A DNA stretch of 64,000 nt, taken from Spartobacteria bacterium LR76. Lineage in GTDB: Bacteria; Verrucomicrobiota; Verrucomicrobiia; Chthoniobacterales; Terrimicrobiaceae. Shown here in pieces: positions 1-64,000 of the stretch (within the stretch, counting starts at the first letter, position 1; every line of letters begins with the position of its first letter). A program made the translations under genes and the position numbers. The stretch is taken from positions 62,001 through 126,000 of the forward strand of contig QAYZ01000014.1 in NCBI GenBank assembly GCA_003054655.1, in the 5' to 3' direction. A model generated the notes under the pieces. That model was given only the letters and a program-made list of their open reading frames with translations. It was not told the DNA's origin and made no database searches.

Positions 1-879
1 TCCTTAATGGTTGTCGCCGCCATTAGCATTGCCTGTGCGGCCCCGGACAATGCACCCCTGCTTCCCCCGGATATTGCCTCGCTGGAGGCCAAAGCCGCCT
101 CCGGAGATGCCGATGCGGCGGTGCAGGTCGGAAAGATGTACCTCGAGGGCAAGGGCGCGCCCAAAGACCCGGCCAAGGCGCTCAGCTATCTTCAGCGGGC
201 GGCCGACCAGGGCAATGCCGCCGCCCAGGCCGGTCTCGGCTATCTTTTCGCCAAGGGAATCGCGGTGGCGAAAAACGAGGAAATGGCCCGCGAATGGTTC
301 CGCAAAAGCGCGGAGCAGGGGTACGCCAAGGGCGAACTCAATTACGGGCAGTTTCTTCGCACCGGACTCGGCGGCGAGAAGGATTCCGCAAAGGGGATCG
401 AGTGGATCACCAAGGCGGCCGACGCGGGCGACAAGGATGCCGTCTTTACCCTCGCGGAGATCTATTTCCTCGGTGAAAATGATGCGCTGCCGGATTACAA
501 AAAAGCCTTTTCCTACGCGATCGTGAGCGCAGAGGCCGGAAACGCGGGCGCGCAAAACATAGTCGGCGTCTGCTATCGGGACGGCCTCGGCGTCGAGCGC
601 GACATGGCAAAGGCCGAGCAGTGGTTCCTCAAGGCGGCGGAACAGGGCGAGGCCAAGGCGCAGAGCAATCTCGGGCACCTGATCAGCATCAATTCCGCCG
701 ATCCGGCCCGCCGGCTCCAGGCGACCAAGTGGCTCGTCAAGGCTGCAACCCAGGGCGAACCCATGGCCAAGCGAACGCTCGGCGAGGTGAATCCCCAGAT
801 CGCCTCCGCCCTGCTTATCAAGGAGAAAGCGAAGCAGAATCGTAATGCCGCCTCCGCCGATGGTAGTGGCTCACACTAA
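1..879 (+). CDS. Sel1-repeat (SEL1-like TPR) exported protein, 5' end outside the window
   Basis: The protein is built almost entirely of tandem alpha-helical Sel1-like repeats, about six units of roughly 36 residues with the typical A-x-x-G-x-x-x-A and Y-x-x-G-x-G patterns, for example in the segments starting near residues 30, 66, 102 and 175 counted from the ATG at 7. Such repeats form superhelical protein-binding scaffolds, often in the periplasm. The reading frame stays open to base 1. The short hydrophobic stretch after the ATG at 7 (VVAAISIACAA) looks like the end of a signal peptide that lacks its charged start, so the true start is probably upstream of the window. The C-terminus is lysine- and glutamine-rich. 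The partner and process are unknown. Confidence 0.8.
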   Translation, partial: SLMVVAAISIACAAPDNAPLLPPDIASLEAKAASGDADAAVQVGKMYLEGKGAPKDPAKALSYLQRAADQGNAAAQAGLGYLFAKGIAVAKNEEMAREWFRKSAEQGYAKGELNYGQFLRTGLGGEKDSAKGIEWITKAADAGDKDAVFTLAEIYFLGENDALPDYKKAFSYAIVSAEAGNAGAQNIVGVCYRDGLGVERDMAKAEQWFLKAAEQGEAKAQSNLGHLISINSADPARRLQATKWLVKAATQGEPMAKRTLGEVNPQIASALLIKEKAKQNRNAASADGSGSH

Positions 880-1051
880 TGGAGTTAGGAATGTGTCGAT
901 ATTGTTGCATTTGATCCGTTGTCACTCCCCTGCCTAACGACTTTTATCCCTCCCGGAAACGCCATCTCTTTCCTGGATTCTTGCGCTGCCTTAACCGGTC
1001 CTGTGCGGCTCCTCGGAGAGGAAGGTGCGACACCCTAAAAACAAAAAAATA

Positions 1052-1930
1052 ATGAAAATTCTCTCAATCAAGGCGGCTCTCGTTGCTTTGGCGATCGGCG
1101 GAACGATTGCCACGGCGAGTGCGGAAAACGCTAACTACGCTCCGGGCGACCTGGTGATGTACTTCCAGAATCCCGGCGGCGCTGTGGGCTCCGATCAAAC
1201 GGTCATGGTCAGTCTGGGCAATGCCTCCACCGTCTTCCGTGACGGAGGAGACTTCCTCAATATCGCCAACATCGGCACTCTCCTGAGTGATACGTTCGGG
1301 GCGAACTGGTACGAACTCGATACGCTGTACTTTGGCGTCGCCGCCAACATCGGCACCTCGACGTTTGGAAACACGCTGACCAATGGTGATCCGCTGCGTA
1401 CGGTCTATCTGGGCCGTTCCCGCAATGACGTTGGTACGGTTGGGCAGGCCTCCTCGACGGCCTATGCGACCACGGATTACACGAATCTGGCTGGTAACAT
1501 CAATACGCAGAACAACGCGCTGGAGACAAAGGCGACGACTCAGGCTGCAGCGCTTAATACCACTGATTCGTCGGTCGATGAGCAGAACCCCTTCGTTGTT
1601 CCTGGCCAGCAGGATGAGGCCTTCGGAGCGATTCCGGGTGGCGTTCAGCAGGGCTTTGACACCGGCTCGTTCGGAACCTACGGCTCGGCCGGATCGGTTG
1701 AGGGCGCGCTGGATCTCTATCGCATCCAGGCGAAGAACACCATTTCCGGGCAGTACGGATATGGTTCTCCGAATGGCGTCGGCGAGTACCAGGGTACTCT
1801 GACCATCGACAACGCAGGCAACATCTCCTACATCACTGCTGTTCCCGAGCCGTCCACCTGGGCTCTCCTCGGCATCGGTGCTTTCGTTGTGATCTACATG
1901 GCCCGCCGCCGCTCCGTGGCCAAGGCCTGA
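1052..1930 (+). CDS. PEP-CTERM sorted exported protein
   Basis: About 292 residues. The N-terminus (MKILSIKAALVALAIGG) is a signal peptide with a likely cleavage site after ATASA. The C-terminus carries a PEP-CTERM signal: VPEPSTWALLGIG, a hydrophobic helix and a final RRR cluster. This signal is known to direct proteins to an exosortase for processing at the outer surface, usually in species with exopolysaccharide. The central part is rich in Gly, Ala, Thr and Asn and matches no enzyme I recognise. An in-frame GTG at 1025 would add nine residues and lies directly on a GGAGAGGAAG purine run, leaving no spacing, so I prefer the ATG at 1052, which gives a normal signal peptide. No exosortase gene is in the window. 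Confidence 0.85.
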   Translation: MKILSIKAALVALAIGGTIATASAENANYAPGDLVMYFQNPGGAVGSDQTVMVSLGNASTVFRDGGDFLNIANIGTLLSDTFGANWYELDTLYFGVAANIGTSTFGNTLTNGDPLRTVYLGRSRNDVGTVGQASSTAYATTDYTNLAGNINTQNNALETKATTQAAALNTTDSSVDEQNPFVVPGQQDEAFGAIPGGVQQGFDTGSFGTYGSAGSVEGALDLYRIQAKNTISGQYGYGSPNGVGEYQGTLTIDNAGNISYITAVPEPSTWALLGIGAFVVIYMARRRSVAKA

Positions 1931-1964
1931 TCCTTCTCCCAACATCATCTCATTCGCACTATCC

Positions 1965-3290
1965 ATGAAACTTAAAAATATCCTCCTTGGCGCGACCGCT
2001 CTTGCCGCGGCTTCCTCGGCAGCTCACGCCCAGACCGAAATCACCATCACCGGTGCCACTGCGTTCCGTACGGCCACTCTTCAGGCCATTCAGAACGCCT
2101 ACAACGCCTCGGGCGCTCTCGGCACGGCCTACAACGTCGCTCACGACGGCTCGGCTGGTAACCTCACTGCCTCCAACAAGGCGGTTTTCGTTGGTACGTT
2201 CCCGGGCGTGTCCGGCACGACGACGATCCGCACGTCGTTCAACGGCTCGACGGAAGGCCTCCGCGCTGTCGCCCTCGGCGACGTGCAGCCCGAGCATCGT
2301 CCCAGCTTCCTTACGGCTGCCGCCATCACGGCTGCTGGTGAGAACGCCGCCAAGACCTCGCCTACGGAAACCGTCCATCCGAAGTTCAGCTTCTCGGACG
2401 TCCTCCAGTCGACCTCTCCGATCGCCAGCCCGGTGCTCAATCCCGCCGATGCCCGCGTCGGTGTGGTGACCTTCACCTTCCTGGCCAACGAAGGCGCTCC
2501 GGCGAATTGGACCAATGTGACCGCACAGCAGTGGAAGGCGCTCCTCGCCAATGGCGTTCAGCCCCTCGCTCTGTTCACCGGCAGCTCTGATGATCAGGGC
2601 ACGCTGGTCTTCGCGACGGGCCGCAACGATGGATCGGGCACCCGCTCGACCTATCTCGCGGAGCCTGGTTATGGCGTTGCTCGTAGTGTCCAGCAGTACG
2701 TCGCTACCAGCGCTGGCGTGGCCACGGCTGGTGTGATCTCCGCTATCGCCCGTGTTCCCGCTGGCGGCACCGGCACTGGCAATCTCGCCACCGCTGGCGG
2801 CGCAGCCAATGCCTCCACCCTCTGGGGCAATGATGTTGCTGGCAATGGCGGCTACTCCAGCGGCAGCACGCTCCGCGACCATATGGCCCGTACGACCGCC
2901 TTGGTCGACGTCTATGACCCGGAAGTCGGTCAGGATCCGGTGCTGGAAGACACTCCGCTCTTCCTGCTCACCTTCCTCTCCACTGCCGACGCTCGTACTG
3001 CGGCGTCGAATGGTGCCAAGCTCCTTACCTACAATGGTGTGGGCGTGACTCCGATCTCCGGCGGCTTCAGCGCCGAGGACAAGGCCAAGATCACCAACGG
3101 TCAGTACTCCGCCTGGGGCTTCCAGCAGCTCTACTATCGTGGCTCGCTCACGACCAATGAGAACGCTGTCTACTCGAGGATTCTCACCAACCTCCCGGCG
3201 GCTCTCACGTCGACCGCCAATGGTCTGACCATCGGCGAGATGAGCGTGACCCGCTCGAATGATGGCGCTCCGATCTACTTCCCTCTCTAA
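1965..3290 (+). CDS. Exported protein of unknown function, weakly like a periplasmic binding protein
   Basis: 441 residues with a clear signal peptide (MKLKNILLGATALAAASS, cleavage after AHA). The mature start, TEITITGATAFRTATLQAI, recalls the SGSSA/F-type opening of PstS-like phosphate-binding proteins, and the rest is soluble and rich in Ala, Thr, Gly and Asn. I see no catalytic motif, lipobox or PEP-CTERM tail. It follows the PEP-CTERM gene by 34 bases on the same strand, and a strong terminator follows it, so the two genes are probably one transcript. The relation to substrate-binding proteins is only a similarity of the N-terminus; the function is unknown. Confidence 0.7.
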   Translation: MKLKNILLGATALAAASSAAHAQTEITITGATAFRTATLQAIQNAYNASGALGTAYNVAHDGSAGNLTASNKAVFVGTFPGVSGTTTIRTSFNGSTEGLRAVALGDVQPEHRPSFLTAAAITAAGENAAKTSPTETVHPKFSFSDVLQSTSPIASPVLNPADARVGVVTFTFLANEGAPANWTNVTAQQWKALLANGVQPLALFTGSSDDQGTLVFATGRNDGSGTRSTYLAEPGYGVARSVQQYVATSAGVATAGVISAIARVPAGGTGTGNLATAGGAANASTLWGNDVAGNGGYSSGSTLRDHMARTTALVDVYDPEVGQDPVLEDTPLFLLTFLSTADARTAASNGAKLLTYNGVGVTPISGGFSAEDKAKITNGQYSAWGFQQLYYRGSLTTNENAVYSRILTNLPAALTSTANGLTIGEMSVTRSNDGAPIYFPL

Positions 3291-3326
3291 GAGAGCGATT
3301 TGATCGAGCTATCCAGTTAGTCTTAC

Positions 3327-3365
3327 AGACTGACGCTCCCCAGCGGAGCGTCAGTCTCTTTTTTT
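3327..3365 (+). terminator. Strong Rho-independent terminator
   Basis: A perfect 13-bp stem (AGACTGACGCTCC, 3327-3339, with its complement at 3345-3357) closes a 5-base loop and is followed by a run of seven T (3359-3365). It lies 37 bases after the stop at 3290 and ends the 1052-3290 transcript. Confidence 0.93.
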
Positions 3366-3387
3366 AGCAGAGCTTCTCCCAACTCAG

Positions 3388-4236
3388 ATGAATCTTAAGC
3401 GAGTTTTGCCCTTTTTGCCCGTTGCATTGGCCTTCGGCGCCGGTTGTTTTGCGATGATGGTATTCCATGAGGAAAAAGAACCCTCTCGCGACAACCCATC
3501 GGAGGATCGCGCCGGGATACGCTCATCCCATTCTCCTTCGTCCAGCGCTTTCGTCCCGGACTCTGCGGACTCCCGTTCTCGTGCGCAAGTCCCGGCTGCT
3601 TCGGTGGCATCTGCCTCCGCCGGGAATGCCGCTCCCGTGGCTCAGGGAGCCTCGCCGATCTCTCCGTCCGCATTGAGTGCGTTTGTTTCCAGGCGCCGCC
3701 AGGCGGCAGTCAATGCAGGATCATCATCCTCCGTGCCGTCGGCCCCGGTCGTCCCGTCCTCGCTGTCCAGCCCGCCCGCGGCTCCCTCTATTTCTTCGTC
3801 CGGATTTGCCGCCCCATCAGGTAATGGTGCCGTTTCCACGGGATCGTCGGGAGGCGCTACTATCGGCGGCGGCACGTCTTCAGGAGGGACATCGACCGGT
3901 GCCAGTCCGGAGGTCTCCTCGGGAGGCGAGATCGTTGTGGACGTGCCTCCCGGCAAGCGGGCTCCCGCGGTATTTCTCGACGACACACAGCACACTCCCC
4001 AGCAAAACGCCGCCCTGGATGCGATTGCCCAGGATTTCGCCGACGAGGTTGCCCAACTGCCTGCGTCTGGTTCCGGTCAGCAAAGCACATTATGGCAGCA
4101 GGCGGCGCAACGGGCCGATGACCGCTATCGCATTCTCTTTGGTGATGATGCCGCGAACAATCTCCAGGTGAAGGCGGCCAGGGAGGTTATCCAGCAGCAG
4201 GCTGTGCAAACCGCCGCTGCCCCGGCGACTCAATAA
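3388..4236 (+). CDS. Membrane-anchored or exported Ser/Pro-rich protein of unknown function
   Basis: 282 residues. An N-terminal hydrophobic segment (about residues 5-27, FLPVALAFGAGCFAMMVF) is a membrane anchor or uncleaved signal. Residues of about 30-190 are low complexity, dominated by Ser, Pro, Ala and Gly, and probably disordered as a linker or wall-spanning stalk. The last 90 residues look globular and helical, with VFLDDTQHTPQQNAALDAIA and a later AAREVIQQQ helix. I recognise no family. It starts 22 bases after the terminator of the previous unit and converges on the LarA-like gene with only 18 bases between the stops. Confidence 0.7.
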   Translation: MNLKRVLPFLPVALAFGAGCFAMMVFHEEKEPSRDNPSEDRAGIRSSHSPSSSAFVPDSADSRSRAQVPAASVASASAGNAAPVAQGASPISPSALSAFVSRRRQAAVNAGSSSSVPSAPVVPSSLSSPPAAPSISSSGFAAPSGNGAVSTGSSGGATIGGGTSSGGTSTGASPEVSSGGEIVVDVPPGKRAPAVFLDDTQHTPQQNAALDAIAQDFADEVAQLPASGSGQQSTLWQQAAQRADDRYRILFGDDAANNLQVKAAREVIQQQAVQTAAAPATQ

Positions 4237-4254
4237 AACTGGTCCCCCGCCAGC

Positions 4255-5511
4255 CTACCTCGCCACCCGGTACAGCATCTCGCCCGCCTTCGGGACATAA
4301 AGGATGCCCTCATCCTCGCGATCTGCGTAGTCGGCGGGATTGATCGTCGCCGGGTCGCGGTAGCCCAGGTTGATCTTGCGGCAGGTTTCTTCCGGGATGC
4401 CGGTGGCCAGAGTGACCTGGATGCGGCATTTCTCCACGCCGTCCTCGTAGGTGCCCATGCCGCGCACGTGCGTGGAATGGGCGAGGATGCCCCAGGGCTT
4501 GTCTTTGAATTTATCCCACTGCTTGAGGAAGTAATCCCGGCAGTGATACCCCAGCTCCTCGATGAGCCGCCCGTGCACCACGCTCACCTCGTGAATGTGC
4601 GGGGCGTAGATGATGAGTTCGCCGCCGTCGGCCACCACGGGCTCGAGCTTGTACATGCACTTGCCGCCGACCCACATCTCGTCGTACATCGCGGGCGCGC
4701 AGGAGAGCACGGTGTGAAAGGGTTTCGGCTTGTAAACAATGTGCAGGCCCTCGGAGTGGTCGCTCGCGGCGTCCCACGCTTCCTCGGGCGTTCCCGCAAA
4801 CATCCCGGCAAAGTTCTTCCCGTCCACCACGAGGCAGAAGCACAGCTTCTCGATCGGCAGCAGCCCCGCCGCGCGATCCACCACCTTGCGCACCGGCGTC
4901 CACTTGTGCCCGATGATGAAGGGATTGGTAATGACTGCTCCCAGCCAGTGAAAGAAATTCAGGATTTCCGGCCCTGCGACGCCGGGGAAGAGGTACTTGT
5001 TGCCGCCGGAGAACCCGACGACCTCGTGCGGAAAGACCGGGCCGATGATGATGATGCGGTCGTAATCAAAGAGCCGCTTGTTGATCGTCACCTCGACATC
5101 CATCGAGAAGAGCCCGTCCGACAGCTCGCTGATCGCCGAGGCCGGGATCACGCCGAGCGAACGCAGCGCCTCGGGGTTGTCCCACTCATGGTTGAAGAGT
5201 TGCGGCTTGGAAAACTCGCCCGCCCGCTCCTCCGGCGAAAGCTCCAGCCGGTGGCAGATCGCCTCCTGCGTCATTGGCGGATGCGTCCCGAGCGCCACCA
5301 TCACGTCTACCACGGCGGTCTCGCGCGCGATACGGCGATAGAGCGCCTTGAAGACCGGGCCGACCGGCGCGGTGCGAGTCGAGTCGGGAATGATGAGAAG
5401 CACCTTTTTTCCCACCCACACCTTGCCCGCGCAGGCGCCGTCGACGACGGAGAGGATTTGCTCTTCGGTGAGGGTGCCGCCGCGCGGCGCGATCTGGGAG
5501 ACGAGGCTCAT
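4255..5511 (-). CDS. LarA-family (DUF2088) nickel-pincer-dependent racemase/epimerase
   Basis: 418 residues, the usual length of LarA lactate racemase. Family motifs are present: IPDSTRTAP (about 41-49), GTHPP (75-79), NHEW (107-110), PHEVVGFSGG (161-170) with Lys172 just after it, then PGVAGPE. In characterised LarA the lysine of the SGG-x-K motif anchors the nickel-pincer nucleotide and conserved histidines do acid-base catalysis; both types of residue are kept here. The family includes 2-hydroxy-acid racemases and epimerases, among them a D-gluconate 2-epimerase. The ATG overlaps the TGA of the upstream SDR gene (ATGA), so the two are translationally coupled. A sugar acid is a better guess than lactate because of that partner. 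No pincer-biosynthesis genes (larB, larC, larE) are in the window. Confidence 0.85.
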   Translation of the reverse strand: MSLVSQIAPRGGTLTEEQILSVVDGACAGKVWVGKKVLLIIPDSTRTAPVGPVFKALYRRIARETAVVDVMVALGTHPPMTQEAICHRLELSPEERAGEFSKPQLFNHEWDNPEALRSLGVIPASAISELSDGLFSMDVEVTINKRLFDYDRIIIIGPVFPHEVVGFSGGNKYLFPGVAGPEILNFFHWLGAVITNPFIIGHKWTPVRKVVDRAAGLLPIEKLCFCLVVDGKNFAGMFAGTPEEAWDAASDHSEGLHIVYKPKPFHTVLSCAPAMYDEMWVGGKCMYKLEPVVADGGELIIYAPHIHEVSVVHGRLIEELGYHCRDYFLKQWDKFKDKPWGILAHSTHVRGMGTYEDGVEKCRIQVTLATGIPEETCRKINLGYRDPATINPADYADREDEGILYVPKAGEMLYRVAR

Positions 5512-6320
5512 ATGGTTTGGGAAAGGAAGCCGCCATCCACGCGGATGTCCGTGCCGGTGACGAAGCTACTGGCCGCCAGGCTGGCGAGGAAGACCGCCGC
5601 GCCCGCCAGCTCCTGCGACTGGCCAAAGCGGCCCATCGCCGTGTGCCCGAGGATCGAGGCCGCGCGCGCCGTCGGCGTGCCGTCTTCGTTAAAGAGCAGT
5701 TTGCGGTTCTGCTCCGCGGGGAAAAAACCCGGCGTGATCGTATTGACTCTCACGCCGTACGGAGCCCACTCGCGGGCGAGGAATTGCGTCATGTTCAGCA
5801 CTGCCGCCTTCGCCGCCGAGTACGCCACCACGCGCGAGAGGGGCAGATGCGCCGACACGCTCGCGATGTTGATGATGCTGCCGCGCCCCGCCGCGCAAAA
5901 GGCCGGGCCAAATTCCTGGCACGGCACCAGCAGCCCGCCCACGAGGTTCAGGTCAAAACTGGCATTCCACGCCTCCAGCGCGATGTCTTCAAATTTGTGA
6001 TCCCCCGTCACCGTCACCTTCGGGTCGTTGCCGCCTGCCGCGTTGATCAGGATGTCGGGCACGCCCCATTCCTTCGTCACCGCCTCGCGCATGGCTGCGA
6101 TGCTGGCGCGCGAGGAGGCGTCGGCTTCAAAAAAGCCCGCCGTCCCGCCGGCGGAGCGAATCGCCTCCGCCCGCGCTTCACCGCGCTCCCGGCTACGCCC
6201 GGCCACCGCGATTTTTGCGCCTGCTGCGCCCAGTGCATCGGCCAGCGAACCGCCGAGCACACCCGTGCCGCCGATGACGACAGCCACGCTACCAGTGAGA
6301 TCAAAGAGCTCTTTCGACAT
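5508..6320 (-). CDS. SDR-family NAD(P)-dependent oxidoreductase, mannonate-oxidoreductase-like
   Basis: About 270 residues, a classical short-chain dehydrogenase. The dinucleotide loop is GGTGVLGG near residue 17, followed by NAAGGN, and the active-site Tyr/Lys is in YSAAK. The LINAAGGNDP loop, the TPGFFPAEQNR stretch and the closing VTGTDIRVDGGF resemble SDRs annotated as D-mannonate/fructuronate oxidoreductases. That substrate is inferred from memory of the family, not proven. I start at the ATG at 6320 (MSKELFDLTG); an in-frame ATG at 6362 would add 14 residues unlike the family. Neither start has a clear Shine-Dalgarno site. The gene leads directly into the LarA-like gene by a 4-base overlap. 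Confidence 0.83.
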   Translation of the reverse strand: MSKELFDLTGSVAVVIGGTGVLGGSLADALGAAGAKIAVAGRSRERGEARAEAIRSAGGTAGFFEADASSRASIAAMREAVTKEWGVPDILINAAGGNDPKVTVTGDHKFEDIALEAWNASFDLNLVGGLLVPCQEFGPAFCAAGRGSIINIASVSAHLPLSRVVAYSAAKAAVLNMTQFLAREWAPYGVRVNTITPGFFPAEQNRKLLFNEDGTPTARAASILGHTAMGRFGQSQELAGAAVFLASLAASSFVTGTDIRVDGGFLSQTI

Positions 6321-6419
6321 GAGAGGAGCGTCATCATTACTCCCGGCGGCGGGGGCCCGCAATGCGAATTTCCCACACGTGTTTGAGGCCGGGGCGGGGA
6401 AAACCGCCTGCCGGGGGTT

Positions 6420-6974
6420 CTATTCCTCCGCCTTGTCCTTTTGCGAGGCTTTGCGCATCGCCTCCAGCATCGGATCGCTGCCGAGCAGGGCAAACTGCCG
6501 CCCTCTCTTGGTTTGCGCGATTTGCTGGAGGATGTTGAGGCAGTTCGAGATGGTTTTCTCTGCCGACCGCCGCCGGGCGGTAAAGTTCTCCTTCAGCCGG
6601 TCCTTTTCCTCCGCGACCCATTCATCGTCGGGCAGCGTGCTGCTGATTGGCTTGTCCCCGGCCCGTACGACTCCGGCCTCGGCGGCTGCCTTGGTTTTTG
6701 CCCCGGGCAGGGTGGTCAGCTCCCGCAGGATGGCGAGCGTCTGCTGTCGCACATAGGGAAAGTCCTCCAGCGTCTCGCTCTTCATCGCCGCCGCCAGCAC
6801 CGTCCCGGCCTCGATCGGCTGGTCGTCAAAGTCCTGGAGATACTGCCGCGCAAAATCCCCCAGCATGAGCTGAAACTCATTCAGCGAAACACTCGTCGGC
6901 CCGAGCGTGCGATCTGCCGCCTGGCCGGAAAGCCCCGCGAGACACAGGAGCGCGAGAATCCTTGCGATTAACAC
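6420..6974 (-). CDS. Exported small protein of unknown function
   Basis: From the GTG at 6974 the product is about 184 residues beginning with a signal peptide (LIARILALLCLAGLSGQAA). The mature part is helical and charged, with a KAAAEAG stretch and a Lys/Glu-rich C-terminus; I recognise no domain. An in-frame ATG at 7049 has a GAGG about 10 bases upstream and would give 209 residues. It would place a basic 25-residue leader before the signal peptide and leave only 13 bases to the divergent gene at 7063. I chose 6974 because it leaves room for divergent promoters, but the start is open. Confidence 0.6.
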   Translation of the reverse strand: MLIARILALLCLAGLSGQAADRTLGPTSVSLNEFQLMLGDFARQYLQDFDDQPIEAGTVLAAAMKSETLEDFPYVRQQTLAILRELTTLPGAKTKAAAEAGVVRAGDKPISSTLPDDEWVAEEKDRLKENFTARRRSAEKTISNCLNILQQIAQTKRGRQFALLGSDPMLEAMRKASQKDKAEE

Positions 6975-7062
6975 GATTCGCCCGTGTTTTTTTCTTGGGT
7001 GGGCCGCGGGGATGGGGGATGAGTGAGGCACACGACGTCCTTTCTCCATCTAGACTGACCTC

Positions 7063-7527
7063 ATGTGCGCGCGCTTCAAGTCCAAAGGCATCATCACCAA
7101 GCCGGGCGACGAGATCATCCTCGAGACCCCGGAGGGCGAGGTGACCGGAGTCTGGACCAGCTTCGCCCAGGAGGAAAAGATCGATTGGTGGATTCGCCGG
7201 GCAGGCAATACGCTGGCCCAATGCCCCGTCGATGAAATCGCCGAGCGCGCCGACGACACCCGGGAACTGCGCTGGAGCAAGGCCCCCGCAGGAGCCAACC
7301 TCCTTTTCGTGGTCTCCCCCGAGATTCCAGGCAAGATCAAGCCCTACCGCCCCGCCCGCATCATCACCCGCCTCGCCACGCCTGAGGAACTCGCCTACTT
7401 CCGCCACCCCCGCTTCCCGCACCTCGGCGAAATCCTCCCCACCGGCGAAATCCAGCCCACCTTCATCACCGCCCCCGTCCCCATCCCCTCCGACCGCCCC
7501 GTCCAGGCCGAACTTTTTTTCGGGTAG
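7063..7527 (+). CDS. Unknown protein with possible SRAP (HMCES/YedK)-like N-terminus
   Basis: 154 residues. It begins MCARF, reminiscent of the MCGRF/MCGRY start of SRAP proteins, in which Cys2 becomes the N-terminal residue that crosslinks to abasic sites. A downstream segment (GVWTSFAQEEKIDWWIRRAG, about 27-46) can be laid against the tryptophan-rich W-x-L-P-x-W region of that family. The usual catalytic Asn, Glu and His motifs are not obvious and the protein is shorter than the normal 200 or more residues, so it is either a divergent member or unrelated. It ends four bases before the convergent HipA-like gene. Confidence 0.5.
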   Translation: MCARFKSKGIITKPGDEIILETPEGEVTGVWTSFAQEEKIDWWIRRAGNTLAQCPVDEIAERADDTRELRWSKAPAGANLLFVVSPEIPGKIKPYRPARIITRLATPEELAYFRHPRFPHLGEILPTGEIQPTFITAPVPIPSDRPVQAELFFG

Positions 7528-7530
7528 CGG

Positions 7531-8886
7531 CTAGGCGCGGCGGGTGAGGGCGACCGCGTGGCTTGCGGCGATTTCCCGGAATCCTGGCGAGACCATCTTT
7601 GAACCGGCGAGTGCCGTCCAAAATCGCCCGGCCATTTCCCGTTCTTTCGGGAAGCTGGCGGCGATCTCCTCGGCTGCCAGGTCTTGGGAAAGTCCGGGGA
7701 TCTGCCCGGAGGCGGTATCGGGCCGGTAACCCATCGGCAGCATGTCATAGACCGGCGCGAGCCGGGCGGGCTTTGCTGGAGACAGGATCAGGCTGGCATT
7801 TCCATCGTGCATGTCGGTATTGGCGATCAGTCGTCCAAATCTCCAGATCGAGGCCAGTTCGCCAGCCTCCGCCTCGCTGAGCCATCCGGTTTGTCGCAAT
7901 TCCTCCGCCTCCCGCGGCCACGGTTCGCCGAATGTATCGAGCAGCGCCGCCGCCAGCGCACGGAGGGATACTACGGGCACCCGCCCGCCCTCCTGGGTCC
8001 GGTCAAATCGCTCCACCTCGAGAAAGCGGCGTCCTCCCGCATCGAGGATCTCGCTCCATGCCGCCGTGATTCCGTATTCTCGCAGCACCTCCCCGGCGAT
8101 GTGCTCGGCCTGGAGCAGGTCGGCCCATCTCTGCCCCATCGGCTCGGCCATCGGCGGCGAGAACTTCACGATGAGCTGTCTCCGCCCCTCCGGGCTGTCC
8201 TGTTCGATCACAAACTTGGGCTGCTCGCCACCCGCCGACGATCCGATGAGGGCTCCTCCCAGGGCGTGCTCCGCCAGCATGGGGTATTCCCTATCTCGGG
8301 AGGCCCGGGCGACCGGCGCTGGCCGCGATGCCAGCGCGGTCCGCAGCGCCTCCCTGCCCAGCACGAAGGCACCGGGAAAATCCTCTCCGAATCGGACCAT
8401 GCCCTCCACGACCGCCCGGGCGTTCCAGGCCCCGGGATTCGTTCCCTCCTGTCCGAGCGCCCGGCCATGCTTGAGGGCAAATGCTCTCCCGAGAAAACCC
8501 TGCGGCCGATACTCATCGAGAAACCACGGGAGATCAGGGAATACGTTGTCGGGAAAGAACGGATCGAAAAGCGACTCCCAGCGGCTGGTGTTTCTTTCGA
8601 TCCAGACCTTCCCGCCCAGCAGCAAATGGAGGCTGCCGATTTGCTCGGGCGCGCCGTCTGCGCCGAACAGGTACAGGGGCCAGTCCGCTCCCAGATCCTC
8701 GATGGGAGCAGCGAATCCATACCGCGCGGAGCGTCCGCTTCCGATCCGCACCACCATCTCCCCGAGCTGGTGCAACGCCCGGGAAATCGTTGGCTGGCTG
8801 ACCCCCGCCGTCCGAGCCAGCTCCGCCGCACTCCTCACCCCATGACGAAGAAACTCCTGGCGTAGCGATGTCGGCTCAAAACTCAT
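7531..8886 (-). CDS. yjjJ: HipA-like serine/threonine kinase with N-terminal HTH (YjjJ/HipH type)
   Basis: 451 residues. Residues of about 8-60 form a helix-turn-helix (AELARTAGVSQPTISRALHQ); the rest is a HipA-fold kinase. Visible motifs are the glycine-rich loop SSAGGEQPKF (216-225), a candidate ATP lysine in LIVKFS (241), the catalytic ANTDMHDGN (355-363) and YDMLPMGY (380-387). The layout matches the solitary E. coli YjjJ/HipH proteins, where HTH and kinase are fused and no separate HipB antitoxin is needed. No hipB-like gene adjoins it. HipA kinases phosphorylate tRNA-synthetase-type targets, but the target here is unknown. A palindrome just upstream of the start suggests self-regulation by its own HTH. 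Confidence 0.86.
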   Translation of the reverse strand: MSFEPTSLRQEFLRHGVRSAAELARTAGVSQPTISRALHQLGEMVVRIGSGRSARYGFAAPIEDLGADWPLYLFGADGAPEQIGSLHLLLGGKVWIERNTSRWESLFDPFFPDNVFPDLPWFLDEYRPQGFLGRAFALKHGRALGQEGTNPGAWNARAVVEGMVRFGEDFPGAFVLGREALRTALASRPAPVARASRDREYPMLAEHALGGALIGSSAGGEQPKFVIEQDSPEGRRQLIVKFSPPMAEPMGQRWADLLQAEHIAGEVLREYGITAAWSEILDAGGRRFLEVERFDRTQEGGRVPVVSLRALAAALLDTFGEPWPREAEELRQTGWLSEAEAGELASIWRFGRLIANTDMHDGNASLILSPAKPARLAPVYDMLPMGYRPDTASGQIPGLSQDLAAEEIAASFPKEREMAGRFWTALAGSKMVSPGFREIAASHAVALTRRA

Positions 8887-8891
8887 TTTGA

Positions 8892-8915
8892 TGAATAGTT
8901 TATTTTATCTATTCA
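8892..8915. promoter_or_regulatory. Candidate operator/promoter of the HipA-like gene
   Basis: TGAATAG (8892-8898) and CTATTCA (8909-8915) are perfect 7-bp inverted arms around a 10-base AT-only spacer, in otherwise GC-rich DNA. On the minus strand the spacer contains TAAAAT, a -10-like hexamer, and the gene start at 8886 is 5 bases away. A protein bound here would block transcription. Binding by the gene's own N-terminal HTH is inference. Confidence 0.6.
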
Positions 8916-8963
8916 CTGTTTGCAAGCCCATGCTGGAAAGCAAATTGCATCCTTAACCTCCTC

Positions 8964-8979
8964 CCATCTGAATAGATGG
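8964..8979. promoter_or_regulatory. Second palindrome sharing the TGAATAG core
   Basis: CCATCT-GAAT-AGATGG is a perfect 6-bp inverted repeat, and its centre (8969-8975) repeats TGAATAG from the palindrome at 8892-8915. The two cores lie 77 bases apart on the same side of the HipA-like gene, which would suit cooperative binding. It could also be a chance hairpin. Confidence 0.35.
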
Positions 8980-9071
8980 CGCTCGCCCGTCGCGCGATTC
9001 CCGCCCCTCCCCAGGCAGCCGGAGGTGATGCTCTCCAGGAATCCAACAGCCCCGGGCGGAGCTTTGCGCGC

Positions 9072-9428
9072 CTACTCCCTGGCGACGCGGATCTGGCTCG
9101 CCTTGGTGATGACGATTTCCGGGCAGCCCTTGTGGAGTTCGATGCGCCCGGAGATCTCGACCCGTCTGCCCTCGAGTTGCTTGAGAGCGACTTTCCTGTT
9201 CACCATTTCGGCGCTGCTGGCCGGGACGAATCCCTGAAAGACCTGCCGGGGGTAATGATGTCCGAAGTTCAGGAAATAATTCCCATTGTTCTCAGCCACT
9301 TCGACGAGAGTTCCGACCACCGTGCCCTGTTTGCCGATATGTTCCCCCGCGTCTTCCGGCGCGATGTCCGCAGCGAACCCGAGGGCGGGCAGCACCGCGA
9401 GAGCCAGGGCAATCAGGAGGGATTTCAT
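9072..9428 (-). CDS. Exported OB-fold-like small protein
   Basis: 118 residues. A signal peptide (MKSLLIALALAVLPALGFA) precedes a compact beta-rich domain, GTVVGTLVEVAENNGNYFLNF, then a VALKQLEGRRVEISG strand pair and a final IVITKASQI strand. This pattern of five strands is typical of exported OB-fold domains that in other proteins accompany nucleases or bind oligonucleotides or oligosaccharides. No catalytic residues are evident. It is monocistronic, with a 113-base gap to the divergent TPR gene. Confidence 0.6.
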   Translation of the reverse strand: MKSLLIALALAVLPALGFAADIAPEDAGEHIGKQGTVVGTLVEVAENNGNYFLNFGHHYPRQVFQGFVPASSAEMVNRKVALKQLEGRRVEISGRIELHKGCPEIVITKASQIRVARE

Positions 9429-9541
9429 CGGTTGGGAATTTCTTCCGGCCTTATGATATACGACCTATGGACCTCCTACTCAACTTTGCTTTGAGTTGTG
9501 GGCCGGATCGGGGTAGCTGAACTTGGACGTTCGCTAAACAA

Positions 9542-10222
9542 ATGAAACCTGTCGTTCTTGTCTCGCTGCTTCTGATTACGGCTCATTCCTTCGCGGTAGA
9601 GTACGAGATGAACGAGCTGCCAATGTATGGCGGACAGCACACCCCACAGGTGGAACCCAGCCAGGAGAATAGCAAGAGTGCCGCCGAACTTGGATGGAAA
9701 TATCTCGATCGCGGCGACCTGTCCACCGCGATGAAGCGCTTTAATCAAGCGTGGATGTTTGACCGCAAGAATCCTGACGCATTCTGGGGTTTCGGGATTG
9801 TAATGGGCCGCCGCGCCGAAAAGGAAGACACGGAAAAGAATCTTGCCGAGTCGATCAACCTGCTCGCAACGGCTCATGAATTGACTCCAAACAACGGGAG
9901 GATTACAGCCGATCTGGCATTTTCCTATACCCTTTTGGGAAACTATCTCGCGACCCAAGGCAAAGACGGGAAACAGAACTACGAAAAGGCCGAGGAATTA
10001 TTTGCAGACGCCTACAAGCACGACCCGAAGTATCCCCCGATAATGGCAAACTGGGCGGTTCTGAAGTTTTATACAGGTGACTATAAGGCTTCCAAGAAGC
10101 TTGTTTCGGAGGCGCAGGGACTTGGGTACACGCCCAATCCCGATTTTCTGAAAGAACGGCTCTTGATCAAAAAGTGGGGCCATGAGGTCGGCAAGCGACC
10201 AACATGGCCCCGGTGTGTATAG
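9542..10222 (+). CDS. TPR-type exported protein with an IS-altered C-terminus
   Basis: 226 residues: a signal peptide (MKPVVLVSLLLITAHSFA) and tetratricopeptide-like helical repeats from about 45 to 195. An ISL3 element is inserted at codon 206. Residues 1-205 are native; the last 21 residues (RLLIKKWGHEVGK and on) are read from the left end of the element. Joining the flanks across one copy of the 8-bp target duplication restores the frame as DFLKELNEKVK followed by TAG at 11448-11450, an ancestral protein of 211 residues. The insertion therefore swapped six terminal residues for 21 and probably separated the gene from its native 3' end. The role of the protein is unknown. Confidence 0.8.
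   Translation: MKPVVLVSLLLITAHSFAVEYEMNELPMYGGQHTPQVEPSQENSKSAAELGWKYLDRGDLSTAMKRFNQAWMFDRKNPDAFWGFGIVMGRRAEKEDTEKNLAESINLLATAHELTPNNGRITADLAFSYTLLGNYLATQGKDGKQNYEKAEELFADAYKHDPKYPPIMANWAVLKFYTGDYKASKKLVSEAQGLGYTPNPDFLKERLLIKKWGHEVGKRPTWPRCV
10150..10157. repeat. Left target-site duplication of the ISL3 element
   Basis: GAAAGAAC directly abuts the left inverted repeat and is repeated exactly at 11423-11430, right after the other end. Eight-base duplications are the rule for ISL3 elements. Confidence 0.95.
10158..10179 (+). repeat. Left inverted repeat of the ISL3 element
   Basis: Twenty-two bases starting GGCTCT and ending CAAAAAGTGGGG, paired with 11401-11422. Confidence 0.93.
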
Positions 10223-11376
10223 GAATAAAAGGTTACCGAGTGATCGGCAGGCAAAGCAACCAGGAAGAGATGGTAAGCGTGGAACTGGAACAGGAGCCGC
10301 AGCAATGTCGGCATTGCTGCAGTTCGCGGCTGGTGAGCAAAGGGAGGTATGAGCGGCAGGCGCGGCATTTGGACACTTTCGGGCGAGCGAGCCGGTTGAA
10401 GATCCAGACGAGGCGATGGGAGTGCCGGGACTGCGGGCGCAGTTTCGTGCCTGAGACCCCGGGGCTGCGGTCGTGGCGACGGAGCACGGAGCCCTGGAGG
10501 GAGAGCATATACCGGGAGCATCATGAGGGAATTTGCGCCACGGCGATGGCGAGGATGCGGCGGGTGGGCAGTGCGACAGTGGGCCGCATTTACGCGGAGT
10601 TTACGGGCCGCAAGGCGAGGGAGCGCGAGAGCATGCAGTGTCCGCAGATCCTGGGCATCGACGAGCATCGGGTGCATCGAGGCATGCCCTTTGCGACGAC
10701 GTTCTGCGATTTGAAGAACCATCGGATCTTTGACATCGTGCCGGGGCGCAGCGAACGGGAACTGGCGGCCTTCCTGAGCCGTCTGCAAGGCCGTGAGAAG
10801 GTCAAGGTGGTTTGCATTGATCTCTCCAGTACTTACCGGGCTCTGGTGCGAAAATGGTTCCCCAACGCCCGCATCGTGGCCGATCGGTTCCATGTTGTGC
10901 GCGTTCTTCAGCATCACTTCCTGGAGCTGGCCCGTCAGATCGTTCCGGAGCTCAAAAACCATCGTGGTCTTCTGAGCGTGCTGCGCCGCCATCCCAGCCG
11001 CCTGGAGGAGCGCCAGCAGGGCAGGCTTGGCAAGCTGCTGGCCGATCATCCCGCCTTGCAGCCTCTCCACGAAAAGATGGTCGAACTTTGGGATCTCTTA
11101 CGGCTCAAGCACCAAACCGCCCGAGCCTGCCGCCATCACATTGGCCGCCTGCTGCGCCTGATCGAAGACCTGCGGCAAAGCACCTTCGAACCCCTCGTGC
11201 GCCTGGCCAAGACCTTCCACCACTGGCGCGAGGCCCTCGTCACCATGTGGCGATTTACCAGAAACAACGGCATCACCGAAGGGTTCCACCGCAAGATGAA
11301 ACTCATCCAAAGACGAGCCTACGGCTTCAAAAACTTCCACAACTACCGCTTGCGCGTCATAGCCCAATGCGGATAA
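10204..11376 (+). CDS. ISL3-family transposase
   Basis: 390 residues, the normal size for the family. An N-terminal zinc finger is formed by C35-x2-C38 and C74-x2-C77, followed by a helix-turn-helix-like stretch around 105-130. The DDE catalytic core is visible as D153 in GIDEHRVHRG, D227 in VADRFHVVR and E359 in GITEGFH, the last followed by the typical KLIQRRAYGFKNFHNYRLR box. The protein has no frameshift or stop, so the element may be active. An internal methionine at residue 23 is an alternative start. The gene sits 24 bases inside the left inverted repeat region and ends 24 bases before the right one. Confidence 0.95.
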   Translation: MAPVCIGIKGYRVIGRQSNQEEMVSVELEQEPQQCRHCCSSRLVSKGRYERQARHLDTFGRASRLKIQTRRWECRDCGRSFVPETPGLRSWRRSTEPWRESIYREHHEGICATAMARMRRVGSATVGRIYAEFTGRKARERESMQCPQILGIDEHRVHRGMPFATTFCDLKNHRIFDIVPGRSERELAAFLSRLQGREKVKVVCIDLSSTYRALVRKWFPNARIVADRFHVVRVLQHHFLELARQIVPELKNHRGLLSVLRRHPSRLEERQQGRLGKLLADHPALQPLHEKMVELWDLLRLKHQTARACRHHIGRLLRLIEDLRQSTFEPLVRLAKTFHHWREALVTMWRFTRNNGITEGFHRKMKLIQRRAYGFKNFHNYRLRVIAQCG

Positions 11377-11400
11377 CTCAACATCAACAATTGACCTCGT

Positions 11401-11422
11401 CCCCACTTTTTGGCGGAGAGCC
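11401..11422 (-). repeat. Right inverted repeat of the ISL3 element
   Basis: Read on the minus strand it starts GGCTCT and ends CAAAAAGTGGGG, matching the left end at 18 of 22 bases. Confidence 0.93.
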
Positions 11423-11430
11423 GAAAGAAC
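11423..11430. repeat. Right target-site duplication of the ISL3 element
   Basis: GAAAGAAC, identical to 10150-10157. The next 20 bases contain the orphaned last codons and TAG stop of the interrupted TPR gene. Confidence 0.95.
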
Positions 11431-11501
11431 TGAATGAGAAGGTAAAATAGAGCGAATTGAATCCGGGAAGCAACTTGGAGCCGTGTGCTAGAAAAGAAAC
11501 A

Positions 11502-11573
11502 TGGGTTGGGTGGGACTCGAACCCACAACCAACGCCTTAAAAGGGCGCTGCTCTACCATTGAGCTACCAACCC
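11502..11573 (-). tRNA. tRNA-Lys (anticodon UUU)
   Basis: On the minus strand the cloverleaf is complete: acceptor GGGTTGG with CCAACCC, D stem GCTC with GAGC, anticodon stem GCGCC with GGCGT (one G-U pair), the loop C-T-TTT-A-A giving anticodon UUU, a 5-base variable loop, and T stem GTGGG with CCCAC around TTCGAGT. The discriminator base is A and CCA is not encoded. Confidence 0.97.
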
Positions 11574-11682
11574 GGGTCTCTTTCTTTATACCGCGCCGGG
11601 AGCGAAGCTCAAGCGGGTATCGGGAAAGCGAACGGCGTATATTCCTCGTTTTTCGAGGAATGGCAAGCGCTCTCTGCGCGAA

Positions 11683-12195
11683 TTACTTCAACGCAGCGGC
11701 TGCCTGACGCACTTCATCTGCCGCGCCCTCGGTCTTCGCCTTCAGGTTCACCCAGGCGATTTTGCCGTCTTTCACGAGGAAGGACTGGCGCTGCGTGATG
11801 CCTACGACGGGAATCAGGTCGACGTGGAAAGCCTCCGCCACCTTGCCGTCATGGTCGGCGATGAGGGGGAAGGGGAGGCTGTATTTCTCCTGGAATTTCT
11901 TCTGCGCCTCGACCGTGTCCTTGCTCACGCCCACGACCTGGATTCCCGCGCCGCCGAGGCTGGCGTAGGAGTCGCGCAGCGAGCAGGCCTGCTTCGTGCA
12001 GCCCGGCGTGTCGGCCTTGGGGTAGAAATACACCAGCGTGACTCCCTTGGCGTAGATCGCGGCGAGGTCGAGCGGTTTGCCGTCCTGGTCGATGGCGGCA
12101 GGGGTGGGGGCGGGCGAACCGACCTCGAGAGGGGCGGCGTTACCGAAGAGTCCGAAGAATGTCATGGCAAGAAGGGTGAGTATTACTCGTTTCAT
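11683..12195 (-). CDS. Exported peroxiredoxin, Bcp/PrxQ type
   Basis: 170 residues. A signal peptide (MKRVILTLLAMTFFGLFG, cleavage near NAA) is followed by an AhpC/TSA thioredoxin-fold domain. The active site is TPGCTKQAC: peroxidatic Cys66 and a resolving Cys71 five residues later, the spacing of the atypical two-Cys Bcp/PrxQ group. It should reduce hydroperoxides outside the cytoplasm using a thioredoxin-like donor. It is divergent from the membrane TPR gene at 12228, with 32 bases between the start codons, so their promoters overlap each other or the coding ends. Confidence 0.9.
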   Translation of the reverse strand: MKRVILTLLAMTFFGLFGNAAPLEVGSPAPTPAAIDQDGKPLDLAAIYAKGVTLVYFYPKADTPGCTKQACSLRDSYASLGGAGIQVVGVSKDTVEAQKKFQEKYSLPFPLIADHDGKVAEAFHVDLIPVVGITQRQSFLVKDGKIAWVNLKAKTEGAADEVRQAAAALK

Positions 12196-12227
12196 GGAAA
12201 TTTCGTTGTAGGGTACGATCCATCGAA

Positions 12228-13610
12228 ATGCTCAGAAGTCGACTTATCCGTTACGCTGCGATTGTTGTTTTGGGTGCGGCCATCTGCGGGCTTCTCTGGC
12301 TCGTCCCGGCTTTGCTGAGTGGACTCGCCCTGGAAAACTGGACCTTTGCCGCCCGTGGGCTGTATCCGCAACTCTTTGTCCCGGAGTCTCATACAGTGCT
12401 GGATGGCCTGTCCGCGATGCTCTGGAAGGTCGGCGGCCCGACCGGGCTGGGGTTCCTCGTGGCGGTCATCGGGTTTTTCAAGGGCTTCGCCATCGGCGGC
12501 ATCCTGACCGCGCTTCTCCTCCTCGCCTGGCAAATCCGACCGCGTCTCTGGCGGTGGCTGGCTTTCGGTTTGGTCGCTCTCGCGACGCTCGGCGTCTGCG
12601 CCCTCGCCATCGTCCGGATCGCGACGATCGACGGCAGCGTCGCCCGCTCGCGCGAGCTGACCGGCCCCTTCAATCTCCTTGATGAGTGGAAAGGCGGGCC
12701 GCTCTTTGTCTCCCGCTCCGCGCTCCCCTTTGTTCTTCTGCGCGACCCGGCGGCGGCGAAGGATCTCACCGAGGTTGCCACGGTCAAGCTGGCCAACGAC
12801 CCGGGCGCCTGGCGCGAGCAGTTGCGGAAATCCGACTGGCAGACCGTCATCCTGACCGGGCCGAATATCGAGTTTCGCCCGCTCCTCAATCACCTCCTCG
12901 AGTCGCCCGACTGGCACCTCGCCGCCGTGACGAATCAAGGCTACGTCTTCATCCGCGGAGCCGGGGCGATGCCGCATGAGTTCGATCCTGGGAAGTTCCG
13001 CCTCGGCAGCGACCGCGAAACCGCCGTCTACCTCGCCGCTCTGGCCGATCGTTACGAGGCTCTCCGCGATACCCGCAGCGCGCGCGACAGCATCACCCTC
13101 GCCCTCAAGCTCGCGGGCAACGACGCCACCGTCCTCTCCTACGCCGCCGCCATCGAGGCCGGGCACAAGCGCTGGGCGGATTCCCTCGGCTACGCCGACC
13201 GAGCTCTCGCCGCCGATCCGCGTTCCTCCTACGCGATGCTGCTCAAGACGCTGGCCCTCCTTGAGACCGGCCGCCCCGACAAGGCCGAGCCGCTGGCCCG
13301 CCAGCTCATGGAGCGCGCACCCAACGACACCTATACCCTGTTCCTCTACGCCCGGGTCTGCCGCGAACTCCGCGACTCCCGCACCGAGGCCGAGACGCTG
13401 CAGAAACTCATCGATGTCTCCCAGCGCCAGGGCCTCCCCGTGCCGCCAAACTACTATGTCTTCCTCGGTCAGGCCTATGTCCTGATCGGCGAGGCTCCAC
13501 AGGCCGCCGCCGCCTATCGCAAGGCCCTCGAGATTCCCGGCCTCGGCCCGGAACTCTCCGCCTCCGTGCGCGACGCGCTGAAGACCGTGGAATCCAAAAT
13601 CCGCCGCTGA
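12228..13610 (+). CDS. Membrane protein with C-terminal TPR repeats
   Basis: 460 residues. There are about three hydrophobic segments in the N-terminal 135 residues (around 8-30, 75-102 and 108-132). A soluble region with a SALPFVLLRDPAAAK stretch follows, then TPR helices from about 270 to 450 (for example AVYLAALADRYEALRDTRSA and APQAAAAYRKALEIPG). TPR domains carry protein contacts, and the membrane part places them at the inner membrane. No enzyme motif is visible. It is followed by ilvD after 65 bases on the same strand; a shared role is not evident. Confidence 0.72.
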   Translation: MLRSRLIRYAAIVVLGAAICGLLWLVPALLSGLALENWTFAARGLYPQLFVPESHTVLDGLSAMLWKVGGPTGLGFLVAVIGFFKGFAIGGILTALLLLAWQIRPRLWRWLAFGLVALATLGVCALAIVRIATIDGSVARSRELTGPFNLLDEWKGGPLFVSRSALPFVLLRDPAAAKDLTEVATVKLANDPGAWREQLRKSDWQTVILTGPNIEFRPLLNHLLESPDWHLAAVTNQGYVFIRGAGAMPHEFDPGKFRLGSDRETAVYLAALADRYEALRDTRSARDSITLALKLAGNDATVLSYAAAIEAGHKRWADSLGYADRALAADPRSSYAMLLKTLALLETGRPDKAEPLARQLMERAPNDTYTLFLYARVCRELRDSRTEAETLQKLIDVSQRQGLPVPPNYYVFLGQAYVLIGEAPQAAAAYRKALEIPGLGPELSASVRDALKTVESKIRR

Positions 13611-13675
13611 TCCGCATGCTCCCGTGCGCCCTTGCCTGTAGGGACGCGACCCACTAGACTCTCCACCTTCCACAA

Positions 13676-15379
13676 ATGAGCTCCAAATCCCGCACGAAGC
13701 CCAACCTTCGCCCCCACTCCTCACTCGTGCTCGATGGCGAGAGCCGTGCGCCCAGCCGCGCCATGCTCTACCCCGTCGGGTACAAGGACAGCGACTTCAG
13801 CAAATCCCAGATCGGCGTCGCCTCGACCTGGAGCATGGTCACCCCGTGCAACATGCACATCGACCAGCTCGCCCGCGAGGCCGCCATCGGCGTCGACGGC
13901 GCTGGCGGGAAGGCCACCATCTTCAACACCATCACCATCTCCGACGGCATCTCCATGGGCACCGAGGGGATGAAATACTCGCTCGTCTCGCGCGAGGTCA
14001 TTGCCGACTCCATCGAGACGGTCGTGGGTTGCCAGGGCTTCGACGGCTTCGTCGCCATCGGCGGTTGTGACAAGAACATGCCGGGCTGCTGCATCGCCAT
14101 CGCCCGCCTGGACCGCCCTGCCGTCTTCGTCTACGGCGGCACCATTCTCCCGGGCTGCCTGAATGGCAAAAACCTCGATGTCGTTTCCGTCTTTGAGGCG
14201 GTCGGCGCGGAGGCTGCGGGCAAGATCACTGCGAAGGAAATGCACGAGGTCGAGTCCTGCGCCATTCCCGGCCCCGGTTCCTGCGGCGGCATGTACACGG
14301 CCAACACCATGGCCTCCGCCATCGAGGCCATGGGCCTCAGCCTGCCGAACAGCTCGGCCCAGGCCGCCGTCTCCGCCCACAAGGTGAAGGACTGCCGCGA
14401 CGCTGGTGCCGCCGTGTTGAATCTCCTGAAGCGCGGCATCCGCCCGTCGGACATTTTCTCCAAGGAATCCCTGGAGAACGCCATCACCGTGGTCATCGCC
14501 CTCGGCGGCTCGACCAATGCCGTGCTGCACCTCCTCGCCATCGCCCACGCGGCCAATGTGAAGCTCACCATCGACGACTTCACCCGCATCGGGAAGCGCG
14601 TTCCGGTATTGGCTGATCTCAAGCCGAGCGGCCGTTTCCTCATGAGCCAGCTCGTCGAGATCGGCGGCATCGTGCCGATGATGAAGGACCTGCTCCACGC
14701 GGGTCTCCTCCACGGCGACTGCCTCACCGTGACCGGCAAGACGCTCAAGCAAAACCTAGCCGCCTTCAAATCCTACCCGAAGGGCCAGCAGATCATCGCT
14801 CCGCTCAAGAAGCCCCTCAAGCCCGAGAGCCATCTCGTCATCCTGCGCGGCAACCTCGCGCCCGACGGCTCCGTGGCCAAGATCAGCGGCAAGGAAGGCG
14901 AGCGCTTCAGCGGCAAGGCCCGTGTCTTCGATAGTGAGGAGACCGCGATGTCGGCCATCCTCGACGGCAAGATCAAGAAGGGTGACGTCATCGTCATCCG
15001 CTACGAAGGGCCGCGCGGCGGTCCCGGCATGCGCGAGATGCTTTCGCCCACCAGCGCCGTGATGGGCCGCGGCCTCGGCAAGGATGTCGCGCTCATCACC
15101 GACGGACGCTTCTCCGGCGGCACGCACGGCTTTGTCGTCGGCCACATCACGCCCGAGGCGTTCGATGGCGGCCCGCTGGCCATTGTCAAAAACGGCGACG
15201 CGATCACCATCGACGCCGTCACCCGCACGCTCACCCTCGGCCTTTCCAAGAAGGAAATCTCCGACCGCCTCGCCAAGTGGAAGCGCCCGAAGCCGCGTTA
15301 CCGCCGTGGCGTGCTCGCCAAGTACGCCGCCAGTGTGACCACCGCATCGCTCGGCGCAGTCACCGACGCCGGTCTCTAG
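13676..15379 (+). CDS. ilvD: Dihydroxy-acid dehydratase
   Basis: 567 residues, typical length. IlvD converts 2,3-dihydroxy-3-methylbutanoate and -pentanoate to the 2-keto acids, the last common step of valine and isoleucine synthesis, using an Fe-S cluster. Cluster-binding cysteines lie in [11 protein letters not shown] and [14 protein letters not shown], and the C-terminal signature [12 protein letters not shown] and [13 protein letters not shown] are complete. The start at 13676 ([10 protein letters not shown]) leads into the conserved opening around residue 35. The large NRPS-like gene follows 25 bases downstream and is probably co-transcribed. leuCD lie 26 kb away. Confidence 0.96.
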
Positions 15380-15404
15380 TAGTACCCATTCCCGATCTCT
15401 CTCC

Positions 15405-18400
15405 ATGCGCGACTCCTCTGCCTCCGCCGGTCTTTCCACCGCTGTCTTCCTCCACAAGGAAGCGGCGGACCCCGCTGTGCAAAATGCCCAGCTTTCCGTC
15501 AGCTTCGGTGAAAAAATCGAAGCGGGAAAAATCCGGGATACCTGGAACGGCCTGCTGGCAGCCAAGGCGCTCCTGCGCGCGGGCATCTACCAGACGCCCG
15601 AGGGCTGCGTGCTCCGTGAAGCCGCCGCGAGAGAGATGCGCTGGCAGCATCTTGACTGGACGAAGGATGACCGCGAGGGCATCCCGGTCCAGTGGGGCGC
15701 GCTGCTCGCTTCGGAATCCGCCATGTCGTTCGCCCTGGAGGGTGCGCCGCTTTTTCGCGGCGTCACCATCGAGCTTCCTGGCGGCGGCACGCACCTGCTC
15801 CTGACCTTTCCCCAGTGCCTCCTGAGCGAGGAGGAAATCTACCGGCTCCTCTCCGAATATCTCGCCGCCATCGACGGACAGGCTCCCGCCTACGAGACGG
15901 AGATTTCCGCCGCGTCCTCCGGCGACGCTTCCGCCGATTGGTGGAAGGAACACGCCCAGGCCGCTCCGTTTTCCCTCACCCTTCACCCCGCGTCGGACGC
16001 CCTGCGCACTCCGGCCTCCGTCTCCCATCTTTACCAGCGCGACGATTCCCGCGCTCTCCACCAGGCCGCTTCGAAGCTCGGCGTCAGCCTCGGTTCGCTC
16101 ATCCAGGGAGTTGCCGCCGTCGTCATCGGCCGACTCGGCTCCGCGCCGGTTTTCACCTGGCTGTCGAATCCTCCCGGCGTCTCGCATCTTCTGCCCGCCC
16201 CGGTCTCCCTGAAAGGCAGCCTGACTTTCTCCGACTGGATCACCGCTTTTGAACTCAATGAGCAGGACCGCGCCGCGCACGCCGGGGGTTCTCTTCCCGG
16301 CATCCTGCCCGTCCTCGACCGCCGCCTGGCAGAGTACCCGATAGCCTTTCGCTCGCTGCCAGCCCCCGTCAGCGACCGCATCCAGGCCGCCCAGCCGCGC
16401 TGGATGAATTTCGACGCCAAGGTCATGAGCCGTCCGCTCACTCCGGTCTCCATCGACCTCCACGACGGCTCCCGCATTTCCCTGGAGATTTTCTACACCG
16501 CCGACCGCTGGACTTCCGCCCAGGCCGACCGCGTGCTCGCGCGTCTCCTGGCCGCCATCGCGGCGGTGGTGGCCGATCCCGAGATAAAGCTCGACGCGCT
16601 GACCGGCGCGCTCGACAGCGACACCCTTCCCGCCGTGGCCTGCGTGCCGCTGCCGTCCGCGGGGAAGAGCTTCGAGGAGCGCATCTGCGACACGGCGGCG
16701 AAGCTCTCCACCGAGCTGGCCGTGCAGGGCGAGGGCGAGGCCGCGCTTTCCTACGGCGACCTCCTTTCCCACTCCCAATCGCTCGCATCTTACCTCAAGC
16801 AGGAAAATCTCGCCGAGGGCTGGGTGATCGCCGTCTGTCTCGTGCCGACTCCCTGGCTGCCCGTCGCCCTGCTGGGCATCGCTCTCGCGGGCGATACCTG
16901 CGTCGCGCTCGATCCCGAGGCCGCCCGCGAATGGCTCGCCGACAAGGCCGCCTCCTGCGACGCCGAACTCGTCATCTGCGATTCGCGCACCGCGTCGTTT
17001 TTCGAGGGCGGTTCCCGCCGCGTTCTCGTCATCGACCAGCAGTGGGAGACCATCTCGGCCTCGCCCGTCTTTGAAAAAATCAGCCACGAGCCGAAGACCT
17101 CCTACCTCCTCCTCGGCACCGAAAGCGACCCCGCTCCGCGTATTGCCTCGCTCCAGCCGGATTTCGTCGGCTCCGTGCTCAAGGAATCCAACGCCCGCTG
17201 GCGCCTGCGCCCGGGGTCGTGCATTCCGCTGAATTTCTCCGCCGGCACCGGCGCATTCCTCGAGGTGCTGCTTTCCGCTCTTGCCTCCGGTGCGACGATT
17301 CTCCTGCCGCCGACCTCGTCGGTTGCGTCCAGCTTTGGGTGGAATCCCACTCACCTCCGCCTTAGCCTCCTGCAGTGGCGCAACCTCCTGGCCGAGCTTC
17401 GCCGCGGCTCCGTCTCGCTGCCGGAATCCCTCCGCGCCGTCGCCATCGAGGCCGCCGCCGTCCCCGCCGATCTCTTTGCGGAATGGCTGGCCTTTGCCGG
17501 AGAGGAAATCGCCACGCATATTTTCTGGAGCCCGGTGTCAAATTCCGGCCTCGGCATCCGCTCCTTTGTGAAGGGCGGTTCCGCCGCGACTCTGCCTGCC
17601 ACGGGCTTCCCGACGCCCGGCCTGTCCGTGACCCTCGCCGATGCCTTGGGCCGCGACCTGCCGCCGTATATCCAGGGCGAGGCCGTCATCAAGCTCCTCG
17701 ACGGCGATCAGGAGTGGAAAATGCCGGCTTGGCGCGATGAACACGGTGCTTTCTTCTTCCTCGCGGAAAACTGCGCCGAGGCGAAGATCCGCCAGACTCT
17801 CGGTGCGCTCGATGCCGTTGTCGCCGAGGTCGACCAGCGGCGCGGTGCCTGGGTTTTGCGAGGCAGCGACGCTCTTCCCGCCACTGCGCTGGAGCAGATC
17901 AATGGCGTCCTTTCCTCCGCCCGGAAGGTGGATTTTGTCCAGGAGGTCGACCTCTTCCCGCTCACACCCGTGGGCGAACTGAAGGTCTCCGGCCTCCCGA
18001 CCCCCGCCCGGATCGCCAAGCCGAAGCCCCAGGCCAGACCCGAGCCTGCTCCGAAAGCCGCCGCCGCGCCCAAGATCCCCGAGGCTCGCCCTTCCGAGCC
18101 TGCCGTGGCCGCGCAGCCGGCGCCTCAGCCCGCCCCCGTGCTCCGTGAGTGGGAGCCGCTCATCCTCCTCAGCCGCGAACCTTCCACGCCGAATCTCATC
18201 CTCGTCCACGACGCAGGCGGCGACCCCGCCGTCTACGGGCCTCTGGCCGAGACCCTGCGTGGCGACTGGACCATCTACGCCACCGCCGCTCGCGGATTTC
18301 ACCAGCCTGCGTCCTGCCATGAGGCCGTCGAGGACGAAGCCGCCGCCCTTGTGCGCGCTCTCGTCGATCTCGATCCCGCCGGACCCTATCATCTCTTCGG

Positions 18401-18824
18401 CTATGGCTACGGCGCTCTGCTCGCCTATGAAATGGCCCGCCAGCTTCGCGAGGCCAGCCGCCCCGTGCATTACCTCGCCCTCGCCGGTACGCCGCCGGAG
18501 CTGCAGGGCGGCAAGGTCTGGCTGCGCTCGTTTACCCGGCTTTTCTCTGGGCAGGCCGCCCAGCGTGAGATTCCCGCCACGCCCGCAGGCGAGGCCCATC
18601 TCCGCGCCACCCGCGCCTATCGTCCGGCTCCGCTTGACGGACCGGCGGGCGTCATCCTCGGTGCCGACCAGGGCCGCGAGGTGGAGAATGCCTGGCTCAA
18701 TGCCATCCCCGAGGGATTCGTCGAGCGCGTGACCAATCCGGTCGCCTCGCTCCTCGATGAACCCGGCGTGAAGCGCCTCGCCGTCATCCTCCGCGAATGG
18801 GCCGTGCCCTCCGCCGACGAATAA
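15405..18824 (+). CDS. Degenerate NRPS-like C-A-TE protein, probable pseudoenzyme
   Basis: 1139 residues with the outline condensation (about 1-415), adenylation (about 420-865), an Ala/Pro/Lys linker (866-915) and thioesterase (about 916-1139). No carrier domain is present (no GG-x-S-L motif). The condensation HHxxxDG position reads FPQCLLS (135-141). In the adenylation domain the A1 (LSYGDLL, 448-454) and A2 (LLGIALAGDTCVALDP) regions are recognisable. The A3 glycine loop is replaced by GTESDPAPR (571-579), no N-x-Y-G-P-T-E or TGD is visible, and the A10 box reads PLTPVGELK. The thioesterase keeps the alpha/beta-hydrolase opening VHDAGGDP, but its nucleophile elbow is GYGYG (999-1003) without serine and the expected histidine near 1110 is absent. 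The frame is nevertheless intact. It follows ilvD by 25 bases. A binding, scaffold or regulatory role is more likely than peptide synthesis. Confidence 0.75.
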   Translation: MRDSSASAGLSTAVFLHKEAADPAVQNAQLSVSFGEKIEAGKIRDTWNGLLAAKALLRAGIYQTPEGCVLREAAAREMRWQHLDWTKDDREGIPVQWGALLASESAMSFALEGAPLFRGVTIELPGGGTHLLLTFPQCLLSEEEIYRLLSEYLAAIDGQAPAYETEISAASSGDASADWWKEHAQAAPFSLTLHPASDALRTPASVSHLYQRDDSRALHQAASKLGVSLGSLIQGVAAVVIGRLGSAPVFTWLSNPPGVSHLLPAPVSLKGSLTFSDWITAFELNEQDRAAHAGGSLPGILPVLDRRLAEYPIAFRSLPAPVSDRIQAAQPRWMNFDAKVMSRPLTPVSIDLHDGSRISLEIFYTADRWTSAQADRVLARLLAAIAAVVADPEIKLDALTGALDSDTLPAVACVPLPSAGKSFEERICDTAAKLSTELAVQGEGEAALSYGDLLSHSQSLASYLKQENLAEGWVIAVCLVPTPWLPVALLGIALAGDTCVALDPEAAREWLADKAASCDAELVICDSRTASFFEGGSRRVLVIDQQWETISASPVFEKISHEPKTSYLLLGTESDPAPRIASLQPDFVGSVLKESNARWRLRPGSCIPLNFSAGTGAFLEVLLSALASGATILLPPTSSVASSFGWNPTHLRLSLLQWRNLLAELRRGSVSLPESLRAVAIEAAAVPADLFAEWLAFAGEEIATHIFWSPVSNSGLGIRSFVKGGSAATLPATGFPTPGLSVTLADALGRDLPPYIQGEAVIKLLDGDQEWKMPAWRDEHGAFFFLAENCAEAKIRQTLGALDAVVAEVDQRRGAWVLRGSDALPATALEQINGVLSSARKVDFVQEVDLFPLTPVGELKVSGLPTPARIAKPKPQARPEPAPKAAAAPKIPEARPSEPAVAAQPAPQPAPVLREWEPLILLSREPSTPNLILVHDAGGDPAVYGPLAETLRGDWTIYATAARGFHQPASCHEAVEDEAAALVRALVDLDPAGPYHLFGYGYGALLAYEMARQLREASRPVHYLALAGTPPELQGGKVWLRSFTRLFSGQAAQREIPATPAGEAHLRATRAYRPAPLDGPAGVILGADQGREVENAWLNAIPEGFVERVTNPVASLLDEPGVKRLAVILREWAVPSADE

Positions 18825-18828
18825 GCGG

Positions 18829-19566
18829 TTAGTAAACCACGCTCCGCGCCAGCAGCAGCCAGACCCGGCTACGGGCGACTTTCACGCGCGGCGCGTCCGG
18901 GTTTTTCTCGATCAGGTCGAGCGTCTCGCGCCCGAGCAGGAGAGGCAGTGCACAGGCCATGCGCAGGCGGCGGATTCGCAGCGCCTTAACGTATTTTTCG
19001 GCCCCGAGCAGATGTCCCCGGGCGATGGCCAGGGCATGATTAAACGACTCCCGGGGCAGGTAGACCCGCCCGAGCGAGGAATCGGCCGCGCGGTCGCGCA
19101 GCACGTTCACGTATTGCAGCCCTTTGCCAAACTGCACCCCCGCTTCCAGCATCTCATCGTGCGGCAGCCGTGCGAAATGCGGCAGGTGTTTCGCGCACAC
19201 GCGGGTCCAAAAGTCCCCGACGCAGCCCGCGACGAGGTACGTGTAGCGATCGAGCTCCGCCGGGCTGAGCGCGGGCGCTCCCGGCGGGAATCGCGTCCCA
19301 TCAAAATCCTGCCCCTCCTGGATCGTCGCCCACACCGTGGCGATTTCCTCCTTGTCCTCGCTCTCCTTGAGCGCAGTCCGCAACTCCTCCTCCCGCGCGA
19401 GCAGTTCCCGCTCCGCGTCGGAGCTGGCCCCATCCGCCTTCGTGTCCGACAGGCGCGCCAGCAGGTAGGCCAGGGCGATCGTCGGTCGTACCCGCGCGGG
19501 CAGCAGCCGCAGGGTCAGGTAAAACGACCGCGATACCTCGCGCAGCAGCCGCCAGTCGATGTTCAC
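18829..19566 (-). CDS. Phytoene/squalene synthase family prenyltransferase
   Basis: About 245 residues from a GTG at 19566 whose GTGA overlaps the stop of the DUF362 gene. Head-to-head prenyl synthases condense two C15 or C20 diphosphates. The two metal-binding motifs appear as D41-TKA-D45 in LARLSDTKAD and D158-RAA-D162 in VNVLRDRAAD, and the FGKGLQYVNVLRD helix is characteristic. The N-terminus SRSFYLTLRLLP matches the family opening. No desaturase, squalene-hopene cyclase or second synthase lies nearby, so squalene and phytoene cannot be told apart. A longer open frame continues upstream to 20631, but that part is a shadow of the DUF362 gene. Confidence 0.85.
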   Translation of the reverse strand: MNIDWRLLREVSRSFYLTLRLLPARVRPTIALAYLLARLSDTKADGASSDAERELLAREEELRTALKESEDKEEIATVWATIQEGQDFDGTRFPPGAPALSPAELDRYTYLVAGCVGDFWTRVCAKHLPHFARLPHDEMLEAGVQFGKGLQYVNVLRDRAADSSLGRVYLPRESFNHALAIARGHLLGAEKYVKALRIRRLRMACALPLLLGRETLDLIEKNPDAPRVKVARSRVWLLLARSVVY

Positions 19567-20687
19567 CGCAGTGCTTCCACTCCCACCCGGAGCAGCTCCG
19601 TGCGAGTCTCGGAGAATTGCCCGAGACCCAGTTGCGCGCCGGACTCGATCCACGCGCAGGCGGGCTTGATCGAGGGGAGCTTGCTCCCCTTGCGTAGTTC
19701 GTCGATCAGCCGCACCGCCGTGGCGTCGATGGCGATCACATCCGTGCTGGCAAAGATGGTGAAGTTGTTCACGGCAAAGTTCGGGTTCGGCATCGGCCCG
19801 CCTGCGTATTGAATCACCAGCGCATCCATCATCGTGAGCGCCACCTTGTCCTTCACCAGCTCGTCCGCGTAGACCTCCGAGAGATACGAACCGCCGTCCA
19901 TCGACGCCTGGCCAAACCGCCGCCAGTTGTCGAGGTTGAAGACCGTCATATTGACCACTCCGCCGTTGATACCGGTCATGAAGCTGTCCGTCATCGACGG
20001 CACATTGATCACTTTCGTCACCGACTTGCTCAGCACCTTGGCAAAGAAGCTCCGGCTGCTCAGTTGATCGCCGTTGGAGAGGCGGTCCGAGATGCGCGAA
20101 CCCTCCCGCTTGCCAAACTGGCTGTCTCCCCAGATCAGCTTGCCCAGCACCGGGGCGCTCACCTGCGCGTCCTGGTCGTAGCCGTTCTGCGGGTCGATGC
20201 CCTGGAGGATGTAGAGCGGGTTGTCCTTGCGGAATCCCGCGGCCAGCAGGTCTTCGATATTGCGATCCCACACGATGATGTTGCGGGCCGGCACGCCGGA
20301 CTCGATCAGCCCGCGCGCGATGGCGTCGACCACCTCCGGGTGCGTCCCGCTGGTCGCCTGTCCGCTGGCGGAAACCTTGATGCCCACCACATCGGAGGGC
20401 GTGACGTACTTGGCCCAGGCCTGCGCGACCGTCGGCTTCTGGGCGAGGTTGCAGATGAGGGAATCCACCATCCTCTGGACCGTGCGCGGATTGGCCCGGT
20501 TCCCCTCGGAGAGGGCGGACCCGTCGATGGCGTAGTAAACCTTCGATTTCGGGGGTGGGGGAGGCAGGTTCGACTGGGCCACCGCCGTACCGCTGACAAT
20601 CCCTGCACAAAACATCCACGCGATCGCCCATTTTCTGCTACCGTGGCCCCTCAGCCATGGTCGAACATCTCTACGCGCACATTCCAT
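19563..20687 (-). CDS. Exported DUF362-domain protein
   Basis: About 374 residues. DUF362 proteins are a broad family of uncertain function, some linked to Fe-S proteins; no cysteine-rich ferredoxin part is seen here. Recognisable segments are DVVGIKVSASG, GTHPEVVDAIARGLIESG, NIIVWDRN, and near the C-terminus ASTDVIAIDATAVRLIDE. A signal peptide is visible as RKWAIAWMFCAGIVSGTAVAQ. Only the ATG at 20687 includes its charged part, at the price of a 31-base overlap with the divergent hemW-like gene; the ATG at 20615 would give a very short signal. It is translationally coupled to the prenyl synthase that follows. Confidence 0.75.
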   Translation of the reverse strand: MECARRDVRPWLRGHGSRKWAIAWMFCAGIVSGTAVAQSNLPPPPPKSKVYYAIDGSALSEGNRANPRTVQRMVDSLICNLAQKPTVAQAWAKYVTPSDVVGIKVSASGQATSGTHPEVVDAIARGLIESGVPARNIIVWDRNIEDLLAAGFRKDNPLYILQGIDPQNGYDQDAQVSAPVLGKLIWGDSQFGKREGSRISDRLSNGDQLSSRSFFAKVLSKSVTKVINVPSMTDSFMTGINGGVVNMTVFNLDNWRRFGQASMDGGSYLSEVYADELVKDKVALTMMDALVIQYAGGPMPNPNFAVNNFTIFASTDVIAIDATAVRLIDELRKGSKLPSIKPACAWIESGAQLGLGQFSETRTELLRVGVEALR

Positions 20688-21745
20688 TCTGTCCGAAGGT
20701 GTGCCCGTATTGCAGTTTTTACAAGGAGGCAAGCGACAGGAATAAAACTCGTGCCTTCCTCGACGCCATGCTCCGCGAGGCGGACATCTGGGGCGACCGG
20801 CTCCAGCCGCGCACGATTTTCTTTGGCGGCGGCACTCCCACGGCACTTTCCACCTCGCAACTCGACCACCTCATCTCGGGTCTCCGCGAGCGGATGGATT
20901 TCTCCCGCCTCGAGGAGTTCACCATCGAGATGAACCCCGCCACCGTCTCGCTGGAAAAGGCCTCGCGCCTCCGCGAGCTGGGCGTCAACCGCGTGAGCAT
21001 GGGCGTCCAGAGCTGGGACCCCGGCCTGCTGGAAACCCTCGGGCGCGTGCATTCCCGCGACCAGGCCCTCCGCAGCTACTCCATCCTGCGCGAGGCGGGC
21101 TTTGACAACATCAACCTCGATTTCATCTTCGGCATCCCCGGCCAGACCGTGGACCAGTGGGTCGATACGCTGCGCCAGACCATCGCTCTCCAGCCGCAGC
21201 ACATTTCCGCCTACTGCCTCACCTACGAGGAGGATACGGAGTACTTCCTCCGCCTCGGCCGGGGGGAATTCTCCCAGGACCCCGAGGTCGACGCCGCCCT
21301 TTTTGAACTCACCATGGAAACCCTCGAGGGCGCGGGCTACGCGCAGTACGAGATTTCCAACTACGCCCGCCCGGGCCGCGAGTGCCGGCACAATCTCGCC
21401 TACTGGCTCGGCGCGGATTACATCGGCCTCGGCCCCAGCGCCTTTTCCACCTTCGGCGGGGAACGCTGGAAAAACGTCAGCGATACCGCGGATTATGTCG
21501 CCCGCGTGAATGCCGGGGTCACCCGCGCCGATTTCGTCGAGCCGGTCGATGCCGCCACCCGGCAGGCCGAGGTGGTCGCCTTCTCGCTCCGTACGAATCG
21601 CGGTGTGGAGGCGAGCCTCATGCCGGAGGAAAAAACCAGCGAACTCGCCGCCCTCGGCTATCTCGCCCGCTCCGGCGACCGCTGGCTGCTTACGCGCAAG
21701 GGCCGCATGGTGGCCGACGAACTCGCCGGCCAGCTCATCGACTAG
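20657..21745 (+). CDS. hemW: HemW-like radical SAM protein
   Basis: 362 residues. It begins MVEHLYAHIPFC and carries the radical SAM cluster motif C12-x3-C16-x2-C19 followed by SF, as in HemW. FFGGGTPTALS, TIEMNPATV, GVNRVSMGVQSWDP and the later YEISNYARPG and GLGPSAFS motifs are diagnostic of the coproporphyrinogen oxidase-like family. HemW proteins act in heme trafficking and are often misnamed as coproporphyrinogen III dehydrogenase, which is larger and begins differently. The C-terminal HemN domain is present (ELAALGYLARSGDRWLLT). It lies divergent to, and overlapping the start of, the DUF362 gene. Confidence 0.92.
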   Translation: MVEHLYAHIPFCPKVCPYCSFYKEASDRNKTRAFLDAMLREADIWGDRLQPRTIFFGGGTPTALSTSQLDHLISGLRERMDFSRLEEFTIEMNPATVSLEKASRLRELGVNRVSMGVQSWDPGLLETLGRVHSRDQALRSYSILREAGFDNINLDFIFGIPGQTVDQWVDTLRQTIALQPQHISAYCLTYEEDTEYFLRLGRGEFSQDPEVDAALFELTMETLEGAGYAQYEISNYARPGRECRHNLAYWLGADYIGLGPSAFSTFGGERWKNVSDTADYVARVNAGVTRADFVEPVDAATRQAEVVAFSLRTNRGVEASLMPEEKTSELAALGYLARSGDRWLLTRKGRMVADELAGQLID

Positions 21746-21754
21746 GCGGCAGGC

Positions 21755-22135
21755 CTACTGTTGCTGCTGCTGTTGTTGCTGCGAGGGCGGGGCGTCGTCT
21801 TTGCGAATCTTCCCGCCCCACGAGAGGATGCGCGCCTTCACCCCCGCCGACTCCGCTTCCTTGATCTGGTGATTGCGGACGTAAAAGAGCGACAGGCTTG
21901 ACCAGGCGAGCTGATCGTTGGGATTCAGGTCCACCGCCTTCAGCCCGGCCTCGATCGCCTCGGGATACCGGCCGGACTTCATCAGCGCCATGCCAAGGGC
22001 ATGCCACGCATCGAAGTACGCGGCATCCATCTCGACACAGCTCCGATATTTCTCGATCGCGGCGTCGAGATCCCCCAGGGCGATGTCGCCCGTGGCATCC
22101 TCAAACAGCTCGACCGCCGCGGGGTCTGGCGTCAT
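21755..22135 (-). CDS. Small TPR protein with poly-glutamine C-terminus
   Basis: 126 residues: two to three tetratricopeptide repeats between about 10 and 105 (AAIEKYRSCVEMDAAYFDAW, then RYPEAIEAGLKAVDLNPND), a basic KIRKDD segment and a terminal run of eight glutamines. There is no signal peptide, so it is probably cytoplasmic. It starts only 5 bases after the stop of the upstream PpiD-like gene on the same strand and may be co-transcribed with it. The partner is unknown. Confidence 0.75.
   Translation of the reverse strand: MTPDPAAVELFEDATGDIALGDLDAAIEKYRSCVEMDAAYFDAWHALGMALMKSGRYPEAIEAGLKAVDLNPNDQLAWSSLSLFYVRNHQIKEAESAGVKARILSWGGKIRKDDAPPSQQQQQQQQ
21758..21781 (-). repeat. CAG/CAA trinucleotide run encoding Gln8
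   Basis: Eight consecutive glutamine codons mixing CAG and CAA sit directly before the TAG stop of the TPR gene. Length changes by slippage would alter only the tail of the protein. Confidence 0.9.
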
Positions 22136-22140
22136 GCGCG

Positions 22141-23637
22141 TTAGCGGGCCTGGCCGAGAGGCGTGATTTTCGCCGCCTCGCGGGCACCGTCGAGCCAGCT
22201 CAGGAAGAGCAGCTTGCGCTTGCCCTCGAGCAGCTCTTGCGTGATCGAGATGCGCTGTTTGAGCTGGTCCTCCATCGCTCCGTCGATCGGGGCGCGGGAT
22301 TGGAGGTAAACGGCCACGCCGCCGTCTGCCGACGGGATGTAGTTCGTCAACTGCGCCGGCTGGAGCAGGAGAGTCAGCTTCACCGCCTCGTATGGGATGT
22401 TCTGCTCCAGCAGCTTCTGCGGCTCGAGTCCGGTCAGCGTGTCGACCTTCAGGCCGAGGGCCAGAGCGGCTTCCGGGAGCGGCTTGCCTGCGGCGATGGC
22501 TTCGCGCAGCTTGGAGACGGCTTTCTGGCCGTTCTCGGTCGCGAGGCGTTCGGCCTGGATCAGCTTCAGACGGGCCTCGGCGATCGGGCGCACTTCGTCG
22601 AGCGTGAGCGGACGCTCCGGCGTCACCGTCTCCAGCTTCAGCACGAAAAACTTGTCTCCGGCCTGCACCACGTCGCTGACCGGGGTCTTGTCGCTCAACA
22701 GGAAAGCCTGTGGGGCGATCTCGGGCAGTTCGGCAATCGCCACGCCTTCCTTGGCCCGGCCATTCTTGTCAAAGGCCGCCGAGGTTTGCACCGTCAGTCC
22801 GGCCTGCTGCGCCGCCGTGTCAAAACCGCCGATGGCCTTTTCCGCAAAGGCTGCCGCCTTGTCCGCGAGCTGCTGCATGGCCTCGACCTTCTTGGCATTG
22901 TCCGTCTGGCCCGCCGCATCGGCCGGGAGCGAGAACTCGACAAATTTCACCACCCGCGTCTCCGGGCTGGTCATCTTGTTGCGCTCAAAGAAATCCTTGA
23001 TGTCCTGCTCCGCCACTGCCGCCAGGGCGTCCTGCGCGATTCCTGGGAAGCGCACCACCTGCACGTCCACCTTCTGAAAGATCCTCAGGGCTTCCGCCAC
23101 CTCGTCGGCTCCCACTGTCGCGGGAGCGGAGATGAAGCTCTTGATTTTCTCCAGTCGCAGGCTGTCGCGCACCACCGTCTCGAGCTGAACCTCGGTGAAA
23201 CCGCGCGGCCCGAGCTGCTCCTGCACGAATCTGGCGTACTTCTGGTAGTCAAACTTCCCCTCGGTCTGGAAGACCGGCAGCGTCTGGATGCGCGCCGCGA
23301 TCTCCTCGGGCGTCGGCTCCACGCCCAGCAGCCCGGCCTGGTGCTGCAATACGAGCAGGTTGAAGATGAAGTCCTCCACCGCCCTCTGCTCGTTCTGGGA
23401 AAGCCCCCCGAGCTCCGACAGCAGCTCAAACTGACCGAGCGCTCGCGCCAGCGTGAAATTTTTCACTTCCCGGTCGATGTCGGTTTGCGTGAGCGTTTTT
23501 CCGTAGACCTGCACCAGCCCGCTGGACTGGAATTGCTTCATGTTGCCGGGATCGTAAAGCCATGCGAAGGCCACGATTACGACGACGGTGATGATCAGGA
23601 AGAGCTTGCGCTGGTGGGTGCGGAGAGTCGTTAACAT
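22141..23637 (-). CDS. Membrane-anchored SurA/PpiD-like periplasmic chaperone
   Basis: 498 residues. A short cytoplasmic start (MLTTLRTHQRKLF) leads into one transmembrane helix (about 14-27, IITVVVIVAFAWLY) and a large periplasmic part. Residues of about 35-180 match the SurA-N type chaperone fold (VYGKTLTQTDIDREV, FDYQKYARFVQEQLG). A parvulin-like central region (about 215-350) lacks a convincing proline-isomerase core, so it may act as a chaperone only. PpiD and SurA assist outer-membrane protein maturation. The gene is divergent from the TPR-ExbB-ExbD cluster with 58 bases between starts. Confidence 0.82.
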   Translation of the reverse strand: MLTTLRTHQRKLFLIITVVVIVAFAWLYDPGNMKQFQSSGLVQVYGKTLTQTDIDREVKNFTLARALGQFELLSELGGLSQNEQRAVEDFIFNLLVLQHQAGLLGVEPTPEEIAARIQTLPVFQTEGKFDYQKYARFVQEQLGPRGFTEVQLETVVRDSLRLEKIKSFISAPATVGADEVAEALRIFQKVDVQVVRFPGIAQDALAAVAEQDIKDFFERNKMTSPETRVVKFVEFSLPADAAGQTDNAKKVEAMQQLADKAAAFAEKAIGGFDTAAQQAGLTVQTSAAFDKNGRAKEGVAIAELPEIAPQAFLLSDKTPVSDVVQAGDKFFVLKLETVTPERPLTLDEVRPIAEARLKLIQAERLATENGQKAVSKLREAIAAGKPLPEAALALGLKVDTLTGLEPQKLLEQNIPYEAVKLTLLLQPAQLTNYIPSADGGVAVYLQSRAPIDGAMEDQLKQRISITQELLEGKRKLLFLSWLDGAREAAKITPLGQAR

Positions 23638-23695
23638 GAAAAAGGGCTGCGAAACTGTTGATTTGCGGGAGAGTTGTGATTAAAGCAGTTATCGG

Positions 23696-24442
23696 ATGAA
23701 AGCAAGTGCGTCCCCCCGTACATGGATAGTGTCTTTACTGGCCCTCGCGGCCTGCGGGTCTTTCGCATTCGCTCAGGATGCCGTTGTACAGAAGAATGGA
23801 GTCCGCAGCGAAGGCCAGATTTTAGGCGTCGCCGCCGGCAAGATCAAAATCAAGGTCGGCCCGGTCGAAACCTCCATCGCCCTCGATCAGGCCGCCTCCG
23901 TCTCCAAGGAGGCCCCCAAGTCCTACACCGATGGCCTCGCCGCCTGGGATTCAGGCAATGCCGCCCAGGCCCTGCCCCTCATCAAGTCCACCGTCGATAC
24001 CTTCCGCGGATTGCCTACTCCCTGGGCCGAGCGCGCTTCCGCCCTCCTCGGGGATGTTTATCTCTCCTTGAACCAGGTGCCGGCCGCCGAGACCGCTTTT
24101 GCCGAGTTTCAAAAAGCCTACCCCGGCTCCACCGCCCAGTCCGAGATCGGCCTCGCCCGCCTCGCCGTCGAGAAAAAGGATTTCGCCTCCGCCAAGGCCA
24201 AGCTTGAGCCGATCGTCGCCGAGGCCCAGGGCGTTACCCTTGCCCCCGAGGGCAAGGGGGCCATGTACGGACAGGCTTTCTTTTTGATGGGAGTGATCCG
24301 TGAGTCCGAGGGAAACCTTCCCGAGGCTCTCCGCGATTACCTGAGCACGGTGACCTTGTTCTATGAGGACCAGGCCGTTGTTGCCAAGGCGCGCGAGCGT
24401 GCAGATATTCTCGTCAAAGAAAAGCAAGTGATAGTTCCCTAA
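23696..24442 (+). CDS. Exported TPR protein of the ExbB/ExbD cluster
   Basis: 248 residues. A signal peptide (TWIVSLLALAACGSFAFAQ) is followed by a short beta region (VVQKNGVRSEGQILGVAAGK) like a small SH3-type opening, then TPR helices from about 80 to 240. A TPR protein near TolQ/TolR or ExbB/ExbD genes recalls CpoB/YbgF, but sequence identity to CpoB is not claimed. It is followed after 30 bases by the ExbB-like gene. Confidence 0.75.
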   Translation: MKASASPRTWIVSLLALAACGSFAFAQDAVVQKNGVRSEGQILGVAAGKIKIKVGPVETSIALDQAASVSKEAPKSYTDGLAAWDSGNAAQALPLIKSTVDTFRGLPTPWAERASALLGDVYLSLNQVPAAETAFAEFQKAYPGSTAQSEIGLARLAVEKKDFASAKAKLEPIVAEAQGVTLAPEGKGAMYGQAFFLMGVIRESEGNLPEALRDYLSTVTLFYEDQAVVAKARERADILVKEKQVIVP

Positions 24443-24472
24443 CCGCCGTCTCTTCCGTTCGTGATTCCATCT

Positions 24473-25375
24473 ATGAAAAGTTCCCGTTCCCTGTTGCGTA
24501 CCATTTTGACCGCGCTCATCGCTCTGGCCGCCGTGAGCGGAGCCCATGCGGCCGAGGGCGCACCAGCCGAGTCCCACAACATCATCCAGGTCATTCTCTC
24601 GGGTGGCCCGCTCATCGTCATGATCTGGCTCGCCATCCTTGGCACCTCGATCACGATGGTGACGTTCATCATCCAGCTCTTCCTCGTTCTTCGCGACGAG
24701 CAGCTCGCTCCCGCCGCTCTCCTTGAGTCGCTCCGCGCCACCATCCATGCGGGCAACTACCAGGAAGCCTGGGAAATCTGCCGCGCCAACAAGGCCTACC
24801 TCGCCCTCGTCCTCGGCGGCGCTCTCGAGCGCGTCGGTCGCGGCAAGGAAGCCGTCGAGACCGCTCTCATCGAGCACGGCCTCCGCGAGGCCCAGGTCCT
24901 CAAGACCAAGAACAGCTACCTCTCCGTTATCGGAGTCGTCGCTCCGATGATCGGACTGCTCGGTACGGTTATCGGAATGATGGGCGCGTTCGCCGTACTC
25001 GGTTCCTCCGGTGTGTCGGACCCGCGCCTCCTCGCCACTCGTATCGGTGAAGTGCTCATGGCTACCGCCAGCGGTCTCTTCATCGCCATCCCGGCCTTCA
25101 TTTTCTACTACTACTTCCGCAACCGCGCGACCATCGTCCTCGTCAATGCGGACGACAAGCTCAACCAGCTCATCGAGGATATCCCGTTTGACGAACTCGG
25201 CGGAGTCCGCATCGGTGAGAATTTCGAGGCAGGTGCGGGTGCTCCCGTCACCGGTGCCGGCCGCTCCCGCAAGGTCTCGGTCGCCCTCACCACGAACTGC
25301 CCTGTCTGCAACGGCGCCATCCAGCCCGGCCAGAATCCCTGCCCGCATTGCGGCGCCACTCTCGAGTGGGCCTGA
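24473..25375 (+). CDS. exbB: MotA/TolQ/ExbB proton-channel protein with C-terminal zinc ribbon
   Basis: About 300 residues from the ATG at 24473; an in-frame GTG at 24461 would add four. A signal-peptide-like segment (LLRTILTALIALAAVSGAHA) precedes the ExbB fold. TM1 is near 35-65 (IVMIWLAILGTSITMVTFIIQ), TM2 near 155-180 (YLSVIGVVAPMIGLLGTVIGMM) and TM3 near 190-225 (ATASGLFIAIPAFIFYYYF). ExbB pentamers with ExbD form the proton-driven motor that energises TonB-type import. The last 25 residues carry C276-x2-C279 and C290-x2-C293, a zinc-ribbon-like module not usual in ExbB. The gene leads into ExbD after 9 bases. Confidence 0.92.
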   Translation: MKSSRSLLRTILTALIALAAVSGAHAAEGAPAESHNIIQVILSGGPLIVMIWLAILGTSITMVTFIIQLFLVLRDEQLAPAALLESLRATIHAGNYQEAWEICRANKAYLALVLGGALERVGRGKEAVETALIEHGLREAQVLKTKNSYLSVIGVVAPMIGLLGTVIGMMGAFAVLGSSGVSDPRLLATRIGEVLMATASGLFIAIPAFIFYYYFRNRATIVLVNADDKLNQLIEDIPFDELGGVRIGENFEAGAGAPVTGAGRSRKVSVALTTNCPVCNGAIQPGQNPCPHCGATLEWA

Positions 25376-25384
25376 TAGCATCCG

Positions 25385-25864
25385 ATGTCAGAAGAGGCTC
25401 ATAGGCGCGGCAAAAAGAAAGTCCGCAAAGCCGATCCCGAGGCCGATCCGGAGTTCCAGATCGCCCCGATGATCGATATTCTCCTCGTTCTCCTGGTGTT
25501 CTTCATGTCCATCACCTCCACCGAGGTGCTGCAGTCGAACACCGACGTCGACCTCCCGGTCGCCAAGGAGGCCAAGGAACCCAAACCGATCAAGGGCGGC
25601 CAGATGATCGTCAACATCCTCTTCAGCCCCATCAACAACGCGACCACCTTCGAGGTGAACGAAAAGAACCCCTCGATGAATGAAATCGCGGCGATGCTCT
25701 CCAATGAAGTGAATCGCAACCCGCAGTACCGCGTGCTCGTCCGTGCCGACAAGCAGGTCAAGTACGAGGCGATCCGCTCTCTCCTGGAAGCTGTTGGTCG
25801 TGCAGGAGTGGGCAATGTCACCTTCTCCGTCGTCGACAAGGACGCCGGGAAACCCCAAGGATAA
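25385..25864 (+). CDS. exbD: ExbD/TolR biopolymer transport protein (first copy)
   Basis: 159 residues. A basic cytoplasmic start (HRRGKKKVRKADPEAD) leads to FQIAPMIDILLVLLVFFM, a single transmembrane helix with the conserved proton-carrying aspartate in PMID. A periplasmic domain follows, with the closing pattern VLVRADKQVKYEAIRSLLEAVGRAG typical of ExbD/TolR. It differs clearly from the two later copies, which resemble each other. It begins 9 bases after ExbB and precedes the second copy by 18 bases. Confidence 0.92.
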   Translation: MSEEAHRRGKKKVRKADPEADPEFQIAPMIDILLVLLVFFMSITSTEVLQSNTDVDLPVAKEAKEPKPIKGGQMIVNILFSPINNATTFEVNEKNPSMNEIAAMLSNEVNRNPQYRVLVRADKQVKYEAIRSLLEAVGRAGVGNVTFSVVDKDAGKPQG

Positions 25865-25882
25865 TCACGAGGTAATAAAACT

Positions 25883-26302
25883 ATGGCAGGTGGTGGTGTA
25901 TCAGAAGACGGAGATGTCGGATTCCAAATCGCACCGATGGTGGACGTGGTGTTCGTGCTCCTTCTCTTCTTCATGGCTTCGGCCGGTTCCCAGATCAAAC
26001 CCCGCGAGTTGACCATCAACCTCCCGAGCGGCAAGTCCGCCCCGGGCATTGATGTGCCCAAGACTCCGCTCATCATCGACATCTTCCCCGACGGCAAGGT
26101 GCAGATGAACAACAAGGTCTACGACAACCCGGGCAGCAGCCAGCTCCCCGAGCTCCGGGCCAAACTCGCCGATACAATAAATAAGTTTGGCGACAAGGAC
26201 CCCGTCATCATTCGTCCCGATCCGCAGACCAAGCACGAGCGCATCATCGACGTGCTCAACGCCGCGGCCGCCTCGGGCGTGAAAAACCTCACGTTCAGCT
26301 AG
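25883..26302 (+). CDS. exbD: ExbD/TolR biopolymer transport protein (second copy)
   Basis: 139 residues with a Gly-rich start (MAGGGVSEDGDVGFQIAP). The helix MVDVVFVLLLFFM carries the proton-pathway aspartate, and the periplasmic domain ends in VLNAAAASGVKNLTFS. It is a close paralogue of the copy at 26419, sharing FPDG-x-VQMNNKVYD and FGDKDPVI-x-RPDPQ, so the two arose by tandem duplication. A terminator-like hairpin follows 28 bases after its stop. Confidence 0.92.
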   Translation: MAGGGVSEDGDVGFQIAPMVDVVFVLLLFFMASAGSQIKPRELTINLPSGKSAPGIDVPKTPLIIDIFPDGKVQMNNKVYDNPGSSQLPELRAKLADTINKFGDKDPVIIRPDPQTKHERIIDVLNAAAASGVKNLTFS

Positions 26303-26330
26303 ACGCGCAACGTCAGGGAATTGCTTTTCA

Positions 26331-26367
26331 AACGCCTCCGTCCTCACCGGGCGGGGGCGTTTTGCTT
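26331..26367 (+). terminator. Terminator-like hairpin between ExbD copies
   Basis: AACGCCTCCG (26331-26340) pairs with CGGGGGCGTT (26352-26361) over 10 bp with one G-U pair, followed by TTTGCTTT. It would end or attenuate the ExbB-ExbD-ExbD transcript and lower expression of the third ExbD. Confidence 0.6.
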
Positions 26368-26418
26368 TCTCGACTTCGACGGCCCGACCCGCTAACTTCC
26401 AGCCAACCCCTCAGAATT

Positions 26419-26832
26419 ATGGCTGGAAACATTTCCTCGGAAGAAGGAGACGTCGGCTTTCAGATCGCGCCCATGGTGGACGTCGTGTTCGTCCTCTTGT
26501 TGTTTTTCATGGCCGCCGCCGGGTCTCAGGTCATCAACAAGGAACTCACCGTGCTCCTCCCGAGTGGGGGAACATCCTCTCACGCGGAGAAAGTTCCGCT
26601 CATCATCGACATCTTTCCCGACGGCAGGGTGCAGATGAACAACAAGGTCTACGACACGCTATCCAGCCGGGACCTGCCCGAGCTGAGGGCCAAGCTCTCC
26701 GATGCCGTGGCCAAGTTCGGGGACAAGGACCCCGTCATCGTGCGCCCCGACCCGCAGAGCCGCCACGAGCGCATCATGGATGTCCTCAACGCCGCGACTG
26801 CGGCGGGCATAAAAAACCTCTCCTTCAGCTAG
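26419..26832 (+). CDS. exbD: ExbD/TolR biopolymer transport protein (third copy)
   Basis: 137 residues from the ATG at 26419 (MAGNISSEEGDVGF); an in-frame ATG at 26362 lies inside the preceding hairpin region and is unlikely. The transmembrane helix MVDVVFVLLLFFM has the conserved aspartate, and the C-terminus VLNAATAAGIKNLSFS matches copy two. Three ExbD types with one ExbB suggest mixed motor complexes or different TonB partners. No tonB gene is visible. Confidence 0.92.
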   Translation: MAGNISSEEGDVGFQIAPMVDVVFVLLLFFMAAAGSQVINKELTVLLPSGGTSSHAEKVPLIIDIFPDGRVQMNNKVYDTLSSRDLPELRAKLSDAVAKFGDKDPVIVRPDPQSRHERIMDVLNAATAAGIKNLSFS

Positions 26833-26848
26833 AAGCGGAGAGGGGGCG

Positions 26849-26872
26849 GCGCTCCCGCCGGAGCGGGAGCGC
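26849..26872. terminator. GC-rich hairpin between convergent exbD and ndk
   Basis: GCGCTCCCGC and GCGGGAGCGC form a perfect 10-bp stem around a CGGA loop. There is no T-run on either side, so it is either a weak bidirectional terminator or a 3'-end stabiliser. Confidence 0.45.
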
Positions 26873-26894
26873 ACGAAAGGGAATTCCGGAAACC

Positions 26895-27338
26895 TTACGG
26901 CTTCGACGTGTAGCTCATCGCGTAGTCGTAGAGTTCTTCGTCCTTGAAGAAGCGCTTCAACTCGATTTCCGCGTTCTCCGGGCTGTCGGAGGCATGGGCC
27001 ACGTTGACCATCACGTCGACACCGAAGTCGCCGCGGATCGTGCCCTTGTCGGCCTTCTTGGAATCCGTGGGCCCGAGCAGCGTGCGCACGCGCTCGACCG
27101 CATTGTCACCGGCGACGGCGAGGCCGACCACTGGCGAGGACTGCATGAAGGCAACGATCTCGGGGAAGAAGGGCTTCGAGGCGAGGTGAGCGTAATGCTC
27201 GTTGAGGATCTCGGTGCTCAAGCGGAAGAGTTTGCATCCGCGAATCTGAAAACCGGCCTCCTCGAAACGCTTGATGACCTCGCCAACCTTGCGGCCTGTC
27301 ACACAATCGGGTTTGAGAAGAATGAGAGATGTTTGCAT
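26895..27338 (-). CDS. ndk: Nucleoside diphosphate kinase
   Basis: 147 residues, normal for Ndk, which balances nucleoside triphosphate pools through a phosphohistidine. The catalytic His115 sits in NVAHASDS, the opening LILLKPDCV is typical (KPD), and GPTDSKKADKGTIRGDFG is the conserved nucleotide-binding stretch. It is monocistronic, convergent with the third exbD and separated by 59 bases from the amtB gene upstream. Confidence 0.96.
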   Translation of the reverse strand: MQTSLILLKPDCVTGRKVGEVIKRFEEAGFQIRGCKLFRLSTEILNEHYAHLASKPFFPEIVAFMQSSPVVGLAVAGDNAVERVRTLLGPTDSKKADKGTIRGDFGVDVMVNVAHASDSPENAEIELKRFFKDEELYDYAMSYTSKP

Positions 27339-27397
27339 CGGCGCGGAAGTCTATCCGCCCTCCCGCCCTCGGGAAGGAGAATTTTTCAAACACCTCG

Positions 27398-28951
27398 TTA
27401 CGACAATCCCTGCTCGCCCGTGATGAAGTCCGGATACGCCGCCCCCGAGTGCTCGGTGAAGTCCAGGCCGAGATCCTGCTCATCCTCGCTCGCCCGCAGC
27501 CCCACGATCTTGTCGATGAGGAAAAACCCGACGAACGACGCTCCAAAGGCCGCCGCCGTGATACTGGCCACCCCGAGCGCCTGCACGCCGAGCTGATGCG
27601 GGGAAAATCCCGCCTCGTTGAAAATCGCCACCGACAGGATGCCCCACCAGCCGCAGAAGAGATGCACCGGCACCGCGCCCACCGCGTCGTCGATCTTCAG
27701 CCGCTCCAGCAGCAGCGAGCCAAAGGTGGCGATCACCCCCGCGACCAGCCCGATCACCACCGCCGAGGCGGGCGCGACCAGGTTGCAGTTGGCCGTGATG
27801 CCGACCAGCCCGCCCAGCGCCCCGTTGATCGTCATGCCGAGATCGGGCCGCCCCTGGTGCAGCCACATGGCAAACATCCCGGCGAGCGCGCCCGCCGCCG
27901 GGGCGATTGTTGTATTGACTGCTATTCGCCCGACATTCACGTCTCCGGACAGCGTGGACCCCGGGTTGAACCCGTACCATCCCAGCCAGAGAATGAAGAC
28001 GCCCAGCGTGGCCAGCGGCATGTTGTGACCGCTGATGAGGCTGGCCGTGCCGTCGGGCTTGAAGCGTCCGATGCGCGGCCCGACCACCAGCACTCCCGCC
28101 AGCGCCGCCGCGCCGCCAATGGCATGCACCACGCTCGACCCGGCGAAATCCAGATACCCGAGCTGCTCCAGCCACCCTTTGCCCCCGCCATAGCCGAACG
28201 CCTCGCCAAACCCGCCCCACGCCCAATGACCGATCACCGGATACACCACGCCCGTGATGAGCGCGGTGAATATCAGGTAGCCGACGAACTTTGTCCGCTC
28301 CGCCATCGCCCCGGAGATGATCGTCGCCGCCGTCCCGCAGAAGACAAGCTGGAAGAACCAGAATGACCACAGCATGGTGTCCGACGGCACATCGGAAATC
28401 CAGAACGGCCCCGTGCCAAACAGCCCCGAGACCGAATGGCCAAACATCAGCCCAAACCCGAGGAAGAGGAAACACAGCGTGCCCACGCAGAAGTCCAGGA
28501 AGTTCTTCATGCAGATGTTGATCGCGTTCTTGGCTCGCGTGAACCCCAGCTCCAGCATGCAAAATCCCGCCTGCATGAAAAAGACCAGCGCCGCCGTGAG
28601 CACGATCCACACGGCGTTCACGTTCTTCTGTGTTGACTCGTCCCCGGCTGCCGCCGGAGCTTCCGGAGCCGCCGCGAGCCGCGCTTCCAGGTCTTTCAGC
28701 CGCATTTCCAGTGCGCTCACATCAGGCGCGACAGTGGCGGTCGTGGCCGCGCCGGCCTTTCCGAGCGTCTTTTCGATTCCTCCGAGCCTGCGCAGGATTT
28801 CATTGGAGTTTTCCATCAGCGCAGCCTGGCTCTTTTCGCTTCGCTGCATGAAGGCTTCCATGGCGGGCGGCGGAGCAGGCGTCGCGTCCTGGGCGGTCAG
28901 CCCGGCGATGCCGAGGGCGAGGGCGGCGAGGATGGCGTGCGGGTGTTTCAT
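27398..28951 (-). CDS. amtB: Ammonium transporter with extended N-terminal domain
   Basis: 517 residues, about 100 longer than E. coli AmtB. A signal peptide (MKHPHAILAALALGIAGLTAQ) and a helical stretch of about 25-100 precede the channel core of eleven helices. The pore histidines are visible in SSVVHAIGG and GAVPVHLFCGWWG, and family motifs WFFQLVFCGTAATI-like and NTTIAPAAGALAGM are present. It moves ammonium across the inner membrane. The ATG overlaps the stop of the Roadblock-like gene (ATGA), an unusual partner; no glnK/PII gene adjoins it. Confidence 0.93.
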   Translation of the reverse strand: MKHPHAILAALALGIAGLTAQDATPAPPPAMEAFMQRSEKSQAALMENSNEILRRLGGIEKTLGKAGAATTATVAPDVSALEMRLKDLEARLAAAPEAPAAAGDESTQKNVNAVWIVLTAALVFFMQAGFCMLELGFTRAKNAINICMKNFLDFCVGTLCFLFLGFGLMFGHSVSGLFGTGPFWISDVPSDTMLWSFWFFQLVFCGTAATIISGAMAERTKFVGYLIFTALITGVVYPVIGHWAWGGFGEAFGYGGGKGWLEQLGYLDFAGSSVVHAIGGAAALAGVLVVGPRIGRFKPDGTASLISGHNMPLATLGVFILWLGWYGFNPGSTLSGDVNVGRIAVNTTIAPAAGALAGMFAMWLHQGRPDLGMTINGALGGLVGITANCNLVAPASAVVIGLVAGVIATFGSLLLERLKIDDAVGAVPVHLFCGWWGILSVAIFNEAGFSPHQLGVQALGVASITAAAFGASFVGFFLIDKIVGLRASEDEQDLGLDFTEHSGAAYPDFITGEQGLS

Positions 28952-29616
28952 GAGTCGAACGTGTTGAGAAATTCCGAGCTGAGCGCGTCGCGTTTTCCAC
29001 GGTTGGGGACGTAATCGAGGATCGCCAGCCCGATGCGCCTCGCATCGTCGCGTTTGAGTTCGCCGTTGATCGGCGTCGTCTCCTTGCTCATCGCCCGCTG
29101 GATCAGCTTCGCCGCCTGCGCCTGTCCCGTCACCCGGCTGAGCAGCCCGGTCACGATCTTTTCAAACTCCGCCCGCTTCATCATCGGCGGGCCTTCCGCC
29201 TCCCTCTGTATTGGCTGTGCCTCCGGCTTGCTCGCGAGGACGGGAGGGGCTGCCGTGGCGCTGGTCGGCGTGGGCAGCATCTCCAGCTCCATCAGCAGGC
29301 GCGTGGCCCGCGCCGCCACGAGGTCGACCTCCGCCGCGGGCGTGAGGAGCACGGAGAGCCGCGTGCTTCCCCGCGAAAGAATGAGCAGGCGGAAGTTCTC
29401 AAACCCCGCGCAGATCTGCCACAGCGGGCGATCGACGCTCTCGTAGCCGGAGACGAGATGATTCACCCGCGCGGCAAAGTTCGCCACCCGCTCGTCGGAG
29501 TAGGGCAGGTCGTGGTTCATCACCAGCGAGCCTGTTTGCAGGCAGGAGCCGGAGACTCCGGCGTGGGAATACAGGTCCGCGAGGTTTTTGCGGAGAGCGT
29601 CGGGTGTTACAGCCAT
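28948..29616 (-). CDS. Roadblock/LC7-like domain protein
   Basis: 222 residues. Residues of about 10-110 resemble a Roadblock/LC7 fold (LVMNHDLPYSDERVANF, then FRLLILSRGSTRLSVLL and a helix DLVAARATRLL), known from MglB-type regulators of small GTPases. A Pro/Ala linker (about 113-140) leads to a helical C-terminal domain with VTGLLSRVTGQAQAAKLIQRAM. No GTPase gene is in the window. Its TGA overlaps the amtB start, so its amount is tied to the ammonium transporter. The Roadblock assignment rests on pattern only. Confidence 0.6.
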   Translation of the reverse strand: MAVTPDALRKNLADLYSHAGVSGSCLQTGSLVMNHDLPYSDERVANFAARVNHLVSGYESVDRPLWQICAGFENFRLLILSRGSTRLSVLLTPAAEVDLVAARATRLLMELEMLPTPTSATAAPPVLASKPEAQPIQREAEGPPMMKRAEFEKIVTGLLSRVTGQAQAAKLIQRAMSKETTPINGELKRDDARRIGLAILDYVPNRGKRDALSSEFLNTFDS

Positions 29617-29630
29617 ACAACTCTTCGGCC

Positions 29631-29948
29631 TTAGCTCAAATCGCTCAGGATCTGGTCGACGCCCTGATGCGCCAGGGTGAGGAGGATGGCGGTCTCTCCA
29701 TTCCTGGCATATCGGTACGAGCTTTGCCGCCCGGCCTCCGTGATCGACACAAACTCCGGCGAACCCGTCATCAGCAGGGAGGAAAACTCATCCAGGTAAT
29801 CCTTGAGGTAGCCCGCTTCGTAAATGACCATGCGCGCCTCTTCCTGGTGGGCCTGCTCAAACACTGGCGCGCAGGCCGATGCGATCTCCTTGTTCGGCCC
29901 CAGGCGGATGCGTATCGTCTCCTTGACCGAGAGTAGTCCCTGACTCAT
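29631..29948 (-). CDS. Small protein of unknown function, upstream partner of the Roadblock-like gene
   Basis: About 105 residues from the ATG at 29948 (MSQGLLSVKETIRIRLGPN); an in-frame ATG at 29972 would add eight. It is compact and alternates helix and strand, with no signal peptide or catalytic motif (AGYLKDYLDEFSSLLMTGS, then YRYARNGETAILLTL). It is followed by the Roadblock-like gene after 14 bases and preceded by glyS after 53 bases, all on one strand. It may belong to the same regulatory fold class, but this is a guess. Confidence 0.6.
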   Translation of the reverse strand: MSQGLLSVKETIRIRLGPNKEIASACAPVFEQAHQEEARMVIYEAGYLKDYLDEFSSLLMTGSPEFVSITEAGRQSSYRYARNGETAILLTLAHQGVDQILSDLS

Positions 29949-30001
29949 CGCGTGGCCGGAAGCAGCTTCCATGCCACGCGATTTTATTAGCTTTTCCGGG
30001 C

Positions 30002-31363
30002 CTAGAGAATGGCTGCCGCCAGACGCGGCAGAAGCTCATCAATATTGACGCGTTCCTGTTGCATGGAGTCGCGATGACGCAGCGTCACGGTGTCCGCTTT
30101 TTCCGGTCCGTTTTCGCCCACCGTATCAAAATCGACAGTCACGCAGAACGGCGTACCCGCCTCGTCCTGGCGGCGGTAACGGCGGCCGATCGCACCTGCC
30201 TCGTCGTAGGAGACCGCCATGTGCGGGCGCAGTTTTGCGACCACTTCCTTCGCCTTCGCCACCAGCTCAGGCTTGTTCTTGAGCAGCGGGAAGACGCCGA
30301 CCTTGATCGGGGCCATGCGGGGATGGAAGCGCAGCACCGTGCGCACCTCGCTCTTGCCGTTCTCGTCGGTGACGGTTTCCTCGTCAAAGGCCTCGCACAG
30401 CAGCGCCAGCGTCGTGCGATCCACGCCCGCGCTCGGCTCGACCACGTGCGGGACGAACTTCTCGTTCTTCTCCTGGTCGTGGTACTCGAGCGGCTTGCCG
30501 CTGGCCTCGATGTGGCGCGAGAGATCGTAATCCGTGCGGTACGCGATGCCTTCCAGCTCGCTGATGCCAAAGGGGAACTCGTATTCCAGGTCGTACGTCT
30601 TCTTGGAGTAAAAGGCGCGCTCGCCATCCGGGATATCGACGACGTGGATCTTGTCGCGCGGGATGCCGATGTCTTCGTAGAATTTCAGGCGCTGCTCGAG
30701 CCAGTAATCCGTCAGCGCGAGGCCGTCCTCGGCGCGGCAGAAATACTCGATCTCCATCTGCTCAAACTCGCGCGAGCGGAAGATGTAGTTGCGCGGATTG
30801 ATCTCATTGCGAAACGCCTTGCCGATCTGTGCGATGCCAAAGGGCAGCTTCTGGCGCGAGGTGTCGAGGACGTTGCGGAATTGCACAAACATCGCCTGCG
30901 CCGTCTCCGGGCGGAGATACACGAGGTTGTCCTCGCTCTCCAGCGGACCCGCGTAGCTCTTGAACATGAGGTTGAAGGCGCGCGGTTCGGTCAGGTCGCG
31001 GCTGCCGCAGTTTGGGCAGTACTTCGTGCCGTCCTTCTCGGGCAGTTGATCGGCGCGGTGGCGGGCTTTGCACGATTTGCAGTCCACCATCGGGTCGGAA
31101 AAGGTCTCCTCGTGGCCGCTGGCCTTCCAGACCGCGCGGTTCATGATGATCGAGCCGTCCATGCCCACCATGTCGTCGCGCTCGCGCACGTTGCGCCGCC
31201 ACCAGAAGTCCTTCAGGTTGCGCTTCAGCTCGACGCCGAGCGGTCCGAAGTCCCAAAAGCCGTTCAGGCCGCCGTAAATCTCGGAGGACTGGAAGATGAA
31301 GCCCCTCCGTTTGCAGAGGCTCACGATTTTCTCCATACGCTGGGATGCGGGATCTTTGGACAT
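30002..31363 (-). CDS. glyS: Glycine--tRNA ligase, single-chain (class II)
   Basis: 453 residues, the dimeric type (not the alpha2-beta2 GlyQ/GlyS type). The opening LCKRRGFIFQSSEIYGG-LNGFWDFGPLG is diagnostic. A zinc-binding insertion shows CKSC and CPNC, class II motif 2 is FRNEINPRN, and motif 3 lies in GVDRTTLALL near residue 330. The C-terminal anticodon-binding domain starts near 355 (PIKVGVFPLLKNK). It charges tRNA-Gly. It leads the operon containing the small unknown gene, the Roadblock-like gene and amtB. Confidence 0.97.
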   Translation of the reverse strand: MSKDPASQRMEKIVSLCKRRGFIFQSSEIYGGLNGFWDFGPLGVELKRNLKDFWWRRNVRERDDMVGMDGSIIMNRAVWKASGHEETFSDPMVDCKSCKARHRADQLPEKDGTKYCPNCGSRDLTEPRAFNLMFKSYAGPLESEDNLVYLRPETAQAMFVQFRNVLDTSRQKLPFGIAQIGKAFRNEINPRNYIFRSREFEQMEIEYFCRAEDGLALTDYWLEQRLKFYEDIGIPRDKIHVVDIPDGERAFYSKKTYDLEYEFPFGISELEGIAYRTDYDLSRHIEASGKPLEYHDQEKNEKFVPHVVEPSAGVDRTTLALLCEAFDEETVTDENGKSEVRTVLRFHPRMAPIKVGVFPLLKNKPELVAKAKEVVAKLRPHMAVSYDEAGAIGRRYRRQDEAGTPFCVTVDFDTVGENGPEKADTVTLRHRDSMQQERVNIDELLPRLAAAIL

Positions 31364-31481
31364 AGGTAGGAACTGGCGAATTAATCACGGATCACCACCC
31401 CAAGGGGAGCTTTTTTCCGTCTTTTCCACCGCCTTTCCCGGTTGCCGTGCTGCCCGGATTCTGCCCAACATCCCTTCTGCC

Positions 31482-32342
31482 ATGCGCACCGTGCTTCTCT
31501 CCCTGGCCGCGTTCCTCGCGGTCATCACGATTTCTCCCGCCCAGATCGCCTATGAGTCCGGCGGCTGGATTTCTCTCTCCTCCGAGGGCGACAAACCGAA
31601 AAGACTCGTCAAGGGAGTCTACCCCGCCTTCTCCCCCGACGGGAAATCCATCGCCTACAATACCGAGGAGGAGGACGGCGCCCGCCACATTGCCATTTAC
31701 GATCTGGCCTCGGGCAAATCCGCTCCTGTGCCCAATATCCCGGGCGACAATTCCTTCGGCCCCTCGTGGTCCCCGGATGGCAAAAAACTCGCGTTTCATA
31801 TTTTCAACAACGACCGCTGGGATATCGGCATCATCGGCGCGGATGGCAGCGGGTTTTTCCGCCTCCCGGCGAAGATGGAAGTCTGGTCTCCCTCCTGGGC
31901 ACCCGATGGCCGGTCACTCTACGCCCACGACATGGAGGCGATCTACCAGATTTCGATCGAGGGCCAGACGCTCAAGACCTGGCCGGTCAGTCTCTTCGGT
32001 CCCGGCGCCAGCATGAGCAGCGGTAGCTCGCTCGCCGTCTCGCCCGACGGAAAGTCCCTGCTCATCGAGATCGACGGCGATGAGGATGTAAAGATCAAGG
32101 ACTGGGACGGCCCGCCGCCCGCCCTCTGGACCATTGATCTCCAGACCGGAGCGCGCCAGCGCATCGGCTCGCGCAGCCTTCTGGCCTGGTCCGGCTGCTG
32201 GGAATCCGCCACCCGCATCATCTGCAACGGCGCGACGGAGAAAAAGCCCACTCCCGCGATCTATCGCATCACCCTGCCCGACGGCGCGTTTTCCCTGCTC
32301 CTTCCCAATGCCATGCAGCCCTCCGTCGTGCCCGCGCAGTAG
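31482..32342 (+). CDS. Exported TolB-like WD40/PD40 beta-propeller protein
   Basis: About 286 residues from the ATG at 31482, which begins a signal peptide (MRTVLLSLAAFLAVITISPA). The mature part holds PD40-type repeats: YPAFSPDGKSIAYNT, SWSPDGKKLAF, SWAPDGRSLYA and AVSPDGKSLLI. They form part of a TolB-like propeller, shorter than TolB itself and without the TolB N-terminal domain. Such proteins bind partners in the periplasm. It is divergent from glyS with 118 bases between starts. Confidence 0.8.
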   Translation: MRTVLLSLAAFLAVITISPAQIAYESGGWISLSSEGDKPKRLVKGVYPAFSPDGKSIAYNTEEEDGARHIAIYDLASGKSAPVPNIPGDNSFGPSWSPDGKKLAFHIFNNDRWDIGIIGADGSGFFRLPAKMEVWSPSWAPDGRSLYAHDMEAIYQISIEGQTLKTWPVSLFGPGASMSSGSSLAVSPDGKSLLIEIDGDEDVKIKDWDGPPPALWTIDLQTGARQRIGSRSLLAWSGCWESATRIICNGATEKKPTPAIYRITLPDGAFSLLLPNAMQPSVVPAQ

Positions 32343-32357
32343 CGGGACGGCTCGGGA

Positions 32358-33326
32358 TCAGGAGAGATTCGTGCCGGGATCGTTCTTCGGCAGGTAGGGC
32401 TGGGGGATGATCATGTCCTCCGGCACCGGCTGGCGATGGTAGTCCGAGTGATGCTCGCGCGGCGGCAGCTCGATCGGCGTGTACTCGACCTGCTGGTACG
32501 GGATGAGGCTCAGGAGATGGCTGATGCAGTTCAGCCGGGCCAGCTTCTTGTCCGTCGCGGGCACGACCCACCACCGGGCCTCGGGGATATGGGTGCGATC
32601 CAGCATCACTTCCTTGGCCTTGGTGTAGTCCTCCCAGCGACGGCGCGACTCGAGATCCATCGGGCTGAGCTTCCAGTGCTTGAGCGGATCACTCACGCGG
32701 CATTGGAAGCGGAATTCCTGCTCCGAGTCCGTGATGGAGAACCAGTACTTGATCAGCCGGATACCCGAGCGAATCAGCATCTTTTCAAACTCCGGCACCG
32801 TGCGGAAAAACTCCTCGTAGTCGTCGTCGGTGCAAAATCCCATCACCCGCTCGACCCCCGCGCGGTTGTACCAGCTCCGGTCAAAGAGCACCATCTCGCC
32901 CGCCGCCGGCAGGTGCGCGACATAACGCTGGAAATACCACTGCGTGCGCTCGCGGCTGTTCGGCGCGGGCAGCGCGGCCACCCGGCAGACGCGGGGATTG
33001 AGACGCTGCGTGATGCGCTTGATCACGCCGCCCTTGCCCGCAGCATCGCGTCCCTCGAAAATCACCACGATCTTCTCGCCCGAGGCCACCACCCACTCCT
33101 GCATCTTCACCAGCTCGGATTGCAGCCGGAAGAGCTCGCGGAAATAAAAATGCCGCTGGATTTTTTCATCCTCCATCTCCTCCAGCGTCTGCGGCGGATG
33201 GTACTCTGTGCGCCGATCCTCCATCTCGAGCTCCAGCTCCTCGTCGAAGCTGTCGATCATCTCGCGATGCGCACGGGCGATGAGGTCTTGCGTGGACTGC
33301 TGGCTATGCTGTTCGTCGGAGTTCAT
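32358..33326 (-). CDS. ppk2: Polyphosphate kinase 2
   Basis: 322 residues from the ATG at 33326 (MNSDEQHSQQ). PPK2 enzymes transfer phosphate between polyphosphate and nucleotides. The Walker A motif is FEGRDAAGKGG (90-100), the lid and Walker B region is FDRSWYNRAGVERVMGF, and the FSITDSEQ-x2-R-x2-R motif follows. The length and single kinase domain fit the PPK2 class I type. A run of bases upstream in frame (to 33401) is not conserved. It is followed by nothing on its strand; the MFS gene upstream ends 31 bases away and may be co-transcribed. Confidence 0.93.
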   Translation of the reverse strand: MNSDEQHSQQSTQDLIARAHREMIDSFDEELELEMEDRRTEYHPPQTLEEMEDEKIQRHFYFRELFRLQSELVKMQEWVVASGEKIVVIFEGRDAAGKGGVIKRITQRLNPRVCRVAALPAPNSRERTQWYFQRYVAHLPAAGEMVLFDRSWYNRAGVERVMGFCTDDDYEEFFRTVPEFEKMLIRSGIRLIKYWFSITDSEQEFRFQCRVSDPLKHWKLSPMDLESRRRWEDYTKAKEVMLDRTHIPEARWWVVPATDKKLARLNCISHLLSLIPYQQVEYTPIELPPREHHSDYHRQPVPEDMIIPQPYLPKNDPGTNLS

Positions 33327-33357
33327 GGTGTGGAAGGGATTTTTGGGGGCGGGATGC

Positions 33358-34818
33358 CTAGTCGAGCTTGATGTGTTCGAGGTTGACTCCCTTGGTCTCA
33401 ATGGCGAAGCGATACGTCACCCACGCACCGAGCAGGCAGGTGCCGATCAGGATGTAGAGCACCGTGGCGGTGCCGATATCCTTGAGCAGGATGGGGAAAA
33501 GGAAGGCCGTCGCCACCGCCCCGATCTTGGCAAACGACGCGGCAAACCCCGCCCCGACCCCTCGCACCTTCGTCGGGAATACCTCGCCCGCCAGCAGATA
33601 CGTCATCGCGTTCGGCCCCATGTTGGTCATGAAGTTGAACAGCATGAACCCCGCAAAGATGAGCACGACATGCGTGGTCCCCTCAAAATACGTCGACACT
33701 GCCGCCAGCAGCAGCCCGACCGCACAGCCGATGAACCCGCCGATCTGCAGCTTGATCCGGCCCACCTTGTCCGCCAGGAAAATCGCCGCCACGATCCCCA
33801 GGATCAGCAGCACGTCGATGATGGCCGCTCCCTTCGCCGCCTGGATGTCATCGTGAATGATGTCGCTCAGATTGCGCGGGATGCCGGAATCATGCCCAAA
33901 GGTGTACGCCAGGATCGTCGGGGTGAAGATGCCGATGCCGTACGTCGACAGATCCTGAAGGAACCACGGGACCGATGCCAGGATCGTGGCCCGGCGGTAC
34001 TTCGGCTTGGTGAAAAGTTTGGTGAACTCCGGCGTCTTCGTGGCCCCCAGGGGCAGCGGCACATCCGGCTCCAGCACGATGTTCTTGGGATACTGCGGCT
34101 TGCGCGCAAGCAGCCGGCGCATCTCCCGCTCCGCTTCCTGGTGCCGGCCCTTGCTCATCAGCCAGTGCGGACTCTGGGTGATGAAAAACCGCCCGATGAT
34201 CACCGCGATGGCCGGGATGATCGCACAGGCGTACATCAGCCGCCAATCGGCCAGCGATTTGGAGATCGAAAGAATGAAAAAGCCGAGCACCGTGCCCGCC
34301 AGCGCTCCCACCGCCTGAAATCCGAAGGCTCCCAGCACCAGCTTGCCCCGGCAATGGCTCGGGATGCTCTCCGAGATCACCAGATGCGCCGTGGGATAGT
34401 CGCACCCCAGCGCCAGCCCCATGCCGAGCAGGGCCACCACCAGAAAGGGAAAGCTCGGGCTCACCGCCACGAGTACGAGGAAGATGGTGAAAAGCACCAT
34501 CTCGGAGATGAAAAGCATCTTGCGCCCAAAATGATCCGCCAGCCCGCCCAGCGCCGTCGCGCCGATGAGGATGCCCGCCAGCGACGCCGCGCTGATCATT
34601 CCCTTGTCCGCCGCCGTGAGGTGAAACTCCTTCACCATCAGCGGCAGGGCCACGCCCGTCATGAAAACCACCATGCCCTCGAAAAACTTCCCCGCCGTGG
34701 CCAGCCCCCAGATGCGCCATTGCATCTGCGTCATGGGCGCTTCAGGGACCTCCGTGCCATCCTCCCAGCGGGGCGTTTCGTCGATGTACTCCTGGATGGT
34801 CTTGGGTCGTTTGCTCAT
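33358..34818 (-). CDS. MFS transporter, sugar/aromatic-acid porter type
   Basis: 486 residues from the ATG at 34818 (MSKRPKTIQEYID), with twelve predicted helices. The loop between helices 2 and 3 carries the MFS signature LGGLADHFGRKMLF, and helix 4 carries the GLALGCDYPTAHLVISE pattern of the sugar porter/AAHS branch. A large central loop (about 225-300) is hydrophilic. The substrate cannot be read from the sequence. The nearest genes (ppk2, thioredoxin-like) give no hint. An upstream open frame to 35019 lies in the divergent promoter region. Confidence 0.88.
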   Translation of the reverse strand: MSKRPKTIQEYIDETPRWEDGTEVPEAPMTQMQWRIWGLATAGKFFEGMVVFMTGVALPLMVKEFHLTAADKGMISAASLAGILIGATALGGLADHFGRKMLFISEMVLFTIFLVLVAVSPSFPFLVVALLGMGLALGCDYPTAHLVISESIPSHCRGKLVLGAFGFQAVGALAGTVLGFFILSISKSLADWRLMYACAIIPAIAVIIGRFFITQSPHWLMSKGRHQEAEREMRRLLARKPQYPKNIVLEPDVPLPLGATKTPEFTKLFTKPKYRRATILASVPWFLQDLSTYGIGIFTPTILAYTFGHDSGIPRNLSDIIHDDIQAAKGAAIIDVLLILGIVAAIFLADKVGRIKLQIGGFIGCAVGLLLAAVSTYFEGTTHVVLIFAGFMLFNFMTNMGPNAMTYLLAGEVFPTKVRGVGAGFAASFAKIGAVATAFLFPILLKDIGTATVLYILIGTCLLGAWVTYRFAIETKGVNLEHIKLD

Positions 34819-34885
34819 ACGCGGGTGGCGACCGCACGTTCGCGGCGTTCGAGGGGCAGGCTGGCTCGCGCCTTGCAGCGCCGTC

Positions 34886-34916
34886 AAGGTGACAAATATG
34901 ACAGTTTTGGCACCTT
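34886..34916. promoter_or_regulatory. Inverted repeat in the divergent MFS/thioredoxin-like promoter region
   Basis: The 194 bases between the starts at 34818 and 35013 hold no gene. AAGGTG (34886-34891) and CACCTT (34911-34916) are perfect 6-bp inverted arms around a 19-base AT-richer spacer, a possible protein-binding site. Such short arms could be chance. Confidence 0.3.
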
Positions 34917-35012
34917 TGCGCACTTGCGTTTTCTTTTCTCGGAGCGGCCGATCATGCAAAATTGCACATCCTGGTTGCGCCGGGTTGATCCCTGCATACG
35001 TTTCAGGCCGGT

Positions 35013-35612
35013 ATGACACACGTATCCCGCATCCTCGCGATTCTGGCTCTCTCCACTGCCGCCGCGTTCGCCGCGCCGGAAATTGGCAAACCCGCGCCCG
35101 ATTTCACCCTCAAGGACGCTTCCGGCAAGGAAGTGAAGCTCTCCGACTTCAAGGGCAAATACGTCGTCCTCGAGTGGGTCAACTTTGGCTGTCCGTTTGT
35201 GAAGAAGCATTACGGCTCTGGCAATATGCAGGCGCTTCAGAAGGAGCTCACCGGCAAGGGCGTTGTCTGGCTGTCGATCTGCTCGTCCGCCGAGGGCAAG
35301 CAGGGGTACTTCCCCAACGATGAAGTCGCCGCCGCGGTGAAAGCCAACGGCTCGCATGCCACCGACTACCTGCTCGACACCCCTGGCACCGTCGGCAAGC
35401 TCTACGGAGCCACCACCACGCCCGACATGTTCCTCATCAATCCCGAGGGCGAGCTGATTTACAAGGGAGCCATCGATAGCGCCCCGACTCCCGATCCGAC
35501 CACGATCAAGGACGCAACGAACTACGTGCGCGTCGCCTTTGAGGAGGCTTCCGCCGGCAAGGCGGTGTCGAATCCCTCGACCAAGCCCTACGGCTGCTCG
35601 GTGAAGTACTAG
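35013..35612 (+). CDS. Exported thioredoxin-like/AhpC-TSA protein
   Basis: 199 residues. A signal peptide (RILAILALSTAAAFA) precedes the redoxin domain: APDFTLKDASGKEVKLSDFKGK, then VNFGCPFVKKHYGSG with a single cysteine in the active position (GCPF), and a later TTTPDMFLINPEG cis-proline region. The GCPFVKKHY variant is typical of the redoxin proteins annotated as thioredoxin family in this group. A C-terminal CSVKY follows. It probably acts in periplasmic thiol or peroxide chemistry. Its stop codon lies in a palindrome shared with the convergent lolA-like gene. Confidence 0.85.
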   Translation: MTHVSRILAILALSTAAAFAAPEIGKPAPDFTLKDASGKEVKLSDFKGKYVVLEWVNFGCPFVKKHYGSGNMQALQKELTGKGVVWLSICSSAEGKQGYFPNDEVAAAVKANGSHATDYLLDTPGTVGKLYGATTTPDMFLINPEGELIYKGAIDSAPTPDPTTIKDATNYVRVAFEEASAGKAVSNPSTKPYGCSVKY

Positions 35613-35634
35613 AGCATTTCTAAATCTGCTCTAG
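35609..35634. terminator. Palindrome carrying the stop codons of two convergent genes
   Basis: CTAGAGCA (35609-35616) and TGCTCTAG (35627-35634) are perfect 8-bp inverted arms around a 10-base spacer. The left arm contains the TAG of the thioredoxin-like gene and the right arm contains the TAG of the lolA-like gene. There is no T-run, so it may be a 3'-end hairpin for both transcripts rather than a classical terminator. Confidence 0.5.
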
Positions 35635-36281
35635 CGCCCCAGCGGCTCGCTCACCGTCACGCCGGACGGCGGCTGGAAGGAAAAGTCGTCCGGCGACAGC
35701 GCCGCCTTCCGCTCGTTGGAAAAGGTGATCGTGCTCGACTCGCCCGGCCCCGACACGAGCACCATCCGGCGGGCCTTCAGGTCGGCCCCGATCTCCAGCG
35801 TGATCGCCTGCACCGATCCCCTCATCGCCCGGCTGCGTGGCGTCAGCTCGATGGTGTACCCGTCGGCGTCGCGCTCGGCCTTGACCGTGTAGTTCTTCGC
35901 GAGGTCGCGCAACCCCAGCCCGGAGGTCATGGCCGTGAGGGATTCGCGCAGCGCCTTGTTGGAGCTGAGCGCGTATTTCTCCGCCTCCTTGTAGACGGGG
36001 TAATACATCCAGAGCGTCTCCCCATCGCACACCGTCAGCGATTTGCCCGGCACCTCGCGGCGGAATTTATTCGGGGCCAGAAAGGCGAGCGTCCCCGTTT
36101 CCACCACCGGCTTTTCCATCATCGCGAGCTTCTTTTCCTCGCGGAAGTCGCTCTGCACCGCGCCGTCGGCGCGCCGCGCCGCGATCTGGTCGAGGATGCG
36201 GAGCGTTTCGTCCTCGCTCATCGGCTGGGCGGCCGCCCAGGCCAGGGGAAGTGTCAATGCAAGGAGGGTGAGTCGTTTCAT
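35631..36281 (-). CDS. LolA-like outer-membrane lipoprotein carrier
   Basis: 216 residues from the ATG at 36281 (MKRLTLLALTLPLAWAAA signal peptide). The mature part matches the LolA fold, an unclosed beta barrel for acyl chains: LAFLAPNKFRREVPGK, VCDGETLWMYYP and the closing strands. LolA ferries lipoproteins, but members in lipid-glycan operons may carry other lipids. The ATG overlaps the stop of the upstream LpxL-like gene (ATGA). It is the last gene of the five-gene envelope operon 35631-39532. Confidence 0.8.
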   Translation of the reverse strand: MKRLTLLALTLPLAWAAAQPMSEDETLRILDQIAARRADGAVQSDFREEKKLAMMEKPVVETGTLAFLAPNKFRREVPGKSLTVCDGETLWMYYPVYKEAEKYALSSNKALRESLTAMTSGLGLRDLAKNYTVKAERDADGYTIELTPRSRAMRGSVQAITLEIGADLKARRMVLVSGPGESSTITFSNERKAALSPDDFSFQPPSGVTVSEPLGR

Positions 36282-37189
36282 GCCGATACGGGGACAAATT
36301 GATACCACTGCGCGGGGTGCCGGGTGATTTCCTCAAACAATCCGGCGGCGATCCGCCGGGTGCAATCCTCGATCGCCTCTTTTCTCTGCTCCCGCGATGC
36401 CGCCTCGACCCGGATGGGCGGCTTGGCGATGAGTCGGTATCGTCCTCCTCGCAGTCGCACCACGATCACCGGCACCACCGGGCACTTCGTCATGGAGGCC
36501 AGCAGCGCCGGGGCGGTGGAGAAGAGTATCCGCCCGTTGGGCAGGTCGACCGGCAGCCCGTGCTCCGCGATGGGGCGGTCGGCCAGCAGCGCCACGCAGC
36601 GCCCGGCCTCCAGGCTGCGCACGATCTGGATGGATGAAAACGGGTCCGCTCCCACGGGCACGGTCTCCGTGTTCCAGCGCCGCCGCCACTTGGCCCGCCA
36701 TTCCGTCAGCGAGGCGGTCGGCTCTGGCAGCGTGCCGATCGTCAGCGGGATGCCCGCCTTGCCGAGGGCCACCGCGCCGTACTCGAAGAAACTGAAATGC
36801 GCCGTCGCCAGGATCGCCCCGCGCCCCCCGGCCATCGCTCCGCGCAGGTGCTCCAGCCCGTCGCCGTCGTTCTCCTGCAACGCCTGCGCCTTCTCCACCG
36901 GCATCGCGCCCACCGCTACGTAATCCGCGATGGTCGCGCCGAAGTTGACGAAGACCCGCACTGCCTCCGCCATGGTCACCGGCTCCCTGCGCAAAAGCTG
37001 GAGATTGCGGCGCACCACTTCGCGCACCGCCGGCTGCGTCATCGCATACACCCACGCCACCGTGCGACTCACCGCCTGGAAGACCGGTCTCCTCAGGTAC
37101 GGGTAAAGCCGCGTACACAGCGAGAAAATCGAGTCCTGGTAGAGCCGCTGGTACGCCCAGCGCTCGGTGTGCGAACGGCTTTCCATCAA
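36278..37189 (-). CDS. LpxL/HtrB-like lipid acyltransferase
   Basis: 303 residues of the lysophospholipid acyltransferase superfamily (LpxL branch). The catalytic motif is ATAHFSFFEYGA, with histidine and glutamate spaced as in HX4D/E, followed by the LADRPIAEHGLPVDLPNG and PVVPVIVVRL blocks. The N-terminus lacks a clear transmembrane helix. The enzyme should transfer an acyl chain to a sugar or lipid acceptor at the inner membrane. Both neighbours overlap it by ATGA junctions: the deacetylase upstream and the LolA-like carrier downstream. Confidence 0.82.
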   Translation of the reverse strand: MMESRSHTERWAYQRLYQDSIFSLCTRLYPYLRRPVFQAVSRTVAWVYAMTQPAVREVVRRNLQLLRREPVTMAEAVRVFVNFGATIADYVAVGAMPVEKAQALQENDGDGLEHLRGAMAGGRGAILATAHFSFFEYGAVALGKAGIPLTIGTLPEPTASLTEWRAKWRRRWNTETVPVGADPFSSIQIVRSLEAGRCVALLADRPIAEHGLPVDLPNGRILFSTAPALLASMTKCPVVPVIVVRLRGGRYRLIAKPPIRVEAASREQRKEAIEDCTRRIAAGLFEEITRHPAQWYQFVPVSA

Positions 37190-37944
37190 CGCAGCGACTC
37201 CGGTTCTGGCAGCACGCAGGTATAACCTTCTCCCTGCAGCCGCTCGAGCAGCCGCTCCAGCGTCGAGACCCGGTAGCGGCTCGATCCGCCCTCATGGAGC
37301 ACGATGATCGCGCCCGGTTTGACGGAGGCCATGATGCGCTGGATCACGACGGTTGGCGCGGCGGGGCAGCCGTCCTTGCCGCTGGCCGACCAGCCGATCA
37401 CGCGCTGGCGCTCGCTTTCTGCCGCCGGGTGTACGGAGGCATTGTTCATTCCCACCGGGGAGCGGAACCATCTCGGTTTCGCGCCCGTCGCGGTCTCGAT
37501 CGCCTTGCCGCCCCAGGCGACTTCGCGCCGCACCAGCGGCCTCGGCGCGGCCCACCACCAGCCTGCGGGATGATTGTATGTGTGATTTCCCAAACTGTGT
37601 CCTTCCCGGAGGATTCGACGCACGAGCGCCCGCTGGCTGTCCACCTGCCGGCCAATCACGAAAAACGTCGCCTTCGCGCCATGCTTCGCCAGCACGTCGA
37701 GCATGCCCGGCGTGTCTCGCGGGTCCGGGCCGTCGTCGATCGTCAGCCACACCTCGCGCCTGCCGGTTTCAAATCGTGTCACCACCGGGCCATGCCACGC
37801 GCAATTCGGGCGCAACGTGGGATAGAGCCAGCAAAAATTGTGCGCCATTTCCACCGACCAGCGGGTACGCCACGAGGCCAGCGGCCAGGCAGCCAGGGCG
37901 GCGGCGCGTGCCGCCAGGATCAGATGTCGCGTGGAGAGAGCCAT
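37186..37944 (-). CDS. NodB-type polysaccharide deacetylase
   Basis: 252 residues from the ATG at 37944. A hydrophobic start (HLILAARAAALAAWPLA) may anchor or export it. The NodB fold shows the metal triad: TIDDGP (68-73, Asp70/Asp71) and HTYNH (121-125). WFRSPVG and the later IIVLHEGG supply the remaining motifs. These enzymes remove N- or O-acetyl groups from glycans or glycolipids. The start overlaps the end of the GT2 gene by 25 bases. The acceptor is unknown but presumably the product of its neighbours. Confidence 0.87.
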   Translation of the reverse strand: MALSTRHLILAARAAALAAWPLASWRTRWSVEMAHNFCWLYPTLRPNCAWHGPVVTRFETGRREVWLTIDDGPDPRDTPGMLDVLAKHGAKATFFVIGRQVDSQRALVRRILREGHSLGNHTYNHPAGWWWAAPRPLVRREVAWGGKAIETATGAKPRWFRSPVGMNNASVHPAAESERQRVIGWSASGKDGCPAAPTVVIQRIMASVKPGAIIVLHEGGSSRYRVSTLERLLERLQGEGYTCVLPEPESLR

Positions 37945-38696
37945 TTCCTCCGAAGCTGCCAGACTCGCCACAGTCGCGGAAACAGCAAAATGCAAAGCCG
38001 CGTGTGCGTGGTCACGAGCAGCAGGTTGTCGCGCAGGTAGCGGAAGTGCGTCACGCCGCCGTCCGACTTCTCCGGGTACTTCACCGGCACCGGGCGGTTG
38101 ATCGGCTCCACCCCGGCCCAGTACAGCCGCACCGCCAGCTCGGTGTCGAAGTCAAACCTCCGCCCTGTCCGGATCGACCGCATGATCTTTATCGCGGGCT
38201 TCAGCGGATACAGCCGGAACCCGAAGAGCGAATCCCGGATGCCACCCCACAGCGTTTCCAGGTTGGCAAACCAGTTGCCGACCCGCCGGCCTTTTACCCG
38301 CTCCGCCGGAGCCTCGGGGCCAAAGACCGGCTCGCCGAGGATCATCGCCTTCGGGTGCTCGCGGGAGAGTTCCATGAAGGGCGCGACTTCCTGCGCCGGG
38401 TGCTGGCCATCGGCATCCATCAGCAGCGCGTGCGTATAGCCTGCCTTGGCCGCCGCCTCCATCGCCACGAGGCTCGCTCCGCCCTTGCCGAGGTTCTCCG
38501 TCAGATGGATCACGCTCAAGCCCGGCTCGGTGCGTGCGAGATCCTGGATTTCACCCACGCTCTCATCCGTGCTGCCATCGAGCACCACCCACACGGGCTG
38601 CCACACCGCCAGCACGGCACGGGCCGTCTCTGCGAGCAGCCGGCCGCTGTTATAGCTCGGCAGGATGACGATTCTCTTCCGGTCTTCGGAACTCAA
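37920..38696 (-). CDS. GT2 glycosyltransferase, DPM1-like
   Basis: 258 residues from a TTG at 38696. VILPSYNSG opens the family-2 glycosyltransferase fold, D40-GSTD is the nucleotide-sugar motif, and DADGQH (94-99) the metal-binding DxD. The C-terminal half ends in a hydrophobic YLRDNLLLVTTHTRLCILLF. It resembles polyprenyl-phosphate (dolichol-type) sugar transferases. The TTG start is chosen because the frame has no ATG and TTGA overlaps the acyltransferase stop exactly. A longer open frame continues upstream only as a shadow. Confidence 0.82.
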   Translation of the reverse strand: MSSEDRKRIVILPSYNSGRLLAETARAVLAVWQPVWVVLDGSTDESVGEIQDLARTEPGLSVIHLTENLGKGGASLVAMEAAAKAGYTHALLMDADGQHPAQEVAPFMELSREHPKAMILGEPVFGPEAPAERVKGRRVGNWFANLETLWGGIRDSLFGFRLYPLKPAIKIMRSIRTGRRFDFDTELAVRLYWAGVEPINRPVPVKYPEKSDGGVTHFRYLRDNLLLVTTHTRLCILLFPRLWRVWQLRRKWLSPRDI

Positions 38697-39532
38697 TGGG
38701 AGGCGTCTTTCTTGCGGCGGAGGATGCTCTCGCCCGTGTACTCCAGGTTGCTGCGGAAGTAGTCCTCCATCCTTCCCGCCAGCGCCGGGGCGTTCTCTCC
38801 CTCCCTCCGCGTGAAGACCTCGCCCAGCGTGATCCGCACCTTCACCGGCAGCCGGGCAGGGGAGAAGATCGGGAACTGCTTGGAAAGATACCGCCCTTCC
38901 TGCTCGATGAGGACCGTCTGGATCGGCGCGCCCGTCTTGGCTGCGATCAGGGCAAAGCCGTGCTTGAAGGGATTCAGCGCATGCGCCCGCGTCCGCGTCC
39001 CCTCGGGAAAGATCAGCAGGTTTTCTCCCGCGCGGATTTTTTCGATGCCCTCCCGCACCAGCGTCGGCCCCTGGTCGTTCGTGATGTACCCGGCCAGCCG
39101 CGCCGCACCGCCCAGGTAGGAACGCTGCATCAGGCTGGCCCGCATCACGCAGATGGCATCCGGGATGAAGCTCAACAGGTAAATCGCGTCGAGCTCGCTC
39201 GGATGATTGGCCGCGATGATCGTCCCGCGCAGGTTGCGCAGTTTTTCCTCGCCGTCGATCTGGATGTCGACGGTGCCCAGGGCTGCGGCGACTTTCAGCC
39301 AGTTGCGGAACAGCCAGTGGATCAGGTGCTGGCCCGTGGACGGGCGGAGCGATTTCCCCGCGATCCAGCGCAGGAGGGCGCACGCCGGGCACACCACGAT
39401 GCCCGTGCCGATGAAGAGAAGGATCGCCGTGACCTGGCGCACGTAATCCCAGATTCCCCGTACGGAAAAAAACACGCGGCGGCGACCGCGCACATAGATG
39501 GGAGAGGGAGAGTGGGCTCTCACAGTGGACAT
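38693..39532 (-). CDS. PlsC-like 1-acyl-glycerol-3-phosphate acyltransferase family
   Basis: 279 residues. A hydrophobic N-terminal region (about 33-55) is followed by the catalytic NHPSELD motif (His110, Asp115) and the substrate-binding FPEGTR (175-180). It belongs to the same superfamily as the PlsC-like gene at 50490 but is a distant copy, so it probably acts on another acceptor. It heads the operon of five overlapping genes down to 35631, and 92 bases separate it from the divergent YbhN-like gene. Confidence 0.88.
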   Translation of the reverse strand: MSTVRAHSPSPIYVRGRRRVFFSVRGIWDYVRQVTAILLFIGTGIVVCPACALLRWIAGKSLRPSTGQHLIHWLFRNWLKVAAALGTVDIQIDGEEKLRNLRGTIIAANHPSELDAIYLLSFIPDAICVMRASLMQRSYLGGAARLAGYITNDQGPTLVREGIEKIRAGENLLIFPEGTRTRAHALNPFKHGFALIAAKTGAPIQTVLIEQEGRYLSKQFPIFSPARLPVKVRITLGEVFTRREGENAPALAGRMEDYFRSNLEYTGESILRRKKDASH

Positions 39533-39624
39533 GTGCCTGGTACGCTAGCGCGGGTTTGGCGAGATTTCGAGTGCGTTGTTGCTTGCCCTTGGTGTCTCTT
39601 CGGGCGACACACACTCCTCGCCCC

Positions 39625-40596
39625 ATGCGCAAGTGGCTCACCCTCATTCTCCAGACACTGGTCAGCGTGGCCCTGCTCGCCTGGATCTTTCGCGATGCTG
39701 CGACCCGGCGCGAGGTCGTGCATTTCGTGCGCGAGGCGGATCTTTTCTGGCTCGTGGCGGGGGTGGCTTCCGCCGGGGTGGGCGTCATCCTCGGCGTTTA
39801 TCGCTGGGAGATTTTTCTCCGCGTCATGGGCATACGGCTTTCGGCTTGGGAGCTTTTCCGCATCTCGATGGTGGGGCTGTTTTTTAATAACTTCCTCGTC
39901 GGCGCGGTCGGCGGCGATGCGGTGAAGGTGGTCTGGCTGGGCGCAAAGGGGCATTCGAAGGTCTCCTCCCTGGTATCGGTGCTCATGGACCGAATGAGCG
40001 GGCTGGGGGCGCTCGTCATCTGCTCGCTGGTTTTCATCGCTGGCCGGCTCGACTGGCTCTCGCGCAGCCCGGTCGTGGCGGGCGTGAGCCAGGGCGTTCT
40101 CGTCTATCTGGTGGCCGTCCTCGTTTTCCTTGCGGTGACGTTTGTCCTCGCCATGCGCGGGGTGACGGATCGCCTCCCGGCGCGAATGCCCGGCCGCGGG
40201 CATCTGGTGACTTTCACCTCGGCCTACTTCAAGTTCGTCTCCCACTGGCGCGCCACTCTGGCTGCTTCGCTCCTTTCCTGCGTCATCCTGGTTTCCTATA
40301 TCGGCACGTTTTATTGTGCGGCCCGGGCCTTCGGCGTACACCAGCCGTTCGTGGACTTCCTCGCCTTCATGCCCGCCGTCGACATCATCGCGGCCCTGCC
40401 TGTGAGCCTCGGCGGCTTCGGCGTCCGGGATCAGCTTTTCGCCACGCTCATGGGCGACCTCTACGGCGTGCCGGTCGCTCAAGCCGTCTCGATCTCGCTC
40501 TGCGGGGCTTTCATGTCGCTGGCCTGGGGGCTGGTCGGCCTCGCCCTGCTGCCATCGTATCGCCGCGTCGTGCGGCAGGAGCCGGAGACGGCATGA
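39625..40596 (+). CDS. YbhN/UPF0104-type membrane protein (lysylphosphatidylglycerol-synthase TM-like)
   Basis: About 323 residues from the ATG at 39625 (MRKWLTLILQTLVSVALLAW). Seven to eight hydrophobic helices and the motifs FFNNFLVGAVGGDAVKV and GGFGVRDQLFATLMG are diagnostic of the flippase-like YbhN family. Members are implicated in moving lipid intermediates across the membrane; that role is family knowledge. The stop overlaps the methyltransferase start (ATGA), so the two are coupled. It faces the acyltransferase/GT2/deacetylase operon across a short divergent gap. Confidence 0.85.
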   Translation: MRKWLTLILQTLVSVALLAWIFRDAATRREVVHFVREADLFWLVAGVASAGVGVILGVYRWEIFLRVMGIRLSAWELFRISMVGLFFNNFLVGAVGGDAVKVVWLGAKGHSKVSSLVSVLMDRMSGLGALVICSLVFIAGRLDWLSRSPVVAGVSQGVLVYLVAVLVFLAVTFVLAMRGVTDRLPARMPGRGHLVTFTSAYFKFVSHWRATLAASLLSCVILVSYIGTFYCAARAFGVHQPFVDFLAFMPAVDIIAALPVSLGGFGVRDQLFATLMGDLYGVPVAQAVSISLCGAFMSLAWGLVGLALLPSYRRVVRQEPETA

Positions 40597-41237
40597 AGTC
40601 TCCCGTCCGCCAGGCCGCCGACCGCTATCGGCGCTGGAAAAATCTCTACTACTACGCGCTCGGCAAGGCCTCTCTCGACCCGGCCTATCCCGCCGTGGCG
40701 GCTCTCTTTCGCGGCTCCGCCCTTCCGCTTCTCGATCTCGGCTGCGGCATGGGGCTGCTCACCGCTTATCTCCGGGCTTCCGGCCATGCTGCGCATGTCA
40801 TTGGCATCGAGCTGGATGCGGAAAAGGTGGGCGTCGCCCGCGAGGTTCTGGGCGAGGCCGATGCCGAGTTTCACCCCGGCGACGCCTTTTCGTTCCCGCC
40901 GCATCTCGGCGACGTGGTCATGCTCGACGTCATCCATTACTTCGACGACGCGCAGCAGCAGGCGCTCCTCGCCCGTATCGCGGAAAGTCTCGCTCCCGGC
41001 GGCACCGCCGCCATCCGGTTCACGCTTAACGAGCGCCACTGGCGTTTTGCTCTTACCCGCGCGGAGGAATGGTTCGTTCACCGCAGCGGATGGATTCCCA
41101 CCACGGGGCACAACTTTCCCACTGCCGACGAAATGACCCGGCCTTTCACCGAGGCGGGATGCGACGTGACGCTGGAACCCATGTGGGGCTGCACGCCGTT
41201 CAACAGCTATCTCCTCGTCGCCCGGCGGCGGGTTTGA
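40593..41237 (+). CDS. SAM-dependent methyltransferase, class I
   Basis: 214 residues starting with a basic helix (MKSPVRQAADRYRRWKNL). The SAM-binding motif I is LLDLGCGMGLLTAYL, followed by GIELDAEKV and a post-motif HLGDVVMLDVIHYFDD. No membrane helix is present. The substrate is unknown; coupling to the YbhN-like gene and the nearby lipid-glycan operon suggest an envelope lipid. It converges on the GYF-domain gene with 3 bases between stops. Confidence 0.85.
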   Translation: MKSPVRQAADRYRRWKNLYYYALGKASLDPAYPAVAALFRGSALPLLDLGCGMGLLTAYLRASGHAAHVIGIELDAEKVGVAREVLGEADAEFHPGDAFSFPPHLGDVVMLDVIHYFDDAQQQALLARIAESLAPGGTAAIRFTLNERHWRFALTRAEEWFVHRSGWIPTTGHNFPTADEMTRPFTEAGCDVTLEPMWGCTPFNSYLLVARRRV

Positions 41238-41240
41238 GGA

Positions 41241-41831
41241 TCAGTTGCTTGAGCGCAGGCCGCTGAAGTCCTTGATCCGGTCTTCCAGCTCCTTGATGCG
41301 CACTTCCATCTTGGCGATGGTCTCCTCCGCTGCCATCAGGCGGCGGCGCTTGTCGAGGAGGGACGACTCCAGCTCGCGTACCCGCTTCTGGAGGTTGAAG
41401 CGGATGTTGCCCTTGCTCGGCAGCTCCAGCTTGTCAAAGAAGGTGCCGGAGGGGACTTCCTCCTCCTTGGGGGCCGCCATGGCCTCCTGGAAAAATGCCG
41501 TGTCGCGCAGGGCCACCCATTCTCCCGTGCACGAGTTGATCAGCAGCGTCTCCGGCGTGATCTCCTCCATGCGGTAAAACTCGATCAGCGCCCCGGCCGT
41601 CGTCGGGCCGTAGAGCAGATCCTCGCCCACCACGACCAGCCAGTCCATTTTCATGTCGGCCACCATCGGAGCCTTCGTCCACACCACATTGTCCGGCGAC
41701 AGCATGTCCTGCGGATTGACATGTGCGGAGCGCGCCCATTCCTGGATCTTCGAGAGGTGGATCGGTCCGAAAACCTCGCCGTTCTCGTGCTTTTTCAGGT
41801 ACCAATTAACGGGATTGTCGGTCTGCGGCAT
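41241..41831 (-). CDS. GYF-domain (DUF4339-like) protein with coiled coil
   Basis: 196 residues from the ATG at 41831 (MPQTDNPVNWYLKKHENG). Two GYF_2-like modules are visible: WYLKKHENGEVFGPIHLSKI (about 10-29) with VWTKA, and a second one around LLYGPTTAGALIEFYRM ending in EWVALRD. A charged helix (about 140-190, RVRELESSLLDKRRRLMAAEE) is a coiled coil. GYF modules bind proline-rich peptides. There is no signal peptide. An upstream open frame to 42065 lies in the leuC leader and is not credible. The partner is unknown. Confidence 0.75.
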   Translation of the reverse strand: MPQTDNPVNWYLKKHENGEVFGPIHLSKIQEWARSAHVNPQDMLSPDNVVWTKAPMVADMKMDWLVVVGEDLLYGPTTAGALIEFYRMEEITPETLLINSCTGEWVALRDTAFFQEAMAAPKEEEVPSGTFFDKLELPSKGNIRFNLQKRVRELESSLLDKRRRLMAAEETIAKMEVRIKELEDRIKDFSGLRSSN

Positions 41832-42015
41832 AGGGAGTCTCGGGGAGAGGGGAGGAGATAATGCAACAATGCGCGAATCGACCGCGAATGACAAGACTTG
41901 TTGAGCGGCGCGCCTCCCTTGCGCCCCTATCGGGGAGCGCGATAACGAACTTGCGCCGGGAGCGGAACACAGGCACACTATCAAGTTCCCCTGAAACCGG
42001 GGTTTAACGAACGCT
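41832..42015 (+). promoter_or_regulatory. leuC: 184-base leader between the GYF gene and leuC
   Basis: No gene fits here. It holds divergent promoters and a GC-rich imperfect hairpin at 41921-41940 (GCGC and GCGC arms around CCC-tatc-GGGG), then CCCC-TGAAAC-CGGGG at about 41989-42003, just before the leuC ATG at 42016. Both could shape the leuC mRNA start, perhaps as an attenuator. No leucine-rich leader peptide is obvious. Confidence 0.35.
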
Positions 42016-43425
42016 ATGAGCAAAACATTATTGGATAAAGTCTGGGAGGCGCACACCGTGCGCAAACTGCCGAACGGAGCAACTCAACTGTTGATCGGCA
42101 CCCACCTTATTCATGAGGTGACCAGCCCTCAGGCTTTCGGCATGCTGCGCGATCTGGGCCTCAAGGTTCTTTATCCGCAGCGCACCTTCGCCACCGTCGA
42201 CCACATCGTGCCCACCGACGAGCGCGAGGAGCCGTTTTCTGATCCGCTGGCGGACGAAATGATCAAGGCCCTCCGTGCCAACTGCGACGAATTCGGCATC
42301 AAGTTCTTCGATCTGCCGACCGGCGCGCAGGGTATCGTGCACATCGTCGGTCCCGAGCAGGGCATCACCCAGCCCGGCACCACCATCGCCTGCGGCGACT
42401 CGCACACCTCGACCCATGGCGCTTTCGGCGCGATCGCCTTCGGCATCGGCACCAGCCAGGTCCGCGACGTGCTCGCCACCCAGACCATGGCGCTGCACAA
42501 GCCCAAGGTCCGCCGCATCAATGTCGATGGCAAGCTCGCCCCGGGCGTCTATGCCAAGGACGTCATCCTTCACATCATCCGCAAGCTCGGGGTGAATGGC
42601 GGCATCGGCTACGCCTACGAGTACGGCGGCTCGACCTTTGACAATTTCACGCAGGAAGAGCGTATGACCGTCTGCAACATGTCCATCGAGGGCGGCGCCC
42701 GCGTGGGATATGTGAACCCGGACGATACCACCTTCGATTATCTCAAGGGCCGTCCCTTCGCGCCCAAGGCCGAGGAGTGGGATGCCGCGGTCGCCCGCTG
42801 GCGCTCCTTTGCCTCCGACCCGGATGCCACCTACGACGACGTGGTGAACTTCCGCGCCGAGGATATCGGACCTACGATCACCTGGGGCATCAACCCCGGC
42901 CAGGCCATCTTCATCGACGAGAACGTCCCGACTCCGGCAGAACTGCCCGAGAAGGACCGTGCGACCGCCGAGGAGGCTCTCGTGCACATGAATCTCGCGC
43001 CCGGCAAGCCCATCAAGGGCACCAAAGTTGACGTCGCCTTCCTCGGTAGCTGTACCAACGGCCGCCTGAGCGACCTCACCGAGGTGGCGCGCTTCGTCAA
43101 GGGCCGCAAGGTCAAGGACGGCGTGAAAGCCATCGTCGTTCCCGGTTCCCAGGGCGTCTCGCAGATCGCCGAGAAAATGGGCCTCGCGGAGATCTTCCGC
43201 GACGCCGGTTTCGAGTGGCGCGGTGCCGGCTGCTCGATGTGCCTCGGCATGAACCCCGACAAGCTCGTCGGCCATCAGCTCTGCGCCAGCTCCAGCAACC
43301 GCAACTTCAAGGGCCGCCAGGGCAGCCCGACCGGCCGGACCGTGCTCATGAGTCCGATCATGGTCGCCGCCGCCGCCCTCACCGGCGAGATCACTGACGC
43401 CCGCGAAGTCTTCGACATCAAATAA
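42016..43425 (+). CDS. leuC: 3-isopropylmalate dehydratase, large subunit
   Basis: 469 residues, typical length. With LeuD it isomerises 2- to 3-isopropylmalate in leucine synthesis, using a 4Fe-4S cluster. Cluster cysteines lie in LGSCTNGR and in [13 protein letters not shown] near the C-terminus; the [14 protein letters not shown] motif near residue 125 is intact. Translation starts at ATG 42016 ([13 protein letters not shown]). leuD follows after 7 bases. The other leucine genes (leuA, leuB) are not in the window. Confidence 0.97.
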
Positions 43426-43432
43426 CTCGTTT

Positions 43433-44038
43433 ATGGCTCTCGAAAAAATCACCCAGGTCACCGGTCGCGGCGTTTACGTCCCCGGTGAAGACATCGACAC
43501 GGACCGCATCATCCCGGCCCGTTTCATGAAGTGCATCACCTTCGACGGTCTCGGCGAGTTCGCCTTCTACGACGAACGCAAGGCCGCCGACGGCTCGCTC
43601 AAGCCGCATCCGCTTAACGAAGAGCGTTACGTCGGCGCGAAGTTCCTCCTCTCCGGGTCGAACTTCGGCTGCGGCAGCTCGCGTGAGCACGCTCCGCAGG
43701 CCCTCTACCGCTACGGCTTCCGCGCCGTCATCGCCGAGAGCTTTGCCGAGATTTTCTTCGGCAACTCGATCACGCTCGGCATGCCCTGCGCCGTCATGGC
43801 CCATGACGACATCCAGGCTCTCGCCGGTCTCATCGAAAGCGACCCCGCCATCCTCATCACCCTCGACCTCCTCGAGGGCAAGGTGACCGCCGCCGACATG
43901 GATTTCCCGGCCACGCTTCCTCCGCATGCGAAGGAAGCTCTCGTCCAGGGCAAATGGGACGCCATCGCCGACCTCCTCGAGAGCGTCGACGAGATCAAGA
44001 ACGTCGCCAGCGGTCTCGCCTACTTCAAGGCCGCCTAA
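43433..44038 (+). CDS. leuD: 3-isopropylmalate dehydratase, small subunit
   Basis: 201 residues, the swivelling small domain of the LeuCD aconitase-type enzyme. FLLSGSNFGCGSSREHAPQAL (near 65-85) and SFAEIFFGNS are the family signatures, and DTDRIIPARFMK opens the domain. It lies 7 bases after leuC, so expression is joint. A terminator-like hairpin follows 28 bases downstream. Confidence 0.97.
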   Translation: MALEKITQVTGRGVYVPGEDIDTDRIIPARFMKCITFDGLGEFAFYDERKAADGSLKPHPLNEERYVGAKFLLSGSNFGCGSSREHAPQALYRYGFRAVIAESFAEIFFGNSITLGMPCAVMAHDDIQALAGLIESDPAILITLDLLEGKVTAADMDFPATLPPHAKEALVQGKWDAIADLLESVDEIKNVASGLAYFKAA

Positions 44039-44066
44039 GCGGATAGCGTTCCCAAGACCTTACGCG

Positions 44067-44097
44067 CAGCGGGGTGGATTCGTCCTCCCCGCTGTTT
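44067..44097 (+). terminator. Terminator-like hairpin after leuD
   Basis: CAGCGGGG (44067-44074) pairs perfectly with CCCCGCTG (44087-44094) around a 12-base loop, followed by TTTGCGTTT. It sits between the convergent leuD and GT4 genes and could serve both. Confidence 0.6.
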
Positions 44098-44102
44098 GCG
44101 TT

Positions 44103-45152
44103 TCAGGATTGGAGCACTCCGGTTAATACTGCGAGCGTCTCCTTTACATTCCGCTCGATGGAATACTGCGCCGCCAGCTCACGGCAGGCTTTCGCCGTGG
44201 CGGCGCGATCCTGCGTGCGCCAGTAGCGCAGCGCCTCGGCCAGTCCGTTCACATCGCCCGGCTCCACCACCGAGCCATGCACGCCCGGCGTGATGATCTC
44301 GGAGAAGCCATTCGCCGTCGTCGTGATGACGGGCAGCCCCGCCGCCAGCGCCTCCAGGCAGGCATTGGAAAACGGATCGTAGATCGTTGGCAGGATGAAG
44401 ACATCCGCCGCCGCAAAGACCGGGGGCAGGTCGCTCACCGGACCGAGGAAAATCGCCGCCGGGGACGAGTAGGCCGACTTCTTGCCCCGGCCCGCCACGA
44501 GCACCTTGGCATCCGCCTTTTCCGCCGCTGCGAGGGCGAAGGCCAGCCCCTTGCGCTCCCAGCCGCTTCCGGCAAAAAGTGCGATGTATCCGTCATCCAG
44601 GCCCAGCTTTGATCGGGATTCCGCCCGGTCCGCCGTCGCCAGCGCGCCGCCGATGCCATTGGGCACGATATGGATTTTTTTGCGGGGACATCCGTGCCAG
44701 TGAACGATCTCGTCAGCCACCATCCGCGAGTTGGCAATCACCGCCCGCACGGTCTGGTACACGCCCCGCTCCAGGCGGATCAGCGCGATGTGCTTGGGGT
44801 TGTAACGGTGAAACCACACTTTCCACCATGGTTCAAAGACCGATCGGCGCTCAATCCACGCTGCATGTACGCCGTCTCCGGCCCGGTACACGTCGCATCC
44901 TGGCACCCGTTCGAGGCTGAACGTGATGTCCACCGGAGCCTTCGATGCCGCAAAAGCGGCGGCAAATTCATCCGGCGTGCGGCCTGGGAGCCGAATAATC
45001 CCGCGCCCCGGCCACCGCTCGGCGGGCCATTCCTCCGAGGTGATGAGAATGGCCTCGTGGCCAGCCTGGGTGAGGCCGTGGGCGAGCCGCATCAGGTAGG
45101 CTTCCGCCCCTCCTGTGCCGGAGAATCCCCTGCGAACGAGACCGATCTTCAT
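44103..45152 (-). CDS. GT4 glycosyltransferase, WaaG/RfaG-like
   Basis: 349 residues. The GT-B fold is visible: a Gly-rich N-terminal loop (GLVRRGFSGTGGAEAYL), HVVPNGI-like KIHIVPNGIGG in the middle, and the C-terminal donor site FSNACLEALAAGLPVITTTANG followed by EPGD. The closing DRAATAKACRELAAQYS fits family 4. The N-terminal motif and size recall LPS-core glucosyltransferase WaaG. It is divergent from a second GT4 (45195) with only 42 bases between starts, and convergent with leuD. Confidence 0.86.
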   Translation of the reverse strand: MKIGLVRRGFSGTGGAEAYLMRLAHGLTQAGHEAILITSEEWPAERWPGRGIIRLPGRTPDEFAAAFAASKAPVDITFSLERVPGCDVYRAGDGVHAAWIERRSVFEPWWKVWFHRYNPKHIALIRLERGVYQTVRAVIANSRMVADEIVHWHGCPRKKIHIVPNGIGGALATADRAESRSKLGLDDGYIALFAGSGWERKGLAFALAAAEKADAKVLVAGRGKKSAYSSPAAIFLGPVSDLPPVFAAADVFILPTIYDPFSNACLEALAAGLPVITTTANGFSEIITPGVHGSVVEPGDVNGLAEALRYWRTQDRAATAKACRELAAQYSIERNVKETLAVLTGVLQS

Positions 45153-45194
45153 TGCCTTGTGTGCACGTGTTGGAAAAGCTGGTTACGTTAAGCG

Positions 45195-46406
45195 ATGCCG
45201 AGCCATACGTCCATATCCGCCGGGGAATTGCAAACCACGGCACGCCGTTTGCCAAAATCCCTGCTGTACTCCATCGCGGCGGGCATCGGCGGCAGCGGGC
45301 TGGATGCGGTTGCCTTGGAGTCCCTGCGCGGTGCCCGCCCCTTCCTGGGGCGCGCCATTGCCGCGTCGAATAACCAGAAGGAAATTCCCGCCGACCGCAT
45401 CACCACGCTGGATTACCACCCGGTAAAGCTTCTCTCCGCCCTCGCGCGCAGCCACTACATGGGCGCGAAGAAGCACACCATCGACGATCTGGCCTCGCGG
45501 TATCTGGAGACCGGGGACTTTGATCTGCTCCATTCCTGGTCCGGCGACTGCGTGCGGTCGCTGCGCATGGCCAATCGCCTCAACATCCCCAGCGTGCTGG
45601 AGATTCCCACCTGGCACCGCAACAAGGGCAAGGTGAAGCCCAATCTCACTAAGAGCGAACGCGAACGCGCCGCTGCCGGCTTCCCGCAGAATCTTTTCAA
45701 CAAGATGCTCGTCTCCCGCCAGCAGGTGATGGAGGAGTACGACCGCGCCACCCTCATTTTTGTCCTGTCGGAAAAGGCTCGCGAGACTTTCCGCATCGCG
45801 GGCATTCCCGAGGAAAAGCTCTTCACCATGCATCGCGGCGTCGATGTCGCGCGCTTTACCCCGGCGGAGACGCCCTCGGAGAAGTTCCGCGCCATCTTTG
45901 TCGGCTCGCTCATCAAGCGCAAGGGCGTCCACATCCTGCTTGAGGCGTGGCGCAAGGCCGCCATCCCCGATGGCCGCCTCATTCTGCTTGGCACCCTGCA
46001 CCCGGAGATCGAGCCTTTCATCGAGCAATACGGCGGCGACGATGTGCGGGTCTCGGGTTTCGTCCGCGATGTGCCGAGCCTTCTCCGCCAAGCCTCCGTC
46101 CATGTCTTTCCCTCCGAGCTCGAGGGCAGCGCCAAGGCTACCTACGAGGCCGCCGCCTGCGGCCTCGCCCAGATCGCCACGCGCGAATCCGGCGACGTCG
46201 TGATCGATGGGGAGAATGGCTGGATCATTCCGCCCAATGATGTCGACGCGCTTGTTGAGGCCCTCCGCGCGGCCCACGCCGACCGCGACCAGCTCGTGCG
46301 CTACGGGCAGGCCGGGCGCGAGCGTGTGGTAAACCACTTCACCTGGGATCATTTCCGCGAGCGACTGCTCGACGCCTACGATCTCGCGATCCGACGCACC
46401 CAATGA
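45195..46406 (+). CDS. GT4 glycosyltransferase
   Basis: 403 residues. The GT-B C-terminal half is clear: FVGSLIKRKGVHILLEAWRKA, then VSGFVRDVPSLLRQASVHVFPSELEGSAKATYEAAACGLAQIATRES is the nucleotide-sugar site, with EGSAK replacing the more usual EGFG. The N-terminal half is less conserved. It probably adds a sugar to LPS core or another envelope glycan. Its TGA overlaps the ATG of the GT9 gene (ATGA), so the two are coupled. Confidence 0.86.
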   Translation: MPSHTSISAGELQTTARRLPKSLLYSIAAGIGGSGLDAVALESLRGARPFLGRAIAASNNQKEIPADRITTLDYHPVKLLSALARSHYMGAKKHTIDDLASRYLETGDFDLLHSWSGDCVRSLRMANRLNIPSVLEIPTWHRNKGKVKPNLTKSERERAAAGFPQNLFNKMLVSRQQVMEEYDRATLIFVLSEKARETFRIAGIPEEKLFTMHRGVDVARFTPAETPSEKFRAIFVGSLIKRKGVHILLEAWRKAAIPDGRLILLGTLHPEIEPFIEQYGGDDVRVSGFVRDVPSLLRQASVHVFPSELEGSAKATYEAAACGLAQIATRESGDVVIDGENGWIIPPNDVDALVEALRAAHADRDQLVRYGQAGRERVVNHFTWDHFRERLLDAYDLAIRRTQ

Positions 46407-47413
46407 AAGTCCTCCTCGTCCAAGTCAAACGCATCGGCGACCTCATCCTCACCACGCCGGTCATCAAGGCCCTCCGCGAAGCGAAGCCCCACTGCCACAT
46501 CACCGTCATTGCCGACTCCTCCGCCGCTTCGCTGCTCCCCGCTCTCGGAGTCGACCAGACCTGGACTTTCGAGCGCGCCGGATTGCTGGCGAATCTCTTC
46601 CGCCCCTCCATCAATCCCTGGATCAAGAGCGACCTGCCCTTCTCCGAGTTTGCCTACTGCCTCGACTTCACCGGCACCGACCGCTCGGCCCTCGTCTCCG
46701 TCCTCGCCGGGGGATCGAAGCGCGTGACCTACGAGCGGTTCCGCACAAAATTCCTCCGCCCGCAGATTTACCAGCAGTTCGTCGACTCCTCTGTCCGGCT
46801 CCGCCACACCGCCGACCATCATACCGATCTGCTCCGCCCGCTCGGCATCGAGGTGGAGAATGTCCCGATGGAGCTGCACCTTCCCGACCTTGTTCACGCC
46901 GAGGTGCGCGCGAAGCTGGAAAACCACGAGATCGAGGGCGCCTACGCCGTCATCCACGCCGGAACCGCCCGCCCCGAGAAATACTGGGAGCCGGACCGCT
47001 GGGCGCAGGTCATCGAGTTCCTTCGCTCCCACTACGGCCTTACCACCATCCTCACCGGCTCCGCCGATCCCGCCGAGCAGGCCCACCTCGCCGCCATCAA
47101 GGCCGCGCTCAAGCTCCCCTGCGTCGACCTCTCCGGCGACACCAGTCTCCTGGAACTGGCCACGCTCATCTCCGGCGCACGGTTCTTCGGAGGAGTCGAT
47201 ACTGCGGCCATGCACCTCGCCGACGCCTTCCACGTTTCCTGCGTGGCTCTCTTTGGCCCGACGAACCCTTTTCACTGGCGGCCGCGCGGCCCGCGCAGCG
47301 CCGTGGTGCGCGCCGATACGGAGGAGCCTTTCACCCCGGATCAAAAAGGCGGCCCGATGTCGGACGTCGCCGTGCCCGCCGTGCTGCAGGCCATCGAGCG
47401 CGTGCTCGATTAA
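46403..47413 (+). CDS. GT9 heptosyltransferase-like glycosyltransferase
   Basis: 336 residues. VKRIGDLILTTPVIKALREA opens the ADP-heptose:LPS heptosyltransferase family (WaaC/WaaF/WaaQ). HAGTARPEKYWEPDRWAQV, GDTSLLELATLISGARFFGGVDTAAMHLADAF-like motifs and FGPTNPFHW complete the signature. It transfers a sugar, most likely heptose, to the LPS inner core at the cytoplasmic face. It is coupled to the GT4 gene, and its TAA shares bases with the stop of the convergent histidine kinase (TTAA). Confidence 0.9.
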   Translation: MKVLLVQVKRIGDLILTTPVIKALREAKPHCHITVIADSSAASLLPALGVDQTWTFERAGLLANLFRPSINPWIKSDLPFSEFAYCLDFTGTDRSALVSVLAGGSKRVTYERFRTKFLRPQIYQQFVDSSVRLRHTADHHTDLLRPLGIEVENVPMELHLPDLVHAEVRAKLENHEIEGAYAVIHAGTARPEKYWEPDRWAQVIEFLRSHYGLTTILTGSADPAEQAHLAAIKAALKLPCVDLSGDTSLLELATLISGARFFGGVDTAAMHLADAFHVSCVALFGPTNPFHWRPRGPRSAVVRADTEEPFTPDQKGGPMSDVAVPAVLQAIERVLD

Positions 47414-50283
47414 CGGCTGGAAGCCTCGACCAGCGTGGCCGCGATGGAGGCGATTTTCACGGGCTTGCTGAGGTAGGTGTCCATCCCCGCTTCGAAGCAG
47501 TGCCTGCGGTCCAGCGGGATGATATCTGCCGTCAGCGCTGCGATATAGGCGGTCTTTTTTTCCTCGTCCGCTTTCTCGATCTCGCGGATGGCCCGCGTGG
47601 CCTCGATCCCGTCCAGTTCCGGCATCTGGAGATCCATGAGGATGCAATCGGGCTTCATCTCTCGGTACGCTTCCACCGCCTCGATCCCGTTCGACGCGGC
47701 GCAGGTCTCATAGCCGAGGCGCGTCAGGATCGTCTGGATCAGGCGCAGGTTGACCTTGTCGTCCTCCACCACGAGCACACGCAGGGGATGCTTGATGGCA
47801 AACTCCGCATCGAGCGCCACCGGGGACTCGGGCGGTGCCTCCGCCGTGCCGGATACCGCCTCCGCCAGCGGCAGCGCGAGCAAAAACCCGGCTCCCTGCC
47901 CGGGCTGGCTTTCCACCGTCAGCGTCCCGCCCATCAACTGCGCCAGCCGCAGTGAAATGGTGAGCCCCAGCCCCGTGCCTCCATGGCGTCGCGTCAGGCT
48001 GGAGTCCGCCTGGGTAAAGGGCTGGAAGATGCTCTGGATCTTCTCCTGCGGTATCCCCGGCCCGGTATCTTTCACCAGGAACTCCAGCCAGCCGGTCTCT
48101 TTTCCCCGCTGCAGGGAAAGCGTCACCCCTCCGCGCCGGGTGAATTTCACCGCATTGCCTGCGAGGTTGAGCAGGATCTGGCGGATGCGCCCGGCATCGC
48201 CGATGACAAAGCGCGGCACATCCGGCCCCACGGAGACGCTCATATCCAGCTTCTTCTCCGTGGCCAGGGAGGCCAGCAGCGCCCGGGTGCTCTCCAGGAG
48301 CTGCCCTGGGGAAAAGACCTCGTGCTCGATCGGCATGCGCCCCGCCTCGATCCGGCTGAAGTCGAGCACGTCGTCGAGCAAATGCAGGAGCGCTTCGCCG
48401 CTTTTCACGATGGTTCTCGCATGGCCTAGCGCCTCCTCCGGCAGCCCCGGCGTGTGCGCCAGGAGCTCGGAGAATCCCAGGATGCCATTGAGCGGAGTCC
48501 GGATCTCGTGGCTCATCACCGCGAGGAACTCCCCTTTCGCCCGCTCTCCGGCGCGAGCCTCCTCGGTGAGTTCCTTTTCATGCTTCAGCGCCTGGGCGAG
48601 CACCGCCTCGCGGCGTTGTTTCTCCGTGACGTCACGGATGATGCAAAGCGTACTCCCATCCGGCATGAGCGCGGTGATCGTATCGGCAAAGAATTCCGTC
48701 CCATTCTTGCGGTGCAGCCTCCACTCACGACGGAAGAGTCCTTTGTGGCGGAGCTCTTCCATCGCATGCGGGACCTGCTCTTTGTGGGATGGACTCAGGA
48801 TGTGCGCCCGGTGGAGGGTCAGCATCTCCTCTTGCGAGTACCCCAGCATGCGGCAGATGCTCGGGTTGGCGTCGATGTACCGCCCGTTGGCATCGGCTAC
48901 GAGCAATCCGTCCGGCGCATGTTCAAAGAGCGTAGTGTAACGCTCCTCTGCGTGGACCCGGTCGGAGATGTCCACTCCTACGCCGATCAGGCACGAGGCG
49001 CCGTTGTAGGTGATCCGGCTGCCGGTCAGGTAATACGGCATCTCCTTCCCGTCCTTGGAGACAAACGCCGCCTCCGCCCACGAACTGCCTTTTTCGAAAA
49101 CCTCCCCGATGCGCTCCAGGATGCCCGGCCGGTCTTCCTTCCGGAAAAAGTCGAGGGGACTCATGCGGCCGATCTCTTCCCGAGTGTATCCCGAGATCTC
49201 TTCGAAACGCCGGTTCCAGCGCAGGAAGCGCAGCCGGTCGTCGTAAAGATACAGTATGCCCGGGATCGTTTCGATCATGGCGGTCGAGAAGCTCTGCTCC
49301 TCGCGGGCCGTGATCTCGGCCACCCGGCGCTCTCTCCGTTCCTCCAGTCCCGTGAGGGCATACGACAGATCGCTGGCCGCCTCCTCCAGCAACGCCATCT
49401 CCTTGTCTCGGAAATAATTCAGCTCCGAGGCATACATGGAAAGCGCTCCGCGCAACGTTCCCTGGACCCGGATGGGAAAGCTCGCCACCGAGCGAAAGCC
49501 AAACTCCCGCAGCGCTCTGCGCCACGGGTCCATGCTGGGCTCCTTCTCAATGTCCTCGCATTTGCATGGCCTGCCGGTGCGGAACGCCGTGCCTGCCGGC
49601 CCCCGGCCCTCGGCGCGATCGTCTCCATAGACCATGATCGAGTTGACATAGTCGGCCCCTTCTCCCGCCACCGCCATGGGCAGCAGCCGGTACGTCGATT
49701 CCTCCACCCAGCCGATCCAGGCCATGTGAAACCCCCCGTCCTCGACCAGCGCCCGGCACACCCGGTCGAGCAGTTCTTCGCGAGTCTTGGAAAAGACGAT
49801 GGCATGGTTGACCTGTCCCATCGCCGCATAGAGCTTGTTGAGCCGGTTGAATTCCCGCTCCCGCTCCTTCTGGATCGTGACATCCCGCTCGATGCGCAAT
49901 AGTCCCGCCACGTTCCCCTCCGGATCACAAAGCGGCTTCACCGATACGGATACGCTCACGAGGCCCCGGCTCTTCGACAGCCGGGAGGTTTCAAACCGGT
50001 GGGTCGCTTCGTTGTTGGCCGCCCGGTTCTGGATATGGATTTCCTTCTCGATGTTTTCCTCCGGGATGATCCTGCCCAGCGGCTGGCCGATCATTTCCAC
50101 GGCAGCGTAGCCATAGATCGTCTCCGCCGCCGGATTCCAATCCACCACGTTGCCTTGCAGGTCGCACGTGATCACGGCGTTTTCCGAGGCTTCCGTGATG
50201 GCGGCCAGCCTCGCCTTTAGCAGGTCGTCGCTCTGGCTCGGTATGGGGGCTTCGCTTGGCATTCCGGGGGAGTCGGGGGGCAT
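47410..50283 (-). CDS. Hybrid sensor histidine kinase, PAS-GAF-PAS-PAS-HisKA-HATPase-REC
   Basis: 957 residues without a transmembrane helix, so it senses cytoplasmic or membrane-diffusible cues. Domains in order: PAS (about 20-140), GAF (about 150-310), PAS (about 335-445), PAS (about 450-560), dimerisation/phosphoacceptor with MSHEIRTPLNGILGFSELL (His near 615), HATPase with NLAGNAVKFT, DTGPGI and GGTGLGL boxes, and a receiver (about 835-955) with LVVEDDKVN and MDLQMPELDG holding the phosphoacceptor Asp. It lacks a DNA-binding output. No separate response regulator gene is adjacent, so the phosphoryl acceptor downstream is unknown. Its stop overlaps the heptosyltransferase stop. Confidence 0.93.
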   Translation of the reverse strand: MPPDSPGMPSEAPIPSQSDDLLKARLAAITEASENAVITCDLQGNVVDWNPAAETIYGYAAVEMIGQPLGRIIPEENIEKEIHIQNRAANNEATHRFETSRLSKSRGLVSVSVSVKPLCDPEGNVAGLLRIERDVTIQKEREREFNRLNKLYAAMGQVNHAIVFSKTREELLDRVCRALVEDGGFHMAWIGWVEESTYRLLPMAVAGEGADYVNSIMVYGDDRAEGRGPAGTAFRTGRPCKCEDIEKEPSMDPWRRALREFGFRSVASFPIRVQGTLRGALSMYASELNYFRDKEMALLEEAASDLSYALTGLEERRERRVAEITAREEQSFSTAMIETIPGILYLYDDRLRFLRWNRRFEEISGYTREEIGRMSPLDFFRKEDRPGILERIGEVFEKGSSWAEAAFVSKDGKEMPYYLTGSRITYNGASCLIGVGVDISDRVHAEERYTTLFEHAPDGLLVADANGRYIDANPSICRMLGYSQEEMLTLHRAHILSPSHKEQVPHAMEELRHKGLFRREWRLHRKNGTEFFADTITALMPDGSTLCIIRDVTEKQRREAVLAQALKHEKELTEEARAGERAKGEFLAVMSHEIRTPLNGILGFSELLAHTPGLPEEALGHARTIVKSGEALLHLLDDVLDFSRIEAGRMPIEHEVFSPGQLLESTRALLASLATEKKLDMSVSVGPDVPRFVIGDAGRIRQILLNLAGNAVKFTRRGGVTLSLQRGKETGWLEFLVKDTGPGIPQEKIQSIFQPFTQADSSLTRRHGGTGLGLTISLRLAQLMGGTLTVESQPGQGAGFLLALPLAEAVSGTAEAPPESPVALDAEFAIKHPLRVLVVEDDKVNLRLIQTILTRLGYETCAASNGIEAVEAYREMKPDCILMDLQMPELDGIEATRAIREIEKADEEKKTAYIAALTADIIPLDRRHCFEAGMDTYLSKPVKIASIAATLVEASSR

Positions 50284-50489
50284 GGCTCAGACCATGTCAG
50301 CCTCGGGGGGGATGGGCTTCATGCGTGTCCTTTCTCTTCATGGAGCAGACTGCCGGGGGGCGATCCCGCTAAGGGATCGCATGAAGTGAGTCTTAACCAT
50401 CCCGGCATGCCTTGTAAAGAATTGCCGGGCTGCGCCCATGATCCTCGATGATCGGCGGCGCGGCTGGGGGATCAAGCGTCCGGGAGGCT
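50284..50489. other. 206-base intergenic stretch with a perfect hairpin
   Basis: No gene is seen between the histidine kinase start and the plsC end. GCGATCCC (50360-50367) and GGGATCGC (50373-50380) form a perfect 8-bp stem with a 5-base loop and no T-run. On the minus strand it lies 3' of plsC and about 77 bases before the kinase start, so it could be the operon's 3' hairpin or a regulatory site. Confidence 0.5.
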
Positions 50490-51107
50490 CTACCCCTCGA
50501 CCGTCAGCCGGGAGATGCCTGCCATCACCCGGTCGCTCAGGCGCTGGTAGGTCTCGCGGGAGTTGTCGGACAGCTCCTCCTTGGTGAAATGGATCGGCTC
50601 CCCGATCACCACCGTGATCCGGGTGAACCGCATCCGCTTCGTCCCCTTGGGAAATGCCTCGTAGGCTCCAAAAATCCGCATCGGCAGCACGGGGGCCTGG
50701 GTCTTGGCGATGACCAGGCCTATTCCCGCCTTGGCCTTTTGCAGTCCTCCATCCTTCGACCGCGTTCCTTCCGGGAAGAGCACGATGCCGTTGCCTTCCT
50801 TCACCTTCTTGATCACCTCGCGCAGCGCCGACATGTCGTTGCCGTCGCGCTCCACCGGGATCACGTTCATGTCCGGAAAGAGCGGACCCAATACCGGCCA
50901 CTTCAGCAGGCTCTTCCGGGCGAGGTAATACACAGCGCGCTTTGAGCAGATCCCCGCCAGCGGCGGGTCAAAGTAGCTCGAGTGGTTGACGGCGAGGATG
51001 AGCGGTCCCTCCTCGATCATGCGCTCGGGATGCACGACACGCATCCGGAAGAGCGTTTTGGCGAGGATCTTGGCGAGGTTGTAAAAGATGCAATAGACGA
51101 GCGTCAT
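50490..51107 (-). CDS. plsC: PlsC-type 1-acyl-sn-glycerol-3-phosphate acyltransferase
   Basis: 205 residues from the ATG at 51107 (MTLVYCIFYN). The catalytic NHSSYFD (41-47) and FPEGTR (111-116) motifs are complete. It makes phosphatidic acid from lysophosphatidic acid at the membrane. The short length and the place after cmk match the usual bacterial cmk-plsC pair. The start overlaps the cmk stop (ATGA); a frame opening to 51122 adds five residues and is not preferred. Confidence 0.92.
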   Translation of the reverse strand: MTLVYCIFYNLAKILAKTLFRMRVVHPERMIEEGPLILAVNHSSYFDPPLAGICSKRAVYYLARKSLLKWPVLGPLFPDMNVIPVERDGNDMSALREVIKKVKEGNGIVLFPEGTRSKDGGLQKAKAGIGLVIAKTQAPVLPMRIFGAYEAFPKGTKRMRFTRITVVIGEPIHFTKEELSDNSRETYQRLSDRVMAGISRLTVEG

Positions 51108-51745
51108 GGAGCGGGGGACCACCCCCGGCTCTCGAGGGCGGACACGATGGCGTCGACCACCTCGTCGATCGACAGATGGGTGCTGTCGACGACGGTGGAA
51201 CCTTCGGGAATGGTGAGGGGAGCCGTTGCGCGGGACGAATCCTGCTTGTCACGGGCTGCCACCTCATCCGCCTGGCCCTGGGCCGAGCGGCGCTGCTGGC
51301 GCACCTCGGGCGAGGCGTCGATGTAAAACTTGTACGGCGTCGCAGGGAAGACCGCCGAGCCGATGTCCCGCCCTTCCACGATGCTGTCGGCTTGCTCCGC
51401 CAGGGCATGCAGGTGGGTGTTGACCACCTCGCGCACCGCCGGCACCCGGGCCACGGAGGAAACGCTGCGATTCACCGCATCGTCGGTGATATTGGCGCGC
51501 TGGCCGTCGACCTCGAAGAACGATTCCCCATTCTCAAACCCGCTGCGGAAGTTTCCCGCCTTCACCGCCTCTGTCACGGCTTCGGCGTTTTGCACATCGA
51601 CGCCCCTGGTCAGCATGTACCAGGTCGCCGTGCGGTAAAACGAGCCGGAGTTCACGTAGGAAAATCTGATGGTCCTGGCGAGCTTGCGGGCTACGCTGCT
51701 CTTTCCCGATGCGGCCGGGCCGTCGATGGCGATGATCGTGTGCAT
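51104..51745 (-). CDS. cmk: Cytidylate kinase
   Basis: 213 residues. The P-loop IAIDGPAASGKSSVARKLA opens the protein, followed by YVNSGSFYRT, the substrate region with EGRDIGSAVFP, and the lid RRSAQGQADEVAARDKQDS. It phosphorylates CMP and dCMP. It lies between aroA (14 bases upstream) and plsC (4-base overlap), a common bacterial order. Confidence 0.96.
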   Translation of the reverse strand: MHTIIAIDGPAASGKSSVARKLARTIRFSYVNSGSFYRTATWYMLTRGVDVQNAEAVTEAVKAGNFRSGFENGESFFEVDGQRANITDDAVNRSVSSVARVPAVREVVNTHLHALAEQADSIVEGRDIGSAVFPATPYKFYIDASPEVRQQRRSAQGQADEVAARDKQDSSRATAPLTIPEGSTVVDSTHLSIDEVVDAIVSALESRGWSPAP

Positions 51746-51759
51746 GAAAAATTTCGGCC

Positions 51760-53139
51760 CTAGCGGCCCAGAGAGGAAATGACTGGAGTCGTGCGCGACA
51801 GCAAGCCGGAACCTTTCTGGATTTGCTTCAGCGTCTCGTCAAAGCCGGGATACGACGTGGCCACGCACTCGATGTCCTCGATCACCGTCTCGCCCGTGGC
51901 GAAGAGCCCGGCAATGGCAAAGGCCATGGCGATGCGATGGTCGCCGTAGCTCGGCAGCTTTGCGCCTTTCAGTTTCGATCCGCCCTTGATCGTCATGCCG
52001 TCCGGGGCTTCCGTGACCTCGACCCCCATGGCGCGGAGGTTGGTGGCGATGGCGGCGATACGGTCGGTTTCCTTCACGCGCAGTTCCTTCGCATCGCGGA
52101 TCACCGTCTCGCCCTTGGCCAGCGCGGCGGCCACGGCCAGGATCGGGATTTCGTCGATCACGTTGGGGATTTCCGCACCCTCGATCACCGTCCCGTGGAG
52201 CGAGCAGCCCTTGATGTCGATCACGCCGGAGGGTTCGCCCTGCTCGACGACCTCGACCACTTCGCGAATGCGTGCTCCCATCCGCACGAGCACGTCCAGC
52301 AGCCCGGTGCGGCTCGGGTTGAGGCCGACATTCTTGACCAGCAGGCGCGATCCCGGCTGCGCGGCGGCTGCCACCAGCCAGAAGGCCGCGCTCGAGATAT
52401 CTCCCGGCACCTCAAAGTCCCGCGACTCGATCGTTTGCAGCCCCACCAGGGAAACCTTGTATTCCTTGGGCTCGCGATTTCGCTCGGGGCGCACTTCGTC
52501 GCGGCGTAGCTGTACCTGGAAATACTCGAGCATTCGCTCGGTGTGATCGCGGCTCAGGGCCGGCTCGATCACCGTCGTCACTCCCTTGGCAAACATGCCC
52601 GCCAGCAGGATGGCGCTCTTGACCTGGGCGCTGGCCACCGGGGAGTTGTAGGTGATCGGCGTGAGCGGGCCTCCTTCGATCCGCAGCGGCGGCGTGTCTC
52701 CCGGCCCCTCCGCGCTGATCTTTGCCCCCATGCGGGACAATGGCTCGATCACACGCCGCATCGGGCGCTTCGTCAGCGACGGGTCTCCAGTCAGGCGGCA
52801 GGTGAACGGCTGCGCGGCGAGGATGCCTGAGATCAGTCGCATCGTCGTGCCGGAGTTGCCGCAGTAAATGTCTCCCTCGGGCTGCTTGAAGACGCCCTTG
52901 GACCCATGCACCACCATTGTCCGGGGTTCCGGATGATCGATGGTCACGCCGAGCTGGCGAAACGCCTCGGCCGTGGCCAGGCAGTCCTCTCCCTCCAGGA
53001 AATTCGTGATCTTGCAGACGCCATTGGAGAGCGCGGCCAGCATGATCGAGCGATGCGAAATGCTCTTGTCGCCGGGCACGGTGATCTCGGTTTCGATGGT
53101 GGGGGCGCGTTTGACGCGGAAGGTCTCTTTCTTACTCAT
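51760..53139 (-). CDS. aroA: 3-phosphoshikimate 1-carboxyvinyltransferase (EPSP synthase)
   Basis: 459 residues, slightly longer than average. It makes EPSP from shikimate-3-phosphate and PEP. VPGDKSISHRSIMLAAL, GNSGTTMRLISG, RPMRRVIEPLSRMGA and the late ELRVKETDRIAAIATNLRAMG plus YGDHRIAMAFAIAG are all present. The ATG overlaps the tyrA stop (ATGA), so aromatic synthesis genes are coupled. No shortage of key residues is seen. Confidence 0.97.
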   Translation of the reverse strand: MSKKETFRVKRAPTIETEITVPGDKSISHRSIMLAALSNGVCKITNFLEGEDCLATAEAFRQLGVTIDHPEPRTMVVHGSKGVFKQPEGDIYCGNSGTTMRLISGILAAQPFTCRLTGDPSLTKRPMRRVIEPLSRMGAKISAEGPGDTPPLRIEGGPLTPITYNSPVASAQVKSAILLAGMFAKGVTTVIEPALSRDHTERMLEYFQVQLRRDEVRPERNREPKEYKVSLVGLQTIESRDFEVPGDISSAAFWLVAAAAQPGSRLLVKNVGLNPSRTGLLDVLVRMGARIREVVEVVEQGEPSGVIDIKGCSLHGTVIEGAEIPNVIDEIPILAVAAALAKGETVIRDAKELRVKETDRIAAIATNLRAMGVEVTEAPDGMTIKGGSKLKGAKLPSYGDHRIAMAFAIAGLFATGETVIEDIECVATSYPGFDETLKQIQKGSGLLSRTTPVISSLGR

Positions 53140-53966
53140 GGCAGGTTGTCGCGCACTTCCTTGGCGCGGGAAAGGTAGGCCTCGAGAGCGGCGGCATTGT
53201 CGGAATTAAGGAGCGACTTCAACTCTTCGAGCGTATGGGTGAAGTCCTCCAATCCCGCGATGAGCGCGGCCTTGTTCTCAAGCAAAATCTCACTCCACAT
53301 CGCCGGCGGCCCCGCCGCGATGCGGGTCGTGTCCCTGTAGCCGCCCCCGGCGATCTTTTGCGCCTCGGGCAGCCGGCGGTTGATCGCGTTGACCAGTGCA
53401 GCGGCGGCTGCGTGGGGCAGGTGGGAGATGCGGGCCACCGCCTCGTCGTGCTCGGCGGGACTCATTACCACGATGCGGCTGCCCACGTCCCGCCACATCG
53501 ACTCGACCTCGGCGATGGCGCGATGGGCCGACGTTGCCGTCGGGGTCACCACGGCGGTGGCTCCTTCAAAAAGATCCGCTCGCGCGGCGGAGAGTCCGCT
53601 GCGCTCGGAGCCTGCCATGGGATGGGAACCCACGAACCGGCTGCCAAAAATCGGTTCCAACGTGCGGACCACATTCCCCTTCACGCTGCCAGCATCAGTG
53701 GCTACGCCATCAGCCGCCATCACCGGGGCGACCACCTTGGCAATCGCCTCCATCGCGCCGATCGGCGTGCAGAAGACACAGATGTCCGCCCCCTCGGCTG
53801 CGGCTGCCGCATCGGTAAAGACGTGTTCAAAGCTCTGGGCTGCCGCCGCGGCGGATTTCTCAGAGCGTGTCCAGAGACGAATGGTATCCCCCGGCCGTTT
53901 CGACCGGAGCGCCAGAGCGAGCGAACCGCCTATGAGACCGGGGCCAAAAATGGCGACCGTGCTCAG
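53136..53966 (-). CDS. tyrA: Prephenate dehydrogenase, inferred CTG start
   Basis: About 276 residues if translation begins at CTG 53966. From there the frame encodes [17 protein letters not shown], a Rossmann NAD-binding loop, then VFCTPIGAM and the diagnostic [12 protein letters not shown], plus [20 protein letters not shown]. It oxidises prephenate to hydroxyphenylpyruvate for tyrosine. The frame has an in-frame TAA just upstream and no ATG, GTG or TTG before the Rossmann fold. The first ATG (53753) would delete that fold. CTGA overlaps the stop of the upstream lipoprotein gene exactly as ATGA, GTGA and TTGA do elsewhere in the window, so CTG is the likely start; a rarer codon cannot be ruled out. 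Confidence 0.82.
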
Positions 53967-54370
53967 GGGACGAGGAAGATTTTACCCGAGTACGGGCACT
54001 TCACTTCCACTCCCGGCGGGATTCCGCGTACGTCGACATAGCCTGCCGCCGGAGCGTACGGGCTGGTGACGAAGCCGGGCTTGCCGGGCACCGGGGTGCC
54101 GTAGGCCACTTCACGGGACGGCGTCACAGTGTTTACTGTCGTCTCGGGCGTCGGGGTTGGGGTCGGCGTCGGCGGCATCACCGCGAGCGGGTCCGGGGTC
54201 GGACTCACCTCGGCGGGCGGCGTCGGCTGGGCAAACTGAGTTCCCGCCGAGTCAGATCCGAACCGGTTTTGGTTCGTAGTACGGGACGGCCGGGAGTTCG
54301 TACCGCTTTCGCAAGCAGCGAGAGCTGTCAAAATCGTGAGGCCGCCTACAATCCAGAGCGAGAATTTCAT
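53963..54370 (-). CDS. Proline-rich lipoprotein of unknown function
   Basis: 135 residues from the ATG at 54370. [19 protein letters not shown] is a lipoprotein signal with lipobox ALAAC, so Cys at about 19-20 should be lipidated. The middle is Pro/Thr-rich ([11 protein letters not shown]) and probably extended. The C-terminus has [19 protein letters not shown], reminiscent of small domains that ride on other proteins. Its TGA overlaps the inferred CTG of tyrA, which makes it the first gene of the tyrA-aroA-cmk-plsC operon. No link to aromatic synthesis is evident. Confidence 0.72.
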
Positions 54371-54429
54371 AGATGCAGGGTAAACAAGGCATGAAGGAAG
54401 CGCGGATGGCAACTCATTTCTTTTTCTGG

Positions 54430-56130
54430 CTAGTGGAGATTCTTGAGCAATGGCCCTGCTCCGAAGGCGCCGAGCAACCCCGCCTGGCTGAGGGAAACCG
54501 GGCCGCGTGACTGGAGCAGGTATCCATCGTCGTAGCGCGATTGCGCGTAGACGATGGGATTGAGGTGCCTGGCCACCGCTTCCGTCGACGGGAGCTTGTT
54601 GACGTCGATCGCCGACGTACTGCCGGGATTGATCGCCGCGCTGAATACCGCGATCTGCCGGGCCAGAGGGTAAAACCGGGTAAAGGCCGCACGGATGTCG
54701 AGATACCCGAAGACCTCGTTGGCCGACTGGAATTCACTCCGCGCGTAGGCAAACGCGGCTGACTTGATCAGCGGCTTGCCCGCTTTCTGTGCCGCCACGG
54801 CGCGCTCGACGTCGGTGGGATTGAGCCCCACGACGAGGAAGCCGTCGATGAGCGCAAAGGTCGGGCTGCTCATCACGCCGTTGAGGTTGGTGAAGTTGTA
54901 GGCCTTGAAGCCCCCGATCTCGGAGACGGTGTATTGGGGAAAGATCGTCGTCAGTTCCTGGATGCTTGCTTCCGCCTTGGCCTTGTCGCGGATCTGCGCG
55001 GCCACGAACCCATCGGGCTTCATCTGGCCTTCCGTCCAGTTCATCACGATGGCGCACTCGGGACCGTAGGCCTCCGGCAGCAGCGCCGGGAGCTGGGAAC
55101 TCTGGATCGACGGGAGGTTGAGCAACGGCTTGAGGTTGTTCAGTGTCGCAAGCTGCTGGAAGTTGAGCAGGAAGTCCACGTACCCCGCCGTGGTTTCCTC
55201 GGTGAGCTGGATGCCTGCATGGGCGAGCTTGCCGAGCTTGGGCGGGTTCTCGTGCAGGATGAAGATGCTGTCGCTCAGGTCGAGGCCATCCAGCTTGATC
55301 GAGGCGCCGATCGCCTGCACCTTGCGGATCTGCTCGACCTGCTCCGGGTTCACCGTCGCTCCTGCCGTGGCTCCCACCGCCAGCAGGGTGTCGATAAACC
55401 GCTCGGGCTGGCTGAAGAAAAGGAAGTCCGGGTCGGGCAGGAGCCGCTTCGTCGCCGTCTGGTACCTGGTGTTTTCCGCCAGGGAACCTCCCTTGGTCCG
55501 GCCCGCCGCCCGGTCGAGCGCCTGCTTGATCCCGTCGGGATTGTTCGCCAGGAAGCCCCAGTGTCCATGGCTCGCGCTGTACAGCGTGAGGCGGCCGTAG
55601 TTCGTCGAGATGATCTCGTCGCCCTGGTAGGACTCGGTTTTCTGCTCGATGGCTTTCTGGCTGCGCTCGATCTCCTTGCGGATGCGGGCGATGGCATGGT
55701 CGCAATCTCCCTTGCCGCCCCAGAACTGAAAGCCCACCAGCAGCGAGCTCTCGGAGGAGGAGACGGAGAGTACCGCCGCAAAGATATGTCCGGGCTTCAG
55801 GCGCAGCAGCACCTCGGCCGGGCTGTTGCCGTCGCTTTTCTTGGGGCTTTTCCCGCCCTTGTCACTCTTGGACTCGGTTGTGCCGAGCAATCCGCTGAGC
55901 GGCTTTTCCAGGAAGGCCTTCACCTCCGGCTCCCCGGTCACCTTTGAGATGGCGGTCTGCGGCCAGCGAAACGCCGTGCGCGGGAGATCGGGCAATTCCA
56001 CCAGCGCGATCGCATCTCCGGGCACGAGCCGGGCGGCTTCCATGAATCCCATGCTCCGCCAAAACCAGATGACGACTGCGCCGATCAGCACCGCGATTAC
56101 CGCCAGTGCAATGAATGCCTTCTTGATCAT
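54430..56130 (-). CDS. Membrane-anchored protein of unknown function
   Basis: 566 residues. One N-terminal transmembrane helix (about 5-27, [19 protein letters not shown]) anchors a large soluble domain outside the cytoplasm. Features are [19 protein letters not shown], a long [20 protein letters not shown] region, [24 protein letters not shown] and a C-terminal [17 protein letters not shown]-like end. The layout recalls DUF3352-type proteins that judge repeated internal segments, but I cannot prove the family. It is separated from the tyrA operon by 59 bases on the same strand. Confidence 0.7.
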
Positions 56131-56287
56131 CCGGGTTAGTTACGCCAAGAGTCCGGCCGCCGCAAGGCATCGCTCTCCCGGCGGGAAAGCCTCTTCCGCT
56201 TTACGATTCCATAGTTCTACCAAATGAGCGCGATGCTATTTGCTCGCCCTCCTCGCGGACAATGTCTACCCGTTTTCTTTCCAGAAA

Positions 56288-57631
56288 ATGAGCAAAGCAC
56301 TTACCTTTCCCAAGAAGTTCGTCTGGGGCGTTGCCGCCGCCGCCCCGCAGATCGAAGGCGCCGCATTTGAAGATGGCAAGGGAGAGTCGGTCTGGGATCG
56401 CTTTGCCCGCGTCCCCGGCGCGGTGGACAATGGCGAGAATCTCGACGTCGCCTGCGACCACTACCACCTCTACAAGCAGGACTTTAAGCTCATGCGCAAG
56501 CTGGGCATCAAAAACTACCGCCTCTCCATCGCATGGCCGCGCATCTATCCCGATGGCGACGGTGCGCTGAACCAGAAGGGCGTTGATTTCTACAACCGCC
56601 TCATCGACGCCATGCTCGACCAGGAGATCACGCCCTGGGTCACGATGTTTCACTGGGATCTCCCGCAGGCTCTCGAGGATCGCGGCGGCTGGCGCTCGCG
56701 CGTCACGGTCGATGCCTTCCGCGGCTACTCACAGACCATCGTGAAAGCCTTCGGAGATCGCGTGAAGAACTGGATCACGCTCAATGAGATCATCTGCTTC
56801 ACCGCCATGGGCTACGGCCAGGGCGACAAGGCTCCGGGAGCGAAGGAATCCCAGCAGGTCATCAACCAGACCTACCACCACGCCCTCCTCTGCCATGGCC
56901 TCGGCATGCAGGCTGTGCGCGAATTCGGCGGACGCCGCGCCCGCGCTGGCATCACGGACAACTCGCCGACCTTTATTCCAGTCACCGAGACCGAGGCGGA
57001 TATCGAGGCCACCAAGAAGTGCTACGCGGATCACAATGCCCGCATCCTCGCTCCGATCTACCAGGGTGCCTACCCCGCCTCCTACCTGCGCAGCCAGGGC
57101 AAGGATCGTCCCATCGTGGAAAAGGGCGACCTGGAGCTGATCAGCGTCCCGACCGACTTCCTCGGCCTGAATCTCTACAGCGGCACCTTCGTTCGCGCGA
57201 AGCGCTCCGGGTACGAGACTCTGCCCTTCAGCGAGAATTTCCCGACCGCGAGCTGCACCTGGCTCAAGATCACCCCGCAGGTTCTCTACTGGGGCACCCG
57301 CCTGCCGCACGAGGTCTACGGCGTGAAGGACATCTACATCACCGAGAACGGCTGCGGCTACTACGACGACAAGGTGGAAAACGGCGAAGTCTTCGACCTT
57401 CACCGCCGCGATCTCGTCCGCAACAATCTCGTGGAGCTTCATCGCGCCATTGAGGACGGAGCGCCCGTGCGCGGTTACTTCCTCTGGTCGTTCATGGACA
57501 ACTTTGAGTGGCAGGATGGCTACAAGACCCGCTTCGGCATCACCCACGTCGACTACAAGACCCAGAAGCGCACGCCCAAGCTCAGCGCCCACTGGTACTC
57601 CAAGGTCATCACGGAAAACCGGATCGTCTAG
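56288..57631 (+). CDS. GH1 beta-glucosidase
   Basis: 447 residues from the ATG at 56288, as in GH1 enzymes. The acid/base Glu167 is in NWITLNEI (the TFNEP box, changed to TLNEI) and the nucleophile Glu353 in YITENGCGYY. FVWGVAAAAPQIEG opens the barrel, FHWDLPQAL and SFMDNFEW supply the substrate site. It should hydrolyse beta-glucosides or related disaccharides in the cytoplasm; no signal peptide. A frame opening to 56240 is not part of the family. The 157 bases upstream hold a presumptive promoter. Confidence 0.94.
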   Translation: MSKALTFPKKFVWGVAAAAPQIEGAAFEDGKGESVWDRFARVPGAVDNGENLDVACDHYHLYKQDFKLMRKLGIKNYRLSIAWPRIYPDGDGALNQKGVDFYNRLIDAMLDQEITPWVTMFHWDLPQALEDRGGWRSRVTVDAFRGYSQTIVKAFGDRVKNWITLNEIICFTAMGYGQGDKAPGAKESQQVINQTYHHALLCHGLGMQAVREFGGRRARAGITDNSPTFIPVTETEADIEATKKCYADHNARILAPIYQGAYPASYLRSQGKDRPIVEKGDLELISVPTDFLGLNLYSGTFVRAKRSGYETLPFSENFPTASCTWLKITPQVLYWGTRLPHEVYGVKDIYITENGCGYYDDKVENGEVFDLHRRDLVRNNLVELHRAIEDGAPVRGYFLWSFMDNFEWQDGYKTRFGITHVDYKTQKRTPKLSAHWYSKVITENRIV

Positions 57632-57658
57632 TCGGCGTCATTCCCGCCTTGGCCGCGA

Positions 57659-57688
57659 GGCATGGGTTTTGTCATAAAAGCCCATGCC
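57659..57688 (+). promoter_or_regulatory. Inverted repeat spanning the start of the HELGH protein
   Basis: GGCATGGG (57659-57666) and CCCATGCC (57681-57688) are perfect 8-bp arms around a 14-base loop containing TTTT and AAAA. The right arm contains the ATG at 57684, so a folded mRNA would hide the start codon. It may also end the GH1 transcript. Confidence 0.45.
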
Positions 57689-58373
57689 CCGGATCGTTCG
57701 CCGCACCGGTACCAAGGTGATCAACGGCGTCGTCTCGCCCAAGAATCGCGAGGACGCCTCCGATCCGCGTCCCTATGAGATCATCCGCGAGCCTGCGGGC
57801 CGTGGTTTCCGGCATGTTGTCTCGGCCCGCCAGCTCGAGCAATTTATCCGCCTGATCCCCGAGGCGGATATGCTTCTGCAGGGCGTGGAAAAGATCGTCC
57901 TCTCCGGCGGCTCTGAGAATGTTTTCGGATGGCATCGGGATCTCTGGCGGCGGAAAGTCGCCACCATCGAGCTTTGTGCCTGGACCAAGGACATCTGGAC
58001 GCCGATGTCTGTCCGGTATTTCCGGCAGCATCAGCCGTACATGGACGCTCTCGGGGTCACGTACTCCTTGGAAGAAACTCCCATTCTCTGCCGGTTCACC
58101 ATGGCGCAGGCTCGCGCGTTCAGTCTTCTCCATGTCTTCATGCACGAGCTGGGGCATCATCAGGATTGGAAGCACCGACGTGGCGGTCGCATGAAGGGAC
58201 TGGAAGCTTATGCAGACGATTTTGCGCTCCGCTACTTTGACCTGCTGCTTCCGCTCTATCGGAAAAAATTCGGAGATCCGGCTGCCAACGCCGCGCCACC
58301 TCCGCCAACTCTCAAGCCCGCTCAGCCTCTCGGCAAGGACTGGGACCGGGTGAATTTCAAGCGCATGATCTAG
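57684..58373 (+). CDS. Putative zinc metalloprotein with HELGH motif, unknown family
   Basis: 229 residues without signal peptide. HVFMHELGHHQDW (near 150-163) is an HExxH zinc motif followed by a conserved-looking HQDWKHRRGG, with AEADMLLQGVEKIVLSGG and YADDFALRYFDLL further on. HELGH is typical of gluzincin-type peptidases, but the third zinc ligand is not clear and the rest is unfamiliar. A Pro-rich region precedes the last 20 residues. It converges on dnaB with a 228-base gap. Confidence 0.65.
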   Translation: MPRIVRRTGTKVINGVVSPKNREDASDPRPYEIIREPAGRGFRHVVSARQLEQFIRLIPEADMLLQGVEKIVLSGGSENVFGWHRDLWRRKVATIELCAWTKDIWTPMSVRYFRQHQPYMDALGVTYSLEETPILCRFTMAQARAFSLLHVFMHELGHHQDWKHRRGGRMKGLEAYADDFALRYFDLLLPLYRKKFGDPAANAAPPPPTLKPAQPLGKDWDRVNFKRMI

Positions 58374-58601
58374 ATCCGGTCTTCAAAGATTGGGTGCGCC
58401 TCTCGTCGTTCTTTCTACAAGAAAACGCCGGGTCGCAAACCCGCAAAGCCCTTCTTCGCGTCCTTTGCGACCTTCTGTAAAAACCTGTCTTTTTCAGGGT
58501 TTTCACGGCGCGCCTTCGAAATTCACATCGCTCGGTGATCAGTGCATTCCGCCCAACCCTTTGCTTCCTTCGCTTCCTTCTGTAAAAATTCCGAAGGCCG
58601 C
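58374..58601. repeat. Convergent gap with two copies of a TTCTGTAAAAA-tailed repeat
   Basis: No gene is seen in these 228 bases. CTTCTTCGCG-TCCTTTGCGACC-TTCTGTAAAAA (58451-58483) and a shorter relative TTTGCTTCCTTCGCTTCC-TTCTGTAAAAA (58560-58588) share the phrase CTTTGC/TTCGC followed by CCTTCTGTAAAAA. They resemble the dispersed short repeats of other large bacterial genomes. The T-rich blocks could also serve as end signals for either gene. Confidence 0.4.
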
Positions 58602-60089
58602 TTACTTGCCCTCTTCCGGGCCTTGGGCGCGATCCTCGAATCGCGTGATCTGGCGGATGAAGGTGAGGGGGACTCCGCCGACCGGGCCGTTACGCTGCTT
58701 GGCGATGATGAACTCGGCGTGGCCCTCCATTTCTTTGCGCTCCTCGTCGTCGTCGGCGTAGTAATCCTCACGCCAGAGCAGGCCGACGAGGTCGGCATCC
58801 TGTTCGATGGAGCCGGATTCACGCAGATCGCTCAAGCGTGGCCGTCCCTTGCTTTCGCCCGTGCGGGATTCCGGATTACGGTTGAGCTGGGCCAGCACGA
58901 TGATCGGAATCTTGAGCTCCTTGGCCAGCGCCTTGATGCCGGAGGAGATTTCCGCCACCTCGATCTGGCGGTTCTCCTGGCCGCGCTTCGATGGAGACTT
59001 GAGGAGCTGGAGGTAGTCGATGACGATCAGCTCGATATTGTGCCGATCCTTCAACCGACGGGAACGCGCACGCAGCTCCAGAATGCTCAGGCCCGGCGTG
59101 TCGTCGATGAACATCTTGCACTCCGCCAGCTTGGTTGTGGCCTGAATCAGGTTCTGCATGTCGTGCTTCCCGATGAAGCCGTTGCGGATCTTGTTCAGGT
59201 CGACGCGCGCCAGGGAGCAGAGCAGACGCTGCATGAGCTGCTGGGTGCTCATTTCCAGGCTGTACACGGCCACGGCCTTTCCGGCCTCCGTCGCCACGTG
59301 TTCGGCGATGTTCATGGCAAAGGCCGTCTTGCCCATCGACGGACGGGCGGCGACGACGATCATTTCGCCCGGATGCAGGCCGTTCGTCATCTGGTCGAGT
59401 CCGCTGAAGCCCGACGGCAACCCGGTGAGCGCCCCGCGGTTCTGGAACATCTTCTCGATGCCATCGAGGGCCTCCATCGCCAGTTCCTTCATCTCGGGAA
59501 CCTTGGCTTTGAAACGGTCGTCACCGATGGCCAGGATGCGGGCCTCGGCTTCGTCCAGGAGGATCTCCACCGTGCCCTGCTCCTCATAGGCGCGGGTGGT
59601 GTATTCCGTGCAGGTGCCGATGATCTCCCGGAGGAGAAATTTCTCGCGCAGAATCTCGAGATAATACGCCGCATTGGCGGGCGTCGGAACGAAGGTGAAT
59701 AACTCCGAGATCGCCGCCGCTCCGCCGACCTCGTCGAGCATGTGACGGTCAGCCAGGAGCTGGGTGAGGGAAATGAGGTCGACCGGCTTGTTGGCCTCCC
59801 GCATCTCCACCAGCACGGTAAAAATGCGCGCGTGGGCGGGGTGATGGAAGTATTTCTCCCCCACCTGCTGCTGAATCACCTCGTCGATGACTCGCGCGGG
59901 GGCGAGCATCATCGAACCCAGCAGGCCCTTTTCCGCATCAACGCTTTGCGGCAGGGCCCTGTGAATATCTGGTAAGTAACCTGCCTCTTTTTGCGAAAAA
60001 GACCGTCCTTTTTGACGGCCTTTTCCTGAGGCGGCCCCGTTGCTGGTGACGGGGTTCTCGGCGGACATTGCCGGAGAACCTTGGGCCAT
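58602..60089 (-). CDS. dnaB: Replicative DNA helicase
   Basis: 495 residues. The N-terminal DnaB domain (about 40-145, PQSVDAEKGLLGSMML) is followed by the RecA-like helicase core: Walker A ARPSMGKTAFAMN, Walker B region IVIDYLQLL, and DLRESGSIEQDADLVGLLWR plus GNRNPESR-like LAQLNRNPESR near the end. It unwinds DNA at the replication fork. It follows rplI by 15 bases, the usual rplI-dnaB order, and no intein interrupts it. The first 40 residues are variable. Confidence 0.97.
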   Translation of the reverse strand: MAQGSPAMSAENPVTSNGAASGKGRQKGRSFSQKEAGYLPDIHRALPQSVDAEKGLLGSMMLAPARVIDEVIQQQVGEKYFHHPAHARIFTVLVEMREANKPVDLISLTQLLADRHMLDEVGGAAAISELFTFVPTPANAAYYLEILREKFLLREIIGTCTEYTTRAYEEQGTVEILLDEAEARILAIGDDRFKAKVPEMKELAMEALDGIEKMFQNRGALTGLPSGFSGLDQMTNGLHPGEMIVVAARPSMGKTAFAMNIAEHVATEAGKAVAVYSLEMSTQQLMQRLLCSLARVDLNKIRNGFIGKHDMQNLIQATTKLAECKMFIDDTPGLSILELRARSRRLKDRHNIELIVIDYLQLLKSPSKRGQENRQIEVAEISSGIKALAKELKIPIIVLAQLNRNPESRTGESKGRPRLSDLRESGSIEQDADLVGLLWREDYYADDDEERKEMEGHAEFIIAKQRNGPVGGVPLTFIRQITRFEDRAQGPEEGK

Positions 60090-60104
60090 CGTCCTGATGA
60101 GTGA

Positions 60105-60629
60105 TTAGCTCTTCGCGGTGCGCTTGCGAGCCTTGGCACCCTCTTCAGCGCCTTCGGCGTCTTCCGTCTCGACCTTCGGCGTGACGATGCTGATGCGCAG
60201 CTTGCCAGTCACGTCGGGGTGGAGCTTCACAGGCACCTCGTGGTCGCCGCTCTCCTTGATCGAACGATCGAGGTCGACAGCGTGCTTCGGCAGGTCGATG
60301 CCGAGCTCCTTGACCAGGCGGTCATGGATGTCCTTGGAGGTGACGGAACCGAAAGCCTTGCCGGTCTCGCCGGTTTCGAGGGTGAAAGAAAGATTCAGCT
60401 TGCCGATCTTGCTGGCGAGTTCTTCGGCGGCGGTGACTTCGCGAGCTTCACGCTCGGCGCGGATCGCGCGGAGGTGGTTGATCTTGCGAAGCGCGGTCGG
60501 CGTCACTTCGAGAGCTTTGCCCTGAGGAATAAGGAAATTACGAGCATACCCGCGGCGGACCTTCACGATATCGGCTTCCGCACCGAGATTGGGGATGTTT
60601 GCTGTGAGAATGATTTCTGCGTTTGCCAT
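60105..60629 (-). CDS. rplI: 50S ribosomal protein L9
   Basis: 174 residues from the ATG at 60629 (MANAEIILTANIPNLG). The N-terminal rRNA-binding part has VKVRRGYARNFLIPQGKA, then the long connecting helix and the C-terminal domain with GKAFGSVTSKDIHDRL. The tail is extended by about 25 acidic then basic residues (AEGAEEGAKARKRTAKS). It precedes dnaB by 15 bases. A frame opening to 60752 is not part of L9. Confidence 0.97.
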   Translation of the reverse strand: MANAEIILTANIPNLGAEADIVKVRRGYARNFLIPQGKALEVTPTALRKINHLRAIRAEREAREVTAAEELASKIGKLNLSFTLETGETGKAFGSVTSKDIHDRLVKELGIDLPKHAVDLDRSIKESGDHEVPVKLHPDVTGKLRISIVTPKVETEDAEGAEEGAKARKRTAKS

Positions 60630-60693
60630 AGGTGCCCGAGAGTTAAAGCGGGAGGGGGAGCCTACCGCCTCCAGCAGGGGAGTCAACCCGAAA

Positions 60694-61851
60694 TCACGCG
60701 AAATCGTAGAGCGCCTGCACCAGCCTCTGCGCCCGCGTCCTCGGCAGCACACCTAACTCCATCTGGTTCATCACGTAGGCAAAACCGATTCCCGTCTCCG
60801 GATCGGCGAAGGCCAGGCTGCCTCCCGCGCCCGGATGCCCGAACGCCGTCATCGACGGCCCGTAAATCGCCCGCGTCTTGCGCCCCGTTTCGTCGCGAGG
60901 GTCCATCATGAACCCGGCGGAAAACGCTGTTTCCCGCAGCAGCGTCTGGTCAAAGCCATTGGCCAGCGGGGTGCGAAACCACGCCAGCGCCTTGTCGGTG
61001 TACATCGACCCGTCGGCCCGCACGGCCCCATTGGCGAGGAAACTGTAGAACTTCGCCAGCGCCCGCGCGCTCGCGATGCCGCCGAGGGAGGGGAGTTGCG
61101 CGGAGCGAATCGCCGGGGCGTTCATCGCCGTCGGGGAAAGGGGGGAGGCCGGGGTGCTGAAGGCCCGGCGGGTGAGGGAATTCAGATCGGCCAGCGCCTT
61201 GTTGAAGGCCTCTTCCGTGCCGCCATCGCTGTGCGCCCGGGGCGGAAGCATCTGGGCTACGCGGGAATGATATTCCTCCGGCAGCCCGATCCAGGCGTCG
61301 ATCCCGAGCGGATCGGCAAAATGCGTCCGCCAGTACACGCTCACCGGGATGCCCGTCACGCGGCGCAGGATTTCATCGGCGACGAAGCCAAAGGTGCGCG
61401 GCCCGTAGGCATGGCCCATGCCGGGCGGAATGACCGGAGCCTGCTTCTCGATCGCCGCGATCACGCCGGGATAGTCCAGCAGCTGTGCGCTGCGATCTTC
61501 CAATGCCGACAACCCTGCGCGATGCGAGAGCGCCTCGGCCAGGGTGATGTCTTCCTTCCCGTTCTGGCCAAACTCCGGCCAGACAAAGGCGACGGGCGTA
61601 TCGAGATCAATGCCCTCCTGATCAAGGGCGTGAAGCACGCAGGCGCTGGCCAGTCCCTTGGTGGCCGACCAGATCAGACATAGCGTGTCCGACTCCCAGG
61701 GGAGGGTCTTTGCGCCATCGCGCCAGCCATGGCTCAGGCAGAGCACTTCCTCGCCGCCCTGCCAGATCGCCACCGAGGCGCCGACGTCGTAACCGAGCGA
61801 TTCGTTTCGCGCAAAGGCCTCGCGAACCCTGTCCAAAACCGCCGTATTCAC
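60694..61851 (-). CDS. Beta-lactamase-fold serine hydrolase (class C/EstB-like)
   Basis: 385 residues from a GTG at 61851. The catalytic Ser62-x-x-Lys65 is in WSATKGLAS, a YGP replaces the usual Y-x-N near residue 150, and HPGAGGSLAF supplies the H-x-G triad near the C-terminus. No signal peptide is visible. Such proteins are often esterases or peptidases rather than resistance enzymes. The GTG overlaps the stop of the TPR gene (GTGA), so the two are translated together. Confidence 0.9.
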   Translation of the reverse strand: MNTAVLDRVREAFARNESLGYDVGASVAIWQGGEEVLCLSHGWRDGAKTLPWESDTLCLIWSATKGLASACVLHALDQEGIDLDTPVAFVWPEFGQNGKEDITLAEALSHRAGLSALEDRSAQLLDYPGVIAAIEKQAPVIPPGMGHAYGPRTFGFVADEILRRVTGIPVSVYWRTHFADPLGIDAWIGLPEEYHSRVAQMLPPRAHSDGGTEEAFNKALADLNSLTRRAFSTPASPLSPTAMNAPAIRSAQLPSLGGIASARALAKFYSFLANGAVRADGSMYTDKALAWFRTPLANGFDQTLLRETAFSAGFMMDPRDETGRKTRAIYGPSMTAFGHPGAGGSLAFADPETGIGFAYVMNQMELGVLPRTRAQRLVQALYDFA

Positions 61852-62321
61852 TCGCTGAGCAAATCCTGCACGGCTTTCAGATCCGGGTCGTACTTGGCGA
61901 TCTCGCGGAATTTCTTATCCAACTCAAAGCTCTTCTCCAGATGCCGCGAGGCCTCCTCAAGGTTCCCGAGTACGGCGTCGTAGCAGCCGAGATTGTAATG
62001 GTAGGTCGGCTCCTTGAGCAAAATGGCCGGGCCGCCGAGCAGCATGTCCTTGGCCTCACGGGTGCGGCCCATTTCATGCAGGCAAAAGGCGCTGTGGATG
62101 TACCCGGTCGTGCACTCCGGCCACACCTCGCGCAGGCGGGTGCAGACGTCGAGGGCTTCGTCCCAATGCTTGTGACGCATGAGTACAAAAAGCCGCATCT
62201 GCAGCACCTCCTCGCGATCCTGTTCGTTGGGGGACAATTCGTTGAGCTCGCGAAGTGCGCTTTCCGGCATCTCGAGCTCGATGTAACCTTGCGCGGCTAA
62301 TAGGGAGCGTTCCAACGACAT
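61848..62321 (-). CDS. Small TPR protein coupled to the serine hydrolase
   Basis: 157 residues from the ATG at 62321 (MSLERSLLAAQGYIELE). Four TPR-like helix pairs follow, for example SALRELNELSPNEQDREEVL and HWDEALDVCTRLREVWPE. There is no signal peptide. Its TGA overlaps the GTG of the beta-lactamase-fold gene. An upstream frame to 62417 overlaps the GT2 gene and is less likely. The partner is unknown. Confidence 0.78.
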   Translation of the reverse strand: MSLERSLLAAQGYIELEMPESALRELNELSPNEQDREEVLQMRLFVLMRHKHWDEALDVCTRLREVWPECTTGYIHSAFCLHEMGRTREAKDMLLGGPAILLKEPTYHYNLGCYDAVLGNLEEASRHLEKSFELDKKFREIAKYDPDLKAVQDLLSE

Positions 62322-62362
62322 TCTGAGCGAACTAAGAGCAATTTCCGCGCCTTGCAAAGAGT

Positions 62363-63745
62363 TTATCCCTGCTCGGCGTCGGGAACCTCCGTGCCAGCCG
62401 TCCGCTGGGGCGTCCACGTCATGCGATTGCGCAGCAGCGCCACCCAGCCGAGAATCGCTCCGCTGTAGCGCAGGGGTTGGAAGAAAAACGGCTCCAGCAG
62501 CGAGGCGGAGATGATGCGAAACGCCCAGCCGGGCGTCATCGGCCGCCGCAGCCAGCGGGCATAAAGAAAAAAGGACAGGCTTTGCAGGCAGAGGTCAAAG
62601 ACCAGCTTCGCCGCGATGAAGCCGAGCAGCCCCCAGGCGACATGCGGGGATTCCAGCAGCAGGACGATGAAGGTCAGTTGAGCGCCTGCGGAGAAAAACG
62701 GCAGCAAGGTGTCGATCGTCTTGGCCGGCAGCAGGACGCCGCCCATCGTGCCGTAGCGGGGATTGGCCACCATGTCCTGATTGCCGAAAAGCGTGGCGAG
62801 AAATCCGCCGAACCACCGCGATCGCTGCCGCCAGAATAGCGGCACCGCCGCCGGGGCATCCGTCACCGCCTGGGCCGTGCCGATCACGCCGACACGCCAT
62901 TTTTTGCCGGAGTCTCCCGCCTCCCGGTAGATACGGAAGATCAACTCGTAATCCTCCACCCAACTCGACGGATCGAAGAACCCGACCTTCTCGATCACCT
63001 CCCGGCGGTATGCGCCGAAGGCTCCGGAGACCATTTCCATCGCATCGATCCGGCTCCACGCCAGCCGCCACAGGTAGGCGCGCATGTACTCGGAGCGCTG
63101 GAAGTATTCAAACGCCCGCGCCAGGAATCCGCCCCGGCAGGCCGGAATCAATACCCCGCAGGCCGCTGCCATCTCCGGGTCGCGGAATTCCTCGCGGATC
63201 GCCTTGAGCGAATCCCGCGTCGGCACCGTGTCGGCATCGATTGTCACGATCACCTCGCCGCCGCAGCGGGGGATGAGTTCGTTGAGGGAATTCGCCTTGC
63301 CCGAGGAGGGCTTGGACCAGACGCGCAGGATGGGAAAAAGCCGGGATTCTCCGAAGTGCCCGTCCATCACCACCCCGTACCGCTCGCCCAGCAAAGCCAC
63401 CGTGCCATCGGTCGAGCCATCGTCGATGACCCAGATCGTTTCGCTCGTGCGCATCTGCGGGATGAGCGCATCGAGGCAGGCGGAGATGACGCTTTTCTCA
63501 TTCCGGCAGGGAACGAGCACCGCCAGTTCCGGGGGTGGGACATGGTATGTCCGATGTGCCTCCGAGCGAACCACACCACGCCATGCCAGGGTCGTGATGG
63601 CGGTGAGCAGTACGGCGTCGTAGCTCAGGAAAAGAATGCCGATCGCCCAGGCCCACTCGTGGCGGGAGAAAAAGACCGCCGCGAGCGTTCCGACCAGCAA
63701 CAGCAGGACAAAGCCGAAGAGAAGCCGGAAGGGGAGGACACGCAT
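62363..63745 (-). CDS. GT2 membrane glycosyltransferase, cellulose-synthase/N-acetylglucosaminyltransferase-like
   Basis: 460 residues with N-terminal helices (about 5-60) and several C-terminal ones (about 320-440). The family-2 core has LVPCRNEKSVI, DDGSTDG, TIDADTVP and the acceptor/processive box QRSRWFGGF (Q-x-x-R-W). This layout is that of processive polysaccharide synthases at the inner membrane. The polymer is unknown; a link to the PEP-CTERM protein of the window, whose sorting normally goes with an exopolysaccharide, is only speculation. It is followed by the TPR gene after 41 bases. Confidence 0.87.
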   Translation of the reverse strand: MRVLPFRLLFGFVLLLLVGTLAAVFFSRHEWAWAIGILFLSYDAVLLTAITTLAWRGVVRSEAHRTYHVPPPELAVLVPCRNEKSVISACLDALIPQMRTSETIWVIDDGSTDGTVALLGERYGVVMDGHFGESRLFPILRVWSKPSSGKANSLNELIPRCGGEVIVTIDADTVPTRDSLKAIREEFRDPEMAAACGVLIPACRGGFLARAFEYFQRSEYMRAYLWRLAWSRIDAMEMVSGAFGAYRREVIEKVGFFDPSSWVEDYELIFRIYREAGDSGKKWRVGVIGTAQAVTDAPAAVPLFWRQRSRWFGGFLATLFGNQDMVANPRYGTMGGVLLPAKTIDTLLPFFSAGAQLTFIVLLLESPHVAWGLLGFIAAKLVFDLCLQSLSFFLYARWLRRPMTPGWAFRIISASLLEPFFFQPLRYSGAILGWVALLRNRMTWTPQRTAGTEVPDAEQG

Positions 63746-63784
63746 GCGTGCTCCCCTCCTACTACGCTCCGGCCCGTTGTCAAA

Positions 63785-64000
63785 TCAGGCGACGGTGATT
63801 TCCGGCGCGAGATAGACGTCCTGGATGGTGTTCAGTAGCTCGACGCCCTCGGCCATGGGACGCTGGAAGGCCTTGCGGCCCGAGATGAGGCCCGTGCCGC
63901 CTGCGCGCTTGTTTACCACCGCGGTGAAGGTCGCGTCGGCAAAGTCATGCGCCCCGCTCGCTCCACCCGAGTTGATGAGTCCGGCGCGGCCCATGTAGCA
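63785..64000 (-). CDS. fbaB: Class I fructose-bisphosphate aldolase, C-terminal part (5' end outside the window)
   Basis: Only the last 70 or so residues are present, and the frame continues past base 64000. [19 protein letters not shown] and [19 protein letters not shown] resemble the C-terminal end of DeoC/FbaB-type class I aldolases, where a lysine forms the Schiff base further upstream, outside the window. The reaction would be cleavage of fructose-1,6-bisphosphate in glycolysis and gluconeogenesis. It is separated from the GT2 gene by 39 bases on the same strand. Confidence 0.78.

Follow-up and report, generated by a model that had tools for sequence, protein, structure and literature searches.

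A conserved relative of nonribosomal peptide synthetases that has lost its catalytic motifs and is often encoded beside ilvD in Chthoniobacterales

What keeps a gene open when its product resembles a peptide synthetase from which the catalytic motifs have gone? The question is raised by an open reading frame at 15405-18824 (+) in a 64,000-nucleotide stretch of DNA from Spartobacteria bacterium LR76 (hereafter the window). The frame runs from ATG to TAA, encodes 1139 amino acids with zero internal stops, and begins 25 nt after ilvD, which ends at 15379. A preliminary description, made from the sequence, had already noted both the open frame and this spacing, which are borne out, and had traced the outlines of condensation (C), adenylation (A) and thioesterase (TE) domains with no carrier-protein site between them; it took the product for a conserved pseudoenzyme, possibly a regulator tied to branched-chain amino acids. 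Pseudoenzymes as such are well known. Pfam annotation, a structural model, homologues and dN/dS all bear on the interpretation of this gene, which is here termed a pseudo-NRPS (C-like, A-like and TE-like domains without a carrier).

Domain organisation and predicted fold

Two Pfam families score above cut-off in the protein, Thioesterase (PF00975, 7.9e-20, residues 930-1031) and AMP-binding (PF00501, 5.1e-18, residues 436-763). The Condensation score is weak in this protein (0.0048), and in the homologue from Xiphinematobacter (L043) the same family extends over residues 3-444 at 2.5e-37. A condensation-like domain is placed at 15405-16604 (+) (residues 1-400) on the weak Pfam score together with NRPS C-A structures matched by both Foldseek and VIA; it is followed by an adenylation-like domain at 16665-18014 (+) (residues 421-870) and a thioesterase-like domain at 18159-18806 (+) (residues 919-1134). 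No Pfam match to a carrier domain (PP-binding) was found in the protein, and the carrier site is instead occupied by a linker at 18012-18143 (+) (residues 870-913) that is Pro/Ala-rich by sequence and has a pLDDT below 50.

For the AlphaFold model, to which 22 family members contributed, the mean pLDDT is 81.2 and the pTM 0.62. Its best PDB matches by Foldseek are NRPS termination modules (4zxh, 6n8e, 2vsq and EntF), the best match for the whole model being the four-domain NRPS 4zxh, and the adenylation part matches ApnA A1 (4d4h) with a VIA Z of 41 over 361 residues at an rmsd of 2.6. Pfam, the model and the PDB matches therefore recover C, A and TE folds in the order of a functional NRPS module, as had been read from the sequence, and in the structure prediction that the preliminary description had proposed the protein takes the form of an NRPS termination module, with condensation, adenylation and thioesterase parts.

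Distribution in Chthoniobacterales

Profile searches covered 213 genomes of the order, plus 236 from the class and 388 from the phylum. Relatives do exist well outside the strain: the family is found, among the 213 genomes of the order, in four families of Chthoniobacterales (f1, f2, f7 and f9), within which its presence is near-universal. The 236 class and 388 phylum genomes yielded no further members; the profile otherwise matched NRPS genes there, and several of these are very long. Homologues outside the genus are near-full-length at 19-43% identity, and the reading frame is open in nearly all homologues across the four families. Two draft genomes from f1 (G014 and G024) gave no convincing match to the family. 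Plasmid records returned distant NRPS matches only, and a scan of genome contigs turned up a single near relative and a single NRPS.

The gene is kept in two Xiphinematobacter genomes (f7) of 915,884 and 917,278 bp, one contig each. The Xiphinematobacter genomes CP012665 and P23, of about 0.92 Mb, belong to obligate nematode symbionts (PMC4607532, PMC7857533); the main text of both genome papers mentions neither a peptide synthetase nor ilvD.

Loss of catalytic motifs

The closest intact homologue found, a single-module C-A-T-TE NRPS from G381 (L087:5925-9836), served as the reference for motifs. Pfam recovers all NRPS domains in this protein, and its motifs TSGTTGKPKG, NTYGPTE, YKTGD, GNGKVDRRALP and GGDSL are intact, as is a thioesterase elbow of the Cys type (GWCYG); its C motif has one His plus the Asp and Gly. 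Aligned to it, the pseudo-NRPS reads FPQCLLS at the HHxxxDG position (15807-15827 (+), residues 135-141), with the catalytic His and Asp lost, GTESDPAPR at the A3 (TSGTTGxPKG) position (17115-17141 (+)) and GYGYG at the GxSxG elbow (18399-18413 (+)). These three stretches had been put forward as motif losses, and each lies at the true motif position. The A10-like stretch FPLTPVGELKVSGLP (17955-17999 (+)) has Glu in place of the catalytic Lys; the A4 Asp, A5 GPTE and A8 are also missing and A7 (TGD) is deleted. The alignment to the intact NRPS places no canonical motif elsewhere in the pseudo-NRPS, ruling out hidden copies.

The canonical positions are lost in homologues too. Relative to the G381 protein, every family member shown is without A3, A5, A8, the A4 Asp and the A10 Lys, and has A7 deleted. 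None of the members shown retains the TE His, and the position of the TE nucleophile is Gly in 29 of the 29 aligned members. In the C domain, the member of G026 is alone among those aligned in having the second His. The first His and the Asp are still present in members from f7 and f9 and are lost from the window's protein. Because the C motif of G026 reads HHSLFDE, with both His and the Asp kept, C-domain chemistry may persist there, and judging by its sequence this member may retain residual condensation-domain activity.

The carrier is absent or unrecognisable in the family: a linker takes its place in f1, f2 and f7, and members from f9 have an insert of 70-80 residues before the TE domain, without GGxS. 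The position and helix pattern of this insert fit a T domain, but its profile scores and the model (mean pLDDT 53.6) are too weak to make it more than a candidate degenerate carrier, perhaps with a changed function. A carrier supplied in trans or by the adjacent gene would in any case be of no use to an A domain stripped of its motifs. Among L046, L045, L044 and L089 the insert is conserved at 71-78% identity.

Selection and descent

A comparison of dN/dS, which had been suggested as a check on decay, puts 13 of the 14 close pairs at 0.07-0.19 and the remaining pair at 0.32. These values are far below 1 even though no catalytic site is left to preserve, and the linker changes faster than the domains. 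Phylogenetic reconstruction separates the 29-member family from 11 NRPS modules with support of 100/100; sequences from f9 lie nearest to the NRPSs, with weaker support (86/79). Residues S31, G35, H130, G715 and G717 are invariant or nearly so in the 29 members and absent from the 11 NRPSs, and G1001 is family-specific, in the 29 aligned members, relative to the four outgroups that have a TE domain. G715 and G717 sit at the former A5 GPTE site. Family-specific invariant residues of this kind indicate that selection has acted on a function peculiar to the family, although some of them could be structural.

Association with ilvD

The upstream gene, ilvD (13676-15379 (+), 567 aa), encodes a dihydroxy-acid dehydratase by Pfam (ILVD_EDD_N/C) and TIGR00110 (743 bits). 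Whether the pair recurs was a question left by the preliminary description: in 28 genomes, drawn from three families (f1, f2 and f9), a co-oriented ilvD directly precedes the pseudo-NRPS, and the match coordinates from which the pairs were tabulated leave 20-123 nt between the two matches. The paired gene is the sole full-length ilvD in most of these genomes. In the window's genus there is a second, better-scoring ilvD outside the window (G000:C9:588736-590367), present also in G001 and G002.

Other neighbours of the pair are shuffled between genera. Upstream of ilvD in the window lie a gene for a TPR protein (12228-13610 (+)), a similar one preceding ilvD and the pseudo-NRPS in genus g1, G006 and G033, and a divergent peroxiredoxin gene (11683-12195 (-)), which is likely an ancestral neighbour. 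Genes 3' of the pseudo-NRPS in other genomes are unrelated (phosphoglucomutase, an MscS-like channel, CbiX and others), and in the loci examined there is no other NRPS gene beside it. A scan for a promoter between ilvD and the pseudo-NRPS found none, the scan being uninformative for this phylum. Where f3, f4, f5, f6 and f10-f13 were sampled, no pseudo-NRPS follows ilvD, which is followed by other genes or the contig end. The leucine-pathway gene leuC is also in the window, at 42016-43410 (G000:C9:104016-105410).

The pairing has exceptions. In G004 ilvD is followed by a different gene, and in G008 the pseudo-NRPS is open but the ilvD next to it is missing some 187 internal codons. This ilvD copy (C220, L038:11655-12785), in which the codons are missing in frame, is separated from the pseudo-NRPS by about 1.3 kb, and another ilvD match is on a 3.7 kb contig of the same genome; the shortened gene is possibly an assembly artefact, possibly a real replacement. 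In the draft G014 we found no ilvC, ilvD or pseudo-NRPS. This at first suggested joint loss of the pseudo-NRPS and the branched-chain pathway, but acetolactate synthase and leuC are present, which makes an incomplete assembly the more probable cause.

In f7 the pseudo-NRPS and ilvD are both present and unlinked. Here the pseudo-NRPS adjoins the peroxiredoxin gene that elsewhere stands upstream of ilvD, the arrangement that removal of an intervening ilvD would leave. In Xiphinematobacter, LivM/LivG/LivF-like genes lie beside it in convergent orientation (the names all fall below curated cut-offs), and in G047 it adjoins a gene for PanS, on its own strand, and one for citramalate synthase, with both names passing the curated cut-off. 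The neighbours thus point to branched-chain or ketopantoate metabolism in three of the four f7 genomes; the fourth, G055, has no branched-chain gene beside the pseudo-NRPS. As these neighbours were examined after the link to ilvD was already known, we regard them as no more than suggestive of a branched-chain role.

What maintains the pseudo-NRPS?

One explanation for a synthetase gene without its motifs is that it is decaying, and remains open by chance or through recency in a GC-rich genome. The disappearance of all hallmark motifs would be expected, and long antisense ORFs occur in this GC-rich DNA; against this stand a dN/dS of about 0.1, open frames in nearly all homologues from the four families, retention in genomes of 0.92 Mb and the invariance of residues specific to the family. 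On dN/dS and distribution we therefore rule decay out, any probability left to it being negligible. A different proposal is that the fold has been re-purposed for new chemistry with other residues. Residues confined to the family, such as G715/G717, H130 and S31, could be read in this way, as could the C-motif His and Asp that persist in f7 and f9 and both His in G026, but the protein of the window has itself lost the first His and Asp, and the invariant residues, most of them Gly, Trp, Leu or Pro, include no new conserved His/Ser/Cys/Asp/Lys set typical of a catalytic site; we consider such an enzyme improbable. The description of the gene as a conserved pseudoenzyme has accordingly held, given the lost catalytic residues, low dN/dS, relatives beyond the strain and the recurrent pair with ilvD, and it is highly probable that the pseudo-NRPS descends from an NRPS module and has been conserved as a folded protein without catalysis.

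A harder question is whether this derivative has anything to do with branched-chain metabolism. Conserved adjacency may reflect shared transcription only, which weighs against a role at IlvD, as does the lack of a branched-chain neighbour in G055, and a conserved non-catalytic protein of unrelated function could share the ilvD transcript for expression at a housekeeping level. The unlinked genes in f7, the missing pair in G004 and the broken ilvD of G008 would all sit comfortably with this alternative. On the other hand, the pair outlasts the reshuffling of other neighbours in three families, and branched-chain or pantoate genes turn up again beside the pseudo-NRPS in three of four f7 genomes. 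An unrelated function is thus a serious contender, if in our estimate a somewhat doubtful one. The best single reading, on which our own confidence is evenly balanced, is that the pseudo-NRPS works with IlvD or at the alpha-ketoisovalerate node. The earlier proposal of a regulator tied to branched-chain amino acids stays a suggestion from gene context, weakened by the absence of the pair from f7 and by G004, where ilvD has no pseudo-NRPS behind it.

In the reading that we favour, the catalytic motifs and carrier of a single-module NRPS (C-A-T-TE) disappeared in the common ancestor of one Chthoniobacterales group, or soon after its origin, and selection has since maintained a folded, non-catalytic protein. 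In the partnership with IlvD, which we infer, this protein, presumably co-transcribed with ilvD, would have an accessory role as a scaffold, stabiliser or ligand-sensing regulator at the IlvD/alpha-ketoisovalerate step or in the wider branched-chain pathway, acting through its C, A and TE folds and not through chemistry. The fuller claim, that a whole NRPS module turned on a single occasion into a subunit or sensor, without catalysis, for branched-chain synthesis at the IlvD node and is conserved strongly enough to have outlasted the genome reduction of nematode symbionts, is an attractive possibility that we would not yet favour. If the link to IlvD is true, it would represent a new mode of control for valine, leucine, isoleucine and pantothenate precursors. 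The role is testable, as the genus of the window probably includes the cultured Terrimicrobium sacchariphilum (putatively G002). The genome of T. sacchariphilum NM-5 comprises 4,751,807 bp in 3 contigs (PMC5532833).

Comparison with known systems

The pseudo-NRPS shares its C-A-TE order and predicted fold with single-module C-A-T-TE NRPSs (that of G381, AB3403 (4zxh), EntF (5ja1/5ja2) and SrfA-C (2vsq)), and is homologous to them over nearly its whole length; it differs from them in being without a carrier and in the loss of its A, TE and C motifs. The X domain of glycopeptide synthetases, a non-catalytic NRPS domain that recruits P450s, is likewise an NRPS fold reused, for protein recruitment and not catalysis. 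However, the X domain is one domain within an active synthetase, whereas the pseudo-NRPS is a whole protein, apparently dead, beside ilvD. As in ordinary bacterial IlvD operons, the IlvD encoded here is an ordinary dihydroxy-acid dehydratase, and the difference lies in the second gene of the pair. To our knowledge there is no published example of a complete NRPS module that lost its chemistry and became fixed across bacterial families beside a gene of primary metabolism, and a limited literature search found no description of the pseudo-NRPS. Annotation pipelines probably label such genes as NRPSs, and this mislabelling would inflate natural-product counts in Verrucomicrobiota.

Further observations in the window

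Long antisense ORFs occur in the GC-rich DNA of the window. A DUF362 ORF (19566-20846 (-)) overlaps a radical-SAM (HemW-like) ORF (20657-21742 (+)) by 190 nt, and the true start of the DUF362 gene is probably further in. At 21755-22135 (-) there is a short TPR-like protein with a run of Gln codons at its end; its length is 126, 125 or 124 aa among members of the genus, and the Gln run is perhaps a variable repeat.
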